Assembly: GCF_031846245.1 (NCBI RefSeq) | Contig: NZ_JAVRIC010000008.1 | Location: 62,001 to 126,000 of the forward strand | Origin: Banduia mediterranea | Lineage (GTDB): Bacteria; Pseudomonadota; Gammaproteobacteria; Nevskiales; Nevskiaceae | Direction: 5' to 3' | Length of the DNA: 64,000 nucleotides | Part shown: one piece after another, positions 1 to 64,000 of the stretch | How the letters are laid out: each line of letters opens with the position of its first letter | Position numbering within the stretch: the stretch's first letter is position 1 | Notes under the pieces: model-generated | Databases searched by the model: none | What the model saw: only the letters and a program-made list of their open reading frames with translations | What the model was told of the DNA's origin: nothing | Translations under genes and position numbers: made by a program

Positions 1-85
1 GCTGAATATGTCGGCGCGCGACGGTCCAGCCCAGCGCGAACCCGATGGGCAGCAACAGGACGACCAGACCGAAGCCTTCAAACAT
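1..85 (-). CDS. lapB: LapB (YciM) N-terminus, partial at window edge
   Basis: Only the first 28 codons lie in the window. They read as a short N-terminal transmembrane helix beginning MFEGFGLVVLLLPIGFALGW followed by an arginine-rich stop-transfer stretch, which is the usual start of LapB, the inner-membrane anchored TPR/rubredoxin protein that controls LpxC turnover and LPS assembly in gammaproteobacteria. It follows lapA on the same strand with a gap of 54 bp, the normal lapA-lapB order. The TPR and rubredoxin parts are outside the window, so the identification rests on the anchor sequence and on synteny. Confidence 0.8.
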   Translation of the reverse strand, partial: MFEGFGLVVLLLPIGFALGWTVARRHIQ

Positions 86-139
86 GGATGTTGAACTGAA
101 TGTCGGTTTGATGCCGCGCCTGCGCAGAAGACCTGAGGA

Positions 140-457
140 TCAAGGGCCTTCCTTGATCGGCAGTTCCCGCAGCGAACGCAGTTCCGAATCGCTGTCCTTG
201 AGCTTGCGCTTCAGGCGGCGGTTTTCGTTTTTGAGCTCGAAAATGCGCCCCCCGCAGATGATCAGGCTAAGCAGGATGGAACCGCCCATCACGCCCAGCA
301 GCAGCCAGATGAGGCCAATTGAAACCGTGCCCGCGAGATAGTCGAATTGTACGGTCTGTGCGTTGAAGTAACCGATCGAAACGCCCAGCGCGAGCACCAC
401 CAGAAACAGGATGATCAGCAGAATCCGGCCGAACGAGCCTGTGCGCTTGCCGCTCAC
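140..457 (-). CDS. lapA: LapA-domain (DUF1049) inner-membrane protein
   Basis: A protein of 105 residues with two hydrophobic helices (about residues 10-30 and 45-68) followed by a charged, probably coiled tail rich in Lys/Glu/Arg (about 70-100). This is the architecture of the LapA/YciS family, a small inner-membrane partner of LapB in LPS assembly. The ATG overlaps the stop of ihfB by 4 bp (ATGA), and lapB follows, so ihfB-lapA-lapB is probably one transcript. Family assignment is firm; the biochemical role of LapA itself is less well defined. Confidence 0.88.
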
Positions 458-756
458 CCGGTAATCTCGGTGCCGGCGCGCTGATTGACGCGTTCGCGCA
501 ATTCCTTGCCGGGTTTGAAATGCGGGACGTACTTTGCGGAAATCGTGACGGCGTCCCCGGTCTTCGGATTGCGGCCGACACGCGCCGGACGATGATGCAG
601 CGAGAAACTGCCGAATCCACGTATTTCGACACGGTCCTGACGGGCCAGAGCGAGACTGACCTCATCCAGTATCAGCTTGACGGCCAGCTCGACATCCTTG
701 TGCATCAAGTGCGTCTGGCGGATGGCGAGCTTGTCGATCAGTTCGGATTTGGTCAT
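454..756 (-). CDS. ihfB: Integration host factor subunit beta
   Basis: A 100-residue HU/IHF-fold DNA-bending protein. It starts [11 protein letters not shown] and carries the DNA-arm region GRNPKTGD and the downstream [17 protein letters not shown] segment typical of IHF-beta. With IhfA it makes the heterodimer that bends DNA in recombination, replication and sigma-54 transcription, which matters here because the window contains a sigma-54 activator gene. It lies just downstream of rpsA but a strong terminator separates them, so it probably has its own promoter in the region after 756. Length is normal for the family. Confidence 0.95.
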
Positions 757-811
757 CGGTGCGTCTCGGAATTCGGGGACGGATTCGGGAGCGATATCAA
801 GGCAACGATAG

Positions 812-845
812 TCAAAAAAAAAGGGCCGCGCAAGCGCGGCCCTTG
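812..845 (-). terminator. Rho-independent terminator after rpsA
   Basis: The hairpin GGGCCGCG-loop-CGCGGCCC occupies 823-842 and, read on the minus strand, is followed by a run of about nine T residues. It lies 34 bp past the rpsA stop codon and upstream of ihfB. This is a textbook intrinsic terminator for the rpsA transcript. Confidence 0.9.
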
Positions 846-878
846 ATTTTCCCCTTTGTTTTTGAAGGGATAGACAGA

Positions 879-2558
<1,680 letters not shown>

Positions 2559-2614
2559 TAAGGTTTACTCACTTGTCTGCGAATTCGTCCTGAATTCAAC
2601 AGGTCCAGGTTGGT

Positions 2615-2646
2615 TGAAAAAATCCGGTCCCGCGTCCTTGCGGATT
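2615..2646 (-). terminator. Weak terminator or attenuator between cmk and rpsA
   Basis: On the minus strand AATCCG (2641-2646) can pair with CGGATT (2621-2626) across a 14-nt loop, followed at once by a run of T residues (2617-2622). It lies 7 bp after the cmk stop codon. The stem is only 6 bp, so partial read-through into rpsA is likely. Confidence 0.5.
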
Positions 2647-2652
2647 CCGGCC

Positions 2653-3339
2653 CTACCCGCCCAAGCCTCGGGCGGCCAACAAATCGACGACTTGCGCGAA
2701 CACCGAATCTGCGGAAATATGGGTGGTGTCGATCACCACCGCATCGTCCGCAGCCTGCAACGGCGCTGTGGCACGTTGGCGATCCCGCAAGTCGCGCGCG
2801 CGTATCTCCGCGCAAAGACCGTCGAGTCTAGCCGGCTTTCCGGCGTCCCTCAACTGACGAAAGCGCCGGCGCGCCCGTTCTTCGGCGCTCGCATCGAGAA
2901 AGATCTTGAGCGGCGCTTCCGGGAAAACGATCGTGCCCATGTCGCGCCCGTCCGCGACCAGCCCCGGCGGCTGCATGAAATCACGCTGGCGTTGCAGCAA
3001 TGCGGCACGAATCTGCGGCACCGCCGCGATCTGCGAAGCCAACCCGCCGGTGGTTTCCAGACGCACCTGCGCGGTGACGTCGACGCCGTCCACAAGAATC
3101 GCCTCGGCATCGGCCGCCGCCGAAAACACGATGTTCAGCCGCGGTGCCAGCGCCGCCACGCGCGCGCTGTCATCCAGCGGAACACCGTCACGCTGCGCCG
3201 CCAGCGCCAGAATTCGGTAAAGCGCACCGCTGTCGAGCAAATGCCAGTGCAAACGCCGTGACAGCGCGCGCGCCACGGTGCCCTTGCCGACGCCGGACGG
3301 GCCGTCGATCGTCACCACCGGGACGGAGGGTTCAGTCAT
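2653..3339 (-). CDS. cmk: (d)CMP kinase
   Basis: Phosphorylates CMP and dCMP to the diphosphates in pyrimidine salvage. The P-loop GPSGVGKGT is near residues 11-19, and the long NMP-binding region with DGRDMGTIVFPEA is near 130. A longer reading frame upstream exists, but the ATG at 3339 puts the P-loop at the usual distance from the N-terminus and gives 228 residues, close to the E. coli enzyme. This start overlaps the end of aroA by 8 bp, so translation is probably coupled. Cytoplasmic. Confidence 0.95.
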   Translation of the reverse strand: MTEPSVPVVTIDGPSGVGKGTVARALSRRLHWHLLDSGALYRILALAAQRDGVPLDDSARVAALAPRLNIVFSAAADAEAILVDGVDVTAQVRLETTGGLASQIAAVPQIRAALLQRQRDFMQPPGLVADGRDMGTIVFPEAPLKIFLDASAEERARRRFRQLRDAGKPARLDGLCAEIRARDLRDRQRATAPLQAADDAVVIDTTHISADSVFAQVVDLLAARGLGG

Positions 3340-4666
3340 GGCCGTGATCCACGGTGATTGGAAGCCCGGCGCCGGCAGCCAGTTCGGCGAAGCCCGGAAA
3401 CGAGGTGTCCACATTGGCGCAGTCGTCGATCACGATTGGCGCGCTCGCCCTCAGCGCCGCCACGGCGAATGACATCGCCACGCGATGATCGCCCAGCGAA
3501 TCGATGCGTCCACCGCCCAGTTGTCCTTCAGCGCCGACACCGGCGATGCACGCGCCGTCCGCGCGCGCCTCGGCGTCGACACCCAGAACTCGCAGGCCAT
3601 CCACCATCGCCTGAATGCGATCGGATTCCTTGACCCGCAGCTCCTCCGCACCACTGATGACAGTTTCTCCGTGGGCACAGGCCGCCGCGATGAACAGCGC
3701 CGGAAACTCGTCGATCGCCGACGCCACCAGTTCCGCGCCGATCTCGACGCCGCTCAGACCCACGCCCCGCACGCGCAGATCCGCCACTGGCTCGGAACCG
3801 AACTCCCGGGGTTCCAGCACTTCGATGTCGGCACCCATGCGGCGCAGAATCTCGATGACGCCGGTACGCGTCGGATTGATGCCGACATCGGTCAGGATCA
3901 GCTCCGATCCGGGCACGATCGCGGCCGCCACGAGAAAGAACGCGGCCGATGAAATATCCGCGGGCACCCGGATGTCGCTGGCATGCAGCGACTGCCCGCC
4001 ACGCAGTCCGGCGCTGCCGGGCCGTGCCTTCACGTCCACACCGAAGACCTGCAACATGCGCTCGCTGTGGTCACGCGAAGGCGCCGGCTCCACAACCACG
4101 GTCTCGCCCTCGGCGTAGAGACCGGCCAGCAGCAGGCAGGACTTGACCTGCGCGCTGGACACCGGTGACTCGTAGCGAATGCCGTGCAGATGATTGGCGG
4201 GCCCGATGCTCAGTGGCGCGGTGCCGCTTTCGGCGGTTTCGATCTGCGCACCCATGCGGCGCAAGGGGTCCACCACGCGACGCATCGGCCGCCGCGACAG
4301 CGAGGCATCGCCGCTCAGGACCGAGCCGAAACGCTGGCCGCTCATCAATCCGGCCATCAGCCGCATCGAGGTACCCGAGTTGCCAAGATCCAGCGCTTGG
4401 CCCGGTGCCTTCAATCCGTACAAGCCGACACCGTCAATGCGCAGGCGGTCCGGCGCATCGATCTGCACTTCGGCGCCCATGGCCCGGAACGCCTTCATCG
4501 TGCTGAGGCAGTCCTCTCCATTGAGAAAGCCGCTGATTCGGGAACGCCCTTCGGCCAGCGAGGCGAACATCACCGAACGATGGGAAATCGACTTGTCTCC
4601 CGGCACGCGCAGACGGCCTTGCAGCCGACCGCCCGCACTCAACTTGAAGACTGTCTTTTTATTCAT
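3332..4666 (-). CDS. aroA: 3-phosphoshikimate 1-carboxyvinyltransferase (EPSP synthase, class II type)
   Basis: Joins shikimate-3-phosphate and phosphoenolpyruvate in chorismate synthesis; 444 residues. The start shows PGDKSISHRS, then LGNSGTSMRL, the SAQVK motif, RDHSE, NPTR and the C-terminal KESDRI and LGDHR motifs. The combination GDKS, SAQVK, RDHSE and NPTR is the signature used to define class II EPSP synthases, unlike the E. coli class I enzyme. The glycine of the PEP-site loop is retained, whereas the well-known tolerant CP4 enzyme has alanine there. Overlaps tyrA by 4 bp and cmk by 8 bp. Confidence 0.95.
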   Translation of the reverse strand: MNKKTVFKLSAGGRLQGRLRVPGDKSISHRSVMFASLAEGRSRISGFLNGEDCLSTMKAFRAMGAEVQIDAPDRLRIDGVGLYGLKAPGQALDLGNSGTSMRLMAGLMSGQRFGSVLSGDASLSRRPMRRVVDPLRRMGAQIETAESGTAPLSIGPANHLHGIRYESPVSSAQVKSCLLLAGLYAEGETVVVEPAPSRDHSERMLQVFGVDVKARPGSAGLRGGQSLHASDIRVPADISSAAFFLVAAAIVPGSELILTDVGINPTRTGVIEILRRMGADIEVLEPREFGSEPVADLRVRGVGLSGVEIGAELVASAIDEFPALFIAAACAHGETVISGAEELRVKESDRIQAMVDGLRVLGVDAEARADGACIAGVGAEGQLGGGRIDSLGDHRVAMSFAVAALRASAPIVIDDCANVDTSFPGFAELAAGAGLPITVDHGHD

Positions 4667-5541
4667 TGATTCTTAAACGCTCTTTCTACGGTTTCGAGAT
4701 ACTGCTCGCGTGCCGATCGAGCATGCTGGAATTGCGCCAACACAGCCTCGCCATCGTCACGCTCGATCGCATCGCGCAGGCTCGTGAGCACGCGGCTGAA
4801 TTCGTCGATGACCGGCAGCAGCGCGGCACGATTGGCGCGCACGATGTCATGCCACATGCGCGGGCTGCTGGAAGCAATACGCGTGAAATCGCGAAAGCCG
4901 CCGGCCGCGTAGGCGAAGATCTCGCGCTCGCTCTCCATGCCGGCGAGACAGTCAACGAGCGCGTAAGCCAGCACATGTGGCAAATGGCTGGTCGCTGCCA
5001 GAACCTCGTCATGATGCTGAGGTTCCATCTCCACGACGGTGGCGCCGCAGGACTGCCAGGCGGATCGCACGCGTTCAATCGCGGATTCTTCAACCGCCGA
5101 CCCCGGCGTCAGAATGACGCGGCGCCCGCGAAACAGGTCGGCCCGGGACGCCGCGACTCCGAAGCGTTCGCCGCCGGCGATCGGGTGTCCCGGCACGAAC
5201 CACTGCGGCCACTCGCCGCACACGGCAATCACCGATTCGATCACCGAACCCTTGGTGCTTCCGACATCGGTCACCACCGTACCGGGCGCAAGGGCCGGTA
5301 TCAGCGCCGCGACCACCGATCCGACGGCACCCACCGGAACCGCCAGCAGCACCAGATCGGCATCGCTCACCGCATCGGCGACGCTATGCCCCACTCGATC
5401 GATCACACCGAGCGACAGCGCCTGCTCCAACTGCTGCGCATCCGTATCGTAGGCGCTGATCCGTTCCGCCTGCCCGGCCTCGCGCAAGGCGCGCGCCACC
5501 GAACCACCGATCAAACCAATGCCGACAACCGCCAGATTCAC
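4663..5541 (-). CDS. tyrA: Prephenate dehydrogenase (stand-alone TyrA)
   Basis: Oxidative decarboxylation of prephenate to 4-hydroxyphenylpyruvate in tyrosine synthesis. The Rossmann motif GIGLIGGSVARAL is at residues 7-19, followed by DVGSTKG and the substrate-site HPIAGGE. At 292 residues it has no chorismate mutase domain and is not fused to AroA, unlike the TyrA-AroA fusions of some gammaproteobacteria; aroA is instead a separate gene with a 4-bp overlap. No C-terminal ACT domain is visible, so feedback control by tyrosine, if any, would act on the core domain. Confidence 0.92.
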   Translation of the reverse strand: MNLAVVGIGLIGGSVARALREAGQAERISAYDTDAQQLEQALSLGVIDRVGHSVADAVSDADLVLLAVPVGAVGSVVAALIPALAPGTVVTDVGSTKGSVIESVIAVCGEWPQWFVPGHPIAGGERFGVAASRADLFRGRRVILTPGSAVEESAIERVRSAWQSCGATVVEMEPQHHDEVLAATSHLPHVLAYALVDCLAGMESEREIFAYAAGGFRDFTRIASSSPRMWHDIVRANRAALLPVIDEFSRVLTSLRDAIERDDGEAVLAQFQHARSAREQYLETVERAFKNQ

Positions 5542-6680
5542 GCGCCGGAACTCATTTTAAGAATGTCTTTCAATGTATTGATAAATCTTGAATTCTCTTC
5601 CCCAGTTCCGATCGATACACGAATGAAGTCCGGCATCTTGTAGGAACCCATCGGACGCACGATCACACCGCGCTCCAGCAGCCCCTGATGAATCGGCGAG
5701 GCATCCCGGCCGAAGTCGATCGTCAGAAAATTGGCCTGGGATGGCAGCGTTTTAAGACCCAGGGCATGGACTTCCGCCGTCATGCGGGCCAACTCACGCG
5801 TGTTCAGTTCCACTGATTTGCGGACGAAGTCCTGGTCTTCCAGGGCCAGCTCGGCCGCCAGCAGCGCCAGGCTGTTGTTGTTGAACGGCTGGCGTACGCG
5901 GTTCAGCAAATCCGCCAGCGACGGATGCGACAGACCATAGCCCACGCGCAGCGAAGCCAGGCCGTAGACCTTGGAGAAGGTCCGCGTCACCAGCAGATTC
6001 GGATAGCGACTCAGCAGCGCGCGGCTATCGGTGCGCAGCGCCGGCGCCTGGTAGTCGAAATAGGCCTCGTCGAGCACCACCACGACCTGCTCAGGTACCT
6101 CTTCCAGAAACGCCTCGATCTGCTCCGGCGCCAGCCAGGTGCCGGTGGGGTTGTTCGGATTGGCGATGAATACCGCCGCGACGTCGTCACGCAGTTCCCG
6201 CGCAAAGCCTTCGAGGTCATGCCCCATCGGCATCGAAGCATGGTCTCGCGGCAGCGCCGGCACCACGATCGCCTCCGCGTTCTGCGCCTGCGTGGCGATC
6301 GAATACACCGCGAATGCGTACTGCGAGAACAACGCGGCGCGGCCCGGGCCGAGGAACACCCGCGACACGAACTCCAGCAAATCGTTGGAGCCATTGCCCA
6401 GGGTGATGCAATCGGCGTCAACGCCGTGATAGGCCGCCAGCTTCTTCTTCAGGCGAAAGCCGCCCCCATCGGGATAGCGGCTCAGCTCGCCGCGCGCGGT
6501 CGCCGCCAGCATCTCGCAGACAGCAGGACTGGCGCCCAGCGGGTTTTCATTGGACGCGAGCTTGATCGCATCCTTGACGCCGAGCCGACGCTGCAGTTCC
6601 TCCAGCGGCATGCCGGGCTGGTAGGGCGCGAGCTGCAGGACACCGGGCAGCGCATTCTTGAGGTAGGCGGGATTGTTCAT
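5538..6680 (-). CDS. hisC: Histidinol-phosphate / aromatic aminotransferase
   Basis: A PLP aminotransferase of fold type I, 380 residues. SNENPLGAS is at about 40-48, NPNNPTG at about 184-190, and the Schiff-base lysine lies in TRTFSKVYGLAS. Paralogues placed between pheA and tyrA/aroA commonly act on aromatic keto acids as well as imidazole-acetol phosphate, so this copy may close phenylalanine and tyrosine synthesis as well as histidine synthesis. Overlaps tyrA by 4 bp (ATGA). Which substrate it prefers cannot be read from the sequence. Confidence 0.9.
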   Translation of the reverse strand: MNNPAYLKNALPGVLQLAPYQPGMPLEELQRRLGVKDAIKLASNENPLGASPAVCEMLAATARGELSRYPDGGGFRLKKKLAAYHGVDADCITLGNGSNDLLEFVSRVFLGPGRAALFSQYAFAVYSIATQAQNAEAIVVPALPRDHASMPMGHDLEGFARELRDDVAAVFIANPNNPTGTWLAPEQIEAFLEEVPEQVVVVLDEAYFDYQAPALRTDSRALLSRYPNLLVTRTFSKVYGLASLRVGYGLSHPSLADLLNRVRQPFNNNSLALLAAELALEDQDFVRKSVELNTRELARMTAEVHALGLKTLPSQANFLTIDFGRDASPIHQGLLERGVIVRPMGSYKMPDFIRVSIGTGEENSRFINTLKDILKMSSGA

Positions 6681-6800
6681 TGCTTAGGTCGGGTCATTCA
6701 AAAACTCGGTTAGCGCAAGGACGCGAAGGCGCCTCAAACTGCAAACCAGAACTCATTCTTCGCGACTTGGCGTCTCTGCGCGAACCCTGCGGCTTCGGCT
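6681..6800. repeat. Intergenic imperfect inverted repeat between pheA and hisC
   Basis: The 120-bp gap holds a segment near 6713-6735 (GCGCAAGGACGCGAAGGCGCC) and, about 45 bp on, a roughly complementary segment near 6757-6783 (CTTCGCGACTTGGCGTCTC). Short elements of this 'cgcaaaggacgcgaag' type are scattered between genes in many bacterial genomes. I see no gene or clear terminator here. It may fold in the hisC leader RNA. Confidence 0.4.
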
Positions 6801-7898
6801 TCAGATCACGGCCCTGGGGTAAGACCCCAGAATCTTGAAGAAGCCGGCACGTCCGCGCAGTTCGTCCAGCGCGGCGGCCACCGCCGCATCGCTCTGATGG
6901 CCTTCGATATCGACGAAGAAGTTGTAGTCCCACACCGCGCGACGACTCGGACGGGACTCGATCTTCGAAAGATTGATGCCGCCGCGGGCAAACGGTTCGA
7001 GCAGACGGAACAGTGCGCCAGCCTCCCCACCCTGCGGCGCCGAGCAGACGATCGAGGTGCGATCGGCGCTGGTGGCTTCGGGGTTCTGTCGTCCGATGAT
7101 CAGGAAGCGCGTGGTGTTGTTCGGGTCGTCTTCGATATTGCTGGCCAGCGTGCGCAGACCATACAGCTCGCCCGCCGCGGCGCTGGCGATCGCGGCGCAG
7201 TTCGGCTGATCGGCGGCACGCCGCGCGGCCGCGCCATTGCTGGGCATCGGTTCGCGTGGCACGCCCGGCAGTTTGACATCCAGCCAGCGCCGGCACTGCG
7301 CGAAGGACTGAGGGTGCGAATACACCACCTCGATTCCGCTGCTGTCCTGCCGTTTGCTCAGCAGCTGGTGGTGTACCGGTAGCCAGACCTCGCCGCAGAT
7401 CGACAGCGGCGTCTGCGCCAGCGCATCGAGCGTACTGGTGACGACGCCTTCCGTGGAGTTTTCGATCGGCACCACGCCGTACATCGCGGAGCCGGATTCG
7501 ACGTCACGGAAGATTTCGTCGATCGCGCTGGCCGCCTGCGCCGCCACCTGGTGACCGAAATGCTTGTAGACCGCGGCCTGCGTGTAGGTGCCTTCCGGCC
7601 CCAGGTAGGACACCGCCAGCGGGGTCTCCAGCGCCAGGCAGGCCGACATCACCTCGCGCATGATGCGCGCCATCACCTCGTCCGCAAGCGGGCCGCCGAG
7701 TTCGCGATTGCGTTCCTTGGCGCGGCGCAGCACCTCGGCTTCGCGCGCGGGACGATAGTGGTCGGTGGTGTCGCCGGACTCGGCCTTGATGTCGCGTACG
7801 CGCTGCGCCACGCGCGCACGTTCGCTGATCATCCGCTGGATTTCGGTATCCAGCGCATCGATACGGCTGCGGGCATCGGCAAGCGTGCGAAGTTCCAT
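6801..7898 (-). CDS. pheA: Bifunctional chorismate mutase / prephenate dehydratase
   Basis: First two steps specific to phenylalanine. From ATG 7898 the protein has 365 residues: an AroQ chorismate mutase domain (about 1-90, starting MELRTLADARSRIDALD), a prephenate dehydratase domain starting VSYLGPEGTYTQAA with the conserved NNTTRFLIIG, and a C-terminal ACT regulatory domain with GALFRLL and ESRPS, the motif linked to phenylalanine binding. The reading frame is open 13 codons further upstream, but the chosen start matches the family. Lies 109 bp downstream of serC and upstream of hisC on the same strand. Confidence 0.95.
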   Translation of the reverse strand: MELRTLADARSRIDALDTEIQRMISERARVAQRVRDIKAESGDTTDHYRPAREAEVLRRAKERNRELGGPLADEVMARIMREVMSACLALETPLAVSYLGPEGTYTQAAVYKHFGHQVAAQAASAIDEIFRDVESGSAMYGVVPIENSTEGVVTSTLDALAQTPLSICGEVWLPVHHQLLSKRQDSSGIEVVYSHPQSFAQCRRWLDVKLPGVPREPMPSNGAAARRAADQPNCAAIASAAAGELYGLRTLASNIEDDPNNTTRFLIIGRQNPEATSADRTSIVCSAPQGGEAGALFRLLEPFARGGINLSKIESRPSRRAVWDYNFFVDIEGHQSDAAVAAALDELRGRAGFFKILGSYPRAVI

Positions 7899-8007
7899 CG
7901 TCGGCGGTTCGGCGTCGGTCACGGAAAAAGGGCGCAAAGTTTAGCGGCTGGCGGCCATTCTCGCTTGATTGAAGGCCCGCCGGAATACTTGCCCGAGCGC
8001 AGCCGCT

Positions 8008-9090
8008 TCAGCCGCGAGTGCGCGTGAATTCGCGCATGTAGTCCACCAGAGCCTGCACGCCGGCTGCGTCCATCGCGTTGTAGAGCGAGGCGCGCATGCC
8101 GCCCACCAACCGGTGCCCCTTGAGGCCTGGCAGGCCGGCCGCCTTGGCGCCGTCCAGAAACGCTGTATCCAGTGCCGCATCGGCGAGTGTAAACGTCACA
8201 TTCATCCACGACCGGTCCGGTCGCGCCACCGGGCAGCGATAGAAGGACTGAGCATCGATGTAGTCGTAAAGCAACGAGGATTTGCGCGCATTGCGCGCCG
8301 CCATCGCCTCCAGCCCGCCTTGCGCCTTGATCCACTTGAGCACCAGCCCCGACACGTACCAGGCAAAGCACGGCGGCGTGTTGAGCATCGACTCGCTGTC
8401 GGCCACGGCCTTGTAATCGAAGACCGACGGCAGCGCCGGATGGGTCTGACCGATCAGGTCCTCGCGCACGATGACGATGGTGAGCCCGGCCGGCCCCAGG
8501 TTCTTCTGGGCGCCGGCGAAAATCAGGCCGTAGCGCTCGACCTCGATCGGCCGCGACAGGAACGAGGACGAAAAATCCGCGACCAGGGGCACCGTGCCGA
8601 CCTCCGGCACATCATGCAGTTCCACGCCCTCGATGGTTTCGTTCGGCGTGTAGTGAAAATAGGCGGCATCGTCCGACAGCGACCAGGTATCGGCCGCCGG
8701 CACATGATCGTAGCGACCATCCGCCGGTTCGGCGACGACATGTGGCGTTCCGTACCGCCGGAATTCCATCACCGCCTTGCGGCTCCAGACACCGGTCAGC
8801 AGAAAATCGGCGCGATCACGTCCCCGCAGCAGATTCATCGGAATCACGCCGAACTGCGCGGTCGCCCCGCCCTGCATGAACAGCACTTTGTAATTCGCCG
8901 GCACGTCCAGCAGTTCACGCAGGTCCGCTTCGGCCTCGGTGGCGATCGACATGAACGGCTTGTCGCGATGCGACATCTCCATGACCGACATGCCGGTGCC
9001 GCGCCAGTCGAGAAGCTCGGACTGAACCTGCTCCAACACCGACAGCGGCAAGGTGGCGGGGCCGGCACTGAAATTGTGAACACGCGACAT
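8008..9090 (-). CDS. serC: Phosphoserine aminotransferase
   Basis: Converts 3-phosphohydroxypyruvate to phosphoserine (serine pathway) and serves the analogous step in PLP synthesis. 360 residues, starting MSRVHNFSAGPATLP as in the family; the PLP lysine is in GAQKNLGPAG; HRLVGGMRASLYNA near the C-terminus is the usual phosphate-binding end. It heads the serC-pheA-hisC-tyrA-aroA-cmk run, an order shared with pseudomonads. The region upstream (9091-9239) must hold its promoter, divergent from the thioredoxin-fold gene. Confidence 0.96.
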   Translation of the reverse strand: MSRVHNFSAGPATLPLSVLEQVQSELLDWRGTGMSVMEMSHRDKPFMSIATEAEADLRELLDVPANYKVLFMQGGATAQFGVIPMNLLRGRDRADFLLTGVWSRKAVMEFRRYGTPHVVAEPADGRYDHVPAADTWSLSDDAAYFHYTPNETIEGVELHDVPEVGTVPLVADFSSSFLSRPIEVERYGLIFAGAQKNLGPAGLTIVIVREDLIGQTHPALPSVFDYKAVADSESMLNTPPCFAWYVSGLVLKWIKAQGGLEAMAARNARKSSLLYDYIDAQSFYRCPVARPDRSWMNVTFTLADAALDTAFLDGAKAAGLPGLKGHRLVGGMRASLYNAMDAAGVQALVDYMREFTRTRG

Positions 9091-9165
9091 GGTCTGATTC
9101 CGTCGGATATCGGTAGGCCTGCGGCTCGCCGCATCGGGAGCGCAGCCTAGCCGTACGCGCGGCTT

Positions 9166-9189
9166 TTTTCGAGGGTCCCGCCTCGAAAA
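9166..9189. promoter_or_regulatory. Perfect 9-bp-stem palindrome in the divergent serC promoter region
   Basis: TTTTCGAGG, a 6-bp spacer GTCCCG, then CCTCGAAAA: a perfect inverted repeat about midway between the divergent starts of serC (9090) and the thioredoxin-fold gene (9240). It is preceded by extra T residues and followed by an AT-rich stretch. No gene reads into it from either side, so it is better explained as an operator or leader hairpin than as a terminator. Confidence 0.45.
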
Positions 9190-9239
9190 TTCACACGATC
9201 ATGTAGCCTCGCCGGAAATCCAAGCCTCACGACGCGCGC

Positions 9240-10148
9240 ATGAACCGTTTGCTGCTGAACCTCGTCACCGGCCTGGCGGCGCTGACCGCCCTGATTCCCC
9301 TATCCGTGTCTGCCGCCGGCGCGCCCAGGCAAGCGCCCGGCTGGAGCCTGCAGACGCCGGGCGGCGAAACCGTCAACTTCCCGCAGGATGCCGAAGGTCG
9401 CCCCACGGTCCTGCTGTTCTGGCCGTCCTGGTGCCCGTTCAGCCGCGCGCTGCAACCCTACGTGCAGGACATCTGGGAGGACTACCGTGATTTGGGCGTC
9501 AATGTCTGGACGATCAACATCCGCGAAGACGGCGACCCCGTACAGACGATGAAGGATCGCGGCCTCAGCTTTCCGCTGTTGATCCAGGGCGATGCACTGA
9601 TGGCGACCTATCGCATCGAACGCACACCCTGGCTGGTGGTCATCGACGGCGACAACAACATCGTCTACACGCGGCCTCCGCATCCGCCAACGCCCGTCGA
9701 CGTCGCCATGGACGTGCGCAAGACCCTCAACGAGTTGCTGGGCGACCGCGCCCCACCGCTACCACAGAGCTACCCCAAGCCCTACGACCTGCACCTCAAG
9801 AAGCGCTCGGATCGTGTCGACCGCAGCGCACCCAAACCGGTGTCCTCCAGCGTGTGGGGGCCGTGGCTGCAAGCGTATCTGGCCGACATCCCCGCGGATG
9901 AAACCGCCGAAGGCATCGCCCCGCTGGGCGCGATCGACAGCGGCAAGGCGGCCATCGCTCACGCCAGGGCGATTTGGACGAAGCGCCATGGCGAAGAAGC
10001 GGTACTGGCGCAGGCGCCCTACCGCGCCTACCGCGACGCCACGCGCTGGGTCGTGCTCGGCGATGGCGGTACCGGCGAACTCGGAGACGGCATGATTCTG
10101 GTCGTCGAACGCGGAACGGGACGAGTGATTCGCGTCAGCGGGGAATGA
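9240..10148 (+). CDS. Secreted TlpA-like thioredoxin-fold protein with single-Cys CPFS motif and C-terminal NTF2-like domain
   Basis: 302 residues. A Sec signal peptide (about 1-25, ending SVSAAG) precedes a TlpA/AhpC-type thioredoxin fold (about 30-165). The expected CXXC active site reads WCPFS, so only the first cysteine is present (CXXS type), which argues against an ordinary disulfide reductase; the cis-Pro loop is ERTPWLVVID. After a Pro-rich linker, residues about 205-300 resemble the small NTF2-fold immunity-type domain (pattern AxxIAxAIWTKRHGEE, PYRAYRDATRWVV, GRVIRVSG). Periplasmic location is predicted. Function unknown; an isomerase-like or mixed-disulfide role is possible. Confidence 0.7.
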   Translation: MNRLLLNLVTGLAALTALIPLSVSAAGAPRQAPGWSLQTPGGETVNFPQDAEGRPTVLLFWPSWCPFSRALQPYVQDIWEDYRDLGVNVWTINIREDGDPVQTMKDRGLSFPLLIQGDALMATYRIERTPWLVVIDGDNNIVYTRPPHPPTPVDVAMDVRKTLNELLGDRAPPLPQSYPKPYDLHLKKRSDRVDRSAPKPVSSSVWGPWLQAYLADIPADETAEGIAPLGAIDSGKAAIAHARAIWTKRHGEEAVLAQAPYRAYRDATRWVVLGDGGTGELGDGMILVVERGTGRVIRVSGE

Positions 10149-10221
10149 CGCTGCGAGCGGTGGCCGCCTGCGGATTTTCAGCCTTTCCATGCCACCGATG
10201 CCGGGCCGCCCGATCCCTCCG

Positions 10222-10590
10222 CTATGGCGTCCGCAGGTATACCGAGGATTCGCGCTCCGAAGCTTCGTAGAGCGACAGAGGTGCTGGCTTCTTGCCGAAG
10301 GACAGCAGCGCGTGGCTCCATGTCGGCATCGGCAGGCCGGCCACCGAGCGCGCCCAGTCAAGGTTCTGCCCACTGCACAGGTCGAAACGCGATCCATGCC
10401 AAGGGCATTCGACCGTACCCTTGTCGACCTTGCCACGCGCCAGCGACAGGCCCACATGCGGGCACTTGGCGGAAAATGCGCAGACGCGTCCGTCGACACG
10501 GCTCAGCAAGACGGTGTGGCCGCCGACTTTGACGGCATGCAGCCGGCCTTCCTGGACCTCACCCGATGCCGCGACTTTCGTTTCATTCAT
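10222..10590 (-). CDS. Rieske [2Fe-2S] ferredoxin-like protein
   Basis: A 122-residue single-domain Rieske protein. The cluster ligands are CPH (about residue 40) and CPWHG (about 60), separated by the usual spacing, with the flanking GTVECPWHGSRFDL pattern of the NirD/ferredoxin-type Rieske proteins. The reading frame is open much further upstream, but ATG 10590 is preceded by GGAGGGAGTC, an excellent ribosome-binding site, and the upstream part has no Rieske character. No partner oxygenase is next to it; it lies tail-to-tail with the thioredoxin-fold gene, and the gene upstream is a decayed phosphatase. Confidence 0.85.
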   Translation of the reverse strand: MNETKVAASGEVQEGRLHAVKVGGHTVLLSRVDGRVCAFSAKCPHVGLSLARGKVDKGTVECPWHGSRFDLCSGQNLDWARSVAGLPMPTWSHALLSFGKKPAPLSLYEASERESSVYLRTP

Positions 10591-10894
10591 GACTCCCTCC
10601 TTTGCGGTGCCGCTGAGCCTTCGGCCGCGCTGTCGACCCTTGCCCGCGTTATCAGCCACCCCACGTCCACCATCCCACTCGGAAAGGCCCGTGAGCGTGT
10701 CGAGTGCCTGGTCCGGGCTCAGGCCTTGGTCGTAGAAGCCGCTCGCAGTCTGTTCGCGCAAAAACATCCCGGATTCGTCGAACGCGTCCCGATTAGACGC
10801 CGCATTTCGCGTCTCGGCAAGTTCCCTGGGGCAGCCCGCCGCCAAACGTCGCAACGCCACGGGTCTCATCGTCAGACCGTGCGTATGGGCCGTT

Positions 10895-11249
10895 TCAGGG
10901 CGCCTTCGGCGCACGCAGTGCCTCGGTCACGACCGGCGGAAACCCTTGGGTCGTCACCGACGGACACACGAATTCGACACCGAACGGCGCCGCTGGCACC
11001 GGCCGTATAGGCGAAAAAGTCCGTCGGGTCCTTGGTCAGCTCGGCGCAAAACGCGGTATGGACGTCACCGCTGAGCACGACGACCTCGCCGAAGTCTTCG
11101 CCGGCGAAGGCGTCGAACAGGCTGCGCTGGTCCACGCAGCCGCCCCAGGAGCCGAGCCCGAAAGGCTGGCCGGGGGCGAGGTAGAACTGCGACATCAGCT
11201 CAAAGGTCGCGCAGACGCCGGGGCAGTTGCCGCATACCGTGGCGTACCG
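10895..11249 (-). pseudogene. Decayed PhoD-like alkaline phosphatase fragment
   Basis: One frame encodes MSQFYLAPGQPFGLGSWGG...FGEVVVLSGDVHTAF, which matches the PhoD/metallophosphatase signature around the metal-binding GDVH motif. It then loses the match after GASGAV, while the next frame continues as VEFVCPSVTTQGFPPVVTEAL, the usual following block, up to a stop at 10895. So a one-base frameshift lies near 11000. Upstream an in-frame stop at 11250 cuts off the rest, and the N-terminal metal-binding domain is not recognisable. The 11250-11435 stretch holds no gene I can support. Confidence 0.7.
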
Positions 11250-11435
11250 TCAGCACATCGATGCGATCGCCATGGACGCGGTCATGGATTTGTTGCAGTC
11301 GGGAAGATGCCTTGGTTCCGCAGGGCTGCGCATACCCGGCGGCGGCCATAATTGCCGCTCCGGGTCATCTGTTCTCGTTCCTCGTCGGAGGGTGTTCTCC
11401 GCTGTCAACGTATCCGAAATCATTGGACCACAACG

Positions 11436-12029
11436 CTATCCGAAATCGCCGATCGAGCGAAGCTGGCGCAGCACGATTTCGAGTTTTTCCAGCGAATCGT
11501 CGCACTCCAGGATGCGCTGCTTGGCCGCCAACGGCAGTGGCAGGATTTCCGCCAGACGGTGCGTGACCCAGGCCGCATCGTTCAGCCGATGCGGCATCGG
11601 CACCATGCCGACGCCGACTTCATTGATCAGCCGCTGCAACAGCAATGGCGCCAGCGAATGCTCTTCGGAAATGGAAACGGAGACCTCGGTGGTCAGCCAC
11701 TCGACCTGGGCATGGATCAGACCGTCCGCCGCCACCCGCCGTTCGAGAATGCGGAAACGGGTATCGCCGCGTGCCAGCAGATTGAACAGGCCCGGCGACA
11801 GTTCTTCACGCTCCACCACGCTGGCGCTGCATCCGACGGCGTGCGGCACGGCCGGTTCGCCGGCCTCGCGTCCATCCAGAATCAGGCAGACGCCGAACCC
11901 GGAGCCGGTACGCAGGCACTCCCGCGTCATCTCCACGTAGCGGGGCTCGAAAATTCGCAGCGGCAGGCGCCCATCAGGATACAGGACAGTGCCCAGCGGA
12001 AAGATCGGCAGTTCCTGCGGCTGATTCAA
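11436..12029 (-). CDS. Lon N-terminal (substrate-binding) domain protein
   Basis: 197 residues starting NQPQELPIFPLGTVLYPDG, followed by LPLRIFEPRYVEM: this is the LON substrate-binding domain without the ATPase or protease parts of Lon. Such stand-alone proteins are widespread and their function is unsettled. The ATG-initiated frame would begin inside gyrA; the TTG at 12029, 6 nt after a CGGAG ribosome-binding site, is the more likely start and gives the normal length. Downstream of gyrA on the same strand, but separated from it by a hairpin and a repeat. Confidence 0.82.
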   Translation of the reverse strand: MNQPQELPIFPLGTVLYPDGRLPLRIFEPRYVEMTRECLRTGSGFGVCLILDGREAGEPAVPHAVGCSASVVEREELSPGLFNLLARGDTRFRILERRVAADGLIHAQVEWLTTEVSVSISEEHSLAPLLLQRLINEVGVGMVPMPHRLNDAAWVTHRLAEILPLPLAAKQRILECDDSLEKLEIVLRQLRSIGDFG

Positions 12030-12065
12030 TACTGGCTCCGATGATCCATGATATTTGACGGTCGC

Positions 12066-12103
12066 CTGAAAACACGGCGGGCGGAGCCTGCGCCCCGCCC
12101 GCC
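12066..12103 (-). terminator. Probable terminator after gyrA
   Basis: GGCGGGC (12076-12082) and GCCCGCC (12097-12103) form a strong GC stem. Read on the minus strand it is followed by GTGTTTTC. It lies about 100 bp past the gyrA stop codon. The T run is short, so termination may be partial. Confidence 0.6.
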
Positions 12104-12111
12104 CTAACAGT

Positions 12112-12174
12112 CTGTCGGACTTAGGGGGACGTAGCGAGGGCCGAAGTCGCAGTAGATCATCCTGAGTCCGACAG
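12112..12174. repeat. Inverted-repeat element (10-bp arms) after gyrA
   Basis: CTGTCGGACT (12112-12121) and its exact complement AGTCCGACAG (12165-12174) flank a 43-bp GC-rich centre. The 63-bp unit sits between the gyrA stop and its terminator hairpin, outside any gene. Its size and symmetry fit a REP/MITE-like intergenic element, but only one copy was found in this window. Confidence 0.5.
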
Positions 12175-12201
12175 GTAGCTGGAATCAGATTGGCGAGGAT
12201 C

Positions 12202-14937
<2,736 letters not shown>

Positions 14938-15019
14938 TATTTTTTGGCGTGCACTGGCCCCGCGAGGCTGCGGAAGCTCTTGTCGATAAAAGGAAAGCGC
15001 CACCCCGGCGCCGTGCTCA

Positions 15020-15028
15020 ATTCTACCA
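15020..15028 (-). promoter_or_regulatory. Extended -10 promoter candidate for gyrA
   Basis: On the minus strand TGGTAGAAT fits an extended -10 element (TGn + TAGAAT). It would start transcription near 15013, about 75 nt upstream of the gyrA ATG. No good -35 is seen at 17 bp, which is common for extended -10 promoters. The rest of the 333-bp gap 14938-15270 holds no recognisable gene. Confidence 0.45.
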
Positions 15029-15270
15029 TGCCGGGAACCCGGATCGGGACCTTGAGCCTTTTCCAAAGGGCTCCTTGGGAACCGGCTAAGCCCCCGTTTG
15101 AAATCGGCTGCTACGGAACTTTTGCCAGTAATCGGCGAAACTCACCCAACATTCGCCAGGCTCTCGTATGCGCCGCTCCAGCATTTCAAATTATTTCATT
15201 GAAATCATTGGTTTGCGATTTGGCACGATGCGTGTTTCCTGATTCCAAACTCCATCTGGAAACTCTGCTG

Positions 15271-15951
15271 ATGCGCGTACTCGCCATCCCCGCTTTCATC
15301 CTGGCCGCCTTGCTCAGCGCGTGCATCATCGTGGTCGGCGACGATGGCGGCTCGCACGGACACTGGGACGACGAGGGGCACTCCACGGTGAATCGCGCGA
15401 TCCGCATCGGCGAGGCGCAAACGGTTGGCGACCTCGACAGCGTCAACGGTTCGATCGAACTCGGTGACCGCAGCGTCGCCGAGTCGGTGGAGACCGTGAA
15501 CGGCTCGATTCGCATCGGCGACGACGTGGTCGTGAACAGCATCGAATCCGTGAACGGAAACGTCCGGGCTGGAACGAATCTGCGGGTCGCCGACGACATC
15601 GAGACGGTCAATGGCAGCCTTGAACTCGCGGCCGGAACACGCATCGGCGGCGGCATCGATGCCGTCAATGGCAACATCGTGATGACGCAGACTCGGCTCG
15701 AAGGCGAGATCAGCACCGTCGGCAGCGATATCGAGACCGGGCGCAATTCATGGATCGGCAGCATCACCGTGGAAGAGTCACCGGGCTGGCAGAGCGGGCG
15801 CTCACGCCGCCCGCGCATCGTGATCGGCCCGGGCACCGTGGTCGGCGCCCTGCACTTCGAGCATGCGGTGGACCTGTATGTCCATGAGAGCGCCGAAACC
15901 GGTACGATCCACGGCGCGACGGCGCAGATCTACAGCGGCGACTCGCCCTGA
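15271..15951 (+). CDS. Repeat-rich outer-membrane or periplasmic lipoprotein, probable beta-helix
   Basis: 226 residues. The signal peptide MRVLAIPAFILAALLSAC ends in a lipobox (LSAC, Cys18). From about residue 45 to 150 there are five to six tandem units of about 20 residues built on the pattern (S/T)VNGSIxLGxxxxVxxxIE, which would stack as a right-handed beta-helix with surface Asn-Gly turns, similar to bactofilin-type or DUF4097-type sheets. No catalytic residues are evident. It overlaps tilS tail-to-tail by 22 bp. Function unknown; a structural or envelope role is a guess. Confidence 0.65.
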   Translation: MRVLAIPAFILAALLSACIIVVGDDGGSHGHWDDEGHSTVNRAIRIGEAQTVGDLDSVNGSIELGDRSVAESVETVNGSIRIGDDVVVNSIESVNGNVRAGTNLRVADDIETVNGSLELAAGTRIGGGIDAVNGNIVMTQTRLEGEISTVGSDIETGRNSWIGSITVEESPGWQSGRSRRPRIVIGPGTVVGALHFEHAVDLYVHESAETGTIHGATAQIYSGDSP

Positions 15952-17270
15952 GCCGGGTCACCGCGACGCCAGACCAGCTGCGTGCCGGACTGCGTCAATC
16001 GGCCACGGAATGATTCGCTGATCCAGCGATCGGCCACGGCGACGAGTTCGCCGTCCAGCCACAGCAGTGGCGTACGCTGCCGTTCCCACGGCGGTGTGGC
16101 CGACTCCTGAAACAGATTCTTGAGACTGCGCGTGTGTGCGGCTCCACTCGGACGCAGACGCTCGCCGCCCCGGACAAAGCCGACCGTCAGCCGACAGTCG
16201 TCCGGCACAGGATTGAATTCCAGGAACCCGCAGCCCGGCGGAAGCCTCAGCGCCTCACGTCCATCCCACTCGCAGGTCCAGGCGCCCGGCATCGGCAGAC
16301 CGGGGATCAGGTGGATCGCGTCGCGATAGCGCCGCAGTTCATAGACGCCCAACGTGACGACCGGTGCGGCGTCTTCCGCCGCCAGCAACAATTCACGGAC
16401 GATCACCGGCCAGGCGCTGGCATCCGGCATTGGCACTCCCTGCCGACGCAGCCACAAACGCAGGGCGTTGCGACGACGCGATTCACTCAGGGCCAGACTG
16501 GCGCGTACCGACGGCCGACCGTCGACGGTCAGGCCTTCAAGATCGATGTCGGCGAGATCATCCAGCAAGGCTTGCGTCTCGGCAGCCAGATGCGCGGTAC
16601 GTGCAAGTGCACCCTCGGCTTGCGGCCAGCGCTGCAGAATGTTCGGCCAAAGCCGAGCTCTGACGGCGACGCGATCATAGCGACCGTCTTCATTGTGCGG
16701 ATCGTCGACCCAGGTCAGTCGCCGTTGCCGCGCGTAGGCCTCGATGGCGGATCGAGGCGTGGCCAAAAGCGGGCGCCACACTTGGAAATGCGCCCTGCCC
16801 GACCACGCCCGCATCGCCGCAAGTCCGGAGATGCCGGTTCCCCGGAACAGTCGCAGCAGCAGGGTTTCAGCCTGATCGGCACGGTGATGCGCCAGGGCCA
16901 GTACATCGCCCGGATTCAGAACGCGTTCGAACGCCGCGTATCGCACGTTCCGCGCCGCGGCTTCCGGGCCTGCGGCCGACGCTTGATCGACCGCGACGGC
17001 TTCGACCTGCGCCGCTACACCCAATCGCTCGCAGCAGCGCTCACAGAAGCTCGCCCAGTCGTCGGCGGCGACTTGCAGACCATGATGCACATGGATCGCA
17101 CGCAAGCGGCCGCCCAGGGCGCCACCGAAGCGCTCGTGCAGGATGTGCAACAAGGTAATCGAGTCGCGTCCGCCACTGAGCCCAACCCAGAGACAGCCGC
17201 CCCGATCAAGCGCAGCGACGGCCTCGTCGAACGCCAGCAGGTCCAGCGTCTCGATCCCCGCCGCGTTCAC
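15930..17270 (-). CDS. tilS: tRNA(Ile)-lysidine synthase
   Basis: Attaches lysine to C34 of the tRNA-Ile that reads AUA. The ATP-binding PP-loop SGGRDS is at about residues 33-38, followed by LHILHE and the HVHHGLQ motif; the C-terminal domain is present, giving the normal 446-residue bacterial length. It overlaps accA by 4 bp (ATGA), so dnaE-accA-tilS is probably co-transcribed, a common gammaproteobacterial order. Essential in most bacteria. Confidence 0.93.
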
Positions 17271-18226
17271 ACGGTTTCGAAGACTCCATAACCGAGCAAG
17301 CGCTGATAACGATCAGCCAGGAGTTGCGTCATCGGCACGCGTCCCAGTCGGTCCAGGGATTCGATCAGGCGCGTTTGCAGGTCTTCGAACATCACTGCGC
17401 TGTCGCGATGCGCGCCGCCCAGCGGCTCGGTGGCAATTTCATCGATCAGGCCGAGCCCCTTGAGGTCCGGCGCGGTCAGTTTCATCGCTTCGGCCGCATC
17501 CTTGGCACGGTCGGCCTTCTTGAACAGGATCGAGGCACAGCCTTCCGGCGAGATCACCGAGTAGATGCTGTATTGGAGCATGATCAGGTGATCGCAGACG
17601 CCGATTGCGAGCGCGCCGCCGGAGCCACCTTCACCGATCACGGTGGCGACCACCGGCGTGCGCAGGTTCGATAGCTCGAACAGGTTGCGTGCGATCGCCT
17701 CGGACTGGTTGCGTTCTTCGGCGGAGATGCCCGGATAGGCGCCGGGGGTGTCGATGAAGGTCAGCACCGGCAGACTGAAACGCTCCGCCATCTTCATCAG
17801 GCGCAGCGCCTTGCGGTAACCCTCGGGCCGCGGCATGCCGAAGTTGCGGCGGATGCGCTCCTTGGCGTCGCGTCCCTTCTGCTGGCCGATCACCACCACC
17901 GGGCGGCCGTCCAGGCGGGCCACGCCGGAAACGATGGCGGGATCATCGAACACCGCACGGTCGCCGTGCAGCTCCTCGAAATCCGTGAACAGCGCGCGGA
18001 AGTAATCCATCGAATACGGCCGCATCGGATGGCGCGCGACCTGCGCCACCTGCCATCGCGTCAGGCTGGAGAAAATCTGTTCAGTCAGCGTGCGGCTCTT
18101 CTCTTCCAGCCGTGAAATCTCCTCGGACAGGCTGACCTCCGAGCCACTGGACATAAAGCGCAATTCTTCGATCTTCTGTTGCAGCTCGGCAATCGGCTGT
18201 TCGAAATCGAGATAGTTGAGATTCAT
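17267..18226 (-). CDS. accA: Acetyl-CoA carboxylase carboxyltransferase subunit alpha
   Basis: 319 residues from ATG 18226 ([15 protein letters not shown]), exactly the E. coli length; the frame is open upstream but only this start fits the family. The crotonase-like core shows [34 protein letters not shown] and [11 protein letters not shown], the motifs that bind carboxybiotin and acetyl-CoA. With AccD it transfers the carboxyl group to make malonyl-CoA for fatty acid synthesis. Lies 22 bp after dnaE and overlaps tilS by 4 bp. Confidence 0.97.
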
Positions 18227-18248
18227 GAAACCTGTATTCCCCTGCAAT

Positions 18249-21200
18249 TCATTCGTCGGCCTGGACAGCCGATCGGTAACTGACCTGGATACCCTCATCG
18301 CCCACCAGCGCCTTCAGCGCCCCAAGCCCTTCCTCGGTGGGCACCACTCGCCACGCCGGCGGGAAATCGAGCATACCCTGTGCGCTGCCATTCAAATACT
18401 GTAAGGAAATCCCGCAGCCACTGCCCACTCGAATCGGGCTGAGCGCGGCTTCCAGCGCATCGACGTCCACGGCGCGTCCACGCGGCCAGGTGATCATCAG
18501 GCGATCCGCGAAACGGCCGGAGGCCTGGCCCAGATCCCAGATCTCATCGGCGCGAATCTGGTGGCCGCCGGTGTACTCGTCCGGCGAAACCCGGCCGTAG
18601 ACGAACACCAGCGTGTCCTTGCGCAAACGTTCCAGATGCCGCGTCCATTGTTCCTCGGACAGCGGCACGCTGATCTGGGCGGTGCGGTCGTCCAGGGTCA
18701 GCACGCCACGGCGACCGAACTTGCGCAGGTCCACCAGCCACGCACCCGCCACTACCTTGGGTCCGCGCCGGTAGCGCGGTCGCTCGCCTTCCTCGCTCGG
18801 CAGCGGCGTATCGGGACACAGCGCGATCAGCTCCTTGAGCGTGCCGCTGGCGATCTGGCTGATCATCTCGCGATAGGTCTCCACCGGGTGCCCGGAGAGG
18901 TAAAACCCGAGCACGTCCCGTTCCTTGGCCAAGCGCTCGCGCTGACTGCAGTCCTCCAGCGTCGGCAGTTCGATGGCCGGCCCTGCCGATGGCGCATCCA
19001 GGCCGAACATGTCGACCTGCCCCACGTCGGCCGCGCTACCGGCCTGCTCGGCGTAGCTCAGCGCGCGCGGCAACTGCGCGATCAGACTCGGCCGGTTCGG
19101 GCCAAGCGCGTCCAGGGCGCCGGCGTTGATCAGCGCTTCGAGCACACGCTTGTTGGCGCGGCGCGTGTCGATGCGGCGGCAGAAATCCAGCAGATCGGTG
19201 TAGGGACCGTTGGCCTCGCGTTCATTGACGATACCTTCGATCGCGCCCTCGCCAGCGCCACGCACGGCACCGAGACCGTAACGCACGGCGCCGTCCTCGA
19301 CGGTGAAACGAAAGCGCGAACGATTGATGTCCGGCGGACGGATTTCGACGCCCATGTTCGCGCACTCGTCAATCATCATGACGATGGTGTCGGTCTTGAA
19401 CATTTCCGCCGACAGCACGGCACACATGAACTCGGCCGGGTAATGCGTTTTCAGCCAGGCCGTCTGGTAGGACACCAGCGCATAGGCGGTCGCGTGCGAC
19501 TTGTTGAAACCGTAACCGGCGAAGCGCTCCATCAGGTCGAAGATTTCGTCGGCCTTCTCGGCCGGCAGGCCGTCCCTGGCCGCTCCGTCACGGAAGATCG
19601 CGCGGTGCTTGACCATCTCCTCGACTTTCTTCTTGCCCATGGCCCGGCGCAGCAGGTCGGCACCGCCAAGCGTGTAGCCGCCGACGATCTGCGCCATCTG
19701 CATGACCTGCTCCTGGTAGACCATGATGCCGTAGGTTTCCTCCAGCACCGGCTCCACGCGCGGGTCCGGATACGCCACGGGTTCGCGGCCGTGCTTGCGC
19801 GCCACGAAGCTGGGGATCAGGTCCATCGGACCGGGCCGGTACAGTGCACCCAGGGCGATCAGGTCCTCGAAACGGTCCGGCTTGGCGTCCTTGAGCATGC
19901 GTTGCATGCCGGGCGATTCGAACTGAAACACCGCGATCGTCCTGGCGCGCTTGAACAGCTCGTAGGTGGGCGCGTCGTCGAGCGGCAGTTGCGCGATGTC
20001 CAGCGGTGCCTCGCCGGTGCCGCGACGCGCATTGATCATGCGCACCGCCCAGTCGATGATCGTCAGCGTACGCAGTCCGAGAAAGTCGAACTTCACCAGC
20101 CCGACGGATTCGAGATCCTTCATGTCGAACTGGGTGACCACGCCCTCGCTTTCCGGGTCCTTGTACAGGGGCGCGTAGTCGGTCAGCGGTCCCGGCGCGA
20201 TGACCACGCCACCGGCATGCTTGCCGACATTGCGCGCCAGACCTTCAAGCAACAGGCCCAGATCGAGGATCGCCTTGACGTCGTCCTCCTGGTAGGCCTG
20301 CTGCACCTCGGGAATCGTCTGCAGTGCATATTCGAGTTCGGTGCAGCCGTTGTCCTGGGCTTCTGACTTGTAGGCCGGGATGCCGGGGATCATCTTGGCG
20401 ATACGGTCGCCGAATCCGTGGGAATGCCCGAGCACACGCGTGGCATCACGCACCACGGCGCGCGCTGCCATCGAGCCGTAGGTGATGATCTGGCTGACCA
20501 GGTCCCGGCCGTACTTGCGCGTCACGTAGTCGATCACGCGGTCGCGGCCTTCCATGCAGAAGTCCACGTCGAAGTCCGGCATCGATACGCGTTCCGGATT
20601 CAGGAAGCGCTCGAACAGCAGCTTGTACGGAATCGGGTCGAGGTCGGTGATGCCCAGCGAATACGCCACCAGTGAGCCGGCGCCCGAACCACGGCCCGGC
20701 CCGACCGGCACGCCATTGTCCTTGCCCCATTGAATGAAGTCGGCAACGATCAGGAAGTAGCCGGGAAAGCCCATCGACTCGATGATTCCCAGCTCGTAAT
20801 CCAGACGCGCCCGGTACGAAGCTTCGTCGTGACCCTCGGCCGGGCCATGCGCGGCGAGCCGCCGGCTCAGGCCGGCGTGGGTTTGCTTGCTGAGGTGCTC
20901 ATTGACGGTTTCGCCGGGATCGACCGGGAAGTCCGGCAGGTAGTTGACCCCGAAGGTGAACGACACTGAACAGCGCCGCGCGATCTCCACGCTGTTGGCC
21001 AGCGCTTCCGGCATATCCGAAAACAGTCCCGCCATTTCGTCCGCGGACTTGAGGTACTGCTCTTCGCTGTAATCCTGTGTGCGGCGCGGATCGCTCAGGG
21101 TGCGGCCCTGGTTGATGCAGACCCGAGCCTCGTGAACCTCGAAGTCTTCGCGTCGCAAAAAGCGTACGTCGTTGGTGGCAACGATCGGCACACCATGCAG

Positions 21201-21800
21201 GCGCGACAGTGCCGCGGCGGCCTGGGTATGGCGCTCGTCGTGCTCGCGCCGGCAGCGCTGCACCGCCAGATAGAGCCGGTCACCAAACCAGCTTCGCCAT
21301 TCGGCAAGGTACTGCTCGGCTTCGGTCACCTGTCCACGCAACAAGGCGGTGCCGATCTCGGAATGAGGCCCGCACAGTACGATCACGCCCTCATTCCACT
21401 GCGCGAAACGTTCGCGGGCGACCGTCGTGGCGAGCTTGCTCTTGCCCTCGGTGTAGGCCGACGACACCAGCTTGACGATATTGCCGTAGCCTACGGAATT
21501 CTGTGCCAGCAGAATCACACGGCTGGGTACGCCATCGGATTCGACCAGCACCTCGGCGCCGATGACCGGCTTGATTCCGGCGCTTTCCGCGGACTTGTAG
21601 AACTTCACCATCACGAACAGATTGTTCAGATCGGTGATGGCGATCGCCGGAAAGCCCAGTTCGGCGGTGCGCGCGGCCAGCGTCTGCAGGCGATCGTCCG
21701 GCGTCTTGCGCTTGACTGGTTCGACTCGAATGATGCCGTCCACCAAGGAGTACTCGGTGTGCAGCGACAGATGCACGAAGCCGGGGTTCGCTTCCGACAT
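18249..21800 (-). CDS. dnaE: DNA polymerase III subunit alpha
   Basis: The replicative polymerase, 1183 residues from ATG 21800; the upstream in-frame TTG is less likely. It opens with the PHP domain ([13 protein letters not shown]), the polymerase active site includes PDFDVDFC (catalytic aspartates), then the fingers ([16 protein letters not shown]), the helix-hairpin-helix region and a C-terminal OB-fold. The size and motifs are DnaE1-type; there is no exonuclease insert, so proofreading needs DnaQ. It sits between rnhB and accA as in many gammaproteobacteria. Confidence 0.97.
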
Positions 21801-21804
21801 CGCT

Positions 21805-22395
21805 TCAGGCAAGCCGCAGCGAAAGCTGCGCCACCGGCGCGAAGGTGCGGCGATGCACCGGAGTCGCGCCCAGGCGGTTCAGGGCGTCCAGATGCACGCG
21901 CGTGCCATAACCCTTGTGTGCGGCGAATCCATAGCCTGGATACTCGGCATCGAGGCGGCACATTTCGGCGTCCCGGTTGACCTTGGCCAGTATCGAAGCG
22001 GCCATGATGCAGGGATGCAGGGCGTCTCCATCGACCACGGCCTGCGCCGCGCAACCAAGCTTCGGCAGATGCAGGCCATCGACCAGCGCCGAATCCGAGC
22101 GCCTCGACAAGGCTTCCCAGGCGCGCTGCATCGCCAGCAACGAGGCGCGCAGAATGTTGATCGATTCGATCTCGGCGACGCTGGCGCTGGCGACCGCCCA
22201 GGCCTCGGCGCGCGTCACGATCGTCTGCGCGAGACGTTCGCGGGCTTTGGCACTGAGCGCCTTGGAGTCACGCAGGCCCTCGAACGGATCTCGCTCGTCC
22301 AGGATCACCGCGGCGGCATAGACCGGGCCGGCCAGTGCGCCACGACCGGCCTCGTCCAACCCGGCAACGCAGGCAATACGCGGGCCTGCGCTCAT
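21805..22395 (-). CDS. rnhB: Ribonuclease HII
   Basis: 196 residues with the RNase HII motif AGLDEAGRGALAGPVYAAAVI at the N-terminus, containing the first catalytic Asp-Glu pair, and DGLHLP and ASILAKVNRD further on. It cuts 5' of ribonucleotides embedded in DNA. It ends 4 bp before dnaE and overlaps lpxB by 4 bp, so it is embedded in the lpx-dnaE transcript. Confidence 0.95.
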   Translation of the reverse strand: MSAGPRIACVAGLDEAGRGALAGPVYAAAVILDERDPFEGLRDSKALSAKARERLAQTIVTRAEAWAVASASVAEIESINILRASLLAMQRAWEALSRRSDSALVDGLHLPKLGCAAQAVVDGDALHPCIMAASILAKVNRDAEMCRLDAEYPGYGFAAHKGYGTRVHLDALNRLGATPVHRRTFAPVAQLSLRLA

Positions 22396-23525
22396 GTCAG
22401 CAGCTCCGCAATTGCGGAGGCGGCATGCGCAGCGGCGTTGCGGCGCAGTTCGTCGCGTACCGCGTCGAAGGCGTCGGTCTGTTTCTGGGCGGCCACGGGG
22501 TCGTCGATCAGGCGTGAAACGGCGTTGGCAAAGTTCTCACCTGTGGCATCGTCCTGCAACAGTTCATCGACCAGCGGTTCTCGGCACAGCAGGTTCGGCA
22601 GGCTGACACGCTCGATCTTGAGCAAGCCGACTTTGCGCAGCAAAAACGCCGTAAACGGCGCCACGCGGTAGCCGACAACCATCGGGCGCCCCAGCAGCAG
22701 GCACTCCAATGTCGCCGTGCCCGAGGCCAGCAGGACCGCCTCGCCGGCGCGCATGGCCTCGCGCGACTGGCCGTCGAGCAGCGTCCAGTTCTGCTGCGGC
22801 GCATGCCCGGCAATGGCCGCCTCGATCAGCGGCCGCAGCGAGGGCTTGGCCACCGGCACCACGAACTGAAGCTGTGGATGGCGCTCGGCCAGGCGCCGCG
22901 CCGCGTCCGCGTAGAGCGGCATCAGCATCGACACTTCAGCCTTGCGGCTGCCCGGCAGAACCGCGAGACAGGGCTGCTCGACCAGACCCAGCGCCGCGCG
23001 GCCCTGAGCCGGCGTCAGCGTCGCGTCAAGCTCGTCCGCCAGCGGATGGCCGACATAGGCCACGCGCATCGCGTGCTCGCGATAAAAATCGGCCTCGAAC
23101 GGGAACAGGCTCAGCATCAGATCGCAGCTTTTTGCGATGCCGTGCACGCGGCCCTGCCGCCAGGCCCAGACGGTCGGACTGACGTAGTGCACGGTCTTGA
23201 TGCCACGCTCGCGTAGTCGCCGCTCCAGCCCCAGATTGAAATCCGGCGCGTCGATGCCGATCATGCAGTCAGGGCGGTCGTCGCTGAAGCGCGTCACCAG
23301 TTCCGCCCGCAGGCGAAACAGGCGCGGCAGCTCCTTGATCACTTCGGACAGGCCCATCACCGACAGCGCGTCGATGGTTTCGATGGTCTCACAACCGGCG
23401 GCGACCATGCGCGGACCGGCCACGCCGTAGAACTGTGCCTGCGGATAGAGGCCGCGCAGGGCTCGGATCAGGGAGGCGCCGAGGATATCACCGGAGGTTT
23501 CGCCGGCGACCAGAGCGAATTTCAT
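22392..23525 (-). CDS. lpxB: Lipid-A-disaccharide synthase
   Basis: A GT19 glycosyltransferase that condenses UDP-2,3-diacylglucosamine with lipid X. From ATG 23525 (MKFALVAGETSGD) it has 377 residues, the family length. GETSGD is near the N-terminus, YYV-type motif YVSPTVWAW in the middle and VLPGSRKAEV in the C-terminal nucleotide-binding half. It acts on the cytoplasmic face of the inner membrane. A 145-bp gap with heptamer repeats separates it from lpxA. Confidence 0.95.
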   Translation of the reverse strand: MKFALVAGETSGDILGASLIRALRGLYPQAQFYGVAGPRMVAAGCETIETIDALSVMGLSEVIKELPRLFRLRAELVTRFSDDRPDCMIGIDAPDFNLGLERRLRERGIKTVHYVSPTVWAWRQGRVHGIAKSCDLMLSLFPFEADFYREHAMRVAYVGHPLADELDATLTPAQGRAALGLVEQPCLAVLPGSRKAEVSMLMPLYADAARRLAERHPQLQFVVPVAKPSLRPLIEAAIAGHAPQQNWTLLDGQSREAMRAGEAVLLASGTATLECLLLGRPMVVGYRVAPFTAFLLRKVGLLKIERVSLPNLLCREPLVDELLQDDATGENFANAVSRLIDDPVAAQKQTDAFDAVRDELRRNAAAHAASAIAELLT

Positions 23526-23639
23526 GCTTGAGGCCGAGACCCGGAAAGCAACAACAGCAGTTTGCCGTTGCATCCAGGAGATCGGGGCTTCCAGCCGCTT
23601 GGGGCTCCCGCCTGACGGACCGTACCTCGGGTTTCCCCA

Positions 23640-23667
23640 GGTCCCCGGTCCCGGGTCCCGGGCCCCG
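23640..23667. repeat. Four-copy heptamer tandem repeat (GGTCCCG) between lpxA and lpxB
   Basis: Units GGTCCCC, GGTCCCG, GGTCCCG and GGCCCCG stand head to tail just after the lpxA stop codon. The remaining part of the 145-bp lpxA-lpxB gap (23526-23670) contains no gene. The repeat is GC-rich and could fold or vary in copy number. Confidence 0.55.
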
Positions 23668-23670
23668 GCC

Positions 23671-24444
23671 TCATCGCTGCAAGGCCCGCTTGGACTTCTC
23701 GATGAACTCCAGCCATTGCGCCGAGATCAGCGAGTGTTCGGCGCGCTGACGCAATTCGTCCTTGATCGCCGCGATGAGTTTTCCGGAACGGTAGACCAGC
23801 TTGTAGATATCTTCGACTTCGTCGATCTGATCGGGCGTGAATCCGCGCCGACGCAAGCCTTCCTTGTTGATGCCGCGCGGCGCGGCCGGCTGACCTTCGC
23901 TCATCACGTGCGGCGGCAGATCGCGCAGGATCACCGCACCGCCGCCGGAGAACGCATGCGCGCCGACGCGGCAGAACTGGTGCACCAGCGTGTAGCCACC
24001 CAGTGCGGCCCAGTCCTCGATCGTGACGTGTCCAGCCAAGGTGGTGCCATTGGCGAGAATGGTGTGATCCCCGACGAAACAGTCATGCGCGATGTGGGCC
24101 TGCGCCATGATCCAGTTGTCGTCGCCGACACGCGTCAGGGCTTCGGCCTTGAGCGTGCCGCGCTGAATCGTGACGTATTCGCGGATCGTATTGCCGTTGC
24201 CGATTTCGACACGGGTGTCGTCTTCGGGTCTGGCCGACTTGTCCTGCGAAATCTCGCCGAGCGATGCGAATTGAAAGATCCGATTGCCCTGCCCGATCAT
24301 CATCGGTCCGCTCAGTACCACGTGCGGCCCGATCCAATTGTCGTCACCGATCTCGACGCCGGGGCCGACGATGCTGTACGGACCGATCGTGACGTCGTTG
24401 CCGATCCGTGCCGCGGGATCGACGATGGCCGTCGGGTGAATCAT
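23671..24444 (-). CDS. lpxA: UDP-N-acetylglucosamine acyltransferase
   Basis: First step of lipid A synthesis. 257 residues; a left-handed beta-helix of hexapeptide repeats ([I/V]GxxxxI) from residue 1 to about 190, starting MIHPTAIVDPAARIG, with the catalytic-histidine segment AHIAHDC and the C-terminal helical domain NKEGLRRRGF. It overlaps fabZ by 4 bp, in the canonical lpxD-fabZ-lpxA-lpxB order. Cytoplasmic homotrimer by family. Confidence 0.96.
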   Translation of the reverse strand: MIHPTAIVDPAARIGNDVTIGPYSIVGPGVEIGDDNWIGPHVVLSGPMMIGQGNRIFQFASLGEISQDKSARPEDDTRVEIGNGNTIREYVTIQRGTLKAEALTRVGDDNWIMAQAHIAHDCFVGDHTILANGTTLAGHVTIEDWAALGGYTLVHQFCRVGAHAFSGGGAVILRDLPPHVMSEGQPAAPRGINKEGLRRRGFTPDQIDEVEDIYKLVYRSGKLIAAIKDELRQRAEHSLISAQWLEFIEKSKRALQR

Positions 24445-24932
24445 GCCTGGGCGTCATCCGCCTTCACGCCACCATTGCGCAAGGCGCAGAGCATGTCGGC
24501 TTCGCAGGCCAGTTCGCCGTCCACGGTGGCGCGGCAGGAAAACTTCCAGATGTCGCGCTTGTGACGCACCACCGTGGCCACGAATTCAAGGCGATCACCC
24601 GGCACGACCGGGCGTTTGAACCGCGCGTTGTCGATGCCGGCGAAGTACAGCAGCATGCCGGACTCGCGGCGCACACCCGAAATCTTGATCGCCAGCAAGC
24701 CACAGGTCTGCGCCATCGCCTCGAGGATCATCACGCCGGGCATGATCGGCACTTCCGGGAAGTGCCCCGGAAAGAATGGCTCGTTATAGGTGACGTTCTT
24801 GATCGCCGTCAGCGTTTTTTCGGGGTCGTAGCCGATCACTCGGTCGACCAACATGAAAGGGTAGCGATGCGGCAGCAACGCCAGGATGTCGCGACAATCA
24901 AGCAAGGTCTGGTTCACCGGTATCGTCCCCAT
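24441..24932 (-). CDS. fabZ: 3-hydroxyacyl-ACP dehydratase FabZ
   Basis: A hot-dog fold dehydratase of fatty acid elongation, 163 residues. LLPHRYPFMLVDRV and the active-site NEPFFPGHFPEVPIMPGVMILEAMAQ block are present, with the catalytic His and Glu. The start is uncertain: ATG 24932 is preceded too closely by GGAGAG, while the in-frame GTG at 24917 has GGGGAC at a better distance; an upstream TTG is also in frame. All options overlap the end of lpxD (by 20-50 bp). It supplies acyl chains at the branch point with LpxA. Confidence 0.94.
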   Translation of the reverse strand: MGTIPVNQTLLDCRDILALLPHRYPFMLVDRVIGYDPEKTLTAIKNVTYNEPFFPGHFPEVPIMPGVMILEAMAQTCGLLAIKISGVRRESGMLLYFAGIDNARFKRPVVPGDRLEFVATVVRHKRDIWKFSCRATVDGELACEADMLCALRNGGVKADDAQA

Positions 24933-25974
24933 TCTCTCCGGAATCAATCTGCAATATATGTTCGAGCGCCCTGAGCCTCGCCTCCTGCGATTTCAGGCGG
25001 CGCAGCCGCGCCACGGTACGGCGCCATTCGCGCGCCGGCTCCACGGGCATGCCGGAACCATACTGCCCTGCGTTCGGCAAGGACTTGGTCACCATGGCAA
25101 AGCCGAGAATGATCACATCGTCGCCGATGACCAGATGCCCGTTGATCCCGCAGCCGCCGCCGATCAGGCAGCGCTGGCCGATGCGGGTACTGCCGGCAAT
25201 GCCGACACAGGCCGCGATCGCCGTGTGATCGCCGATGTGCACGTTGTGCGCCACCTGGATCTGGTTATCCAGCTTCACGCCGCTTCCGATCACGGTATCG
25301 TCGATCGCGCCCCGATCGATCGTGGTGTTGGCGCCGATTTCGACATCATCACCAATACGCACCGCGCCCAACTGCGGAACCGCGACCCATCCCTCGGCGG
25401 ATTGCACATTACCAAACCCGCGGCTGCCGATGACGGCACCAGGGTGGACCCGGCAGTGAGCGCCCAGCACGCAACGCCGCCCGACCCACACGCGCGCCTC
25501 AAGCCGGGTGTCCTCGCCCAGAACTGCGTTCCGCGACACCACGCAAGCGGCACCGACCGACACGCGCTCACCGATCACGGCACCCGCCTCGACGACCGCA
25601 TTCGGTCCGATCCAGGCGCTGCCCGCGACCTCGGCCGATGGGTCGACGACCGCGCTCGCATGCACGCCGCCACAGACTTTCGGTTCATCGTCGAAGCGCG
25701 TGGCGACGCGCGCGAATGCGAGATTCGGATCGCGTGCGATCAGGGCATTGCCGGCATAGTCGCCCGCAACCGCTGGCGTCACGATCACCGCCGACGCCAG
25801 CGTCGCGTTCAGCTGGCTTCGGTATTTCGGATGGGCGACAAAGCCGATGCAACCGGGCTTGCCCGGCTGCAGCGTGCAGACACCGGTGATCTGCGTCTCG
25901 GGATCACCCTGCATGTCCAGGCCGAAGGACTTGGCAAGTTCGCCCAGCCGCACCGTCATCGAAGCCGCCTGCAC
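24898..25974 (-). CDS. lpxD: UDP-3-O-(3-hydroxymyristoyl)glucosamine N-acyltransferase
   Basis: Third step of lipid A synthesis. 358 residues: an N-terminal uridine-binding domain (about 1-100, with GCIGFVAHPKYRSQLNAT), a long hexapeptide beta-helix (about 100-310) with the catalytic region HNVHIGDHTAIAACVGIAGS, and a C-terminal helix. The tail is slightly longer than in E. coli LpxD (341 aa), ending in an acidic stretch after QIDSGENG. Only 4 bp separate it from skp upstream. Confidence 0.95.
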   Translation of the reverse strand: MQAASMTVRLGELAKSFGLDMQGDPETQITGVCTLQPGKPGCIGFVAHPKYRSQLNATLASAVIVTPAVAGDYAGNALIARDPNLAFARVATRFDDEPKVCGGVHASAVVDPSAEVAGSAWIGPNAVVEAGAVIGERVSVGAACVVSRNAVLGEDTRLEARVWVGRRCVLGAHCRVHPGAVIGSRGFGNVQSAEGWVAVPQLGAVRIGDDVEIGANTTIDRGAIDDTVIGSGVKLDNQIQVAHNVHIGDHTAIAACVGIAGSTRIGQRCLIGGGCGINGHLVIGDDVIILGFAMVTKSLPNAGQYGSGMPVEPAREWRRTVARLRRLKSQEARLRALEHILQIDSGENGDDTGEPDLA

Positions 25975-25978
25975 CCTG

Positions 25979-26485
25979 TTACTTGGTCAGGCGCTGCAGC
26001 ACGTCGTCGGTGATGTCGATGCCGTCGGCCGCGTAGACCGGATCCTGCAATACGGCATCCACACCCTTTTCCTTGGCGACGGCGGCGATCACACCCTTGA
26101 TCTCCTCCATCATCTGGCCGGACAGCTCGCGCTCGCGATTCTGCACGTCTTCCTGGAACTGCTTGCGCTTGTAGCCGAAGTCGATCTGACGTGTGTTCAG
26201 ATCCTTCTCGCGCGCATTGCGGTCCTGAGGCGACAGCAGATCGGCCTCCTGCTGGAACTTCTTGAGGTCGGCTTCGAGCTGCTTGCCTTCGGCCTGCAGT
26301 TCATTGGCACGACGCTCGAAGTCCGCCTTCATCTTGGTTTCCAGCGCCTTGTACTGGGGCGACTGGGCGACCAGCGCATTGGCACGCACCGTTGCGATCT
26401 TGGTCTGGGCCAGCACCGGCGCACTCACCAGCACGGCGGCCGGCAGGGCAATCACAGCAATCAAAGTCTTCATTACGTTACGCAT
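25979..26485 (-). CDS. skp: Skp/OmpH periplasmic chaperone
   Basis: 168 residues from ATG 26485, which has GAGAA about 7 nt upstream. A Sec signal peptide (MKTLIAVIALPAAVLVSAPVLAQ) precedes a charged coiled-coil body with LEADLKKFQQEADLLSPQDRNAREKDL, the tentacle helices of Skp. It holds unfolded outer-membrane proteins for delivery to BamA, whose gene lies immediately upstream. The chain ends with VYAADGIDITDDVLQRL, typical of the OmpH family. Confidence 0.93.
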   Translation of the reverse strand: MRNVMKTLIAVIALPAAVLVSAPVLAQTKIATVRANALVAQSPQYKALETKMKADFERRANELQAEGKQLEADLKKFQQEADLLSPQDRNAREKDLNTRQIDFGYKRKQFQEDVQNRERELSGQMMEEIKGVIAAVAKEKGVDAVLQDPVYAADGIDITDDVLQRLTK

Positions 26486-26534
26486 AAATGTTCTCGCGGA
26501 AAAAGCTGAATAGTTTGGTATCGGAGGTTTGCGA

Positions 26535-28862
26535 TCAGAAACCGGAACCGAAGGTGATCTGGAAGCGATCGACCTCATCTTCGGGTTGCTCGTTGAGCGG
26601 ATACGAATAGCTCAAATTGAGAATGCCCAGGAACGGCGTGAACCAGCGGAAGGCGATGCCCGCCGAGCGACGCAGCTCGTCGAACTCGAATTCCCCAGGT
26701 TCGGCGAAGACGTTACCGATATCGAAGAACGCCGCCAGCCGTGTCGAATTGCCATCCGCCGCGAACGGCAGCGGAATGATCAACTCGTTCTGCATGGTGG
26801 TACGCAGTTTGCCACCATAAGGGTTGTCGTTCGGCGTGTCGCGCGGCCCCAGCGTGCCGTCGCGGAAACCACGTACGGTGCGCGAGCCGCCGGCGAAGAA
26901 GTTCTCATACGGCGGAATCTTCTTGGTACTGCCGTAGCCATCGGCATAGCCAACCGTGCCGTTGATGTCGAGGAAGAAGCGCTTGTAGATCGGTATGAAC
27001 TGCTCCGCGTTGAGACTCACGGTGTAGAACGTCAGATCGCTGCCCGGCACTGCAACGTCAAGATTGAGCTGCTGCAAGGAACCGCGGCTGGCGAAGATCG
27101 TGCGGTTGCGCGTATCCCGGCCGATGCCGGTGCGCGCCAGGAAGTTGACGTAGTGCGAACCATTGTCGACCACAAAACTCAGCACTTCGTCGCTCGATGC
27201 GCTGGCGAAGGTCTCCACCGCCGTATCCTCGATGCCGCCGCCGAGACGAACGGCCACGAATTCCGACAGCGGAATGCCGTAAATCAGGTTTGCAGAAATC
27301 GTGTTGGTCGAAAAGCCCGAGCTGTAGCGAATGATGCGGTCGGACTTGCGGTAGGTCGTCGAGATGGTCTGGCTGATGCCGTCCTCGGTGAAATACGGAT
27401 CGGTCCAGGAGAAGCTCAGTTGCTTGGAGTAGCTGTTGTTCTCGGCCGTGACCGCGATGCGGTTGCCGGTGCCCATGAAATTCGAATGGGTCACGCTGCC
27501 GCTGAGCACGAAGCCCGAGGAGCCCGAGAAGCCGACGCCGAACTGCACCGAACCCGGTGGCCGTTCCTTGATCGTGTAGTTGATGTCGACCAGATCGTCG
27601 GTGCCGGGCACCGGCTGCGTGTCGACTTCGACCGACTCGACGAACGCCAGACGCTCAAGGCGTACGCGCGAGCGCTCGACCGCGCTCTTCGAAAACGGCG
27701 CCGCTTCAAGCTGACGCATCTCGCGACGCAGGGTCTCGTCGTTGGTGCTGCCGTGCCCAGAGAAACCAATGCGATGGACGTAGGTTCGCTTGCCCGGCTG
27801 CACGAAGTAGTTGAGCGTGACCTTGCGCGACTCGTCCTCGACTTCCGGAATCGGCGTGACTTCGGCGAAGGCGTAGCCCACGTCCGACAGTGCGGCCTCG
27901 ATCCGGTCGGCGCTCTCGGTGGCCTGCTTGCGCGAGAAGGTATCGCCCGCGTTGGTCGTCGTCAGATACTCGAGAAACTTCTCGTTGAGTATCGTATCGC
28001 CCGAGAAGCGCCGGTCTTCGACCGTATAGACCTGCCCCTCGTTGACGTTGATCGTGATGTAGATTTCCTTCTTGTCCGGCGACAGCGCGACCTGAACGGA
28101 AAGGATTTCGAACTTGAGATAACCACGATCCTGATAATAGGACTGCAGCGTTTCCAGATCGCCCGACAACTGCTGCTTGGAATAGCGGTCGGTGCGCTGG
28201 AACGGCATCCAGTTGGTGCGGTGCAGCTCGAACTGCTCCAGCAATTCCTCACGCGGAAATGCCGTCGCACCCACGATGTTGATCTCCTTGATCTTGGTGA
28301 CCTTGCCTTCGGTGACCTCGATCTCGATCTTGACGCGGTTGTTGCCCTGCTCGATGACCTTGGAATCGACTGCGACGTCGTAATAGCCGTTGGCGTAGTA
28401 CTGACGACGCAGCTCCTGACCGACACCATCGAGCAGCGAGCGCTTGAACAGCTCGCCCTCGGCGAGCCCGAGCTGGCTCAGGGACTCATTGAGTTCGTCG
28501 CCGCCGATCTTTTCATTGCCCGTGATCTCGAACGAGGTGATCGCCGGACGTTCCTTCACATTGACGATCAGCGTGTCGCCCTCGCTGCTCAGCGATACGT
28601 CCTGAAACAGGCCGGAACCGTAGAGCGCGCGCACCGATTGCCGGGCGGTCTGCTCGTTGAGCTGGTCGCCCACCTGAACCGGCAGATAGGTCAGCACCGT
28701 GCCCAGGTCGAGACGCGACAGGCCTTCGGCGCGAATGTCCCGGATCGTGAAGGCGCTGAACGCCTCGGCACGCGCCGTCAGCATCGCCAGGCCAATCAGG
28801 ACGAGCAGGAGGAAACCACGCTGCGCGCGCGCTGCCGAAGTAGACGACGGAATACCTTGCAT
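26535..28862 (-). CDS. bamA: Outer membrane protein assembly factor BamA
   Basis: 775 residues: signal peptide (cleaved near ARAEA), five POTRA domains (about 35-430), then the 16-strand Omp85 barrel ending RFQITFGSGF with the terminal aromatic residue needed for insertion. The conserved loop-6 motif VRGF is present in TVRGFRDGTLGP. It is the central subunit that folds beta-barrel proteins into the outer membrane. Its ATG overlaps the rseP stop codon by one base (TAATG). Confidence 0.97.
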   Translation of the reverse strand: MQGIPSSTSAARAQRGFLLLVLIGLAMLTARAEAFSAFTIRDIRAEGLSRLDLGTVLTYLPVQVGDQLNEQTARQSVRALYGSGLFQDVSLSSEGDTLIVNVKERPAITSFEITGNEKIGGDELNESLSQLGLAEGELFKRSLLDGVGQELRRQYYANGYYDVAVDSKVIEQGNNRVKIEIEVTEGKVTKIKEINIVGATAFPREELLEQFELHRTNWMPFQRTDRYSKQQLSGDLETLQSYYQDRGYLKFEILSVQVALSPDKKEIYITINVNEGQVYTVEDRRFSGDTILNEKFLEYLTTTNAGDTFSRKQATESADRIEAALSDVGYAFAEVTPIPEVEDESRKVTLNYFVQPGKRTYVHRIGFSGHGSTNDETLRREMRQLEAAPFSKSAVERSRVRLERLAFVESVEVDTQPVPGTDDLVDINYTIKERPPGSVQFGVGFSGSSGFVLSGSVTHSNFMGTGNRIAVTAENNSYSKQLSFSWTDPYFTEDGISQTISTTYRKSDRIIRYSSGFSTNTISANLIYGIPLSEFVAVRLGGGIEDTAVETFASASSDEVLSFVVDNGSHYVNFLARTGIGRDTRNRTIFASRGSLQQLNLDVAVPGSDLTFYTVSLNAEQFIPIYKRFFLDINGTVGYADGYGSTKKIPPYENFFAGGSRTVRGFRDGTLGPRDTPNDNPYGGKLRTTMQNELIIPLPFAADGNSTRLAAFFDIGNVFAEPGEFEFDELRRSAGIAFRWFTPFLGILNLSYSYPLNEQPEDEVDRFQITFGSGF

Positions 28863-30223
28863 TAGCCGATCAATCGCATGATGTCGTTATAGAAAGCGAG
28901 CCCCATCAGCAGCGCGAGAAATGTCAGCCCGACCTGCTGGCCGACTAGCTGCGCACGTTCTGAAACCGGGGACCCCTTGACCGCCTCCACCGCGTAATAC
29001 AACAAATGTCCCCCGTCCAGCATGGGCACTGGCAGGAGGTTCAAAACCCCGAGACTGACGCTGACCACGGCCACGAACATCAGAAACGCCACCGGTCCGG
29101 TCTGGGCCGAGTATCCGGCGTACTGGGCAATCTGGATCGGCCCGCTGACGTTCTTGATCGAAACATCGCCGATAACCATGCGATAGAGCATGCGCAAGGT
29201 CAGCCACGACATCTGCCAGGTTTCGGAGACCGCGACCGGCAGGGCCGCGACGATACCCAGACGGCGCTCGGCGCGCAAATCCTGCCATAGGCGTTGTGCG
29301 CCGCTGAGGTCCGGAGCGGCCCCGATCCGCCCCACGGTCTGACCGTTCTGCTCGATCGATCCGAGCGCGATTTCCACGGTCTGCGGGCGACCCTCGCGTT
29401 CGATATCGATGCTCACACGCTGATTCGGACGCGCCTGGACCCAGCTGACCCATTGCTGCCAGTCAGCGATCGATTCGTCTTCCGCGCTGACGATGCGATC
29501 GCCCGACTGCAGCCCGGCCGCGGCGGCGGCTTCACCGGCCACGACTTCGCCGAGCACCGGTGGAATCGGCGGCCTGAACTCCTGCAGACCCAGGTCCGCG
29601 AACAGATACTGCGGATCGACGCGCACCTGATCCAGCGGCAGCGACACATTGCGTATCTGACCGTCCCTGCCCTGCACTTCAAGGCGCACGAAGTCCTCGC
29701 CGAGTGCGTCCTCGATCAGACGCGTGCGCAGTTCCTGCCACGTCGTGATCGCGCGATCGTCGATGCGCAGCACCAGATCCTGCTCGCCGAGCCCGGCTAC
29801 GGCCGCCGCGCTGGCAGCCGGTGGCGCAGCGATGACCGGCTTCATGTCCGGCACGCCGATCACGTAGACCGCCCAGTAGGCGACGGCCGCCAACGCGAAA
29901 TTGAACATCGGCCCCGCCGCGACGATTGCAGATCGCTTCCACAAGGCCTGCTGGTTGAAAGCGCGATGCACTTCTTCGGGCACGACCTCGCCTTCGCGCT
30001 CATCGAGCATCTTCACGTAGCCGCCCAGCGGAATCGCCGACAGCACATATTCCGTGCCGTCCTTGCCGGTACGCTTCAGCAAGGGTCGCCCGAAGCCGAT
30101 CGAATAGCGCAGCACGCGCACGCCGCAGCGACGCGCGACCCAGAAGTGTCCGAATTCGTGGAATGCAACCAACACGCCGATGGCGACGATGAAGCCGCCC
30201 AGCGACCACATCAGATCAAGCAT
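28862..30223 (-). CDS. rseP: RIP metalloprotease RseP
   Basis: A site-2 intramembrane protease, 453 residues. HEFGHF in the first transmembrane helix (zinc ligands and catalytic Glu), two tandem PDZ domains (about 115-290), and the LDG motif LPVPMLDGGHLLYY near residue 390 between the C-terminal helices. By family it cleaves RseA to release sigma-E and clears signal peptides. The start at 30223 overlaps dxr by 8 bp; an internal ATG 12 bp later is also possible. Confidence 0.95.
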   Translation of the reverse strand: MLDLMWSLGGFIVAIGVLVAFHEFGHFWVARRCGVRVLRYSIGFGRPLLKRTGKDGTEYVLSAIPLGGYVKMLDEREGEVVPEEVHRAFNQQALWKRSAIVAAGPMFNFALAAVAYWAVYVIGVPDMKPVIAAPPAASAAAVAGLGEQDLVLRIDDRAITTWQELRTRLIEDALGEDFVRLEVQGRDGQIRNVSLPLDQVRVDPQYLFADLGLQEFRPPIPPVLGEVVAGEAAAAAGLQSGDRIVSAEDESIADWQQWVSWVQARPNQRVSIDIEREGRPQTVEIALGSIEQNGQTVGRIGAAPDLSGAQRLWQDLRAERRLGIVAALPVAVSETWQMSWLTLRMLYRMVIGDVSIKNVSGPIQIAQYAGYSAQTGPVAFLMFVAVVSVSLGVLNLLPVPMLDGGHLLYYAVEAVKGSPVSERAQLVGQQVGLTFLALLMGLAFYNDIMRLIG

Positions 30224-31415
30224 GCATCACCTTTGTGTCTAGTCCCGCGATCACGGACCGGGCGGCATCGCGCGCCCAGGCATCGATCGCAAGCACGGAA
30301 TCGAGATCGTCCGCATCGGGCAAACCCGCGCCCTCGGAGCGGTCCAGGGATTCGTCGATCACCGACGCAATCCCGGTAAAACTCACGCCGCCGGCCAGAA
30401 ACGCCTCCACAGCCACTTCATTGGCGGCATTGAGTACATTGCTGGCGCGGCCGCCTGCCTGAAGCGCCTGACGAGCCATGCCCAGGGCCGGGTATCGTGC
30501 GGACTCCACCTCCGAGAAATGCAGCTTCGCCACCTCGGCCAGCGACAGACCACCGACACCGGACTCCCAACGCTCCGGCGCCGCCAAGGCATGCGCGATC
30601 GGTACGCGCATGTCGGGCTGCCCCAGCTGCGCAAGCATGGAACCGTCGCGGTATTCCACCAGCGAATGGATCACGCTCTCCGGGTGCAGCACCACGTCGA
30701 TCGATTCCGATGGCAACCCGAACAGCCAGCGAGCCTCGATCAGCTCCAGGCCCTTGTTCATCATCGTCGCCGAATCGACGGAAATCTTGGGACCCATCAC
30801 CCAGTTCGGATGACGCACGGCCTCGGCCGGCGTCACATCTCGCAACTTCGACAACTCGGTCTCCCTGAACGGACCGCCGGAGGCGGTCAGAATGATGCGG
30901 CGCACCCCGGAGTCCGGCGTTCCGCATCGATAGCCTTCAGGTAGACACTGAAAGATCGCATTATGTTCACTGTCGATCGGAACCAATGTTGCGCCGGCCG
31001 TGGCGGCGGCCTGCATCATCAGCTGGCCGGCCATGACCAGCGGCTCCTTGTTGGCGACCAGTACACGTTTGCCAGCCCGCACCGCCGCCAGCGTCGGTAG
31101 CAGGCCTGCGGCGCCGACGATCGCCGACATCACCAGATCGGCCGCCTCATGCGCCGCCAGTTGCGCCACCGCCTCAGCACCGGCCAGCGCCTCGGTTTCA
31201 GTGCCTGCCAGCGCATCACGCAACTCCGCCCATTTCGAGGCGTCCGCCGTCGCGGCGTAGCGCGGCTGGAACTCGCGGCACAATGCAACCAGACCGGCGA
31301 TGTCCCGATTCGCTGTCAAGGCCAGCACCCGCAGGCGCTGCGGATGACGACGCGCCACGTCCAGAGTGTTGCGCCCCACCGTACCGGTCGCACCGAGTAT
31401 TACGATCTGGCGCAT
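30216..31415 (-). CDS. dxr: 1-deoxy-D-xylulose-5-phosphate reductoisomerase
   Basis: The committed step of the MEP isoprenoid pathway. 399 residues from ATG 31415, which overlaps the cdsA stop by one base (TGATG); the open frame further upstream is the shadow of cdsA. It starts with the NADPH motif VILGATGTVGRNTLDVA, then LVANKEPLVMAG, and the catalytic block SGGPFRETELSKL and HPNWVMGPKISVDSATMMNKGLE. It sits between cdsA and rseP, as in E. coli. Confidence 0.96.
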   Translation of the reverse strand: MRQIVILGATGTVGRNTLDVARRHPQRLRVLALTANRDIAGLVALCREFQPRYAATADASKWAELRDALAGTETEALAGAEAVAQLAAHEAADLVMSAIVGAAGLLPTLAAVRAGKRVLVANKEPLVMAGQLMMQAAATAGATLVPIDSEHNAIFQCLPEGYRCGTPDSGVRRIILTASGGPFRETELSKLRDVTPAEAVRHPNWVMGPKISVDSATMMNKGLELIEARWLFGLPSESIDVVLHPESVIHSLVEYRDGSMLAQLGQPDMRVPIAHALAAPERWESGVGGLSLAEVAKLHFSEVESARYPALGMARQALQAGGRASNVLNAANEVAVEAFLAGGVSFTGIASVIDESLDRSEGAGLPDADDLDSVLAIDAWARDAARSVIAGLDTKVMHA

Positions 31416-32236
31416 CACAGACCCAATCCGTAAACGCCCAAGGCCATCAGGGGCGCGACCGCCAGCAGGCTGTCGACACGATCGAGCACACCGCCATGTC
31501 CGGGCAAAAGCGCGCCGCTGTCCTTGACCCCTGCATGTCGCTTGAGCAGGCTCTCGCTCAGGTCGCCGATCACCGAGACTACGCTCAAACCGGCGCACAG
31601 CGACAGCCACAGCAGCCAGGGCCGCTGCTCGGGCGCGAACAACAGCAGGGCCATGCCGGCGGAAGCCGCGACCGCGGCGACGAAACCGCCGACAAAGCCT
31701 TCCCAGGTCTTGCCCGGCGAAACGCGTGGCGCGAGCTTGTGGCGGCCGAAGCCGCGGCCCGCGAAATAGGCGCCAATATCGGCGGCCCAGACGATCACGA
31801 AGGTCGCCAACACAAACAGCGTCCCGTTCGAGGCGTGCGCGTGCAGCGCCGCGAGACCGCTGATGGTCGAAGCAAAGATCAGCAAACCGATGCCGGCCCG
31901 CAGGGCCGGTGACGGGCGGCTCGGCGAGAAACCGGCGGGATAGCGAACGATCCATACCAAGGCGATCAGCCACCACAAGGCTGCGCAGCCCCACAACAGC
32001 AGATGCCCGAATGCCGGCAGCGCAAACACCGCCAGTAAAATCAGCAGCGCACCGAGAGCGACATAGCCGAACTTCGCCGGCGCTGCCGAAAGCCCGCTCA
32101 GCGCCGCCCATTCATGCGCGGCCACCAGAGCCGGGGCGGTGAACAGAAGCGCCAAGCCGGTGGTCGGCAGGAACCAGATCGCAGCCACCGCCAAGGGCAG
32201 CAGCACCAACGCCGTGAGCACGCGCTGCAACAGCAT
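31415..32236 (-). CDS. cdsA: Phosphatidate cytidylyltransferase
   Basis: Makes CDP-diacylglycerol for all phospholipids. 273 residues with about seven to eight hydrophobic helices and the C-terminal CTP-transferase signature starting SLLKRHAGVKDSGALLPGHGG and ending DRVDSLL. The start at 32236 overlaps the uppS stop by one base (TAATG), so the two are translationally coupled. Inner membrane. Confidence 0.95.
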   Translation of the reverse strand: MLLQRVLTALVLLPLAVAAIWFLPTTGLALLFTAPALVAAHEWAALSGLSAAPAKFGYVALGALLILLAVFALPAFGHLLLWGCAALWWLIALVWIVRYPAGFSPSRPSPALRAGIGLLIFASTISGLAALHAHASNGTLFVLATFVIVWAADIGAYFAGRGFGRHKLAPRVSPGKTWEGFVGGFVAAVAASAGMALLLFAPEQRPWLLWLSLCAGLSVVSVIGDLSESLLKRHAGVKDSGALLPGHGGVLDRVDSLLAVAPLMALGVYGLGL

Positions 32237-32955
32237 TACTGGGCCTCCGGCACGCGGCCGAAGCGACGGTTGCGGTTGGCGAACCAGGCAATTGCAGCAC
32301 TCATCTCGTCCTCGCCAAAGTCCGGCCACAGAGTGTCGCTGAAGTACAGCTCGGTATAGGCCAGCTGCCACAGCATGAAATTGCTGATGCGCTTCTCGCC
32401 ACCGGTGCGGATCATCAGATCCGGCGCGGGCGCGAAGGCGGTGCACACCGCGGTGTCGATGGCTTCGGCCGTGATTTCCCGACCTTCGCGCTGCAAGCGG
32501 CGCGCGGCCTCGGCCACATCCCACTGGCCACCGTAGCCGACGGCGATCACCAGATCCATGTGGGTATTGCCGGCAGTGGCGGCCTCTGCCTGTGCCATCT
32601 GCTCGCGCAGCGAGGCCGAGAACAGATCGTGGGCTCCGATGAAGCGCAGACGCACATTGTTCTTGTGCAGGCTCGCAAGCTCACGTTTGAGCGCACGCGC
32701 GAACAGCTCCATCAGCAAGCGCACTTCCAGCGCCGGACGCTGCCAGTTCTCCTGACTGAATGCGAACAGCGTCAGGGTGCCGACACCGGCCTTGTGACAG
32801 GCGCGCACTGCGGCACGCACGGCGCGCACGCCAGCACGGTGTCCGCTGACGCGCGGACGCTGGCGCTGCTGCGCCCAGCGTCCGTTTCCGTCCATGATGA
32901 CGGCAACGTGCTTCGGTACCGCCTGCGGCGGCAATTCGGGTGGGTTCAGGCTCAT
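32236..32955 (-). CDS. uppS: Undecaprenyl (isoprenyl) diphosphate synthase
   Basis: A cis-prenyltransferase, 239 residues, that makes the C55 carrier for peptidoglycan and LPS sugars. HVAVIMDGNGRWAQQR carries the catalytic Asp, then GHRAGVRAVRAAVRAC, LTLFAFSQENWQRP, and the C-terminal DLMIRTGGEKRISNFMLWQLAYTELYF block. Lies 22 bp after frr. Confidence 0.96.
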   Translation of the reverse strand: MSLNPPELPPQAVPKHVAVIMDGNGRWAQQRQRPRVSGHRAGVRAVRAAVRACHKAGVGTLTLFAFSQENWQRPALEVRLLMELFARALKRELASLHKNNVRLRFIGAHDLFSASLREQMAQAEAATAGNTHMDLVIAVGYGGQWDVAEAARRLQREGREITAEAIDTAVCTAFAPAPDLMIRTGGEKRISNFMLWQLAYTELYFSDTLWPDFGEDEMSAAIAWFANRNRRFGRVPEAQ

Positions 32956-32977
32956 CCCGGAATCAGGGCAGGCCGCC

Positions 32978-33535
32978 TTACAGCGACAGCATCTCCTTCT
33001 CCTTGGCCACGACGAGTTCGTCGATCTTCGCCACCCACTGATCGGTGATCTTCTGAATCTCGACCTCGCCGCGCTTTTCCTCGTCGGTGCCGATCATCTT
33101 TTCCTTGACCAGATCCTTGATCGACTGGTTGGCATCGCGGCGCACATTGCGGACCGCGACCTTGGCCTGCTCGGCCTCGGTCTTGATCACCTTGACCAGA
33201 TCGCGCCGGCGCTCTTCGGTCAGCGGCGGCATCACGATGCGGATCACGGTGCCGGCGGTGTTCGGCGTCAGGCCGAGGTCCGATTTCATGATCGCCTTCT
33301 CGATGGCGCCGACCATGTTCTTTTCCCAAGGCGTGATCGAGATCGTGCGGGAGTCCTCCACCACCACCGTGGCGGCCTGGGAAACCGGCATTTCGGCGCC
33401 GTAGTAGTCCACCCGCACATGATCGAGCAGGGCCGAGCTGGCTCGACCGGTACGCACCTTGGCAAACTCGGCGTTGAGTACGTCGATCGCCTTGCTCATG
33501 CGCTGCGCGGCGTCCTTCTTGATGTCTTCGATCAT
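32978..33535 (-). CDS. frr: Ribosome recycling factor
   Basis: 185 residues, the standard RRF length, forming a three-helix bundle plus beta domain. It starts MIEDIKKDAAQRMSKAID and contains GRASSALLDHVRVDYYG and MPPLTEERRRDLVK. With EF-G it splits post-termination ribosomes. It follows pyrH by 19 bp in the canonical rpsB-tsf-pyrH-frr order. Confidence 0.97.
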   Translation of the reverse strand: MIEDIKKDAAQRMSKAIDVLNAEFAKVRTGRASSALLDHVRVDYYGAEMPVSQAATVVVEDSRTISITPWEKNMVGAIEKAIMKSDLGLTPNTAGTVIRIVMPPLTEERRRDLVKVIKTEAEQAKVAVRNVRRDANQSIKDLVKEKMIGTDEEKRGEVEIQKITDQWVAKIDELVVAKEKEMLSL

Positions 33536-33554
33536 GGGAATTCTCGCCTGATGT

Positions 33555-34274
33555 TTAGTGAACGAGCGTGCCGACGTCCGTGGCGCCCTGAACGATCTTG
33601 AGCAGCTCGCCGGGGCTCGTCATGTTGTAGACCCGCAGTGGGATTCGATGGTCGCGGCACAACAGGATCGCGGTCTGGTCCATCACCGCCAGGCGACGAC
33701 TCAAGACTTCGTCGTAGCTCAACTCGCTGAAGCGCATCGCCTCGGGATCCTTCTTCGGGTCTGCCGTATAAATGCCGTCGACCTTGGTCGCCTTGAGCAC
33801 CAGATCGGCTTCGATCTCGGTGGCGCGCAGCGCGGCCGCCGAGTCTGTGGTGAAGAACGGATTGCCGGTCCCGGCGGCGAATACCACGATACGGCCCTTC
33901 TCCAGATGGCGCACGGCGCGGCGGCGAATGAAATCCTCGCAGACCTGATTGATGCGAATCGCCGACATGACGCGCGCATTGAGGCCGATGCGCTCGATCG
34001 CATCCTGGATCGCCAGGGCGTTCATGACGGTCGCCAGCATGCCCATCTGGTCGCCGGTAACACGGTCAATACCACCCTTGGCGAGACCTTCACCCCGGAA
34101 GATATTTCCGCCGCCGACGACCACGGCAACCTCGACCCCGGCTTGCGACACCGTCTGGATTTCGTGCGCCAGTTGCATCATCACATCGCTGGAGATTCCG
34201 TAATCCAGCGAACCCATCAGGGCTTCGCCGGACAGCTTCAGAAGAATGCGCTTATAGGCGGGTACAGTGCTCAT
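33555..34274 (-). CDS. pyrH: UMP kinase
   Basis: An amino-acid-kinase-fold UMP kinase, 239 residues. [11 protein letters not shown] at the N-terminus, [29 protein letters not shown] and [19 protein letters not shown] are all in place. ATG 34274 is preferred over the longer frame, which would run into the non-coding gap. Hexameric, cytoplasmic; UTP-inhibited and GTP-activated in the family. It probably has its own promoter, since a terminator lies behind tsf. Confidence 0.96.
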
Positions 34275-34483
34275 TCCCACACCCCAAGTGGCGTCGCCAG
34301 CCGATCCGCAGGAAGTCCGTTCAACGCCGCATGTTTGCTCATGATTTTTCTGATCGTCGTCCAAGCTGCAAGACAGGCCGTATTTTTTTTGGGTGTGCGG
34401 GCGGGCCACCCGCACGCCGAACGGCGAAACATACCTCGGCGCGAACGTTCGAACCCGCGAGCCGAAATGTCGCGATATGCGCC

Positions 34484-34512
34484 TAAAACAAGGCCCCGTT
34501 ACCGGGGCCTTG
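34484..34512 (-). terminator. Rho-independent terminator after tsf
   Basis: CAAGGCCCCG (34489-34498), a 4-nt loop and CGGGGCCTTG (34503-34512) form a 10-bp perfect stem; on the minus strand it is followed by TTTTA. It lies 27 bp past the tsf stop. The rest of the 264-bp tsf-pyrH gap holds a palindrome CGAACGTTCG (34442-34451), another GC hairpin near 34394-34424, and presumably the pyrH promoter, but no gene. Confidence 0.88.
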
Positions 34513-34538
34513 TTCGATCCACGGACCGGCGACGGAGT

Positions 34539-35417
34539 TTACCCCATCGTCGCCTGGGCAGTGGCCATGACCTCGGCCGCAAAATCCACCTCGCTCTTCT
34601 CGATGCCTTCGCCGACCTCGAAGCGCACAAACCGGGCCACTTCGGCACCCTGCGCCTTCAACAGCTTTTCGATCGTCTGATCCGGGTCCTTCACGAACGG
34701 CTGGCCCAGCAGCGTGATTTCGGCCAGGAACTTGCGCAGCCGTCCTTCGATCATTTTCTCGACGATCTCGATCGGCTTGCCGCTTTCCTCGGCCTGCGCC
34801 AACAGAATCTTGCGCTCCGCATCCTGAATCTCGGCCGGAACTTCCGCAGCCGAAATGAACTTCGGCTGCGACGCGGCGATATGCATCGCCAGATCCTTGG
34901 CCAAGGCCTCGTCACCGGACTTGAGCGCGACGGCCACCCCGATGCGCGAACCGTGCAGGTAGTAGCTGAGCGCTCCGCCGGCATTGTCGAGCACCTGGAA
35001 GCGGCGCACCGTCATGTTTTCGCCGAGCTTGGACACCAGACCACGACGGACTTCGTCGAGCGTGCGGCCATCGCGCGACAGCTGCAGCAGCGATTCGACC
35101 GTCTCGGGTCGGAACTCCAGCGCGAGTTCGCCGGCCAACTGCGCCATCGCCATGAAGTCGTCGGCCTTGGCGACGAAGTCGGTTTCGCAGTTGACCTCGA
35201 CGATCGCCAGCGCATTGCCGCTGGAAGCGACCGCGATGGTGCCATCGGCGGCAACGCGCGAGGCCTTCTTGTCGGCCTTGGCCATGCCGTCCATGCGCAT
35301 CTTTTCGATCGCGGCATCGACATCGCCGCCGGTCGCTTCGAGCGCCTTCTTGCAGTCCATCATCGCCGCGCCGGTACGCTCGCGCAGCTCCTTGACGAGT
35401 GATGCGGTAATGCTCAT
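34539..35417 (-). CDS. tsf: Translation elongation factor Ts
   Basis: 292 residues. [28 protein letters not shown] is the N-terminal UBA-like domain; [10 protein letters not shown] in the core contacts EF-Tu and marks the nucleotide-exchange region. It recycles EF-Tu-GDP to EF-Tu-GTP. It overlaps rpsB by 4 bp, so it is co-expressed with S2 and likely shares its feedback control. Confidence 0.97.
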
Positions 35418-36205
35418 TCCGCCGCCCCCTCGGTTTCGGCGCCAGCCTCCACCGGAGCGGCCACGGCGGCAGCCTTCGGTGCAGCGGTTTCGGCCGCTTC
35501 GGCCGCACGGCGCGTGGTCACGGAGCTGCGGCCTTCGATGATCGAATCGGCCAGCACCTGGGTGTACAGACGGATCGCACGGGTGGCGTCGTCATTGCCC
35601 GGCACGACGCTGTCGACCGGCGACGGGTCATTATTGGTGTCCACTACCGCAATGATCGGAATGCCGAGCTTCTTGGCTTCCTGAATCGCGATCTTTTCGT
35701 AACCGGTATCGATCACGAACAGACAATCCGGCAGGCTCTGCATCTGCTTGATGCCGCCCAGCGAACGACGCAGCTTCTCGATTTCACGCTGGAAGTTGAG
35801 CTGTTCCTTCTTGACCAGACGCGTGATCGAGCCATCCTCGACCTGCTTTTCCATCTCGGTGAGGCGTTTGATGGACTGCTTGACCGTCTTGAAGTTGGTC
35901 AGCGTGCCACCGAGCCAGCGCTGGGAGATGTACGGCATGTCGCAACGCGCGGCTTCGGTCTCGATCGCCTCGCGCGCGGCGCGCTTGGTGCCGACGAACA
36001 GAATGCGACCGCCGCTGGCGGCCAGGCGGCTCGCATAGTTGCAAGCGTCCTTGAGCATCGGCAGGGTCCGCTCGAGATTGATGATATGAACTTTGTTCCG
36101 CTCGCCGAAGATGTACGGCTCCATACGCGGATTCCAGTAGCGGGTACGGTGGCCGAAATGGACACCGGCCTCCAGCAACTGGCGCATCGTCACAGTCGAA
36201 GACAT
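35414..36205 (-). CDS. rpsB: 30S ribosomal protein S2
   Basis: 263 residues from ATG 36205, with AAGGAG 7 nt upstream. [46 protein letters not shown] and [29 protein letters not shown] are all typical. The last 35 residues are a low-complexity Ala/Glu/Val tail. S2 joins the head of the 30S subunit late in assembly. In gammaproteobacteria S2 represses its own rpsB-tsf mRNA; the leader here has the structure described separately. Confidence 0.97.
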
Positions 36206-36212
36206 GGTTTGA

Positions 36213-36277
36213 CTCCTTGGGTTTTGGCAAATCGCACCTGGTGTTTCGTCTTGCGACGCAACCCAAGTCAGGTGCGA
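36213..36277 (-). promoter_or_regulatory. rpsB leader with potential H-type pseudoknot beside the Shine-Dalgarno
   Basis: In the transcript, segment A (TCGCACCTG, 36277-36269) can pair with A' (CAGGTGCGA, 36240-36232), and segment B (CTTGGGTT, 36267-36260) with B' (AACCCAAG, 36223-36216). The order A-B-A'-B' is that of a pseudoknot. Between B and A' is a small hairpin CGTC-GCAA-GACG (36258-36247) with a GNRA loop. B' overlaps the first bases of the AAGGAG ribosome-binding site. This fits known S2 autoregulation through the rpsB leader; the exact fold is inferred from complementarity only. Confidence 0.65.
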
Positions 36278-36358
36278 ATGGATTAGCCTCTTTTGCCGCG
36301 CCGGCCGCCGGTCATCAATGACCCTGAACAGCAACCGCGTTGCCAAAAAAGGCGGCGC

Positions 36359-36387
36359 TTTATACCATATGCGCCCCTGCCGGACAA
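36359..36387 (-). promoter_or_regulatory. rpsBp: Sigma-70 promoter for rpsB-tsf
   Basis: On the minus strand TTGTCC (36387-36382), a 17-bp spacer and TATAAA (36364-36359), preceded by TGG. Transcription would start near 36352, leaving a leader of about 147 nt that contains the pseudoknot. The remainder of the 381-bp gap to map (36388-36586) should hold the divergent map promoter; I could not pick one with confidence. Confidence 0.7.
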
Positions 36388-36586
36388 TGCTCCTCAGCCC
36401 GTCCACACGTCACCGTCGACCTGCCACACCGCAATGCCGCGTTTTCGGTGCGGCGCAATCGACGACCGCACAGGGCAGTCGTGACGCCTCGAGGCAGCCC
36501 CGGCCCCGTCGACGTAAACTTCATCCTTTTATCCCGGGCGTCGGCCGTGTTTACCGGCCCAGTCTGCGGTCAACCGGTTTCCATCA

Positions 36587-37351
36587 ATGTCCTTCACACT
36601 CAAATCGCCCGAGGAACAGGAGAAAATGCGCGTTGCCGGCGTTGCCGCCGCACGCGTCCTGAGCATGATCGAGCCGCACGTGCAGCCCGGCGTCAGCACC
36701 GACGAACTGGACCGGATCTGCCACGACTTCATCGTCAACGAGCTTCAGGGCATTCCGGCCAACGTCGGCTATCGCGGTTTCCCGAAAACGCTGTGCACCT
36801 CACTCAATCATGTGGTCTGCCACGGCATTCCGGGCGACAAGAAGCTCAAGCGCGGCGACATCATGAATATCGATGTCACCGTAATCATCGACGGCTTTCA
36901 CGGCGACACCAGCAAGATGTACTTCGTCGGCGAACCCAGCGTCCTCGCGCGCCGACTGGTCGACACCACACACCAGGCGATGCTCGAAGGCATCCGACAG
37001 GTGCGCCCCGGCGCCACGCTCGGCGACGTGGGTCACGCCATCCAGGTGCACGCGGAGTCGAACGGCTTTTCTGTCGTGCGGGAATATTGCGGCCATGGCA
37101 TCGGCCGGATCTATCACGAAGATCCCCAGGTACTCCACTACGGTCGCCCCGGAACCGGGCTGGAACTGATTCCGGGGATGACCTTCACCATCGAGCCGAT
37201 GCTCAATGCCGGCCGCGCCGAGGTGCGCCTGCTGCCGGATGGCTGGACCGTCGTGACCAAGGACCACTCGCTATCGGCGCAGTGGGAGCATACGGTGCTG
37301 GTTACCGACGATGGCGTTGAAGTGCTGACCCATCGCGACGGCGAGTGGTGA
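36587..37351 (+). CDS. map: Methionine aminopeptidase, type I
   Basis: Removes the initiator methionine. 254 residues; the pita-bread metal ligands are visible: DVTVIIDGFHGDTSKMY (two Asp), GHGIGRIYHEDP (His), and FTIEPML and WEHTVLV (Glu). CHGIP supplies the substrate-site His. It is divergent from rpsB, as in most gammaproteobacteria, and is followed by glnD. Confidence 0.96.
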   Translation: MSFTLKSPEEQEKMRVAGVAAARVLSMIEPHVQPGVSTDELDRICHDFIVNELQGIPANVGYRGFPKTLCTSLNHVVCHGIPGDKKLKRGDIMNIDVTVIIDGFHGDTSKMYFVGEPSVLARRLVDTTHQAMLEGIRQVRPGATLGDVGHAIQVHAESNGFSVVREYCGHGIGRIYHEDPQVLHYGRPGTGLELIPGMTFTIEPMLNAGRAEVRLLPDGWTVVTKDHSLSAQWEHTVLVTDDGVEVLTHRDGEW

Positions 37352-37432
37352 TGCGGATACTCTGATCGGGAAATCCGAAAAGTACGGTGCGGCGCCGCAA
37401 TCGCGCGCTTCTTGCATACAGCGGCGGAAGTC

Positions 37433-40156
37433 ATGACGAAGGCAACGGACGAGAGTGCCATGGGTGCGGAATTTGAAGTCGCGGAAGAGCAATCGCTGTT
37501 CAGCGCACGGAAAATACAGGCGATGCTTCAGTCGGATTCACAGCCGATCAAAGCTTTTCGCGACACATTGGCGTGGGGTCAGGAACGGCTCTACAACTTC
37601 TTCCATGACGGTGCGCCCGCCGAATCCCTGGTGCGCGCACGCGCCTTTCTGGTCGACGAGGTTCTGAGAACGGCATGGCAGCGCACGCTGCCGAATGCGC
37701 CGGCGGGCATATCCCTGGTCGCCGTGGGCGGTTACGGCCGCAGCGAACTGCTGCCCCACTCCGACATCGACATCCTGCTGTTGTTCGACGGCGACGTGCT
37801 CGATGCCAACCGTCAGGCGCTGGAGCAGTTTCTTGCATTCATGTGGGACATCGGCCTGGAGGTCGGTTCCAGTGTGCGCAGCATCACCGACTGCGTGGAA
37901 TATTCGCGCGACGACCTGACGGTCATCACCAATCTGATGGAAGCGCGCTATCTGGATGGTGATACGAAACTGTACGCCTCGCTGGAGGCGGCGCTGGCAC
38001 CGGAGAAGGTGTGGCCAGTCGAGCGCTTCTTCCGCGCCAAGCTCGAGGAGCAGTCCGCGCGTCACCGCAAGTTCGACGACACCGGCTACAAACTCGAACC
38101 CAACGTCAAGGAAAGTCCCGGAGGGCTGCGCGATATCCAGACGATAGCCTGGGTCGCCAAGCGGCACTTTGGCGCGCAGACCTTGAGCGAACTGCGCGAA
38201 CGCGGCTTTCTGAGCAAACAGGAATGCGACGAACTGTTCGGCGGGCAGGACTTTCTGTGGCGCGTGCGCTTCGCCCTGCACATGCTCACGGGACGCAAGG
38301 AAGACCGCCTGCTGTTCGACCATCAGATCAAGGCGGCCGGCCTGTTCGGCTACGTCGACCAGGATCACAATCTGGCGGTCGAGCAGTTCATGCAGCTGTA
38401 TTACCGCACCATCAAGTCGCTATCCTGCCTCAACGACATGCTGTTGCAGCTGTTCGACGAGGCGATCCTGCGCGGCGACGAAAATGCCGACGCACAGCCA
38501 TTGAACCGCCGCTTCCAGGTTCGTCGCGGCTTCCTCGAAGCTACCTCCGACGAAGTGTTCCGGCGCCATCCGTTCGCGCTGATCGAGATTTTCGCCGCGC
38601 TGCAGAAGCATCCCGAAATCCAGGGTATTTCGGCGAGCACGCTGCGCCTGCTGCGGCGCGACCGGCGGCTGGTCGACGAAGGCCTGCGCGAAAACGGGCG
38701 CGCGCGCGACCTGTTTCTGCAGATGTTCCGGGAAGGCCGCGGGCTGACCCGGGCGCTGCGCAGCATGAACCGTTACGGCGTATTGGGCCGTTATCTGCCG
38801 AGCTTCGGACTGGTCATCGGTCACATGCAGTACGACCTGTTCCACACGCTGACGGTGGATGAGCATTCGCTGTACGTGGTGCGCAATCTGCGGCGCATGG
38901 CGATGGAGCGCTTCCGGACCGAATTGCCGTTCTGCTACGAGGTCATGGAACGCATTCCGAAAAAGGAATTGCTTTACCTGTCCGGCCTGTTTCACGATCT
39001 CGGAAAGGGCCGTGGCGGCGACCATTCCGAGATCGGCGCCGAGGATGCGACGAATTTCTGCCTCGACCACGGGCTGTCGCATGCCGACGCCGAGCTCGTC
39101 GCCTGGCTGGTGCGCAATCACCTGACGATGTCGCTGACGGCGCAGCGCATGGACATTTCGGATCCGCAGGTGGTGGCCGATTTCGCCGCCAAGGTCGGCG
39201 ACCGCTCGCGCCTCGACTACCTGTTCCTGGTGACCTGTGCCGATATCCGCGCCACCAATCCGGCGCTCTGGAATTCCTGGCGTGAATCCCTGCTCAACGG
39301 CCTGTATCGCGCGACCACGCGGGCCTTCGAACGCGGCCTGCACAACCCGGTGAAAGCCTCCGAAGTGGTGGCCGAGCGCAAACAGCGCGCCCTCAAACTG
39401 CTGGCCGGCAGCGGCATCGACGAATCCGCTGCGAACAGCGTATGGGCGCGCTTCGACGAGGACTACTTCCTGCGCCACAGCGATGAGGAACTGGCCTGGC
39501 ACCTGCCGGCGATCGTCGAGGCCGGCGATGGCACACTGCCGCTGGTTCTGGTGCGCGACCTCGAGGATCGAGGCACCACGGTATTCCTGTACACGCGCGA
39601 TCGGGATCATTTGTTTGCGCTGTGCACCGGCGTGCTCGCGCAGTTGGGGCTGTCGATTCTGGACGCCCGACTGAACACCACCGCCGACGGCTTCGCGCTC
39701 GACACCTACGTCATGGTCGAAGGCGATGGCTCGCCGATCAACGACTCGGTGCGCCACCCGGAAATCGCGGATGCGCTGCGCCGCGTGCTGTCCGATCCGA
39801 ACGTGTCCAGCATCACCATCACGCGGCGTGCGGCGCGCAAGCTCAAGAGCTTCAATACCCCGACCCACATCTATATCAGTCAGGACGACGTCCGCGAGCG
39901 CACAATTCTGGAACTGGTGGCGCCCGACCAGCCGGGTTTACTATCGATCGTCGGGCGCATTTTCCAGAAACGCGGCATCCTGCTCGACGCCGCGAAGATC
40001 GGAACGATCGGCGAGCGCGCCGAGGACGTGTTCTTCATTACCGACCGCGAGCACCACCGGATCACCGACGAAGACACGCTAGAGGACCTGCGCGAGGTGC
40101 TGACGCGCACGCTGAACCGTCGTGATGCCCCCGACGACGCCAGGATCGCCGCCTGA
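37433..40156 (+). CDS. glnD: [Protein-PII] uridylyltransferase / uridylyl-removing enzyme
   Basis: The nitrogen sensor that uridylylates and deuridylylates PII in response to glutamine. About 907 residues: an N-terminal nucleotidyltransferase domain with GGYGRSELLPHSDIDILLL, the GlnD linker domain, an HD hydrolase domain with LFHDLGKGRGGDHS near 530-545, and two C-terminal ACT domains that bind glutamine. Three in-frame starts (TTG 37412, ATG 37433, ATG 37460) are possible; ATG 37433 has GGAAG close by. It sits between map and dapD, a common order. Confidence 0.94.
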   Translation: MTKATDESAMGAEFEVAEEQSLFSARKIQAMLQSDSQPIKAFRDTLAWGQERLYNFFHDGAPAESLVRARAFLVDEVLRTAWQRTLPNAPAGISLVAVGGYGRSELLPHSDIDILLLFDGDVLDANRQALEQFLAFMWDIGLEVGSSVRSITDCVEYSRDDLTVITNLMEARYLDGDTKLYASLEAALAPEKVWPVERFFRAKLEEQSARHRKFDDTGYKLEPNVKESPGGLRDIQTIAWVAKRHFGAQTLSELRERGFLSKQECDELFGGQDFLWRVRFALHMLTGRKEDRLLFDHQIKAAGLFGYVDQDHNLAVEQFMQLYYRTIKSLSCLNDMLLQLFDEAILRGDENADAQPLNRRFQVRRGFLEATSDEVFRRHPFALIEIFAALQKHPEIQGISASTLRLLRRDRRLVDEGLRENGRARDLFLQMFREGRGLTRALRSMNRYGVLGRYLPSFGLVIGHMQYDLFHTLTVDEHSLYVVRNLRRMAMERFRTELPFCYEVMERIPKKELLYLSGLFHDLGKGRGGDHSEIGAEDATNFCLDHGLSHADAELVAWLVRNHLTMSLTAQRMDISDPQVVADFAAKVGDRSRLDYLFLVTCADIRATNPALWNSWRESLLNGLYRATTRAFERGLHNPVKASEVVAERKQRALKLLAGSGIDESAANSVWARFDEDYFLRHSDEELAWHLPAIVEAGDGTLPLVLVRDLEDRGTTVFLYTRDRDHLFALCTGVLAQLGLSILDARLNTTADGFALDTYVMVEGDGSPINDSVRHPEIADALRRVLSDPNVSSITITRRAARKLKSFNTPTHIYISQDDVRERTILELVAPDQPGLLSIVGRIFQKRGILLDAAKIGTIGERAEDVFFITDREHHRITDEDTLEDLREVLTRTLNRRDAPDDARIAA

Positions 40157-40204
40157 CGGGTGGGACGGATGGACACGGGGCGGTATATTCGCGCCCCTGA
40201 TGTC

Positions 40205-40231
40205 GTGAACGGCGCTGTAAAGCGCGTTCAC
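40205..40231 (+). promoter_or_regulatory. Stable hairpin in the glnD-dapD gap
   Basis: GTGAACG pairs with CGTTCAC and an inner CGCT with AGCG around a GTAA (GNRA) loop, with one bulged G. It lies 34 bp before the dapD start and 49 bp after glnD, with no T run behind it, so it may be a dapD leader element. A TATATT near 40182 could serve as a -10 for dapD. Confidence 0.4.
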
Positions 40232-40264
40232 CCATTCACCTGCTCCTCCACAACGCTGTGAACC

Positions 40265-41083
<819 letters not shown>

Positions 41084-41107
41084 ACCCCCGCATTTAATCC
41101 CTGCACC

Positions 41108-41138
41108 CGCGTTGCGGGCCTCACCGGTTCGCAACGCG
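41108..41138. terminator. Terminator-like hairpin between convergent dapD and ybgE
   Basis: CGCGTTGCG (41108-41116) and CGCAACGCG (41130-41138) form a perfect 9-bp stem with a 13-nt loop between two converging genes. No T run follows on either strand, so any termination would not be strictly intrinsic. Confidence 0.5.
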
Positions 41139-41208
41139 AGTGCCCCTCGCGCGGCGCAGGCTCACTTCGCGGTCATCCCGAATACCTGCGGCGGCAGTAA
41201 TCCAAGCT

Positions 41209-41502
41209 TCAGCCACGCACCAGGTAAAGCCGCAGACCGGCCAGCAGCAGGCAGCTCACACAGGCGGTTGCCGACAGCACCCAGCGCAGCACGCGGTGAC
41301 GCGGCACGAAGCCGACCCCGCGCACGATGCCGGCAGCCATCGCCCATCCGGCCAGCGTCACCGCGAGGTGATCGGCGCGGCCACTGCCGTCGATCAGCAC
41401 CTTCGGATAGGCCGTGATGCCGAACATCAGACACAAGCCGATCAGCAACGGCAGCCAGGCCAGACCGGTTTGTGACGGAGCCTCGTTCACGTCGAGGTTC
41501 AT
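41209..41502 (-). CDS. ybgE: YbgE-like cytochrome bd operon membrane protein
   Basis: 97 residues with three hydrophobic helices (about 14-32, 44-62, 72-90). The middle segment LAGWAMAAGIVRGVGFVPRHRVLRW matches the WxxxAGxIHGVGFRP pattern of YbgE, the small protein encoded behind cydX in many cyd operons; its role is unclear. ATG 41502 overlaps the cydX stop (ATGA); the longer upstream frame is the shadow of cydX and cydB. Inner membrane. Confidence 0.8.
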   Translation of the reverse strand: MNLDVNEAPSQTGLAWLPLLIGLCLMFGITAYPKVLIDGSGRADHLAVTLAGWAMAAGIVRGVGFVPRHRVLRWVLSATACVSCLLLAGLRLYLVRG

Positions 41503-41621
41503 GCGTCGGGCGGGGGCCGGTCGGCTTCGCTGCGAGCCTCCTCGTTTTCGCCCCACATGGCGTTGAGGATCGCCAGCAAAACGGCAAAACCGACGCCTAA
41601 AACCCAGGTCAGATACCACAT
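41499..41621 (-). CDS. cydX: Cytochrome bd oxidase small subunit CydX
   Basis: A 40-residue single-helix protein starting MWYLTWVLGVGFAVLLAIL and ending in an acidic, Pro-rich tail. The MWYxxWxLG start is the CydX signature; CydX stabilises the hemes of the CydAB dimer. AGGAG sits 7 nt before ATG 41621. It lies 10 bp after cydB and overlaps ybgE by 4 bp, exactly the E. coli cydABX-ybgE arrangement. Confidence 0.88.
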   Translation of the reverse strand: MWYLTWVLGVGFAVLLAILNAMWGENEEARSEADRPPPDA

Positions 41622-41631
41622 GAGCATGCTC

Positions 41632-42771
41632 CTAGTAAGCGCTGTGCTGGTTGCGTTCGATGTGATCGGTGTCGACCTTGCCGCGCATCACGCGATAGGC
41701 CCACGAGGTATAGATGATGATCAGCGGCATGAAAATCAGCACGCAATAGAACATGATCGATAGCGATAGACGTGTTGCCGTGCTGTCCCAGACGGTCAGG
41801 CCGTGGCCCGGCTGCGACGACGAGGGCATCACGAACGGGAACATCGACACGCCGGCGGTGCCGATGACGCCGGCGAGCATCAGTGCCGAGGCGACGAAAG
41901 CGCTGCCGGTACGGCCGATACGCAGCAACACCAGGGCGGCGATCGCACCGAGATAGGCCGCGACGGGAACCAGTATGGTCAGCGGCTGCGCCTGATAATT
42001 GGCCAGCCACAGGCCGGCGGCATGCTCCACGCTCTTGCTGGTGGGGCTGATCGCCGCATTGCCGTCGATCGCCGAGACGATGCGGTAGCCATCGATACCG
42101 AAGGCCAGCCACAGGCCGGCGGCGCTGAACGCCAGGAGCAGCAACAGCCCGGCCCCGTAGCCGACGCGTTGCGCGCGTTCGGCAATCACGCCGTCGGTAC
42201 GGTGCGTCAGGTAGACCGCGCCGTGGGTCACGATCATTGCAGTCGAAACCACCCCACAGAGCAGGGCGAAGGGATTCAGCAACTGCCAGAAGCTGCCGGT
42301 GTAGTACGAGACCATGTTGTCGTCGAAATGGAACGGCACGCCCAGCAGCAGGTTGCCGAAGGCGACGCCGAAGATCAGCGGCGGCACGCTGGCGCCGACG
42401 AACAGGCCCCAGTCCCAGGTGCTGCGCCAGCGCGGATCGTGGATCTTGCTGCGGTAGTCGAAGCCGACCGGGCGCAGAAACAAGGCCCAGAGCACTGCCA
42501 GCATGGCCCAGTAGAAGCCCGAGAAGGCCGTGGCATAGACCACCGGCCAGGCCGCGAAGATCGCGCCGCCGCCGGTGATGAACCAGACCTGGTTGCCGTC
42601 CCAGTGCGGACCGACGGTATTGATGACCACTCGGCGTTCGACATCATTGCGGGCCACGAACGGCAACAGGCTACCGACGCCCATATCGTGGCCATCCATG
42701 ACGGCGAATCCGATCAGCAGCACACCGATCAGCAGCCACCAGATCAGTTTCAGGGTTTCATAGTCGAGCAT
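41632..42771 (-). CDS. cydB: Cytochrome bd ubiquinol oxidase subunit II
   Basis: 379 residues, about eight to nine transmembrane helices. The N-terminus YETLKLIWWLLIGVLLIGFAVMDGHDMGVG and GPHWDGNQVWFI are diagnostic. CydB supports CydA in the quinol oxidase and contributes the proton/oxygen route. It follows cydA by 12 bp and ends 10 bp before cydX. Confidence 0.96.
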   Translation of the reverse strand: MLDYETLKLIWWLLIGVLLIGFAVMDGHDMGVGSLLPFVARNDVERRVVINTVGPHWDGNQVWFITGGGAIFAAWPVVYATAFSGFYWAMLAVLWALFLRPVGFDYRSKIHDPRWRSTWDWGLFVGASVPPLIFGVAFGNLLLGVPFHFDDNMVSYYTGSFWQLLNPFALLCGVVSTAMIVTHGAVYLTHRTDGVIAERAQRVGYGAGLLLLLAFSAAGLWLAFGIDGYRIVSAIDGNAAISPTSKSVEHAAGLWLANYQAQPLTILVPVAAYLGAIAALVLLRIGRTGSAFVASALMLAGVIGTAGVSMFPFVMPSSSQPGHGLTVWDSTATRLSLSIMFYCVLIFMPLIIIYTSWAYRVMRGKVDTDHIERNQHSAY

Positions 42772-42783
42772 GACGATGCCTTC

Positions 42784-44343
42784 TCAGTGGTGCTGCGGTT
42801 CGGACTGGTAGCGGCCGGTGCCGAGGCTGCCCGGTCCCTGGCGCGCGAAGCGGATCATCAGATACATCTCGACGATCAGCAGGATGGTGTAGAAACCGAC
42901 GAAGCCGGCCAGGGAGCCGTAGAGGCTGCCGACGCTCAGCGTCGACACCGACAGATGGGTTGGCAGCACGCCGTAGATGGTCCACGGTTGGCGACCGTAT
43001 TCGGCGACGAACCAGCCGAGTTCGCAGGCGATCCACGGCAAGGGCAGCGACCATAGGGCCCATTTCATCAACCAGCGCTTGCGGTGGTCGTAGGGCTTGA
43101 GCGTGTGCCAGGCGGCGACCGTAAACAGCGCCAGCATCAGGAAGCCGATGCCGACCATCGCCCGGAATCCCCAGAACATCGGCGTGACCCGCGGAATCGT
43201 GTCGTTGACGGCGCGCTCGATCAGCTCCGGCGTCACCGTGTCCATGTCGATCACGTATTTGCGCAGCAGCAGACCGAAGCCGAGGTCCGCCTTGTGCTGC
43301 TCGAAGATCGCGCGCGCGGCGCTGTCGTTGCGGTCCGCGCGCAGCACAGCGAGGGCCTTGACCGCCTCGATGCCGGAAATGATGCGGATCCGGTTCTTGT
43401 CCTTGATTTCGAGGATGCCGGGGATTTCCCGGCTCACCGAACGCGTTCCGATCAGGCCCATGACCCAGGGGATCTCCAGCGCCCAGTCGTTCTTCTCCTC
43501 GGCCTGATTGGGCCAGGCGACGAGGTTGAAAGCTGCCGGCGCCGGCTCGGTTTCCCACATCGATTCGAGCACCGCCAGCTTGGTCTGCTGGGATTCGCCG
43601 ACGGTGTAGCCGGACTCGTCACCGAGCACGATCACCGAGCAGACCGAGGCCAGACCGAACGCAGCGGCAATGCGGAAGCTGCGCTTGGCGAATTCGACGT
43701 CGCGGCCGCGCAACAGATACCAAGCGGAAATCGACAGCACGAACATCGCGCCGGTGACGTAGCCGGCCGACACCGTATGGACGAACTTGGCCTGCGCGAC
43801 CGGATTGAACACCACCGCCCAGAAGTCGGTCAGCTCCATGCGCATCGTCTCGAAGTTGAACTCGGACCCGACCGGATTCTGCATCCAGCCGTTGGCGATC
43901 AGGATCCACAGCGCCGACAGGTTGGTGCCGATCGCCATCAGGATGGTCACCAGCAGGTGCTGATGCTTGGAGAGACGGTCCCAGGCGAAGAAGAACAAGC
44001 CGATGAAGGTGGATTCGAGGAAGAAGGCCATCAGGCCTTCGATCGCCAGCGGCGCCCCAAAGATATCGCCGACATAATGCGAGTAGTACGCCCAGTTGGT
44101 CCCGAACTGGAATTCGAGGGTAATGCCGGTGGTGACGCCGAGCGCGAAATTGATGCCGAACAGCTTGCCCCAGAAACGCGTCATGTCCTTGTAGACGAGC
44201 TTTCCGGTCATCACGTAGACGCTTTCCATGATCACCAGCAACCAGACCATGCCCAGCGTCAGCGGAACGAACAGAAAGTGGTAAAGCGCGGTTACGGCGA
44301 ATTGCAATCGCGACAGATCGACTAGGTGCTCACTGATCATCAC
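42784..44343 (-). CDS. cydA: Cytochrome bd ubiquinol oxidase subunit I
   Basis: 519 residues, the length of the long-Q-loop (E. coli-type) subfamily. Heme ligands appear as the His in [11 protein letters not shown] (His22), the His in [10 protein letters not shown] and the Met in FRAMVGIGF; the quinol-site motif EYGRQPW is near 440. It oxidises ubiquinol and reduces O2 to water without proton pumping, with high oxygen affinity. bd oxidases are known to tolerate sulfide and cyanide far better than heme-copper oxidases, which is relevant to the neighbouring sulfide genes. Overlaps cydP by 14 bp. Confidence 0.97.
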
Positions 44344-44533
44344 GCGGCTCTCTCATTGGAATCACTGGCGGCATCGGCGGAGGGCCGAGCACGGCGGAGG
44401 TGGCTTTGGCGTCGTCCACCGCCACGCGGTGATCGTCGACGAACAGCTGCCAGATCACCATGATCGCGATCAATTTAATGACGAGAATAATGATGATGTC
44501 GCGCAACAGGCGGCGATCGGTGAGTGGCAGCAT
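44330..44533 (-). CDS. cydP: CydP-like cytochrome oxidase small subunit
   Basis: 67 residues with one transmembrane helix (about 11-30, [20 protein letters not shown]) after LTDRRLLR and a Pro-rich C-terminal tail. The DRRLLRxIxIxLxxKLxxxxxxW pattern followed by a short FVDDHRV stretch matches the putative cytochrome oxidase small subunit CydP that precedes cydAB in many proteobacteria. It is the first gene of the cyd operon here and overlaps cydA by 14 bp. Confidence 0.78.
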
Positions 44534-44545
44534 ACGGGCCCCTAC

Positions 44546-44560
44546 GCGCTATTCATGCCA
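44546..44560 (-). promoter_or_regulatory. Possible sigma-54 promoter in front of cydP
   Basis: On the minus strand TGGCATGAATAGCGC keeps the invariant GG-N10-GC of sigma-54 promoters and resembles TGGCACG at -24. The weak point is position: transcription would begin almost at the cydP ATG (44533), so cydP would be leaderless or a different promoter is used. Its distance from the upstream repeats (84 bp) equals that seen at the persulfide dioxygenase operon (77 bp). Confidence 0.3.
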
Positions 44561-44642
44561 GCGAGCCTCACAATGAGGAGTCGTTTTAAATCAGTTACTT
44601 GAAATCGTGCCGGGCGAAAAACCGGCCCCACTGGCGCTGCCA

Positions 44643-44670
44643 TTGACAGTCCAAGGCAGTCGATTGGCAG
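44643..44670 (-). promoter_or_regulatory. Phased CTG(C/T)C repeats upstream of cydP (candidate FisR-type activator site)
   Basis: Read toward cydP the strand shows CTGCCAA (44670-44664), CTGCCTT (44659-44653) and CTGTCAA (44649-44643), spaced 11 and 10 bp, one helical turn each. The same motif with the same order, CTGCC copies first and CTGTCA last, stands upstream of the divergent persulfide dioxygenase operon. The whole 170-bp gap 44534-44703 contains no gene. Confidence 0.5.
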
Positions 44671-44703
44671 TGCCGGAGGAGACGATGCCGCCTTTGCCGC
44701 GTC

Positions 44704-46023
44704 TCATTCCAGGCCGAGTTCGCGCAGGCGCCGGTAGAGCGTGCGTTCGCTCATGCCCAAATGCTGGGCCAGTTCACTGCGCGTGCCGCGGAACACCGCC
44801 AGAGCATGGGCGAGACGTGCCTGTTCCCCCTGGCCGCGGCCAGGTCGAGCACTTGGCCGCGCCTGCGCTTCGCGCAGCTCCACCGACAAATGCTCGACAT
44901 GGATGCAGCCGTCGTCCGCAAACAGGCGCGCGCGCTCAAGAATATTGCGCAGCTCGCGGACATTGCCGGGATAGGCATAGAGGCTCAGACGCTTCATCGC
45001 CGCCGGATCGATGCTCGGCGCGGCGCTGCCGGCGATGCGTTGCAGCAGGCTGTCGATGAGCAAGGGCAGGTCTTCGCTACGTTCACGCAGGGCCGGCAGG
45101 CGAATCGGGAAAGCGCTGATGCGGTAGTAGAGATCCTGCCGGAAGCTGCCGGCGGCCACCATGTCCTTCAGCGGCTTGTGCGTCGCCGAAACCAGACGGA
45201 AATCGGCGCGCAGGGTTTCCAGGCCGCCGACACGACGGAATGTGCCCGATTCGATCAGGCGCAGCAGCTTGACCTGCATCGCCATGGGCACATCGCCGAT
45301 TTCGTCGAGAAACAGCGTGCCGCCATGCGCAGTTTCGGCGAGGCCGATCTTGCGCTGGGCGGCGCCGGTGAAGGCCCCCTTTTCGTGACCGAACAGCTCG
45401 CTTTCCAACAGCGCCTCGGTCAGTCCGGTGCAGTCGACCACCACCAGCGGCCCGCGCTTCCGCGCGCTGCTGGTATGCAGCGCGCGGGCGAACAATTCCT
45501 TGCCTGTCCCGGACTCGCCCTGCAGCAGTACCGGAATCTGCGCCGGCGCCGCTCGCTGCAACGCCGCCAGGGCCTCCTGGAAGGCCGGCGCACGACCGAC
45601 CAAGCCGTCCTGTTGCGGCTGCGCCGATGCTGCGACCACCGTACTCAGACGTTCGACATAGGCCACGACCCGGCCGTCGCCGTCGAGAATCGGCCGCAGC
45701 TCCACATCGACATGTTCTGGGCCGCGCGGTGTGTGATGGATGTGCAGGACGCGATCCGGCGCCCGGGTTTCATGGGCCTTACGCATCGGACAATGCTCAC
45801 CGGCCTGATCGCAGGGCAGCCCGTACTGATGAGAAACCCGGTAGCACTTGGCGCCGACATGCGGCGTGCCAGCGACGCCGAATTGCCGCTGGTAGGCGCC
45901 ATTGGCCGCGAGGATGTTGTACTCGGTGTCGAGCACGATGCTGGGTTGCACCTCGTGTTCGAGATACGAAATCAGGGCCTGGACCTGGGGCTCGGAAGCA
46001 GACGGGAACGGCGGTGAACTCAT
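44704..46023 (-). CDS. fisR: Sigma-54 activator with FisR-type three-cysteine sensor domain
   Basis: 439 residues. An N-terminal PAS-like domain (about 1-130) carries Cys60, Cys71 and Cys78 in the context KCYRVSH, LPCDQ and EHCPMRK; the spacing 11 and 7 equals that of the three sensing cysteines reported for FisR, which detects sulfane sulfur. The central AAA+ domain has GESGTGKE (Walker A), [13 protein letters not shown] (sigma-54 contact) and [10 protein letters not shown] (Walker B). A Fis-type HTH ends the chain ([21 protein letters not shown]). Start ATG 46023. Divergent from the persulfide dioxygenase operon and upstream of the cyd operon. Confidence 0.85.
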
Positions 46024-46070
46024 CGGGTACCCCGGGTGACGGACGCCGCCACCTAAACGCCTAGCGGCTT

Positions 46071-46107
46071 TCTGCCAGATTCTGCCATTTGCTGCCAATT
46101 CTGTCAG
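46071..46107 (+). promoter_or_regulatory. Four helically phased CTG(C/T)CA repeats between fisR and the sulfide operon
   Basis: CTGCCA at 46072, 46082 and 46092 and CTGTCA at 46101: tandem direct repeats with 10, 10 and 9 bp periods. They stand 77-112 bp before the sigma-54 promoter and about 50 bp before the fisR start, the expected place for the activator's own binding site. The 235-bp gap 46024-46259 otherwise holds an AT-rich stretch (46135-46170), a likely IHF-bendable segment, and no gene. Confidence 0.65.
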
Positions 46108-46181
46108 CCAGCCACCCATCACCGCGCCAGACCATGTTATTTAGTTATTGATTATTAAGATAATTTAATACAACAAAGGCT

Positions 46182-46197
46182 TGGCACGGCTCTTGGA
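46182..46197 (+). promoter_or_regulatory. Sigma-54 promoter of the persulfide dioxygenase operon
   Basis: TGGCACG-GCTC-TTGGA matches the -24/-12 consensus TGGCACG-N4-TTGCA except for G in place of C at the -12 pair. Transcription would begin near 46208, about 52 nt before the ATG. The gene next door is a sigma-54 activator, and phased repeats lie upstream at the usual enhancer distance. The non-consensus -12 base is the main doubt. Confidence 0.65.
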
Positions 46198-46259
46198 ATA
46201 GATCCGAACTGACAGTCAGTCCGCCCCGGACAGACAGCCCCACGCAAGGGAGCGAACCG

Positions 46260-47144
46260 ATGAACGCGGCGAACGAGATGCAGGTGGAAGCCTTCTTCGA
46301 CAAGGCGACGTGGACGATCAGCTATCTGGTCTTCGATCCGGCCAGCCGGCAATGCGCGCTGATCGACAGCGTGCTCGACTTCGATCCGAAGTCCGGCCGG
46401 ACCTCGACGCAGGCCGCCGAACGGCTGATTGCACGCGTGCGCGAACTCGGCGCCTCGGTGCAATGGCTGCTGGAGACGCATGTGCATGCCGACCACCTTT
46501 CGGCGGCCGGCTATCTCAAGGAACGGGTCGGCGGCCAACTGGCGATCGGCTGGCATATCACCACGGTGCAGGACGTCTTCGGCCGGCTGTTCAACGCCGG
46601 AGCGGGGTTCGCCCACGACGGAAGCCAGTTCGATGTGCTGCTCGACGACGGCCAAGAGTTCCTGATCGGTACGCTCAAGGCCAGAGCGCTGCATACGCCG
46701 GGACACACGCCCGCCTGCATGAGCTACGTCGTCGAGCAAGGTGAACAGTCCGTGGCATTTGTCGGCGATACCTTGTTCATGCCGGACTACGGCACGGCGC
46801 GCTGCGACTTTCCCGGTGGCGACGCCCGCACCCTGTATCGATCGATCAACAAAGTGCTGAGCCTGCCGCTACAGACACGCCTCTACATGTGCCACGACTA
46901 TCTGCCGAATGGCCGCGAGCTGAAGTACATGACCACGGTGGCCGAGCAGCGCCGCGACAACATCCACGTTCGCGATGGCATCAGCGAGGAAGCCTTCGTA
47001 AGCATGCGCCAGACGCGCGATGCGAGCCTGGAGATGCCGACGCTGATTCTGCCGTCGGTGCAGGTCAACATGCGCGCCGGCCACTTGCCGGAGCCCGAGA
47101 ACAACGGCGTCCGCTACTTGAAGATTCCGCTCAATGCACTCTGA
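46260..47144 (+). CDS. Persulfide dioxygenase of the Blh/SdoA type (metallo-beta-lactamase fold)
   Basis: 294 residues. HVHADHLSAAGYL supplies the HxHxDH-type iron ligands, GHTPAC the next His, and GDTLFMPDYGTARCDFPGGD the bridging Asp and the substrate-site region typical of ETHE1/Blh persulfide dioxygenases, which oxidise glutathione persulfide to sulfite. Blh proteins often carry an N-terminal DUF442 domain; here the enzyme is the bare MBL part and the DUF442 domain is on the next gene. AAGGGAG lies 8 nt before the ATG. First gene of the sulfide operon, 42 bp before the SQR fusion. Confidence 0.85.
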   Translation: MNAANEMQVEAFFDKATWTISYLVFDPASRQCALIDSVLDFDPKSGRTSTQAAERLIARVRELGASVQWLLETHVHADHLSAAGYLKERVGGQLAIGWHITTVQDVFGRLFNAGAGFAHDGSQFDVLLDDGQEFLIGTLKARALHTPGHTPACMSYVVEQGEQSVAFVGDTLFMPDYGTARCDFPGGDARTLYRSINKVLSLPLQTRLYMCHDYLPNGRELKYMTTVAEQRRDNIHVRDGISEEAFVSMRQTRDASLEMPTLILPSVQVNMRAGHLPEPENNGVRYLKIPLNAL

Positions 47145-47186
47145 ACGCAGCACGCGTTCGGCACGAACCAAGCAGGAGAAGCGCCC

Positions 47187-48854
47187 ATGCAGCCTCGCAG
47201 TCTGACGCCCGAATTGTCGGTCGCCCCGCAGATCGGCATCGCCGACGTCGCCACGCTCGCAGCGCAGGGATTTCGCAGCATCATCTGCAACCGACCGGAC
47301 GGCGAAGCGGTCGATCAGCCCGCGCATGAGGAGATCGCTCGCGCCGCACAGGCTGTCGGCTTGAGCCTGCACTATCTGCCGATCGAGTCCGGCAGGGTTG
47401 ACGACGCCACGGCGCGACAGTTCGGAGCGCTGATGGATGAGCTGCCGAAACCGGCTTTCGCCTACTGCCGTACCGGCATGCGTTCGGCGACCCTGTGGGC
47501 GCTGTCGCAGGCCGACAGGCGGCCCCTGCCAGAGATTCTCGAACGGGCCAGGCAGGCCCAGTACGACCTGTCGGCGGTGGTGCGCCGCATCGCCAACGGC
47601 GGCCGTGCTCCGCTCGACCGGATCGACTTCCATCATCAGGTCGTCATCGTCGGCGGCGGCGCCGCAGGCATCGCGGCCGCGTCGAGCCTGCTTCGTCGCG
47701 ACCCCAAACTCGACGTCGCGATCGTCGATCCAGCCGAAGTCCACTACTACCAGCCCGGCTGGACTCTGGTCGGTGCCGGCGTGTTCGACGCCAAGTTCAC
47801 GGCTCGTACCATGGCTTCGCTGATTCCGCGAGGCGCGCACTGGATCAAGGCGGCGGTCGCCGCCTTCGAACCGCAGGCCAATGCCGTGATCCTCGACGGT
47901 TGTCGTGTGATCAGTTACGAGCAATTGATCGTTTGCCCAGGGCTCAAACTCGACTGGACCGGCATCGATGGTCTGGCGGAAACCCTGGGGCGCAACGGCG
48001 TAACCTCGAACTACCGCTACGATCTCGCTCCATACACTTGGGAACTGGTCCAGCGCTTGCGCAGCGGGCGTGCCCTGTTCACCCAGCCGCCGATGCCGAT
48101 CAAGTGCGCCGGCGCACCGCAAAAGGCGATGTACCTGTCCTGCGACCACTGGCAGCGCCAGGGCCGGCTGGCGCAGATCGAAACGCGCTTCTGCAACGCA
48201 GGCGCCGTGCTGTTCGGTGTCGCCGACTACGTGCCGGCCCTGATGGAATACGTGAAGAAATACGGCATCGATCTCGATTTCGGACAGACGCTGGTGGCGG
48301 TCGACGGCCCCGGACGACGCGCCAGCTTTGCCCGCACACGCACTGACGGCAGCCGCGAAATCATCGAGCAGGACTTTGACATGCTGCACGTGGTACCCCC
48401 TCAGACCGCGCCCGATTTCATCCGTGTCAGCCCGCTGGCCGATGCCTCCGGCTGGATCGATGTCGATCCGGGCACGCTGCAACATCGTCAGTACGTCAAT
48501 GTGCATGGCCTCGGCGATGCCGCCAATACCAGCAACGCCAAGACGGCGGCGGCGGCACGCAAACAGGCGCCGGTGGTGGCCCACAATGTCATCGTCGCCT
48601 TGCGCGGTCACGGCAAAATCGCACGCTATGACGGCTATGGCTCCTGCCCGCTGACGGTCGAACGCGGCAAGATCGTGCTGGCCGAGTTCACCTACGGCGG
48701 CAAGCTGGCGCCGAGCTTTCCGACCTGGCTGCTCGACGGGCGCAAGCCGACCCGCGCCGCTTGGTGGCTGAAGGAACGTATCCTGCCGCCCTTGTATTGG
48801 CAGGGCATGCTGAAAGGTCGCGAATGGATGGCTCAACCGGAGTTCAGCGCGTGA
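47187..48854 (+). CDS. DUF442 sulfurtransferase/phosphatase-like domain fused to sulfide:quinone oxidoreductase
   Basis: 555 residues in two parts. Residues 1-110 are the DUF442/BLH-phosphatase fold with the P-loop-like YCRTGMRS. Residues about 150-555 are an SQR of the mitochondrial (SQRDL, type II) class: FAD motif VVIVGGGAAGIAAA, the first redox cysteine in IKCAGAPQKAMYL, and the second in YDGYGSCPL, equivalent to the human pair Cys201/Cys379. It would oxidise sulfide, pass electrons to quinone, and hand the sulfane sulfur to an acceptor; the fused domain may be that acceptor. AGGAG precedes the ATG. Between the dioxygenase and the exporter. Confidence 0.85.
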   Translation: MQPRSLTPELSVAPQIGIADVATLAAQGFRSIICNRPDGEAVDQPAHEEIARAAQAVGLSLHYLPIESGRVDDATARQFGALMDELPKPAFAYCRTGMRSATLWALSQADRRPLPEILERARQAQYDLSAVVRRIANGGRAPLDRIDFHHQVVIVGGGAAGIAAASSLLRRDPKLDVAIVDPAEVHYYQPGWTLVGAGVFDAKFTARTMASLIPRGAHWIKAAVAAFEPQANAVILDGCRVISYEQLIVCPGLKLDWTGIDGLAETLGRNGVTSNYRYDLAPYTWELVQRLRSGRALFTQPPMPIKCAGAPQKAMYLSCDHWQRQGRLAQIETRFCNAGAVLFGVADYVPALMEYVKKYGIDLDFGQTLVAVDGPGRRASFARTRTDGSREIIEQDFDMLHVVPPQTAPDFIRVSPLADASGWIDVDPGTLQHRQYVNVHGLGDAANTSNAKTAAAARKQAPVVAHNVIVALRGHGKIARYDGYGSCPLTVERGKIVLAEFTYGGKLAPSFPTWLLDGRKPTRAAWWLKERILPPLYWQGMLKGREWMAQPEFSA

Positions 48855-48864
48855 ACGCAACACC

Positions 48865-49689
48865 ATGAGCGAGCCTGTGCTGCTCGGCGCCGGGCTCGGC
48901 GCCATCGTCGGCGCGATCCTGGCTCTGACCGGCGCCGGTGGCGGCATCCTCGCCATACCGCTGCTTGTATTCGGCCTCGGCCTGTCGATGACGCAGGCGG
49001 CGCCGGTCGGTCTGCTGGCGGTGGGGCTGGCGGCCGCCCTCGGCGCGGTGCTCGGCTTGCGCGAGGGCGTGGTCCGCTATCGTGCCGCGGGCTTCGTCGC
49101 CGGCATCGGCGTGCTGCTGGCGCCGCTCGGCCTGTGGCTTGCACACCGGGTGCCGAACGCGCCCTTGTCATTGGCATTCGCGGCCGTGCTGGTCTATGCC
49201 ATGCAGCGCATGTTCCGTCAGGCGCGTCGCGAACTGCGCCACGGCGTGCCGCCGTTACGCACCGAAGTGCTGCCCTGCGTGATCAATCCGCAACGCGGCC
49301 GTCTGCGCTGGACGCTGCCGTGCGCGCGGGCACTGGCCTTGACCGGCATGCTCGCCGGCCTGTTGTCGGGGCTGCTCGGCGTGGGTGGCGGCTTCGTCAT
49401 CGTGCCCGCCCTGACGCGCTACACCGATCTCGACATGAAGAGCATTGTCGCCACCTCGCTGGCGGTGATCGCCCTGGTCTCGGCCGGCAGTGTCGCCGCG
49501 GCAACGCTCACCGGCGCGATGTCCTGGACGCTGGCGGCGCCGTTTGCCGGCGGCGCGGTGCTGGGCCTGCTGCTCGGCCGGCAGTTTGCCGAGCGCCTGG
49601 CAGGGCCGCGCCTGCAGCAGGTGTTTGCGCTGGTCGGTTTGTTTGCGGCCGCGATGCTGGTGTTGCGCGCGCTGGGGCTGCCGCGCTGA
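48865..49689 (+). CDS. TauE/SafE-family sulfite/anion exporter
   Basis: 274 residues with about eight hydrophobic helices in two related halves; each half begins with a GxGGG-type loop (LTGAGGGILAIPLLVFGL and LLGVGGGFVIVPAL), the TauE/SafE signature. The family exports sulfite, sulfoacetate and similar anions. Lying 10 bp behind SQR and two genes behind the persulfide dioxygenase, it most likely exports the sulfite they make. Substrate is inferred from context. Confidence 0.85.
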   Translation: MSEPVLLGAGLGAIVGAILALTGAGGGILAIPLLVFGLGLSMTQAAPVGLLAVGLAAALGAVLGLREGVVRYRAAGFVAGIGVLLAPLGLWLAHRVPNAPLSLAFAAVLVYAMQRMFRQARRELRHGVPPLRTEVLPCVINPQRGRLRWTLPCARALALTGMLAGLLSGLLGVGGGFVIVPALTRYTDLDMKSIVATSLAVIALVSAGSVAAATLTGAMSWTLAAPFAGGAVLGLLLGRQFAERLAGPRLQQVFALVGLFAAAMLVLRALGLPR

Positions 49690-49695
49690 GGGCGT

Positions 49696-49727
49696 GGTCG
49701 CGCTGCCGATAGTCTGGCAGCGCGACC
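49696..49727. terminator. Convergent terminator hairpin, 12-bp perfect stem
   Basis: GGTCGCGCTGCC (49696-49707) and GGCAGCGCGACC (49716-49727) pair perfectly around an 8-nt loop, exactly between the ends of the converging TauE and M1 peptidase genes. No long T run on either side. Confidence 0.65.
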
Positions 49728-49739
49728 GGGTCAGGAAAG

Positions 49740-51449
49740 CTACTTGTCGTCGCTGTCCTGCCTGGCCTTCTTGAAGGCCTGAGCGCGTTCGATGTATTCG
49801 AAACGACGCAATACCTTGGAGTGCGGATCGATCGTCACCACGCCATCGGCCGGCGCGTGCACGCGGCCCGTGCCGTCCCGCATCGGCAGGCGCTCGGTCT
49901 CGCTACCCACCTGTACTTCGACCGGCATCGGGAACGGCTTGTCCGACGGCACTTTCCAGCGCAGCAGCAGATCATCACCGTCTCGCTCGGTCAGCAGTTC
50001 GGGCAAGTCCGCCTCACGGATATAGACGTCAAAGAACCAGCGATAGTCCGCTCCGGTGGCGGCGGCCACGGCATTCACGAAGTCCCCGGTGCTGGCGTAG
50101 CGCGACTCGAAGTTGCCGGGCTCCGGATCCGGACGACCGTAGACCAGCCGGCGAGTCGCGTCGAAGAACGCCGCGTCGCCGATCAGCTCGCGCAGGCTGT
50201 GCAGCACCAATGAGCCCTTGACGTAGATCACCGCCCGGGCCACGCTCCTCGTTGTAGACGTCTTCCTCGTGTTGCGGCGTTCCGGAGACCACCGGCGCCC
50301 GGTTAATGATGCCGAAGCGCTGCCGATGCAGCGCTGCGTAGTACGACGCCATGTCCCCATAGAGATATTGCGCGTAGAGCGGCTGCATGTAAGAACCGAA
50401 GCCTTCGTGCAGCCACATGTCGTCCCAATCCGCGTTGGTCAGCTGATTGCCGAACCATTCGTGCGCGAACTCATGCTGCAACAGATCATCGTAGCCGTTG
50501 GCATCCTTCACATAGTGATTGCCATAGGCATTGATCGTCTGATGCTCCATGCCCTTGTACGGCGTCTCCACCACACCGATCTTTTCGTCGGCGAACGGAT
50601 ACGGCCCGATGCGCTGCTCGAAGAAATCGACCATGCGCGGGAATTCGGCGAACAATTCGGCGGCCTCGTCCTCGTGTCCCGGCAGATACCAGAAGTACAT
50701 CGGAATGCTGTTGCCGTAGCGGCTCGCGTAGTCCCCTTCCAGTACCTTGTACGGTGCGATATTGAGCGCGATCGCGTAGGTGTTCGGGTTGTGCGTGCGC
50801 CAGTGATAGGTTCGCCAGCCATCGGCCTCCTCGACACCCAGCAACACGCCGTTGCTTGGTGCCACCAAGGGCATCGGCACGCTGATCCGCAGATCGACGG
50901 TTTGCGGTTCGGCGGTCGGATGGTCGATACAGGGCCAGAACAGGTCGCAACCCTCGCCCTCCACCGCTGTGCCGATCCAGGGTTGTCCATCCTCGGTCCG
51001 AGCCCAGACGAAGCCACCGTCCCAGGGCGCACGTTTGGCCACATGCGGCTTGCCGCCATATTCCACGGTGACCTCGATCTGAGTCCCGGCGGCGGCGGTC
51101 TGCGGCAAGCTGATACGCAAGCGCCCGTCCGGATTGCTCCAGACATTCGCAGGAAGCATCGTTCCGTCCACGGCAACCGAATGAATCTTGAAGTTGCGGT
51201 CCAGGTCCAGCGACACGCTTTGCAGCGGCTCGCGCGCCTGCACAACGAGTTTGGCCTTGCCGTCGATGGTCTCGTGTTCGGGATCGACCCGCAGGCTCAA
51301 TCGGCCGTCAGCAGACGCTGGGCGAGATACTCGGGAGGAAGCTCACCACCGGATTCCCGGGTGTATTCCGTCAGCGGAGGCTGCGAGTTCATGCTGCTGC
51401 AGGCAGTCAGCACAAGGGCGGCAATGATGAGGCTTCCGGTCTTGTTCAT
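49740..51449 (-). pseudogene. M1-family aminopeptidase lipoprotein, broken by two frameshifts
   Basis: Three frames together spell one protein. ATG 51449 begins a lipoprotein signal peptide (NKTGSLIIAALVLTAC) and runs to a stop at 51297. The next frame takes up at once (LSLRVDPEHETIDGKAKL) and carries the zinc site HEFAHEWFGNQ and WLHEGFGSYM. It loses the match after DVYNEERG near 50240, where the third frame continues AVIYVKGSLVLHSLRELIGD to the end at 49740. All catalytic residues survive, so the gene decayed recently or the assembly has two indel errors. M1 enzymes cut N-terminal residues from peptides. Confidence 0.8.
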
Positions 51450-51521
51450 TCGAGAGGATTGTGCAATGCGAAAGAGTCTGATGTTCGAACGGCGCTCGGG
51501 GTCGCGGCTGACGATGGCCTA

Positions 51522-51971
51522 TCAGTCCGGGTCGGGTTCCCCGATACGCAGATAGCGCGTGGCCAGATAGACCTCGCGCAGGAACATCAGCAAGGCAACG
51601 ATCAGCGACGCCAAAGCCGCGACGAAACCGACGGCAATCACCAGCGCCAGGTTGATGTGCGCGAAGACGCCCACGAACAGGGCGACAATCACGCTGCTGA
51701 TCAGCAGAGCGCCGGCGATGCAGAAACTGATCGACCCGAGCGTGAGCCGCGCCCGTTGGCGTTGTTGCAGCAGGTTTTCGCGTATCACCTTGGCCCGTCC
51801 GGCCGGCGCCATTATCAGGTTCTTTTCAAGCACCCGCGCCCGGTCCACGGTTCTGGCCAGCCGGCTGGCCAGCACGCCCAGAAGGGCGCCGATGCCGGTC
51901 AGCAGGAACACGGGCGCAACCGCCAGTTGGATGACGTGAGCAACTTCGGCCAGTGGCGCGTCCTGATTCAT
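51522..51971 (-). CDS. DUF2721 membrane protein
   Basis: 149 residues from ATG 51971 with three helices (about 14-34, 80-100, 105-130). The segment between the first two, RLARTVDRARVLEKNL followed by LLQQRQRARL, is typical of DUF2721 proteins. The family has no known function. The frame is open about 90 codons upstream but that part overlaps dapE and has no similarity. Divergent from dapE by 103 bp. Confidence 0.78.
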   Translation of the reverse strand: MNQDAPLAEVAHVIQLAVAPVFLLTGIGALLGVLASRLARTVDRARVLEKNLIMAPAGRAKVIRENLLQQRQRARLTLGSISFCIAGALLISSVIVALFVGVFAHINLALVIAVGFVAALASLIVALLMFLREVYLATRYLRIGEPDPD

Positions 51972-52074
51972 CGGATCGAAAGATGTCGAAAGTGATGACA
52001 CAGCATGAGGCCTGCAGTGCGTTTGCCCAAGTCCGGTAAACTTCGCCGGCTGATCTTCTTCCGACTCTTTCGCG

Positions 52075-53220
52075 ATGCCCGACGACGTTCGCGCGCCCGA
52101 TACGCTGGCGCTGCTGCAGGACCTGATCTCACGCCGCTCGCTGACGCCTGAAGACGCCGGCTGCTGCGCGCTGATCGGCAAGCGTCTGTCCGCGCTGGGC
52201 TTCCGGCTGGAGTGGCTGCCGAAGAACGGCGTGACCAACCTCTGGGCGGTGCGCGGCGAATCCGCGCCTTGCGTAGTCCTTGCGGGACATACCGATGTGG
52301 TGCCGACCGGCCCGCTGACGCAATGGAGCAGCGATCCGTTCGAGCCTAGCCTGCGTGACGGCTTTCTCTATGGTCGCGGCGCGGCGGACATGAAGTCCGG
52401 CCTGGCCTGCATGGTCACCGCCGTGGAACGGCTGCTCTCGCGAACCGAGCTTCAGGGATCGATCGCGTTCCTGATCACCAGCGACGAGGAAGGTCCGTGC
52501 CGGGACGGCACGCGTCATGTCGTGGAAGTGCTGCGCGAACGGGGCATTGCACCGGAGTATGCGATTGTCGGCGAAGCCTCGTCGATGGAAGTGCTGGGCG
52601 ATCGCATCATGATCGGCCGGCGCGGCTCACTGGGCTGCAATCTGCGCGTGCACGGAAAGCAGGGGCATGTTGCCTATCCGCAGCGTGCCGACAACCCGAT
52701 CCACCGGCTGACGCCGGCCCTGAACGAGCTGATCGCCATGTGCTGGGACCGAGGCAATGCGCATTTCCCGCCGACCTCGTTTCAGGTTTCGAACCTCAAG
52801 GCCGGCACCGGCGCCCATAACGTGATTCCGGGCGAAGCCGAGGCCGTGTTCAATCTGCGCTACTCCACGGAGCTGGATGCTGAGCGCATCAAGGCCCGGG
52901 TACACGCGGTACTGGACCGGCATATCGAACGCTATGACGCGGACTGGTGGCACACCGGCGAGCCGTTTCTGACGCCCGGCGGCCCACTGGTCGAAGCCGC
53001 ATCCGCAGCGGCGCAGGAGGAGACCGGGCTGCACGCCGAGCGCTCCACCGGCGGCGGCACCTCCGACGGGCGCTTCATCGCCACGCTGGGCACGCAGGTG
53101 GTGGAGATCGGACCGGTGAACCGCTCGATTCACCAGATCGACGAGCACATCCGGGTTGAAGACCTGGAACGCCTGTCGCGCATCTACGAGCACACTCTGG
53201 AACGCCTGCTGGCGGCATGA
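52075..53220 (+). CDS. dapE: Succinyl-diaminopimelate desuccinylase
   Basis: 381 residues, M20 metallopeptidase fold. LAGHTDVVPTGP (metal His), GRGAADMKSGLA (bridging Asp), TSDEEGP (catalytic Glu) and the C-terminal STGGGTSDGRF with IGPVNRSIHQIDEH are diagnostic. It frees L,L-diaminopimelate for lysine and peptidoglycan. Its stop overlaps the start of the next gene by 4 bp. Confidence 0.95.
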   Translation: MPDDVRAPDTLALLQDLISRRSLTPEDAGCCALIGKRLSALGFRLEWLPKNGVTNLWAVRGESAPCVVLAGHTDVVPTGPLTQWSSDPFEPSLRDGFLYGRGAADMKSGLACMVTAVERLLSRTELQGSIAFLITSDEEGPCRDGTRHVVEVLRERGIAPEYAIVGEASSMEVLGDRIMIGRRGSLGCNLRVHGKQGHVAYPQRADNPIHRLTPALNELIAMCWDRGNAHFPPTSFQVSNLKAGTGAHNVIPGEAEAVFNLRYSTELDAERIKARVHAVLDRHIERYDADWWHTGEPFLTPGGPLVEAASAAAQEETGLHAERSTGGGTSDGRFIATLGTQVVEIGPVNRSIHQIDEHIRVEDLERLSRIYEHTLERLLAA

Positions 53221-54200
53221 GTCTACTGCCCCCATTTGCACCACGCGGCCTGCTGCGCAATGCCAGCTTGCAGTCGTTCCTGGCCTCCTGGAAATTCCGC
53301 AACCGCCTGCGCGGCGATCATCCGATGCAGCAGGCGGCGGTTTCGCAGCTGCTCGATTGCGGCGACGGCGTACGCCTGACCGGCGTTCACTCGCCGCAGC
53401 CCGCCGGACGCAGGCCACGTGCCCTCGCGATCCTGTTCCACGGCTGGGAAGGCAGTGATCGCTCGGCGTATCTGTATTCGCTGGCCTGCAGCCTGTTCGA
53501 TGCCGGCTACAGCGTGTTCCGCCTGAACCTGCGCGACCACGCCGACACCCATCATCTCAACGAAGAGATGTTCCACTCGGCGCGCATGGACGAGGTCTAC
53601 GGCGCGATGCGTAGCGCACTGGCCCTGGACGAGGCCGAGCGCCACGTCGCCATCGGATTCTCGCTGGGTGGCAATTTCGCGCTGCGCGTCGGACTGCGCG
53701 CGCCGGATGATCTGCTGCCGGCGATGACGGTCGGTGTATGCCCGGCGATCAATCCGCGCGCGACCATGCAGGCCATCGACGACGCCTCGCCGCTGTTTCG
53801 CCGCTATTTCATGAGCAAGTGGCAGGACTCGCTGCAGTCCAAGGCGCGCGCCTGGCCGCAGCGCTATGACTTCAGCGACATCACGCAAATCCGCAGCTTC
53901 ATGGACATCACAGAGCGCTTCGTCATCGACTACACCGAGTTCGAGACCCTGAGTGCCTATTTCGACGATTACGATCTACGGACTGAATTGCGCAACACCC
54001 CGCGCTCGCCGCTGACGATCGTGACGGCCCAGGACGATCCGGTGATTCCGTTCGAGGATTTCGCGGGCATCGGCGAGGCCTCCGGCGTGCGCCTGATCGC
54101 GCCACCGCATGGCGGCCATTGCGGATTCATCGACGACTGGCGGCTGCGCAGCTGGATCGATACTTGTGTGCTAGCCCTGCTCGACAAGGCTCTCGATTAG
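53217..54200 (+). CDS. YheT-like alpha/beta hydrolase
   Basis: 327 residues. LFHGWEGSDRSAY is the oxyanion-hole strand loop, GFSLGGNFAL the nucleophile elbow (Ser in GxSxG), DDPVIP the acid region and GGHCGF the catalytic His: a complete triad of the YheT/AbhD1-3-like hydrolase family (COG0429). Natural substrate unknown; family members act on esters or lipids. ATGA overlap with dapE suggests co-translation. Its last 30 bp overlap the converging patatin gene. Confidence 0.85.
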   Translation: MSLLPPFAPRGLLRNASLQSFLASWKFRNRLRGDHPMQQAAVSQLLDCGDGVRLTGVHSPQPAGRRPRALAILFHGWEGSDRSAYLYSLACSLFDAGYSVFRLNLRDHADTHHLNEEMFHSARMDEVYGAMRSALALDEAERHVAIGFSLGGNFALRVGLRAPDDLLPAMTVGVCPAINPRATMQAIDDASPLFRRYFMSKWQDSLQSKARAWPQRYDFSDITQIRSFMDITERFVIDYTEFETLSAYFDDYDLRTELRNTPRSPLTIVTAQDDPVIPFEDFAGIGEASGVRLIAPPHGGHCGFIDDWRLRSWIDTCVLALLDKALD

Positions 54201-55976
54201 CGTCGGCAACTTTTTCATCGCCTGCTTGTAGCCGAGTTCGATCAGTTCGTCCGCGCGCTCCCAATCGAACATCGAAACGCCGGCCAGCGGCATGCGCAGA
54301 TAGCAATCCACCTGCGCCGCGCGCTTCTCCAGTTCTTCCTTGGTCGACAGCGTGGCGGTGCGGTACAGGATCTGGAAGATGTTGGTGCGCCTCTCCACTT
54401 CGACGGAATTCGGCAACTGGTCGGGATTGCTGTCGGCACCGCCAGCGGCACCGTGAAAGGTTTCCATGGCCGATACGTCCGAAGCGATCACCGGTCCGCG
54501 GCCGAGTCCCACCACCACGTCCGAGGGCACCGACATCAGCACGCCGCCGTCCACCAGCAGGTCGCCGTTGTAGACGATCGGCGGCGCCACACCGGGCACC
54601 GTCATGCTGGCACCGACCCAGTGCGCGAGCGAGCCGCGATCGTGGATTTCGGCACGAGCCCGCGTGAGATTGGTCGTCACGCAGGAATAGACGCGCGGCA
54701 GATCCTCGATCTGCGCCTGCCCGAACAGGTTCTCCAGCGCCCGCCGCGCCTTCTTCGCCTTGATCAGCGAAATGGTCGGCACTGTGTAGTCGTTGAGCAG
54801 ATTGCGGTCGACGAACAGACTGCGCACCACACGTATCATTTCTTCAGACGGCAGACCCTGCGCCACCATCGCGCCGATCAAGGCGCCCATGCTGGTACCC
54901 GCGATGATGTCCGGCTCCAGGCCGAGTTCGCCCATCGCACGCATCAAACCGACATGCGCGAAACCGCGCGCGCCGCCGCCGCCCAGCGCCAGGCCCAGCG
55001 CTCGCCCCGTCATCAAGCGCGCAGCACGGTCGAAACTGCTTCGGTCGCCGACATAGACACGATGATGCAGGGCCGCGCCCGAAAGGTCGCGCCAGAGCAT
55101 CGGCTCGCTCCAACCGTGCCCGACGATCACGATCTCGACGCCGGCGCGTACCGGCGTGTCGCGCAACTGTTCGGTCAAGGCACTGGCCGTAGCACCCATC
55201 CCGGAATTGGCCACCAGCACGATACGGTCGGCCTGGCGCAGGCAACGCGCGGTCCAGGCATTGTCGAGCCCGTCGCTTTCGTAGACCAGGTAGCGATAGC
55301 CACGCTCAAGCTCGTCGAGCCAGGCCACGGTCTGTGACTCCGTCTGCGGCATGTTGCAGCTCGAAATCCCGTCCGCGGTCTCGATGCAGCGGCCATCGAC
55401 ACGCAGGCAGGTGTTGCCGACGGCCAGCGAACGCATCAGGCCACGCGCCACCACCTCGACCGGCGAACCCTCATGCGCCGGCACGATCGCGATGGTGCGT
55501 ACGCTGGTGAAATCGCGCTGGCGCGTGCCTTCCCCATACAGCGAAGCGCGGAGCCAGGATCGCACCGAGTTGCGTGCGAAATCGGGGTTGCGCAGCAGCA
55601 GGCGCTCGAAAGTGCGCGGCGGAATCTTCAGCACCTGACTGTCGCGTACCGCGCGGATGCTGGCACGGTGCGGCATATCTGCCAGGATCGAAAGCCCGCC
55701 CATGGCTTCGCCCCGCCCCAGTTCCTGCACCGTGACCTCGCCGTTGTCGCCCTGCCGCTCCGCGCGCAAGCGCCCACTGACCACGGCGTACAGCGAATCC
55801 GCGGTGTCACCGCGGCGATACAGCACATCGCCGCCGCGCAGTGACAGCAGCGTTGCCGTCGCCGCCAGCTGCGAACGAGCCTTGGCGCCCAGCATGGAGA
55901 ACAGCGGCGACTCCTGAAGAAATCGGGAAATCGCCTGCGCCTCCGGGGAACGGTCGTCCTGGATCGGGAACTTCAT
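54171..55976 (-). CDS. Patatin-like phospholipase with N-terminal cyclic-nucleotide-binding domain
   Basis: 601 residues in NTE-like order. Residues about 15-150 are a cNMP-binding-type domain (GDVLYRRGDTADSLYAVVSGRL, LGRGEAMGGLSIL); 170-310 a linker domain; 325-520 the patatin domain with GGGGARGFAHVGL (oxyanion loop), GTSMG (nucleophile Ser) and DGGVLMSVP (catalytic Asp). It probably hydrolyses lysophospholipids at the inner membrane. Whether the sensor domain binds cAMP is unknown. Tail-to-tail overlap of 30 bp with the hydrolase gene. Confidence 0.88.
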   Translation of the reverse strand: MKFPIQDDRSPEAQAISRFLQESPLFSMLGAKARSQLAATATLLSLRGGDVLYRRGDTADSLYAVVSGRLRAERQGDNGEVTVQELGRGEAMGGLSILADMPHRASIRAVRDSQVLKIPPRTFERLLLRNPDFARNSVRSWLRASLYGEGTRQRDFTSVRTIAIVPAHEGSPVEVVARGLMRSLAVGNTCLRVDGRCIETADGISSCNMPQTESQTVAWLDELERGYRYLVYESDGLDNAWTARCLRQADRIVLVANSGMGATASALTEQLRDTPVRAGVEIVIVGHGWSEPMLWRDLSGAALHHRVYVGDRSSFDRAARLMTGRALGLALGGGGARGFAHVGLMRAMGELGLEPDIIAGTSMGALIGAMVAQGLPSEEMIRVVRSLFVDRNLLNDYTVPTISLIKAKKARRALENLFGQAQIEDLPRVYSCVTTNLTRARAEIHDRGSLAHWVGASMTVPGVAPPIVYNGDLLVDGGVLMSVPSDVVVGLGRGPVIASDVSAMETFHGAAGGADSNPDQLPNSVEVERRTNIFQILYRTATLSTKEELEKRAAQVDCYLRMPLAGVSMFDWERADELIELGYKQAMKKLPTLIESLVEQG

Positions 55977-56156
55977 GGTGACAGATATTATTTCACGGAC
56001 TCGATGCAGAATACCGAGGCCGCCGGCGATCGGGCGCCGACAGCACGCCCGTGGCGGGCCAGGCAGGCACGCAATCCGTTGTACACCCGCATGCCGGATC
56101 GGCCTGCCGAGTCGAGAGCGCTGCCACCTTCATGGACGGCGGCCGGAATGAACAAA

Positions 56157-56189
56157 CAAAAAAGGCCGGGAGAAGCTCCCGGCCTTTTT
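56157..56189. terminator. Strong bidirectional terminator behind fba
   Basis: GGCCGGGAG (56164-56172), loop AAG, CTCCCGGCC (56176-56184): a perfect 9-bp stem flanked by a run of A on the left and T on the right, so it has a T tract on both strands. It closes fba on the minus strand. The rest of the 240-bp gap 55977-56216 shows nothing else. Confidence 0.9.
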
Positions 56190-56216
56190 GATACCGCCTC
56201 GAATTCCCGACGGCGA

Positions 56217-57236
56217 TCAGGCGACCGTTTCGAGCGAATCGTTGTACTGACCAAGCGAGGCCAGCGAATTCATCTTGGCGCGATGGTGGAACGCACGCTG
56301 GGCGTCGGCGACGTTGTCGACCTTGCCACCCCAGGCCTTGAGTGACGGCGCCTGCAGGGCGCGGCCATAGGAGAACGACAGCGCCCAGGGGCCACCTCCC
56401 ATCTCGTTCATCGCATTCAGATGAGCCGTGGCGACTTCGTCCGACTGTCCACCGGACAGGAAGGCGATGCCGGGGACCGAGGACGGCACATGATGCTTGA
56501 GCGTCCGCAGCGTGGCCGCGGCCACGGTCGACACATCGGCCTGGGTCGGGCACTTCTTGCCAGAGATCACCATGTTCGGCTTGAGGATCATGCCTTCGAG
56601 CAGCACACGCTGCAGATAGAGCTGGTCGAACACCGCCTGCAGCGTGTCGGAGGTGACCTTCTCGCAGATTTCGATCGTGTTGTCGGCGTCCATCAGCACT
56701 TCGGGTTCCACGATCGGCACGACGTCCGCTTCCTGGCACAGCGCCGCGTAGCGCGCCAGGGCATGCGCGTTGGTTTCGATGCAGTAGGCCGACGGAATTC
56801 CGTTACCGATGGTGATCACTGCACGCCATTTGGCGAAGCGCGCGCCGGCTTCCCGATACTTCACCAGCCGTTCGCGCAGGCCATCGAGCCCTTCGGTGAC
56901 GGTTTCGCCCGGTGCACCGGCCAGAGGCTTGGCGCCCTTGTCGACCTTGATGCCCGGAATCACGCCCTTGGACGCAAGCAGCTTGGAGAACGGCGTGCCG
57001 TCGAGTGCTGACTGAAACAGGGTCTCTTCAAACAGGATGGCGCCACTGATGAACGCTTCAGCCCCAGCCGTGGTGAACAGCATGTCGCGGTAGGCTTGGC
57101 GATTGGGCTCGGTGTTGTCGATGTTGATTGACTTGAATCGCTTCTCGATCGTGCCGGTCGACTCATCGGCGGCAAGGATACCCTTGCCAGGCGCGACCAT
57201 CGCGCAGGCGGTGTTATTCAGCAGCTTTTCGTTCAT
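56217..57236 (-). CDS. fba: Fructose-bisphosphate aldolase, class I
   Basis: 339 residues of the eukaryote-like class I (Schiff-base) type. GKGILAADESTGTIEKRF at the N-terminus, KWRAVI and LKPNMV carry the two active-site lysines, and LSGGQSDEVATAHLNAMN is the C-terminal phosphate-binding loop. Metal-independent cleavage of fructose 1,6-bisphosphate. Single-gene unit with its own terminator; the promoter lies in 57237-57386, shared with the divergent tRNA-Ser. Confidence 0.95.
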   Translation of the reverse strand: MNEKLLNNTACAMVAPGKGILAADESTGTIEKRFKSINIDNTEPNRQAYRDMLFTTAGAEAFISGAILFEETLFQSALDGTPFSKLLASKGVIPGIKVDKGAKPLAGAPGETVTEGLDGLRERLVKYREAGARFAKWRAVITIGNGIPSAYCIETNAHALARYAALCQEADVVPIVEPEVLMDADNTIEICEKVTSDTLQAVFDQLYLQRVLLEGMILKPNMVISGKKCPTQADVSTVAAATLRTLKHHVPSSVPGIAFLSGGQSDEVATAHLNAMNEMGGGPWALSFSYGRALQAPSLKAWGGKVDNVADAQRAFHHRAKMNSLASLGQYNDSLETVA

Positions 57237-57339
57237 AAACTCACTCGTGATACTCGAACAGGAATTGGAGGATCGCCGTTCCCAGCGTGGAATCTTTTGA
57301 ATTTTATGTCTTTAGTAGCGTCGCGGCCAAGCCTTTCGC

Positions 57340-57345
57340 TATGAT
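57340..57345 (+). promoter_or_regulatory. -10 element of the tRNA-Ser promoter
   Basis: TATGAT followed by a GC-rich discriminator TCCGCCCC, the pattern of stable-RNA promoters under stringent control. Transcription would begin near 57352, about 35 nt before the mature tRNA. No good -35 is seen. Confidence 0.5.
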
Positions 57346-57386
57346 TCCGCCCCTTCGAGGGTCCCAAGCCGGCCTTTGAGGTCTGT

Positions 57387-57474
57387 GGAGAGGTGGCAGA
57401 GCGGTCGAATGCGACGGTCTTGAAAACCGTTGACCCGCAAGGGTCCGTGGGTTCGAATCCCACCCTCTCCGCCA
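57387..57474 (+). tRNA. tRNA-Ser (anticodon UGA), CCA encoded
   Basis: The acceptor arm GGAGAGG pairs with CCTCTCC, followed by G and an encoded CCA. The anticodon stem ACGGT/ACCGT holds the loop CTTGAAA with anticodon TGA. A long variable arm (GACCCGCAAGGGTC) is typical of serine tRNAs, and GGTTCGAATCC is the T arm. It reads UCA and UCG codons. It marks the edge of a mobile-element remnant. Confidence 0.95.
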
Positions 57475-57480
57475 TATCCA

Positions 57481-57506
57481 TTTGGCCTGTCGTCAGACAG
57501 GCCAAA
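57481..57506 (+). terminator. Perfect 11-bp hairpin behind tRNA-Ser
   Basis: TTTGGCCTGTC, loop GTCA, GACAGGCCAAA begins 7 bp after the CCA end. It is probably the tRNA transcript terminator or processing hairpin, although no T run follows. Confidence 0.6.
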
Positions 57507-58610
57507 GCCTTGAAAGGCAAGGCCGTTGAGGTGGTTTGAAACCCCTCGCCACGCAGGTATCTCAACCGCTCGGTGAAGGCCAGTTTCATCAAGGTTCTTT
57601 GCTCAGCCAGTGCGCCGCTTTCCCAGAGTTTCCAAGGACTTGCGAGCAGCGCCAGGGCGGTTTGAAGTGCCTCGTTGAATGGGCGCAACGGCTTGCCCAC
57701 TTGCATGATCTTCTCGTGCAGTGCGACCTTGTCATGTTCGAGCTTGGTGACCTTGCGTTCCAGCGCGGCCAGCACGGTTGACGACTCGACCTCTACGATC
57801 CGTTCCAGCAGCTTGTCGGTCTGCCGTTCGATCTGACGCAGGTCGTCCCGCAGATGCTTGCTGCGCCCCTTCTGCTGTTTGACGCGGTGATCCCACAAGT
57901 CCTGGAACATCGCCTTCGCCAGCGCGAAGAGTTCTTGGGTGGGCGTCAGTCCACGCACAAGCTGTCCAAACTCACCTTCGATGTCCGCCTTGCGGATCAT
58001 CCTGGCTTTGCTCCCGCAGTCCTTGTTGAAGCAGTAGTAGTAGTACGCGTGGCGCGTTCCATTGCGTGCCTTTGCCCAGCAAGCGGTCAGCGGATTGCCG
58101 CAGTCCCCACAGGCCACAAACTCGCGAAGCGGGAAGTCAGCGTCCAGATTCTTGCGTGTGGGCACATACGCGGCTTCGTTCCTCCTTTCCTGGATGCGTT
58201 CATAGGTGGCGTATGTGATCAGCGGCTCGTGCTGTGCCTTGCGTAGTGACACATCCATCGCCTCGGACTCGATGTAGCCGGCATACACCACCCGCGAGAG
58301 GATGCGATTGACTTCCTCATGCGTGACTTCGCCTTTGGGCGGTTTGGGAAACTCTGGACAACTGTCGAACAGCCGCTTGACCTCCGCCTTGGTCTGATAG
58401 CGACCGTCCGCATAGCCTTCCAGCGCCTGCTTGATGACCGGCGCCAGCACAGGATCGGGAATCAGCATCTTCCCGCGTCCTTTGACAGCGGTGTACCGAT
58501 ACCCACGCGGGGCGAAGTGGACCCACAAATCGCAAGCGGTCTTTCGAAATCGCCCAATCTCGTCCTCACGCTGTCCCGCTTGAAACGCGGGGCACGGACA
58601 GTTCTGCTTT

Positions 58611-59021
58611 CTATGAAAGCGCATCCATGAACCGGCGAGCGGACACGATGCGCGTTCCCTCGTATTTGCCGAGGCTCAGCAGATCGGCCTTGTCCCCTGT
58701 GACGAGATAGTCGGCCTTGCCCGCCTGTGCCATCGCCAGCAGGTAGTTGTCGTAGGGATCGGGTGAGACATCGACGGTGGGGAGTGGCCCGACCATGACC
58801 GAGAGTTCGCGAATCTGGTTGACGAGCCGTCCGGCGATGACCGGCGACAGGCGTTCTCGAATTCTGGGGTAGCGGGTGACGCGATTCAGTTCCGTGATTT
58901 GTTCTTCTGCGGACAGCAATATGAACTGGCCTTTGCGCCAATGCGCCAGGAACTGCGCCGGCAGTGAGGCTTCGATCAGTAAGGCGCTGACGAGGATGTT
59001 GGTATCCAGAACAACCCGCAT
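58611..59021 (-). CDS. PIN-domain toxin of a type II toxin-antitoxin system
   Basis: 136 residues from ATG 59021. MRVVLDTNILVSALL opens the fold with the first acidic residue, the central Glu is in EEQITELNRV, and DPYDNYLLAMAQAGKADYLVTGDKADLL holds the remaining acidic residues of the Mg-dependent ribonuclease site. This is the COG1569 type of PIN toxin. It follows the RHH gene by 7 bp and overlaps the recombinase fragment by 14 bp. Confidence 0.85.
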   Translation of the reverse strand: MRVVLDTNILVSALLIEASLPAQFLAHWRKGQFILLSAEEQITELNRVTRYPRIRERLSPVIAGRLVNQIRELSVMVGPLPTVDVSPDPYDNYLLAMAQAGKADYLVTGDKADLLSLGKYEGTRIVSARRFMDALS

Positions 59022-59028
59022 GGATACA

Positions 59029-59292
59029 TCAATGGCTGGACGAGAACAGATTGGCGCGCGTGTCTGCGACGGCTTCGTCAATCAGGCGCTGGGCTTCGTC
59101 TGCAGGCAGATCGGAAAAGCCTTTTCTGGCATCGGCCACTGTTTGCTCGAACACGCGCCAGCGCACGGCTTCTTCCACAAAGGCCGACAGGTCGCCTTTC
59201 TTCATGCCGCGCTGTGCGAGATAGCTGCGCAGGGCGATGTCGGTGTCCTTGGATACGGTGAGCGTCCAGCGAGTGGTGTCGTCACGGCTCAT
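59029..59292 (-). CDS. Ribbon-helix-helix antitoxin
   Basis: 87 residues. RWTLTVSKDTDIALRSYLAQRG is the RHH DNA-binding strand and helix, followed by KGDLSAFVEEAVRWRVFEQTV; the C-terminal part should bind the PIN toxin. It is the first gene of the pair, as usual for antitoxins, and has a repeat operator directly upstream. Confidence 0.82.
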   Translation of the reverse strand: MSRDDTTRWTLTVSKDTDIALRSYLAQRGMKKGDLSAFVEEAVRWRVFEQTVADARKGFSDLPADEAQRLIDEAVADTRANLFSSSH

Positions 59293-59306
59293 GGTCGGTC
59301 TCCTTC

Positions 59307-59332
59307 ATAAACATCTATACACTTATAAACAT
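59307..59332. promoter_or_regulatory. Direct-repeat operator of the toxin-antitoxin pair
   Basis: Two copies of ATAAACAT (59307-59314 and 59325-59332) 18 bp apart in an AT-rich patch 15 bp before the antitoxin start. RHH antitoxins bind short repeats like these to repress their own operon. The gap 59293-59391 contains nothing else. Confidence 0.55.
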
Positions 59333-59391
59333 AACACGCTAAGCGTCTATCTCTAAGAAAAAACGCACAAAACGCTTGTTGATCGAGAGGC

Positions 59392-60190
59392 TCACAAGCC
59401 GCGTTCCGGTCTGTGGCGACGGCTGCGTTTCGGCCGTCGTTCTGGGTGCGGCTGTCGGTCGGCGTGCGACCATGCCTTGGACAGGCGCTTCTCGCGTAGC
59501 TCGCCCAGACGGGCACCTTGTGCTTCCATTCGCTGCGTTTCGGCATGAGCGATATCGTCCCCGAGTTCACGGGACCAATCCCGGCGCTGACGGCGTGATG
59601 GGCTCAGGCGCGCTTGCAGCGCGCGGCGCTGTTCGAGCTGCTTGAAAATCAGCCCGTCTTTTTCGGCGCGGTCGCGCTCGTAGGCGGCTAGCGTTTCCCG
59701 CTCGTTGTGTCCCCTGATGCGGCCGTGCTGGCCGGTCAGGCGATCCCAAAGCCCGTGCAGGCCCTTGTTGAAGCGAGTCTGTCGAGCAACGGCTTCTTTG
59801 CTCCACCGCTCCCGCAGGCGTTCATCGAGCTGTTTTCGCTCATGCCGGTGCCGGTCGATCAGCGCTTTGCGCTCACTGGCCGCTTTGGCGCGTTGCAGGG
59901 CGTTGACGCGGTCCTGCGCGGCTTTGAGCTCTTGCAGGCGCTGCGAGACCTGCGCGGCCATTTCTTCCCGGCATCGCGCGACGCTCGGCAGCTTGCCGTC
60001 GTCCTCGTCGCCCAGCCGGGCGCGGACGGATTTGGTTCGGACACCGACCCACCTGGCGATGGCGTAGATTTCGCCGTGCATGTCCACGGCGACAAAGCTG
60101 CGGCGGTCGCCTCGGGCGAGTTTGTACCCGCGCTCTTCCAGTGCGGCGGCAAATGCCTGCCGGGAGTCCGAAACGGCCCAGCAGGTGGCG
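59392..60190 (-). pseudogene. C-terminal fragment of a MOB relaxase
   Basis: The frame opens upstream of its first ATG (60087) as DSRQAFAAALEERGYKLARG DRRSFVAVD, then HGEIYAIARWVGVRTKSVRARLGD and a long charged coiled coil rich in Arg, Gln and Glu ending HRPERGL. This is the tail usually found behind the catalytic domain of plasmid/ICE relaxases that begin conjugative transfer. No tyrosine or HUH motif is present in the window, so it is a truncated remnant. The 5' boundary (about 60190) is approximate. Confidence 0.7.
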
Positions 60191-60327
60191 GTGGCTGCGG
60201 GTACGTTTGATGGTGAAGATGGAGCACCGCCCCCCCGAAGCTATGTGGGTCCTTCAGCGAGACTACGCTCCGTTGTGGCTTGAAACCATTACTGGATTGG
60301 GTGGTGGGGCATTTGGAATGCTCGGTT

Positions 60328-61758
60328 TCAGGGCAGGACCTGAACCTGTACAGCGCTGATCCGAATGCGTTCCGCGCTGTCGCGCCCGTCGATTGTCTCG
60401 ACGTGCATCGAGAATTCGAGCGCCGGATGCTCGCGCGTCAGCAGCGCGGGCGCCAAATGGCGCAGCGCTCGGTCCAGACTGAACAAACTGCTTGATTCGA
60501 CGCGCGCAACACCGTTCGCTCCAGCCGCGTGCGCTTGGTGCGCTTCATGCACAAGCATGAAGAACGCGGCGACACCGAGGTATCGAGGGTCATCGTCGCG
60601 GCGTGCCGCGCGCAAATTCTCGCAGTCGACCCCCAGCAGCACGACGCTGCGCGTGTCGACCGGTACATCCAGCGTGATCCGTGCGAAGAAGCGCGGCTCG
60701 GGGTGGGTGTCGAAACCGCGTCCGAGCGCTCGCAGCAGCGACGACTCCAGCGGCACGCGCACGACTGCGGCGGCGTTGTCCGCGCTGGCGGACGACCCGG
60801 TCGGGTTCGTGACAAGGGGCATGCGAATCTTCGCGCGCTCGTCTCGACCACAGGAAATCGCAGCACTTCGCTCGGATCCCGACGGCTCATAGGCGTACCC
60901 AAGCGCGCGGGTATCGAGCAGCGATGCGACGCGCGGACGCACCCACTCCTGCGCCTCGACCGACCAGAACGCGGCCAGGGGAAACTCTGTCCACGTGCTG
61001 TCGCAAGGATTCAGCTGTGGGTGGCGCGCGCTCCAAAGGTCCCACAACCGGTCCAAATTGGCATGCAGCAACCAGAACATCGGGTCCTTCGGCGCATAGG
61101 GGCCGATCATGGCACCACCGATTCTGTCGTGAATCAGACGGTGGTCTCCTTCGAGCACGGAACCGATTGCCGCCGTGCGCTGATCCAGCGGAGTCGGCCG
61201 GCCGCCGACGAACGCCAGTTGTGTGTCCAGCGCCGGGTAGTCGCGCATCAACTGCCGGCGGTCGACGCTAAGGTCGGCGCCAGCGTTCGGATTCCGGCTG
61301 GCGTACGACAGCGCACCGCTGGACACGGCGTCGGGCAAGGCGATCCGCGCCGTATCGCGCTGCCAGTTCCAGTACGGAAGCGCGAATGTCGGCCGGCCGG
61401 AAAGCCTCGAGCACAATTGCTCGAAGTGATTCAGGAAGGCGCGATGCCAGGGCAGGAAATACCAGTTGTTGTGCGCGCAGTGCCGGGCATGGATCGTGGC
61501 CTGGCCAAGCAGGCCACGAGGGTCCTGCTCGTCCTCGATCGCGCGCAGGCATTCGAAGGCTCGACGGAAGGCACACAGGTCCGGATCGTCGTCGGCCATG
61601 GTTTCGATGTCGCGACGAACGCGCATCGGTGTGCCCGTAGCCGGCAGCAGCACGATGCAACCCGCGGAGAGCTTTCCGGCGGTGACGGCCAGTGCCGACT
61701 TGAGGACGCGACGGCGCTGCAGACTGAATCGCGGCGCGATCGCGCGGGATCGGGCCAT
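60328..61758 (-). CDS. Tyrosinase/polyphenol-oxidase family copper protein
   Basis: 476 residues. The CuA site is HARHCAHNNWYFLPWHRAFL, with three His and a Cys placed two before one of them, which in plant-type enzymes forms a Cys-His thioether. The CuB site is EGDHRLIHDRIGG plus DPMFWLLHANLDRLW. The N-terminus has RRRVLKSALAVTAG, a twin-arginine-like signal, so export is likely. Residues 330-476 form a C-terminal domain that may shield the active site, as in pro-tyrosinases. Would oxidise phenols to quinones; substrate unknown. Followed by, and 8 bp from, a 144-aa partner gene upstream. Confidence 0.82.
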   Translation of the reverse strand: MARSRAIAPRFSLQRRRVLKSALAVTAGKLSAGCIVLLPATGTPMRVRRDIETMADDDPDLCAFRRAFECLRAIEDEQDPRGLLGQATIHARHCAHNNWYFLPWHRAFLNHFEQLCSRLSGRPTFALPYWNWQRDTARIALPDAVSSGALSYASRNPNAGADLSVDRRQLMRDYPALDTQLAFVGGRPTPLDQRTAAIGSVLEGDHRLIHDRIGGAMIGPYAPKDPMFWLLHANLDRLWDLWSARHPQLNPCDSTWTEFPLAAFWSVEAQEWVRPRVASLLDTRALGYAYEPSGSERSAAISCGRDERAKIRMPLVTNPTGSSASADNAAAVVRVPLESSLLRALGRGFDTHPEPRFFARITLDVPVDTRSVVLLGVDCENLRAARRDDDPRYLGVAAFFMLVHEAHQAHAAGANGVARVESSSLFSLDRALRHLAPALLTREHPALEFSMHVETIDGRDSAERIRISAVQVQVLP

Positions 61759-61766
61759 GCGCGGTG

Positions 61767-62201
61767 CTACTCGAGTTCGTCGGCGAGATCGATCAGCGCC
61801 TGCCCCTGCGCCCGGAGAGCGTCCAGCGACCCGGGACCGCTGACCTGCGCGAGCACTTTGTCCTTGAGGAGTACGAAGACCGGATCAGTGGCTCGCCACT
61901 CGGTCGGAGACGCGTTGGGGAATGCCACCGCATAGGTCGGCACGCAGCCGCCGACGACAGCACTCACCTCCACTGTCCATTCCGGCAGACCCAGCACCGG
62001 CCCGGACAGTCGGCTGCGGATGCGGTCGGCCAGCATGTAAAACGCCCGCTTTTGCGTCGGCGAAAATCCCCCGTGATGCTCGGCAAAGGCCTGCACGGCG
62101 CCCTCGTCCGACAGCTGCAGACCATCGAACGCGGTCCGTAGCGGGCCGTGCGGGATCGCGAGGCCGTCGAAGAAACTCTTGATCTGCATCAAACTTGCCA
62201 T
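61767..62201 (-). CDS. Uncharacterised protein encoded with the tyrosinase
   Basis: 144 residues, not recognised. No signal peptide or membrane helix. SLMQIKSFFDGLAIPHGP and FSPTQKRAFYMLADRIRSRL look helical, the middle (LPEWTVEVSAVVGGCVPTYAVAFP) is strand-like with one cysteine, and the C-terminus is acidic. It is the gene immediately upstream of the tyrosinase with only 8 bp between, so the two are probably one operon. It might be a copper-delivery or maturation partner, but nothing in it shows metal binding beyond a few His residues (HHGGFS). Confidence 0.6.
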   Translation of the reverse strand: MASLMQIKSFFDGLAIPHGPLRTAFDGLQLSDEGAVQAFAEHHGGFSPTQKRAFYMLADRIRSRLSGPVLGLPEWTVEVSAVVGGCVPTYAVAFPNASPTEWRATDPVFVLLKDKVLAQVSGPGSLDALRAQGQALIDLADELE

Positions 62202-62368
62202 GTGTTCACTCCTTGAGAATTGCTACAAATTGCGACACCGGCCCTGCGGAGGCGGCGGCAGCGGACCGTGCTGAGATCAACTCGCTGGCACAGCGTGCCG
62301 GCCACAACGCAAGCAGTCCGGACGAACGTCCGACGATTTTCTGACCGCTCACCGCCGTACCGACCAAC

Positions 62369-64000
62369 TCAAGCCAGGGCCGCCAGGCGCCGGGCAAGCT
62401 CTTGCGTCCGCCAATGCCCGGCCCCCAGAACCGCGTCGTAGATGTGCGCGGCTTTTCGCAGTTCGTCTCGCGCCGTCGAGCGATCACCGCGCGACAGCAG
62501 CACCATCCCCCGTTCGCGATGCAGGTCTGCCTTGTAGAGATGCATCGGCGGCAGATCATCGAAGTTCAGCGCTTCGGCGCCATTCAGCCCGGCCCAGGCC
62601 TGGTCCATCCGACCGCTCCGCCGCCACGCCTCGATCAACGCAAGCCGAATGCCGCGCGTCAATGGATGCGCGGCGCCCAGCGCCTTGTCGGCCACGGCGA
62701 CAGCCTGCTCCAGCGTGGCCGTGGCCCGCTCCAAGTCGCCCTGTTGCATTTGTGCGCGCCCGATCGCCTCGAACTCGACATAGCTCTGGTCGACCCCGCG
62801 CCCGGCCCAGCCCTGGACCACGGCCAGCACCGAGTTCAGCTGGGGAATCGCCAGTTCGGGACGATGCTGTTCGAGCTGCAGGTAGGCCCGGTAAAGGTCC
62901 ACGGTCAGCATGCTGGCACCATCGTCCTTCATCCAGTCGCGAAAGATCGCCTGCGCTGCATCGAGTTCGACCGCGGCTTCGTGGTAGCGTCCGGTCCGGC
63001 TGAGCACCTGCCCGAGCCGCGCACGCGCGGTCGCCGTATCGACCGGGCTCAGTTCGCCGGACTGCAGCAGCTGCCGCAGCAGGCGCTCGGCCTCACCATA
63101 GCTCGTCAGGTCGAGCAGCACCGCGCTGTAGGACAGCTGCGTGCGCCTCAGCAAGGCACGGTCGTGGCCGGCGGCGCGCGCCATCAGCGTCCCGGCCTGC
63201 CGCAGATCCTCACCGGCGCGGACCCATTCGCCATTGCGCGCACGTGCACTGGCAAGCGCAAAACGCAGTGAGAGCACGCGTGGGTGTCCCCCTCCCAGCT
63301 CCAGCGTGGCGGCGTCGAGGATCGCCTGGTATCGCGGCAATTGATCGCCGAGCTGCCCGACCGGCCAGGCCAAACCGACCAGGGTTTCGGTCAAGGCCAC
63401 TGCCGACTCGCTGGTTTGCTTGCCGCTCGATTCGAGCAGGCTCAGCGCATGGTCGAGGTCGGTATAAGCCTGGCCGGGAAACTCCAGTGCCAATTGGGAA
63501 CGGCCGAGTGCCTCGTAGATCTGCGCGGCGATGTCGGGCTGGCCGGGGAATCGCGTGGGCACCTCGGCTGACGCCGCATCCAGCAATTGCTTGACCGTCA
63601 GGTCCTTCACCGGCTGCTCGCCACGGCTGATCGTGGCCAGCATGCCCTGACTCAGAAAGTCGCTGACGGCCTGCGCGCGACGCGCCTCGGTCTCGGCCCG
63701 GTCCCGCGCGCTGCGCGCCTGAAAATACAGGTAGGTGCTCACCATCAGGCCCAGGATCAGCACCACGACCGCGACGCGGATGCCTGCGCGCCGGGCACGC
63801 ATGCGCTCCGCTGCGCGCCGCTCGGCCTCGGCCTGCTCACGGGCGCGCTGTTCGCGGAGGCTAGCGTCCCGACGCGCCTCGATCTGACGCAGCCGATCCG
63901 CCAACAACGCAACATCGCTGAGCCTGTCGTCGGGATTCCCGTCGGCCGCCAGACCGATGTCCTCGCGCAGCATTTCGTCGTCGACTTCGCGCTCCCAGCC
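62369..64000 (-). CDS. Membrane-anchored TPR protein, partial at window edge
   Basis: The frame runs off the right end (GWEREVDDEMLREDIG at the edge), so the N-terminus is missing. Visible are a charged Arg/Glu coiled coil, one transmembrane helix (IRVAVVVLILGLMVSTYLYF), and about ten TPR-like helical pairs to the C-terminus. This layout is seen in Ser/Thr protein kinases and in winged-helix regulators with periplasmic TPR tails; which one applies depends on the missing part. The 166-bp gap to the 144-aa gene (62202-62368) shows no gene. Confidence 0.7.
   Translation of the reverse strand, partial: GWEREVDDEMLREDIGLAADGNPDDRLSDVALLADRLRQIEARRDASLREQRAREQAEAERRAAERMRARRAGIRVAVVVLILGLMVSTYLYFQARSARDRAETEARRAQAVSDFLSQGMLATISRGEQPVKDLTVKQLLDAASAEVPTRFPGQPDIAAQIYEALGRSQLALEFPGQAYTDLDHALSLLESSGKQTSESAVALTETLVGLAWPVGQLGDQLPRYQAILDAATLELGGGHPRVLSLRFALASARARNGEWVRAGEDLRQAGTLMARAAGHDRALLRRTQLSYSAVLLDLTSYGEAERLLRQLLQSGELSPVDTATARARLGQVLSRTGRYHEAAVELDAAQAIFRDWMKDDGASMLTVDLYRAYLQLEQHRPELAIPQLNSVLAVVQGWAGRGVDQSYVEFEAIGRAQMQQGDLERATATLEQAVAVADKALGAAHPLTRGIRLALIEAWRRSGRMDQAWAGLNGAEALNFDDLPPMHLYKADLHRERGMVLLSRGDRSTARDELRKAAHIYDAVLGAGHWRTQELARRLAALA

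Follow-up and report, generated by a model that had tools for sequence, protein, structure and literature searches.

Introduction

Why should the gene of a FisR-type regulator stand between the genes for sulfide removal and those of a cytochrome bd quinol oxidase? Could a single sensor, set between two operons, serve both of them? Cupriavidus is the genus of the first FisR work, and the FisR of Cupriavidus pinatubonensis JMP134 is reportedly the subject of Li et al. 2017.

In the passages of the literature covered here, the FisR of C. pinatubonensis JMP134 is tied to pdo-sqr-tauE (PMC9495516, PMC12170894), and in A. baumannii it is FisR that mediates the sulfide induction of pdo-sqr-tauE (PMC7315123). 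Cytochrome bd genes are induced by sulfide in several bacteria; cydAB of A. baumannii is sulfide-induced too, at distant locus numbers and, in the part of the report consulted, not tied to FisR (PMC7315123). The literature covered names no sensor that would connect sulfide directly with cyd, and among the papers listed in searches of open PubMed Central, judged by title, first part of the abstract or selected passages, none describes FisR control of cyd. Here we describe a locus that offers a candidate sensor, site and promoter. It lies in a stretch of 64,000 nucleotides, hereafter the window.

The fisR locus

On the minus strand of the window, fisR is followed by cydP, cydA, cydB and a ybgE-like gene, while pdo, a gene for a sulfurtransferase-SQR fusion and tauE run divergently on the plus strand (Table 1). 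The regulator gene therefore sits between pdo-sqr-tauE and cydPAB, with the persulfide dioxygenase and SQR neighbours expected of a FisR gene. A profile search of its product finds PAS_4, a sigma54 AAA+ domain (PF00158), in which the translation shows GAFTGA, and a Fis-type HTH (PF02954). Cys60, Cys71 and Cys78 are invariant among 12 aligned homologues. In the FisR of C. pinatubonensis, according to the part of the report consulted, Cys53 and Cys64 form a tetrasulfide link (PMC9495516), and the gap between these residues equals that between Cys60 and Cys71 here, 11 residues in each protein. Judged from its translation, the regulator of the window is a sigma54 activator of the FisR type, and the genome holds one copy of rpoN. 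As far as the passages covered describe them, the FisR proteins of C. pinatubonensis and A. baumannii are likewise sigma54 activators beside pdo-sqr-tauE with a predicted sigma54 promoter; unlike theirs, which are tied to pdo-sqr-tauE, the FisR of the window has an array that also faces cyd.

The cydPABX genes of Burkholderia cenocepacia, studied for anoxic survival (PMC9104464), have the same cydP-cydA-cydB order as the window in the part of that study covered. Its main text does not contain the words 'sulfide', 'sigma54' or 'RpoN', and the part covered reports cydP only in Burkholderiales, in contrast to the above-cut-off match to NF045611 in the window genome.

The sole sigma-70-like match in 44450-46320 lies at 46079-46107 on the minus strand (CTGACA-17-CAGAAT, 9/12, with TG preceding the second hexamer). 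It overlaps the sulfide-side array and is oriented toward fisR; FisR bound there may switch off its own gene, a putative autorepression.

Table 1. Genes and predicted regulatory features around fisR, in window coordinates
Feature	Position	Strand	Remarks
ybgE-like cyd operon protein gene	41209..41619	-	PF09600
cydB, cytochrome bd subunit II	41632..42771	-	
cydA, cytochrome bd subunit I	42784..44340	-	ATG 44340 chosen by eye; ORF list gives GTG 44343
cydP	44330..44533	-	NCBIfam NF045611, 49.5 bits (cut-off 29.6); stop located by eye
Predicted sigma54 -24/-12 element of cyd, TGGCATG-N4-GCGC	44546..44560	-	weak -12 half
IHF-like site CAAGTAACTGATT	44589..44601	-	9/9 positions of the consensus
Inverted copy closing the cyd-side array (TGGCAG on -; CTGCCA on +)	44637..44642	+	
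Tandem putative FisR enhancer (UAS) of cyd	44644..44670	-	CTGCCA 44670-44665, CTGCCT 44659-44654, CTGTCA 44649-44644
fisR-type sigma54 activator gene	44704..46023	-	profile matches; start codon picked by eye
Tandem putative FisR enhancer of the sulfide operon	46072..46106	+	CTGCCA x3 + CTGTCA
Sigma54-like element of the sulfide operon, TGGCACG-N4-TTGG	46182..46196	+	
pdo, persulfide dioxygenase-like	46260..47144	+	profile matches
Sulfurtransferase/phosphatase-like domain fused to sulfide:quinone reductase (SQR)	47187..48854	+	
tauE-type exporter gene	48865..49689	+	PF01925

Repeat arrays on both flanks of fisR

How particular to this locus is the repeat that faces cyd? An initial annotation, which had placed three copies pointing toward cydP, read them correctly: CTGCCAA, CTGCCTT and CTGTCAA start at 44670, 44659 and 44649 on the minus strand, with spacings of 11 and 10 bp. 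Inverted copies like the one that closes this array occur in relatives too. The annotation had also stressed that both arrays of the locus run in the same order, with CTGTCA nearest the gene. This is true of the window but fails as a rule, for just 10 of the 108 pdo-side promoters considered below have CTGTCA as their last copy, and the detail is incidental.

Across the whole 3.83 Mb genome, the pattern CTGYCW-N3-6-CTGYCW-N3-6-CTGYCW has three matches, one at cyd and two overlapping in the gap between fisR and pdo, against a single match for the reversed-pattern control; the triple repeat is confined to the two flanks of one gene, fisR. Among the 36 triple-repeat matches listed for 61 related genomes, 15 by our own count lie within 500 bp of fisR. 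Nine genomes of the family encode a FisR with 65% identity or more; the 15 matches come from eight of them, and the ninth (G015) has the copies with a wider gap. The remaining 21 matches, away from fisR, compare with 19 in the reversed control, seven of which stem from one genome. Random abundance of the array is ruled out by its genome-wide rarity and by the control-level number of matches away from fisR; a motif frequent at random, which had been named as the finding that would speak against the site, is not what the genome-wide scan and the 61 genomes reveal.

Nor does the genome give signs of a larger regulon when searched with a pair pattern, which has seven matches, three of them at the pdo side, versus 16 for the reversed control and thus no excess; this pattern is blind to the cyd side because the middle copy there is CTGCCT. 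The CTGYCA array provides a simple signature for locating other FisR targets. In one relative, a further CTGCCA array is found about 2.4 kb from fisR (G005:C3:128607-128635).

FisR loci of relatives

Is the sulfide flank of fisR built alike in other bacteria? Of 391 FisR relatives from named genomes, we kept the best 80, which belong chiefly to Pseudomonas, followed by Burkholderiales, Solimonas and others. In all 80 loci pdo is divergent from fisR, and at least two tandem copies at 9-12 bp stand on the pdo side in 79. The sample was widened with 15 of 58 listed matches (E <=4e-56), of which 14 were fetched, G062 being the same as L111, and 43 weaker ones were left aside; a total of 139 loci fell to 134 after removal of identical stretches. 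Two broader collections were each drawn evenly from a larger group: 399 genomes from the order of G061, with candidates scored in part in many, gave a match in two, G061 included, and 369 genomes of the class, with candidates scored in part in many, gave a match in the genome of origin only.

In the larger set, 108 of the 113 loci with divergent pdo have at least two copies at 9-13 bp. All 108 reach a sigma54 score of at least 12 (maximum 14.2) in the next 140 nt, a number that drops to 6.2 +/- 2.4 of 108 in dinucleotide shuffles; a looser threshold of 9.5 says little, since shuffles also pass it often (86.9 of 108). Array and promoter are a median of 96 nt apart. Between the two we scored an IHF-like consensus, YAANNNNYTGATW, at 8/9 or better, and found such sites in 61 of 108 cases versus 10.9 +/- 2.9 in shuffles.

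The textbook sigma54 -12 half is TTGC. On the pdo side its TT is present in at least 106 of the 108 promoters, and TTGN ends in A (73 promoters), C (21), T (9) or G (5), counts that come from sites chosen by a score which favours the consensus. In Cupriavidus metallidurans, arrays occupy both flanks of a fisR, one toward pdo and one toward tauE.

Genes downstream of fisR

What lies on the opposite flank? In 19 loci, a gene of cydA (15) or cioA type (4) comes after fisR, in the same orientation and no more than about 900 nt away. An array and a -24/-12 element precede cydAB or cioAB in 16 of these 19, 13 of them by rule and three (L176, L178 and L211) as judged by eye, their copies being partly inverted or unevenly spaced. 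The sigma54 score is at least 12 in all 13 that pass the rule, whereas shuffles of the 13 reach it in 0.6 +/- 0.7 cases. L175 is a less direct case, since cioA starts about 830 nt past fisR, the stretch between is unannotated and the promoter may serve another gene first. IHF-like sites occur on the cyd/cio side in 11 of 16 loci, with 1.7 +/- 1.1 in shuffles. Neither array nor promoter was found in three of the 19 loci, L034, L113 and L177, of which L113 and L177 are close kin on the FisR tree. In L034 (Pseudomonas sp. UMAB-08), where cydAB follows fisR without an array, there is a perfect FNR/ANR-type box, TTGATctggATCAA.

Thirteen of the 115 other loci have two copies downstream of fisR, and 10 of these 13 also have a promoter score of at least 12. 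The comparison of 13/19 with 10/115 yields a Fisher p of 5e-8, for related rows and with a threshold of 12 that was fixed after the scores had been seen, the shuffle control being run later. By eye and tblastn, the genes downstream of fisR are pdo-sqr in L188 and L190, and the stretches lead to tauE in L209 and L210. A CcoG-like gene with array and promoter, named by the same means, appears to be a FisR target in L168 and L170; so does a small membrane protein gene with array and promoter in L183, L200, L203 and L204, with an AhpD-like gene next in three of these loci. These 10 cases suggest that FisR targets share a slot on the downstream side of fisR, and cyd/cio is the commonest target found there.

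On a FisR tree of 81 rows (L015 omitted, and 22 rows below L161 drawn at random), adjacency to cyd changes 12 times, at least seven of them on well-supported branches. Six well-supported independent pairs differ in cyd/cio; the array agrees in 3.4 and opposes in 0.3 of them on average, too few for significance. One pair of loci is instructive in detail. L187 has cyd and arrays on both sides; L191, whose FisR is nearly the same, keeps the upstream array, has neither cyd nor a downstream array, and its pdo is rearranged. The proposal that the repeat is the regulator's own site, aimed at cyd, gains from this contrast, from the recurrence in 16 of 19 loci and from the IHF-like sites in 11 of 16.

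The predicted cyd promoter and the cydP start codon

Downstream of the array, a GG-N10-GC match had been pointed out, and TGGCATG-N4-GCGC indeed lies at 44560-44546, 83 nt past the last copy. A good -24 half is followed by a -12 half, GCGC, in which the TT is missing. The window is the only one of 12 bd-type promoters without a T before the G of the -12 half, and its score of 12.7 is the lowest among the 13 cyd/cio promoters that pass the rule. The cyd promoter may be weak here. Another GGCACG near ~44610 was rejected as the promoter: it is too near the array, has no -12 partner and occupies a position which, by eye, is unused in relatives.

The initial annotation had flagged as its weak point that such a promoter would start transcription at the cydP ATG itself. 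Could this be a property of the system rather than a flaw of the prediction? Among the 12 bd-type loci with a promoter, the cydP ATG is no more than 60 nt from it in nine, and in seven of these nine the ATG stands exactly 12 nt past the -12 doublet (the window, L095, L187, L194, L111, L167 and L178); the distance is 13 nt in L179 and 35 in L213. The supposed weakness is thus a conserved feature. On the pdo side, an ATG is found at offset 12 in one of 108 promoters. Comparing 7/9 with 1/108 gives a Fisher p of 6e-9, which becomes 8e-7 when the related L095, L187 and L194 count once, and both values ignore other kinship. The conserved trait is the length of the spacer and not its sequence, as the 12-nt spacers share just 1-5 of 12 bases, the related L095, L187 and L194 aside. 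Further in-frame starts occur in several of the nine loci, either before the promoter or within it; in L178 one comes immediately after the -12 doublet.

At sigma54 promoters, the first transcribed base lies about 12 nt beyond the -12 doublet. With the ATG at that same distance, the transcript would have its 5' end on the AUG or one or two bases from it, and a leaderless cydP is the best reading, one to which we give somewhat better than even chances. In several genomes, for example L095, L187 and L111, cydA has an AGGAG-like site. Leaderlessness would not be universal, because the promoters of L214, L043 and L047 lie far upstream; these three failed the core pattern, and leaders of about 180 nt are our own extrapolation.

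In S. meliloti, 171 leaderless mRNA start sites are given in the part of the study covered (PMC3616915). Those mRNAs and the predicted cydP mRNA share an AUG at or near the 5' end, which in the case of cydP is deduced from the spacing of a sigma54 promoter. Among the open PubMed Central papers listed, none describes, by title, first part of the abstract or selected passages, a conserved sigma54-driven leaderless gene. If our reading is true, a start codon held at the predicted transcription start in otherwise unlike promoters would make leaderless translation part of a Gram-negative stress circuit.

A model for FisR control of cydPAB

The recurrence of array and promoter in 16 of 19 loci, the enrichment of IHF-like sites and the genome-wide rarity of the array indicate that FisR most likely controls cydPAB through an enhancer-IHF-sigma54 arrangement. 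With considerable confidence we regard the region 44670-44534 as the predicted sigma54-dependent promoter of cydPAB under FisR control.

From this anatomy we infer the following course of binding, activation, transcription start and translation. Upon exposure to sulfide, sulfane sulfur would rise in the cell and the cysteines of FisR would form a polysulfide link. FisR would bind the CTGYCA array at about -111 to -137 from the cydP ATG, IHF would bend the DNA at about -56 to -68, and at the -24/-12 element sigma54 polymerase would be opened by the FisR ATPase. Transcripts would probably begin at the cydP AUG or one or two bases from it, with cydP translated without a leader and cydA from a ribosome site of its own. 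CydPAB would be produced together with pdo-sqr-tauE, and the electrons that SQR takes from sulfide would pass to oxygen by way of a quinol oxidase resistant to sulfide poisoning. If true, sulfide removal and sulfide-resistant respiration are switched on together.

The classical sigma54 systems with enhancer, IHF and promoter are those of NtrC, NifA and NorR. They share with the locus described here an upstream array, an IHF-like site and a -24/-12 element. Unlike them, FisR-type arrays repeat in direct orientation once per helical turn, the copies at the end being inverted, the -12 half is mostly TTGA (73 of 108), and the cyd start codon stands at the expected transcription start. More broadly, we lean, if only slightly, toward a history in which FisR regulons repeatedly took in a bd-type quinol oxidase and in which, in several lineages, the sigma54 promoter sets the cydP start codon at the RNA start, so that the small subunit CydP would be translated leaderless under sulfide stress and CydA via an ordinary ribosome site.

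Alternative explanations

Might cydPAB instead be transcribed mainly by read-through from fisR, or from an undetected oxygen-controlled promoter, with the array a decaying relic of a FisR promoter? We consider this unlikely. Between fisR and cydPAB, which are separated by a short gap, no terminator-like match was found on their shared strand, so that read-through from fisR may add transcription. Decay would suit the -12 half of the window, the poorest of its set, but the window has the array, the 9/9 IHF-like site, the -24 half and the 12-nt spacing before the ATG. L034, with its FNR-type box, and L113 and L177, without an array, demonstrate that cyd can stand beside fisR with no array at all; at cydP in the window, however, there is no sigma-70-like match on that strand, where a start driven only by sigma-70 had been proposed as the observation that would refute FisR control.

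It is very improbable that the repeats bind another regulator, or act as a terminator or some other element, and that the proximity of fisR is incidental. The copies are mostly direct repeats, whereas Fis-type activators usually bind dyads, and FisR binding at this site is a prediction; yet the arrays go with fisR across Pseudomonas, Burkholderiales and Nevskiaceae, matches elsewhere stay at control level, and a terminator role finds no terminator-like match on that strand. A chance likeness of short motifs is scarcely credible: if two mismatches are allowed, a loose sigma54 consensus turns up often in the window (159 matches, though fewer than in shuffles), but the array is rare genome-wide and recurs in relatives examined with shuffle controls.

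FisR-like activators beside other bd-type oxidases

Does the pairing extend beyond FisR proper? L013-L015 encode FisR-like activators, 48-49% identical, that are divergent from cioA-type genes, in L013 also with pdo. In Pseudoalteromonas xiamenensis (L223, 4165-5799) a FisR-like activator gene with the cysteine spacing of FisR is divergent from cydP-cydABX, and in P. piscicida (L224) another is divergent from cydAB. Both Pseudoalteromonas genes are located on large replicons, the N-terminal identity of their products is 39 and 36%, and neither pdo nor sqr was found in the 9.3 kb stretch around them. Inverted CTGTCA/TGACA-type repeats can be seen by eye in L014, L015 and L224. Together, L013-L015 and the Pseudoalteromonas cases suggest a recurrent pairing of FisR-like sensors with neighbouring bd-type oxidases. 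In L223, a single annotated cydB gene of 2.7 kb covers the cydA match.
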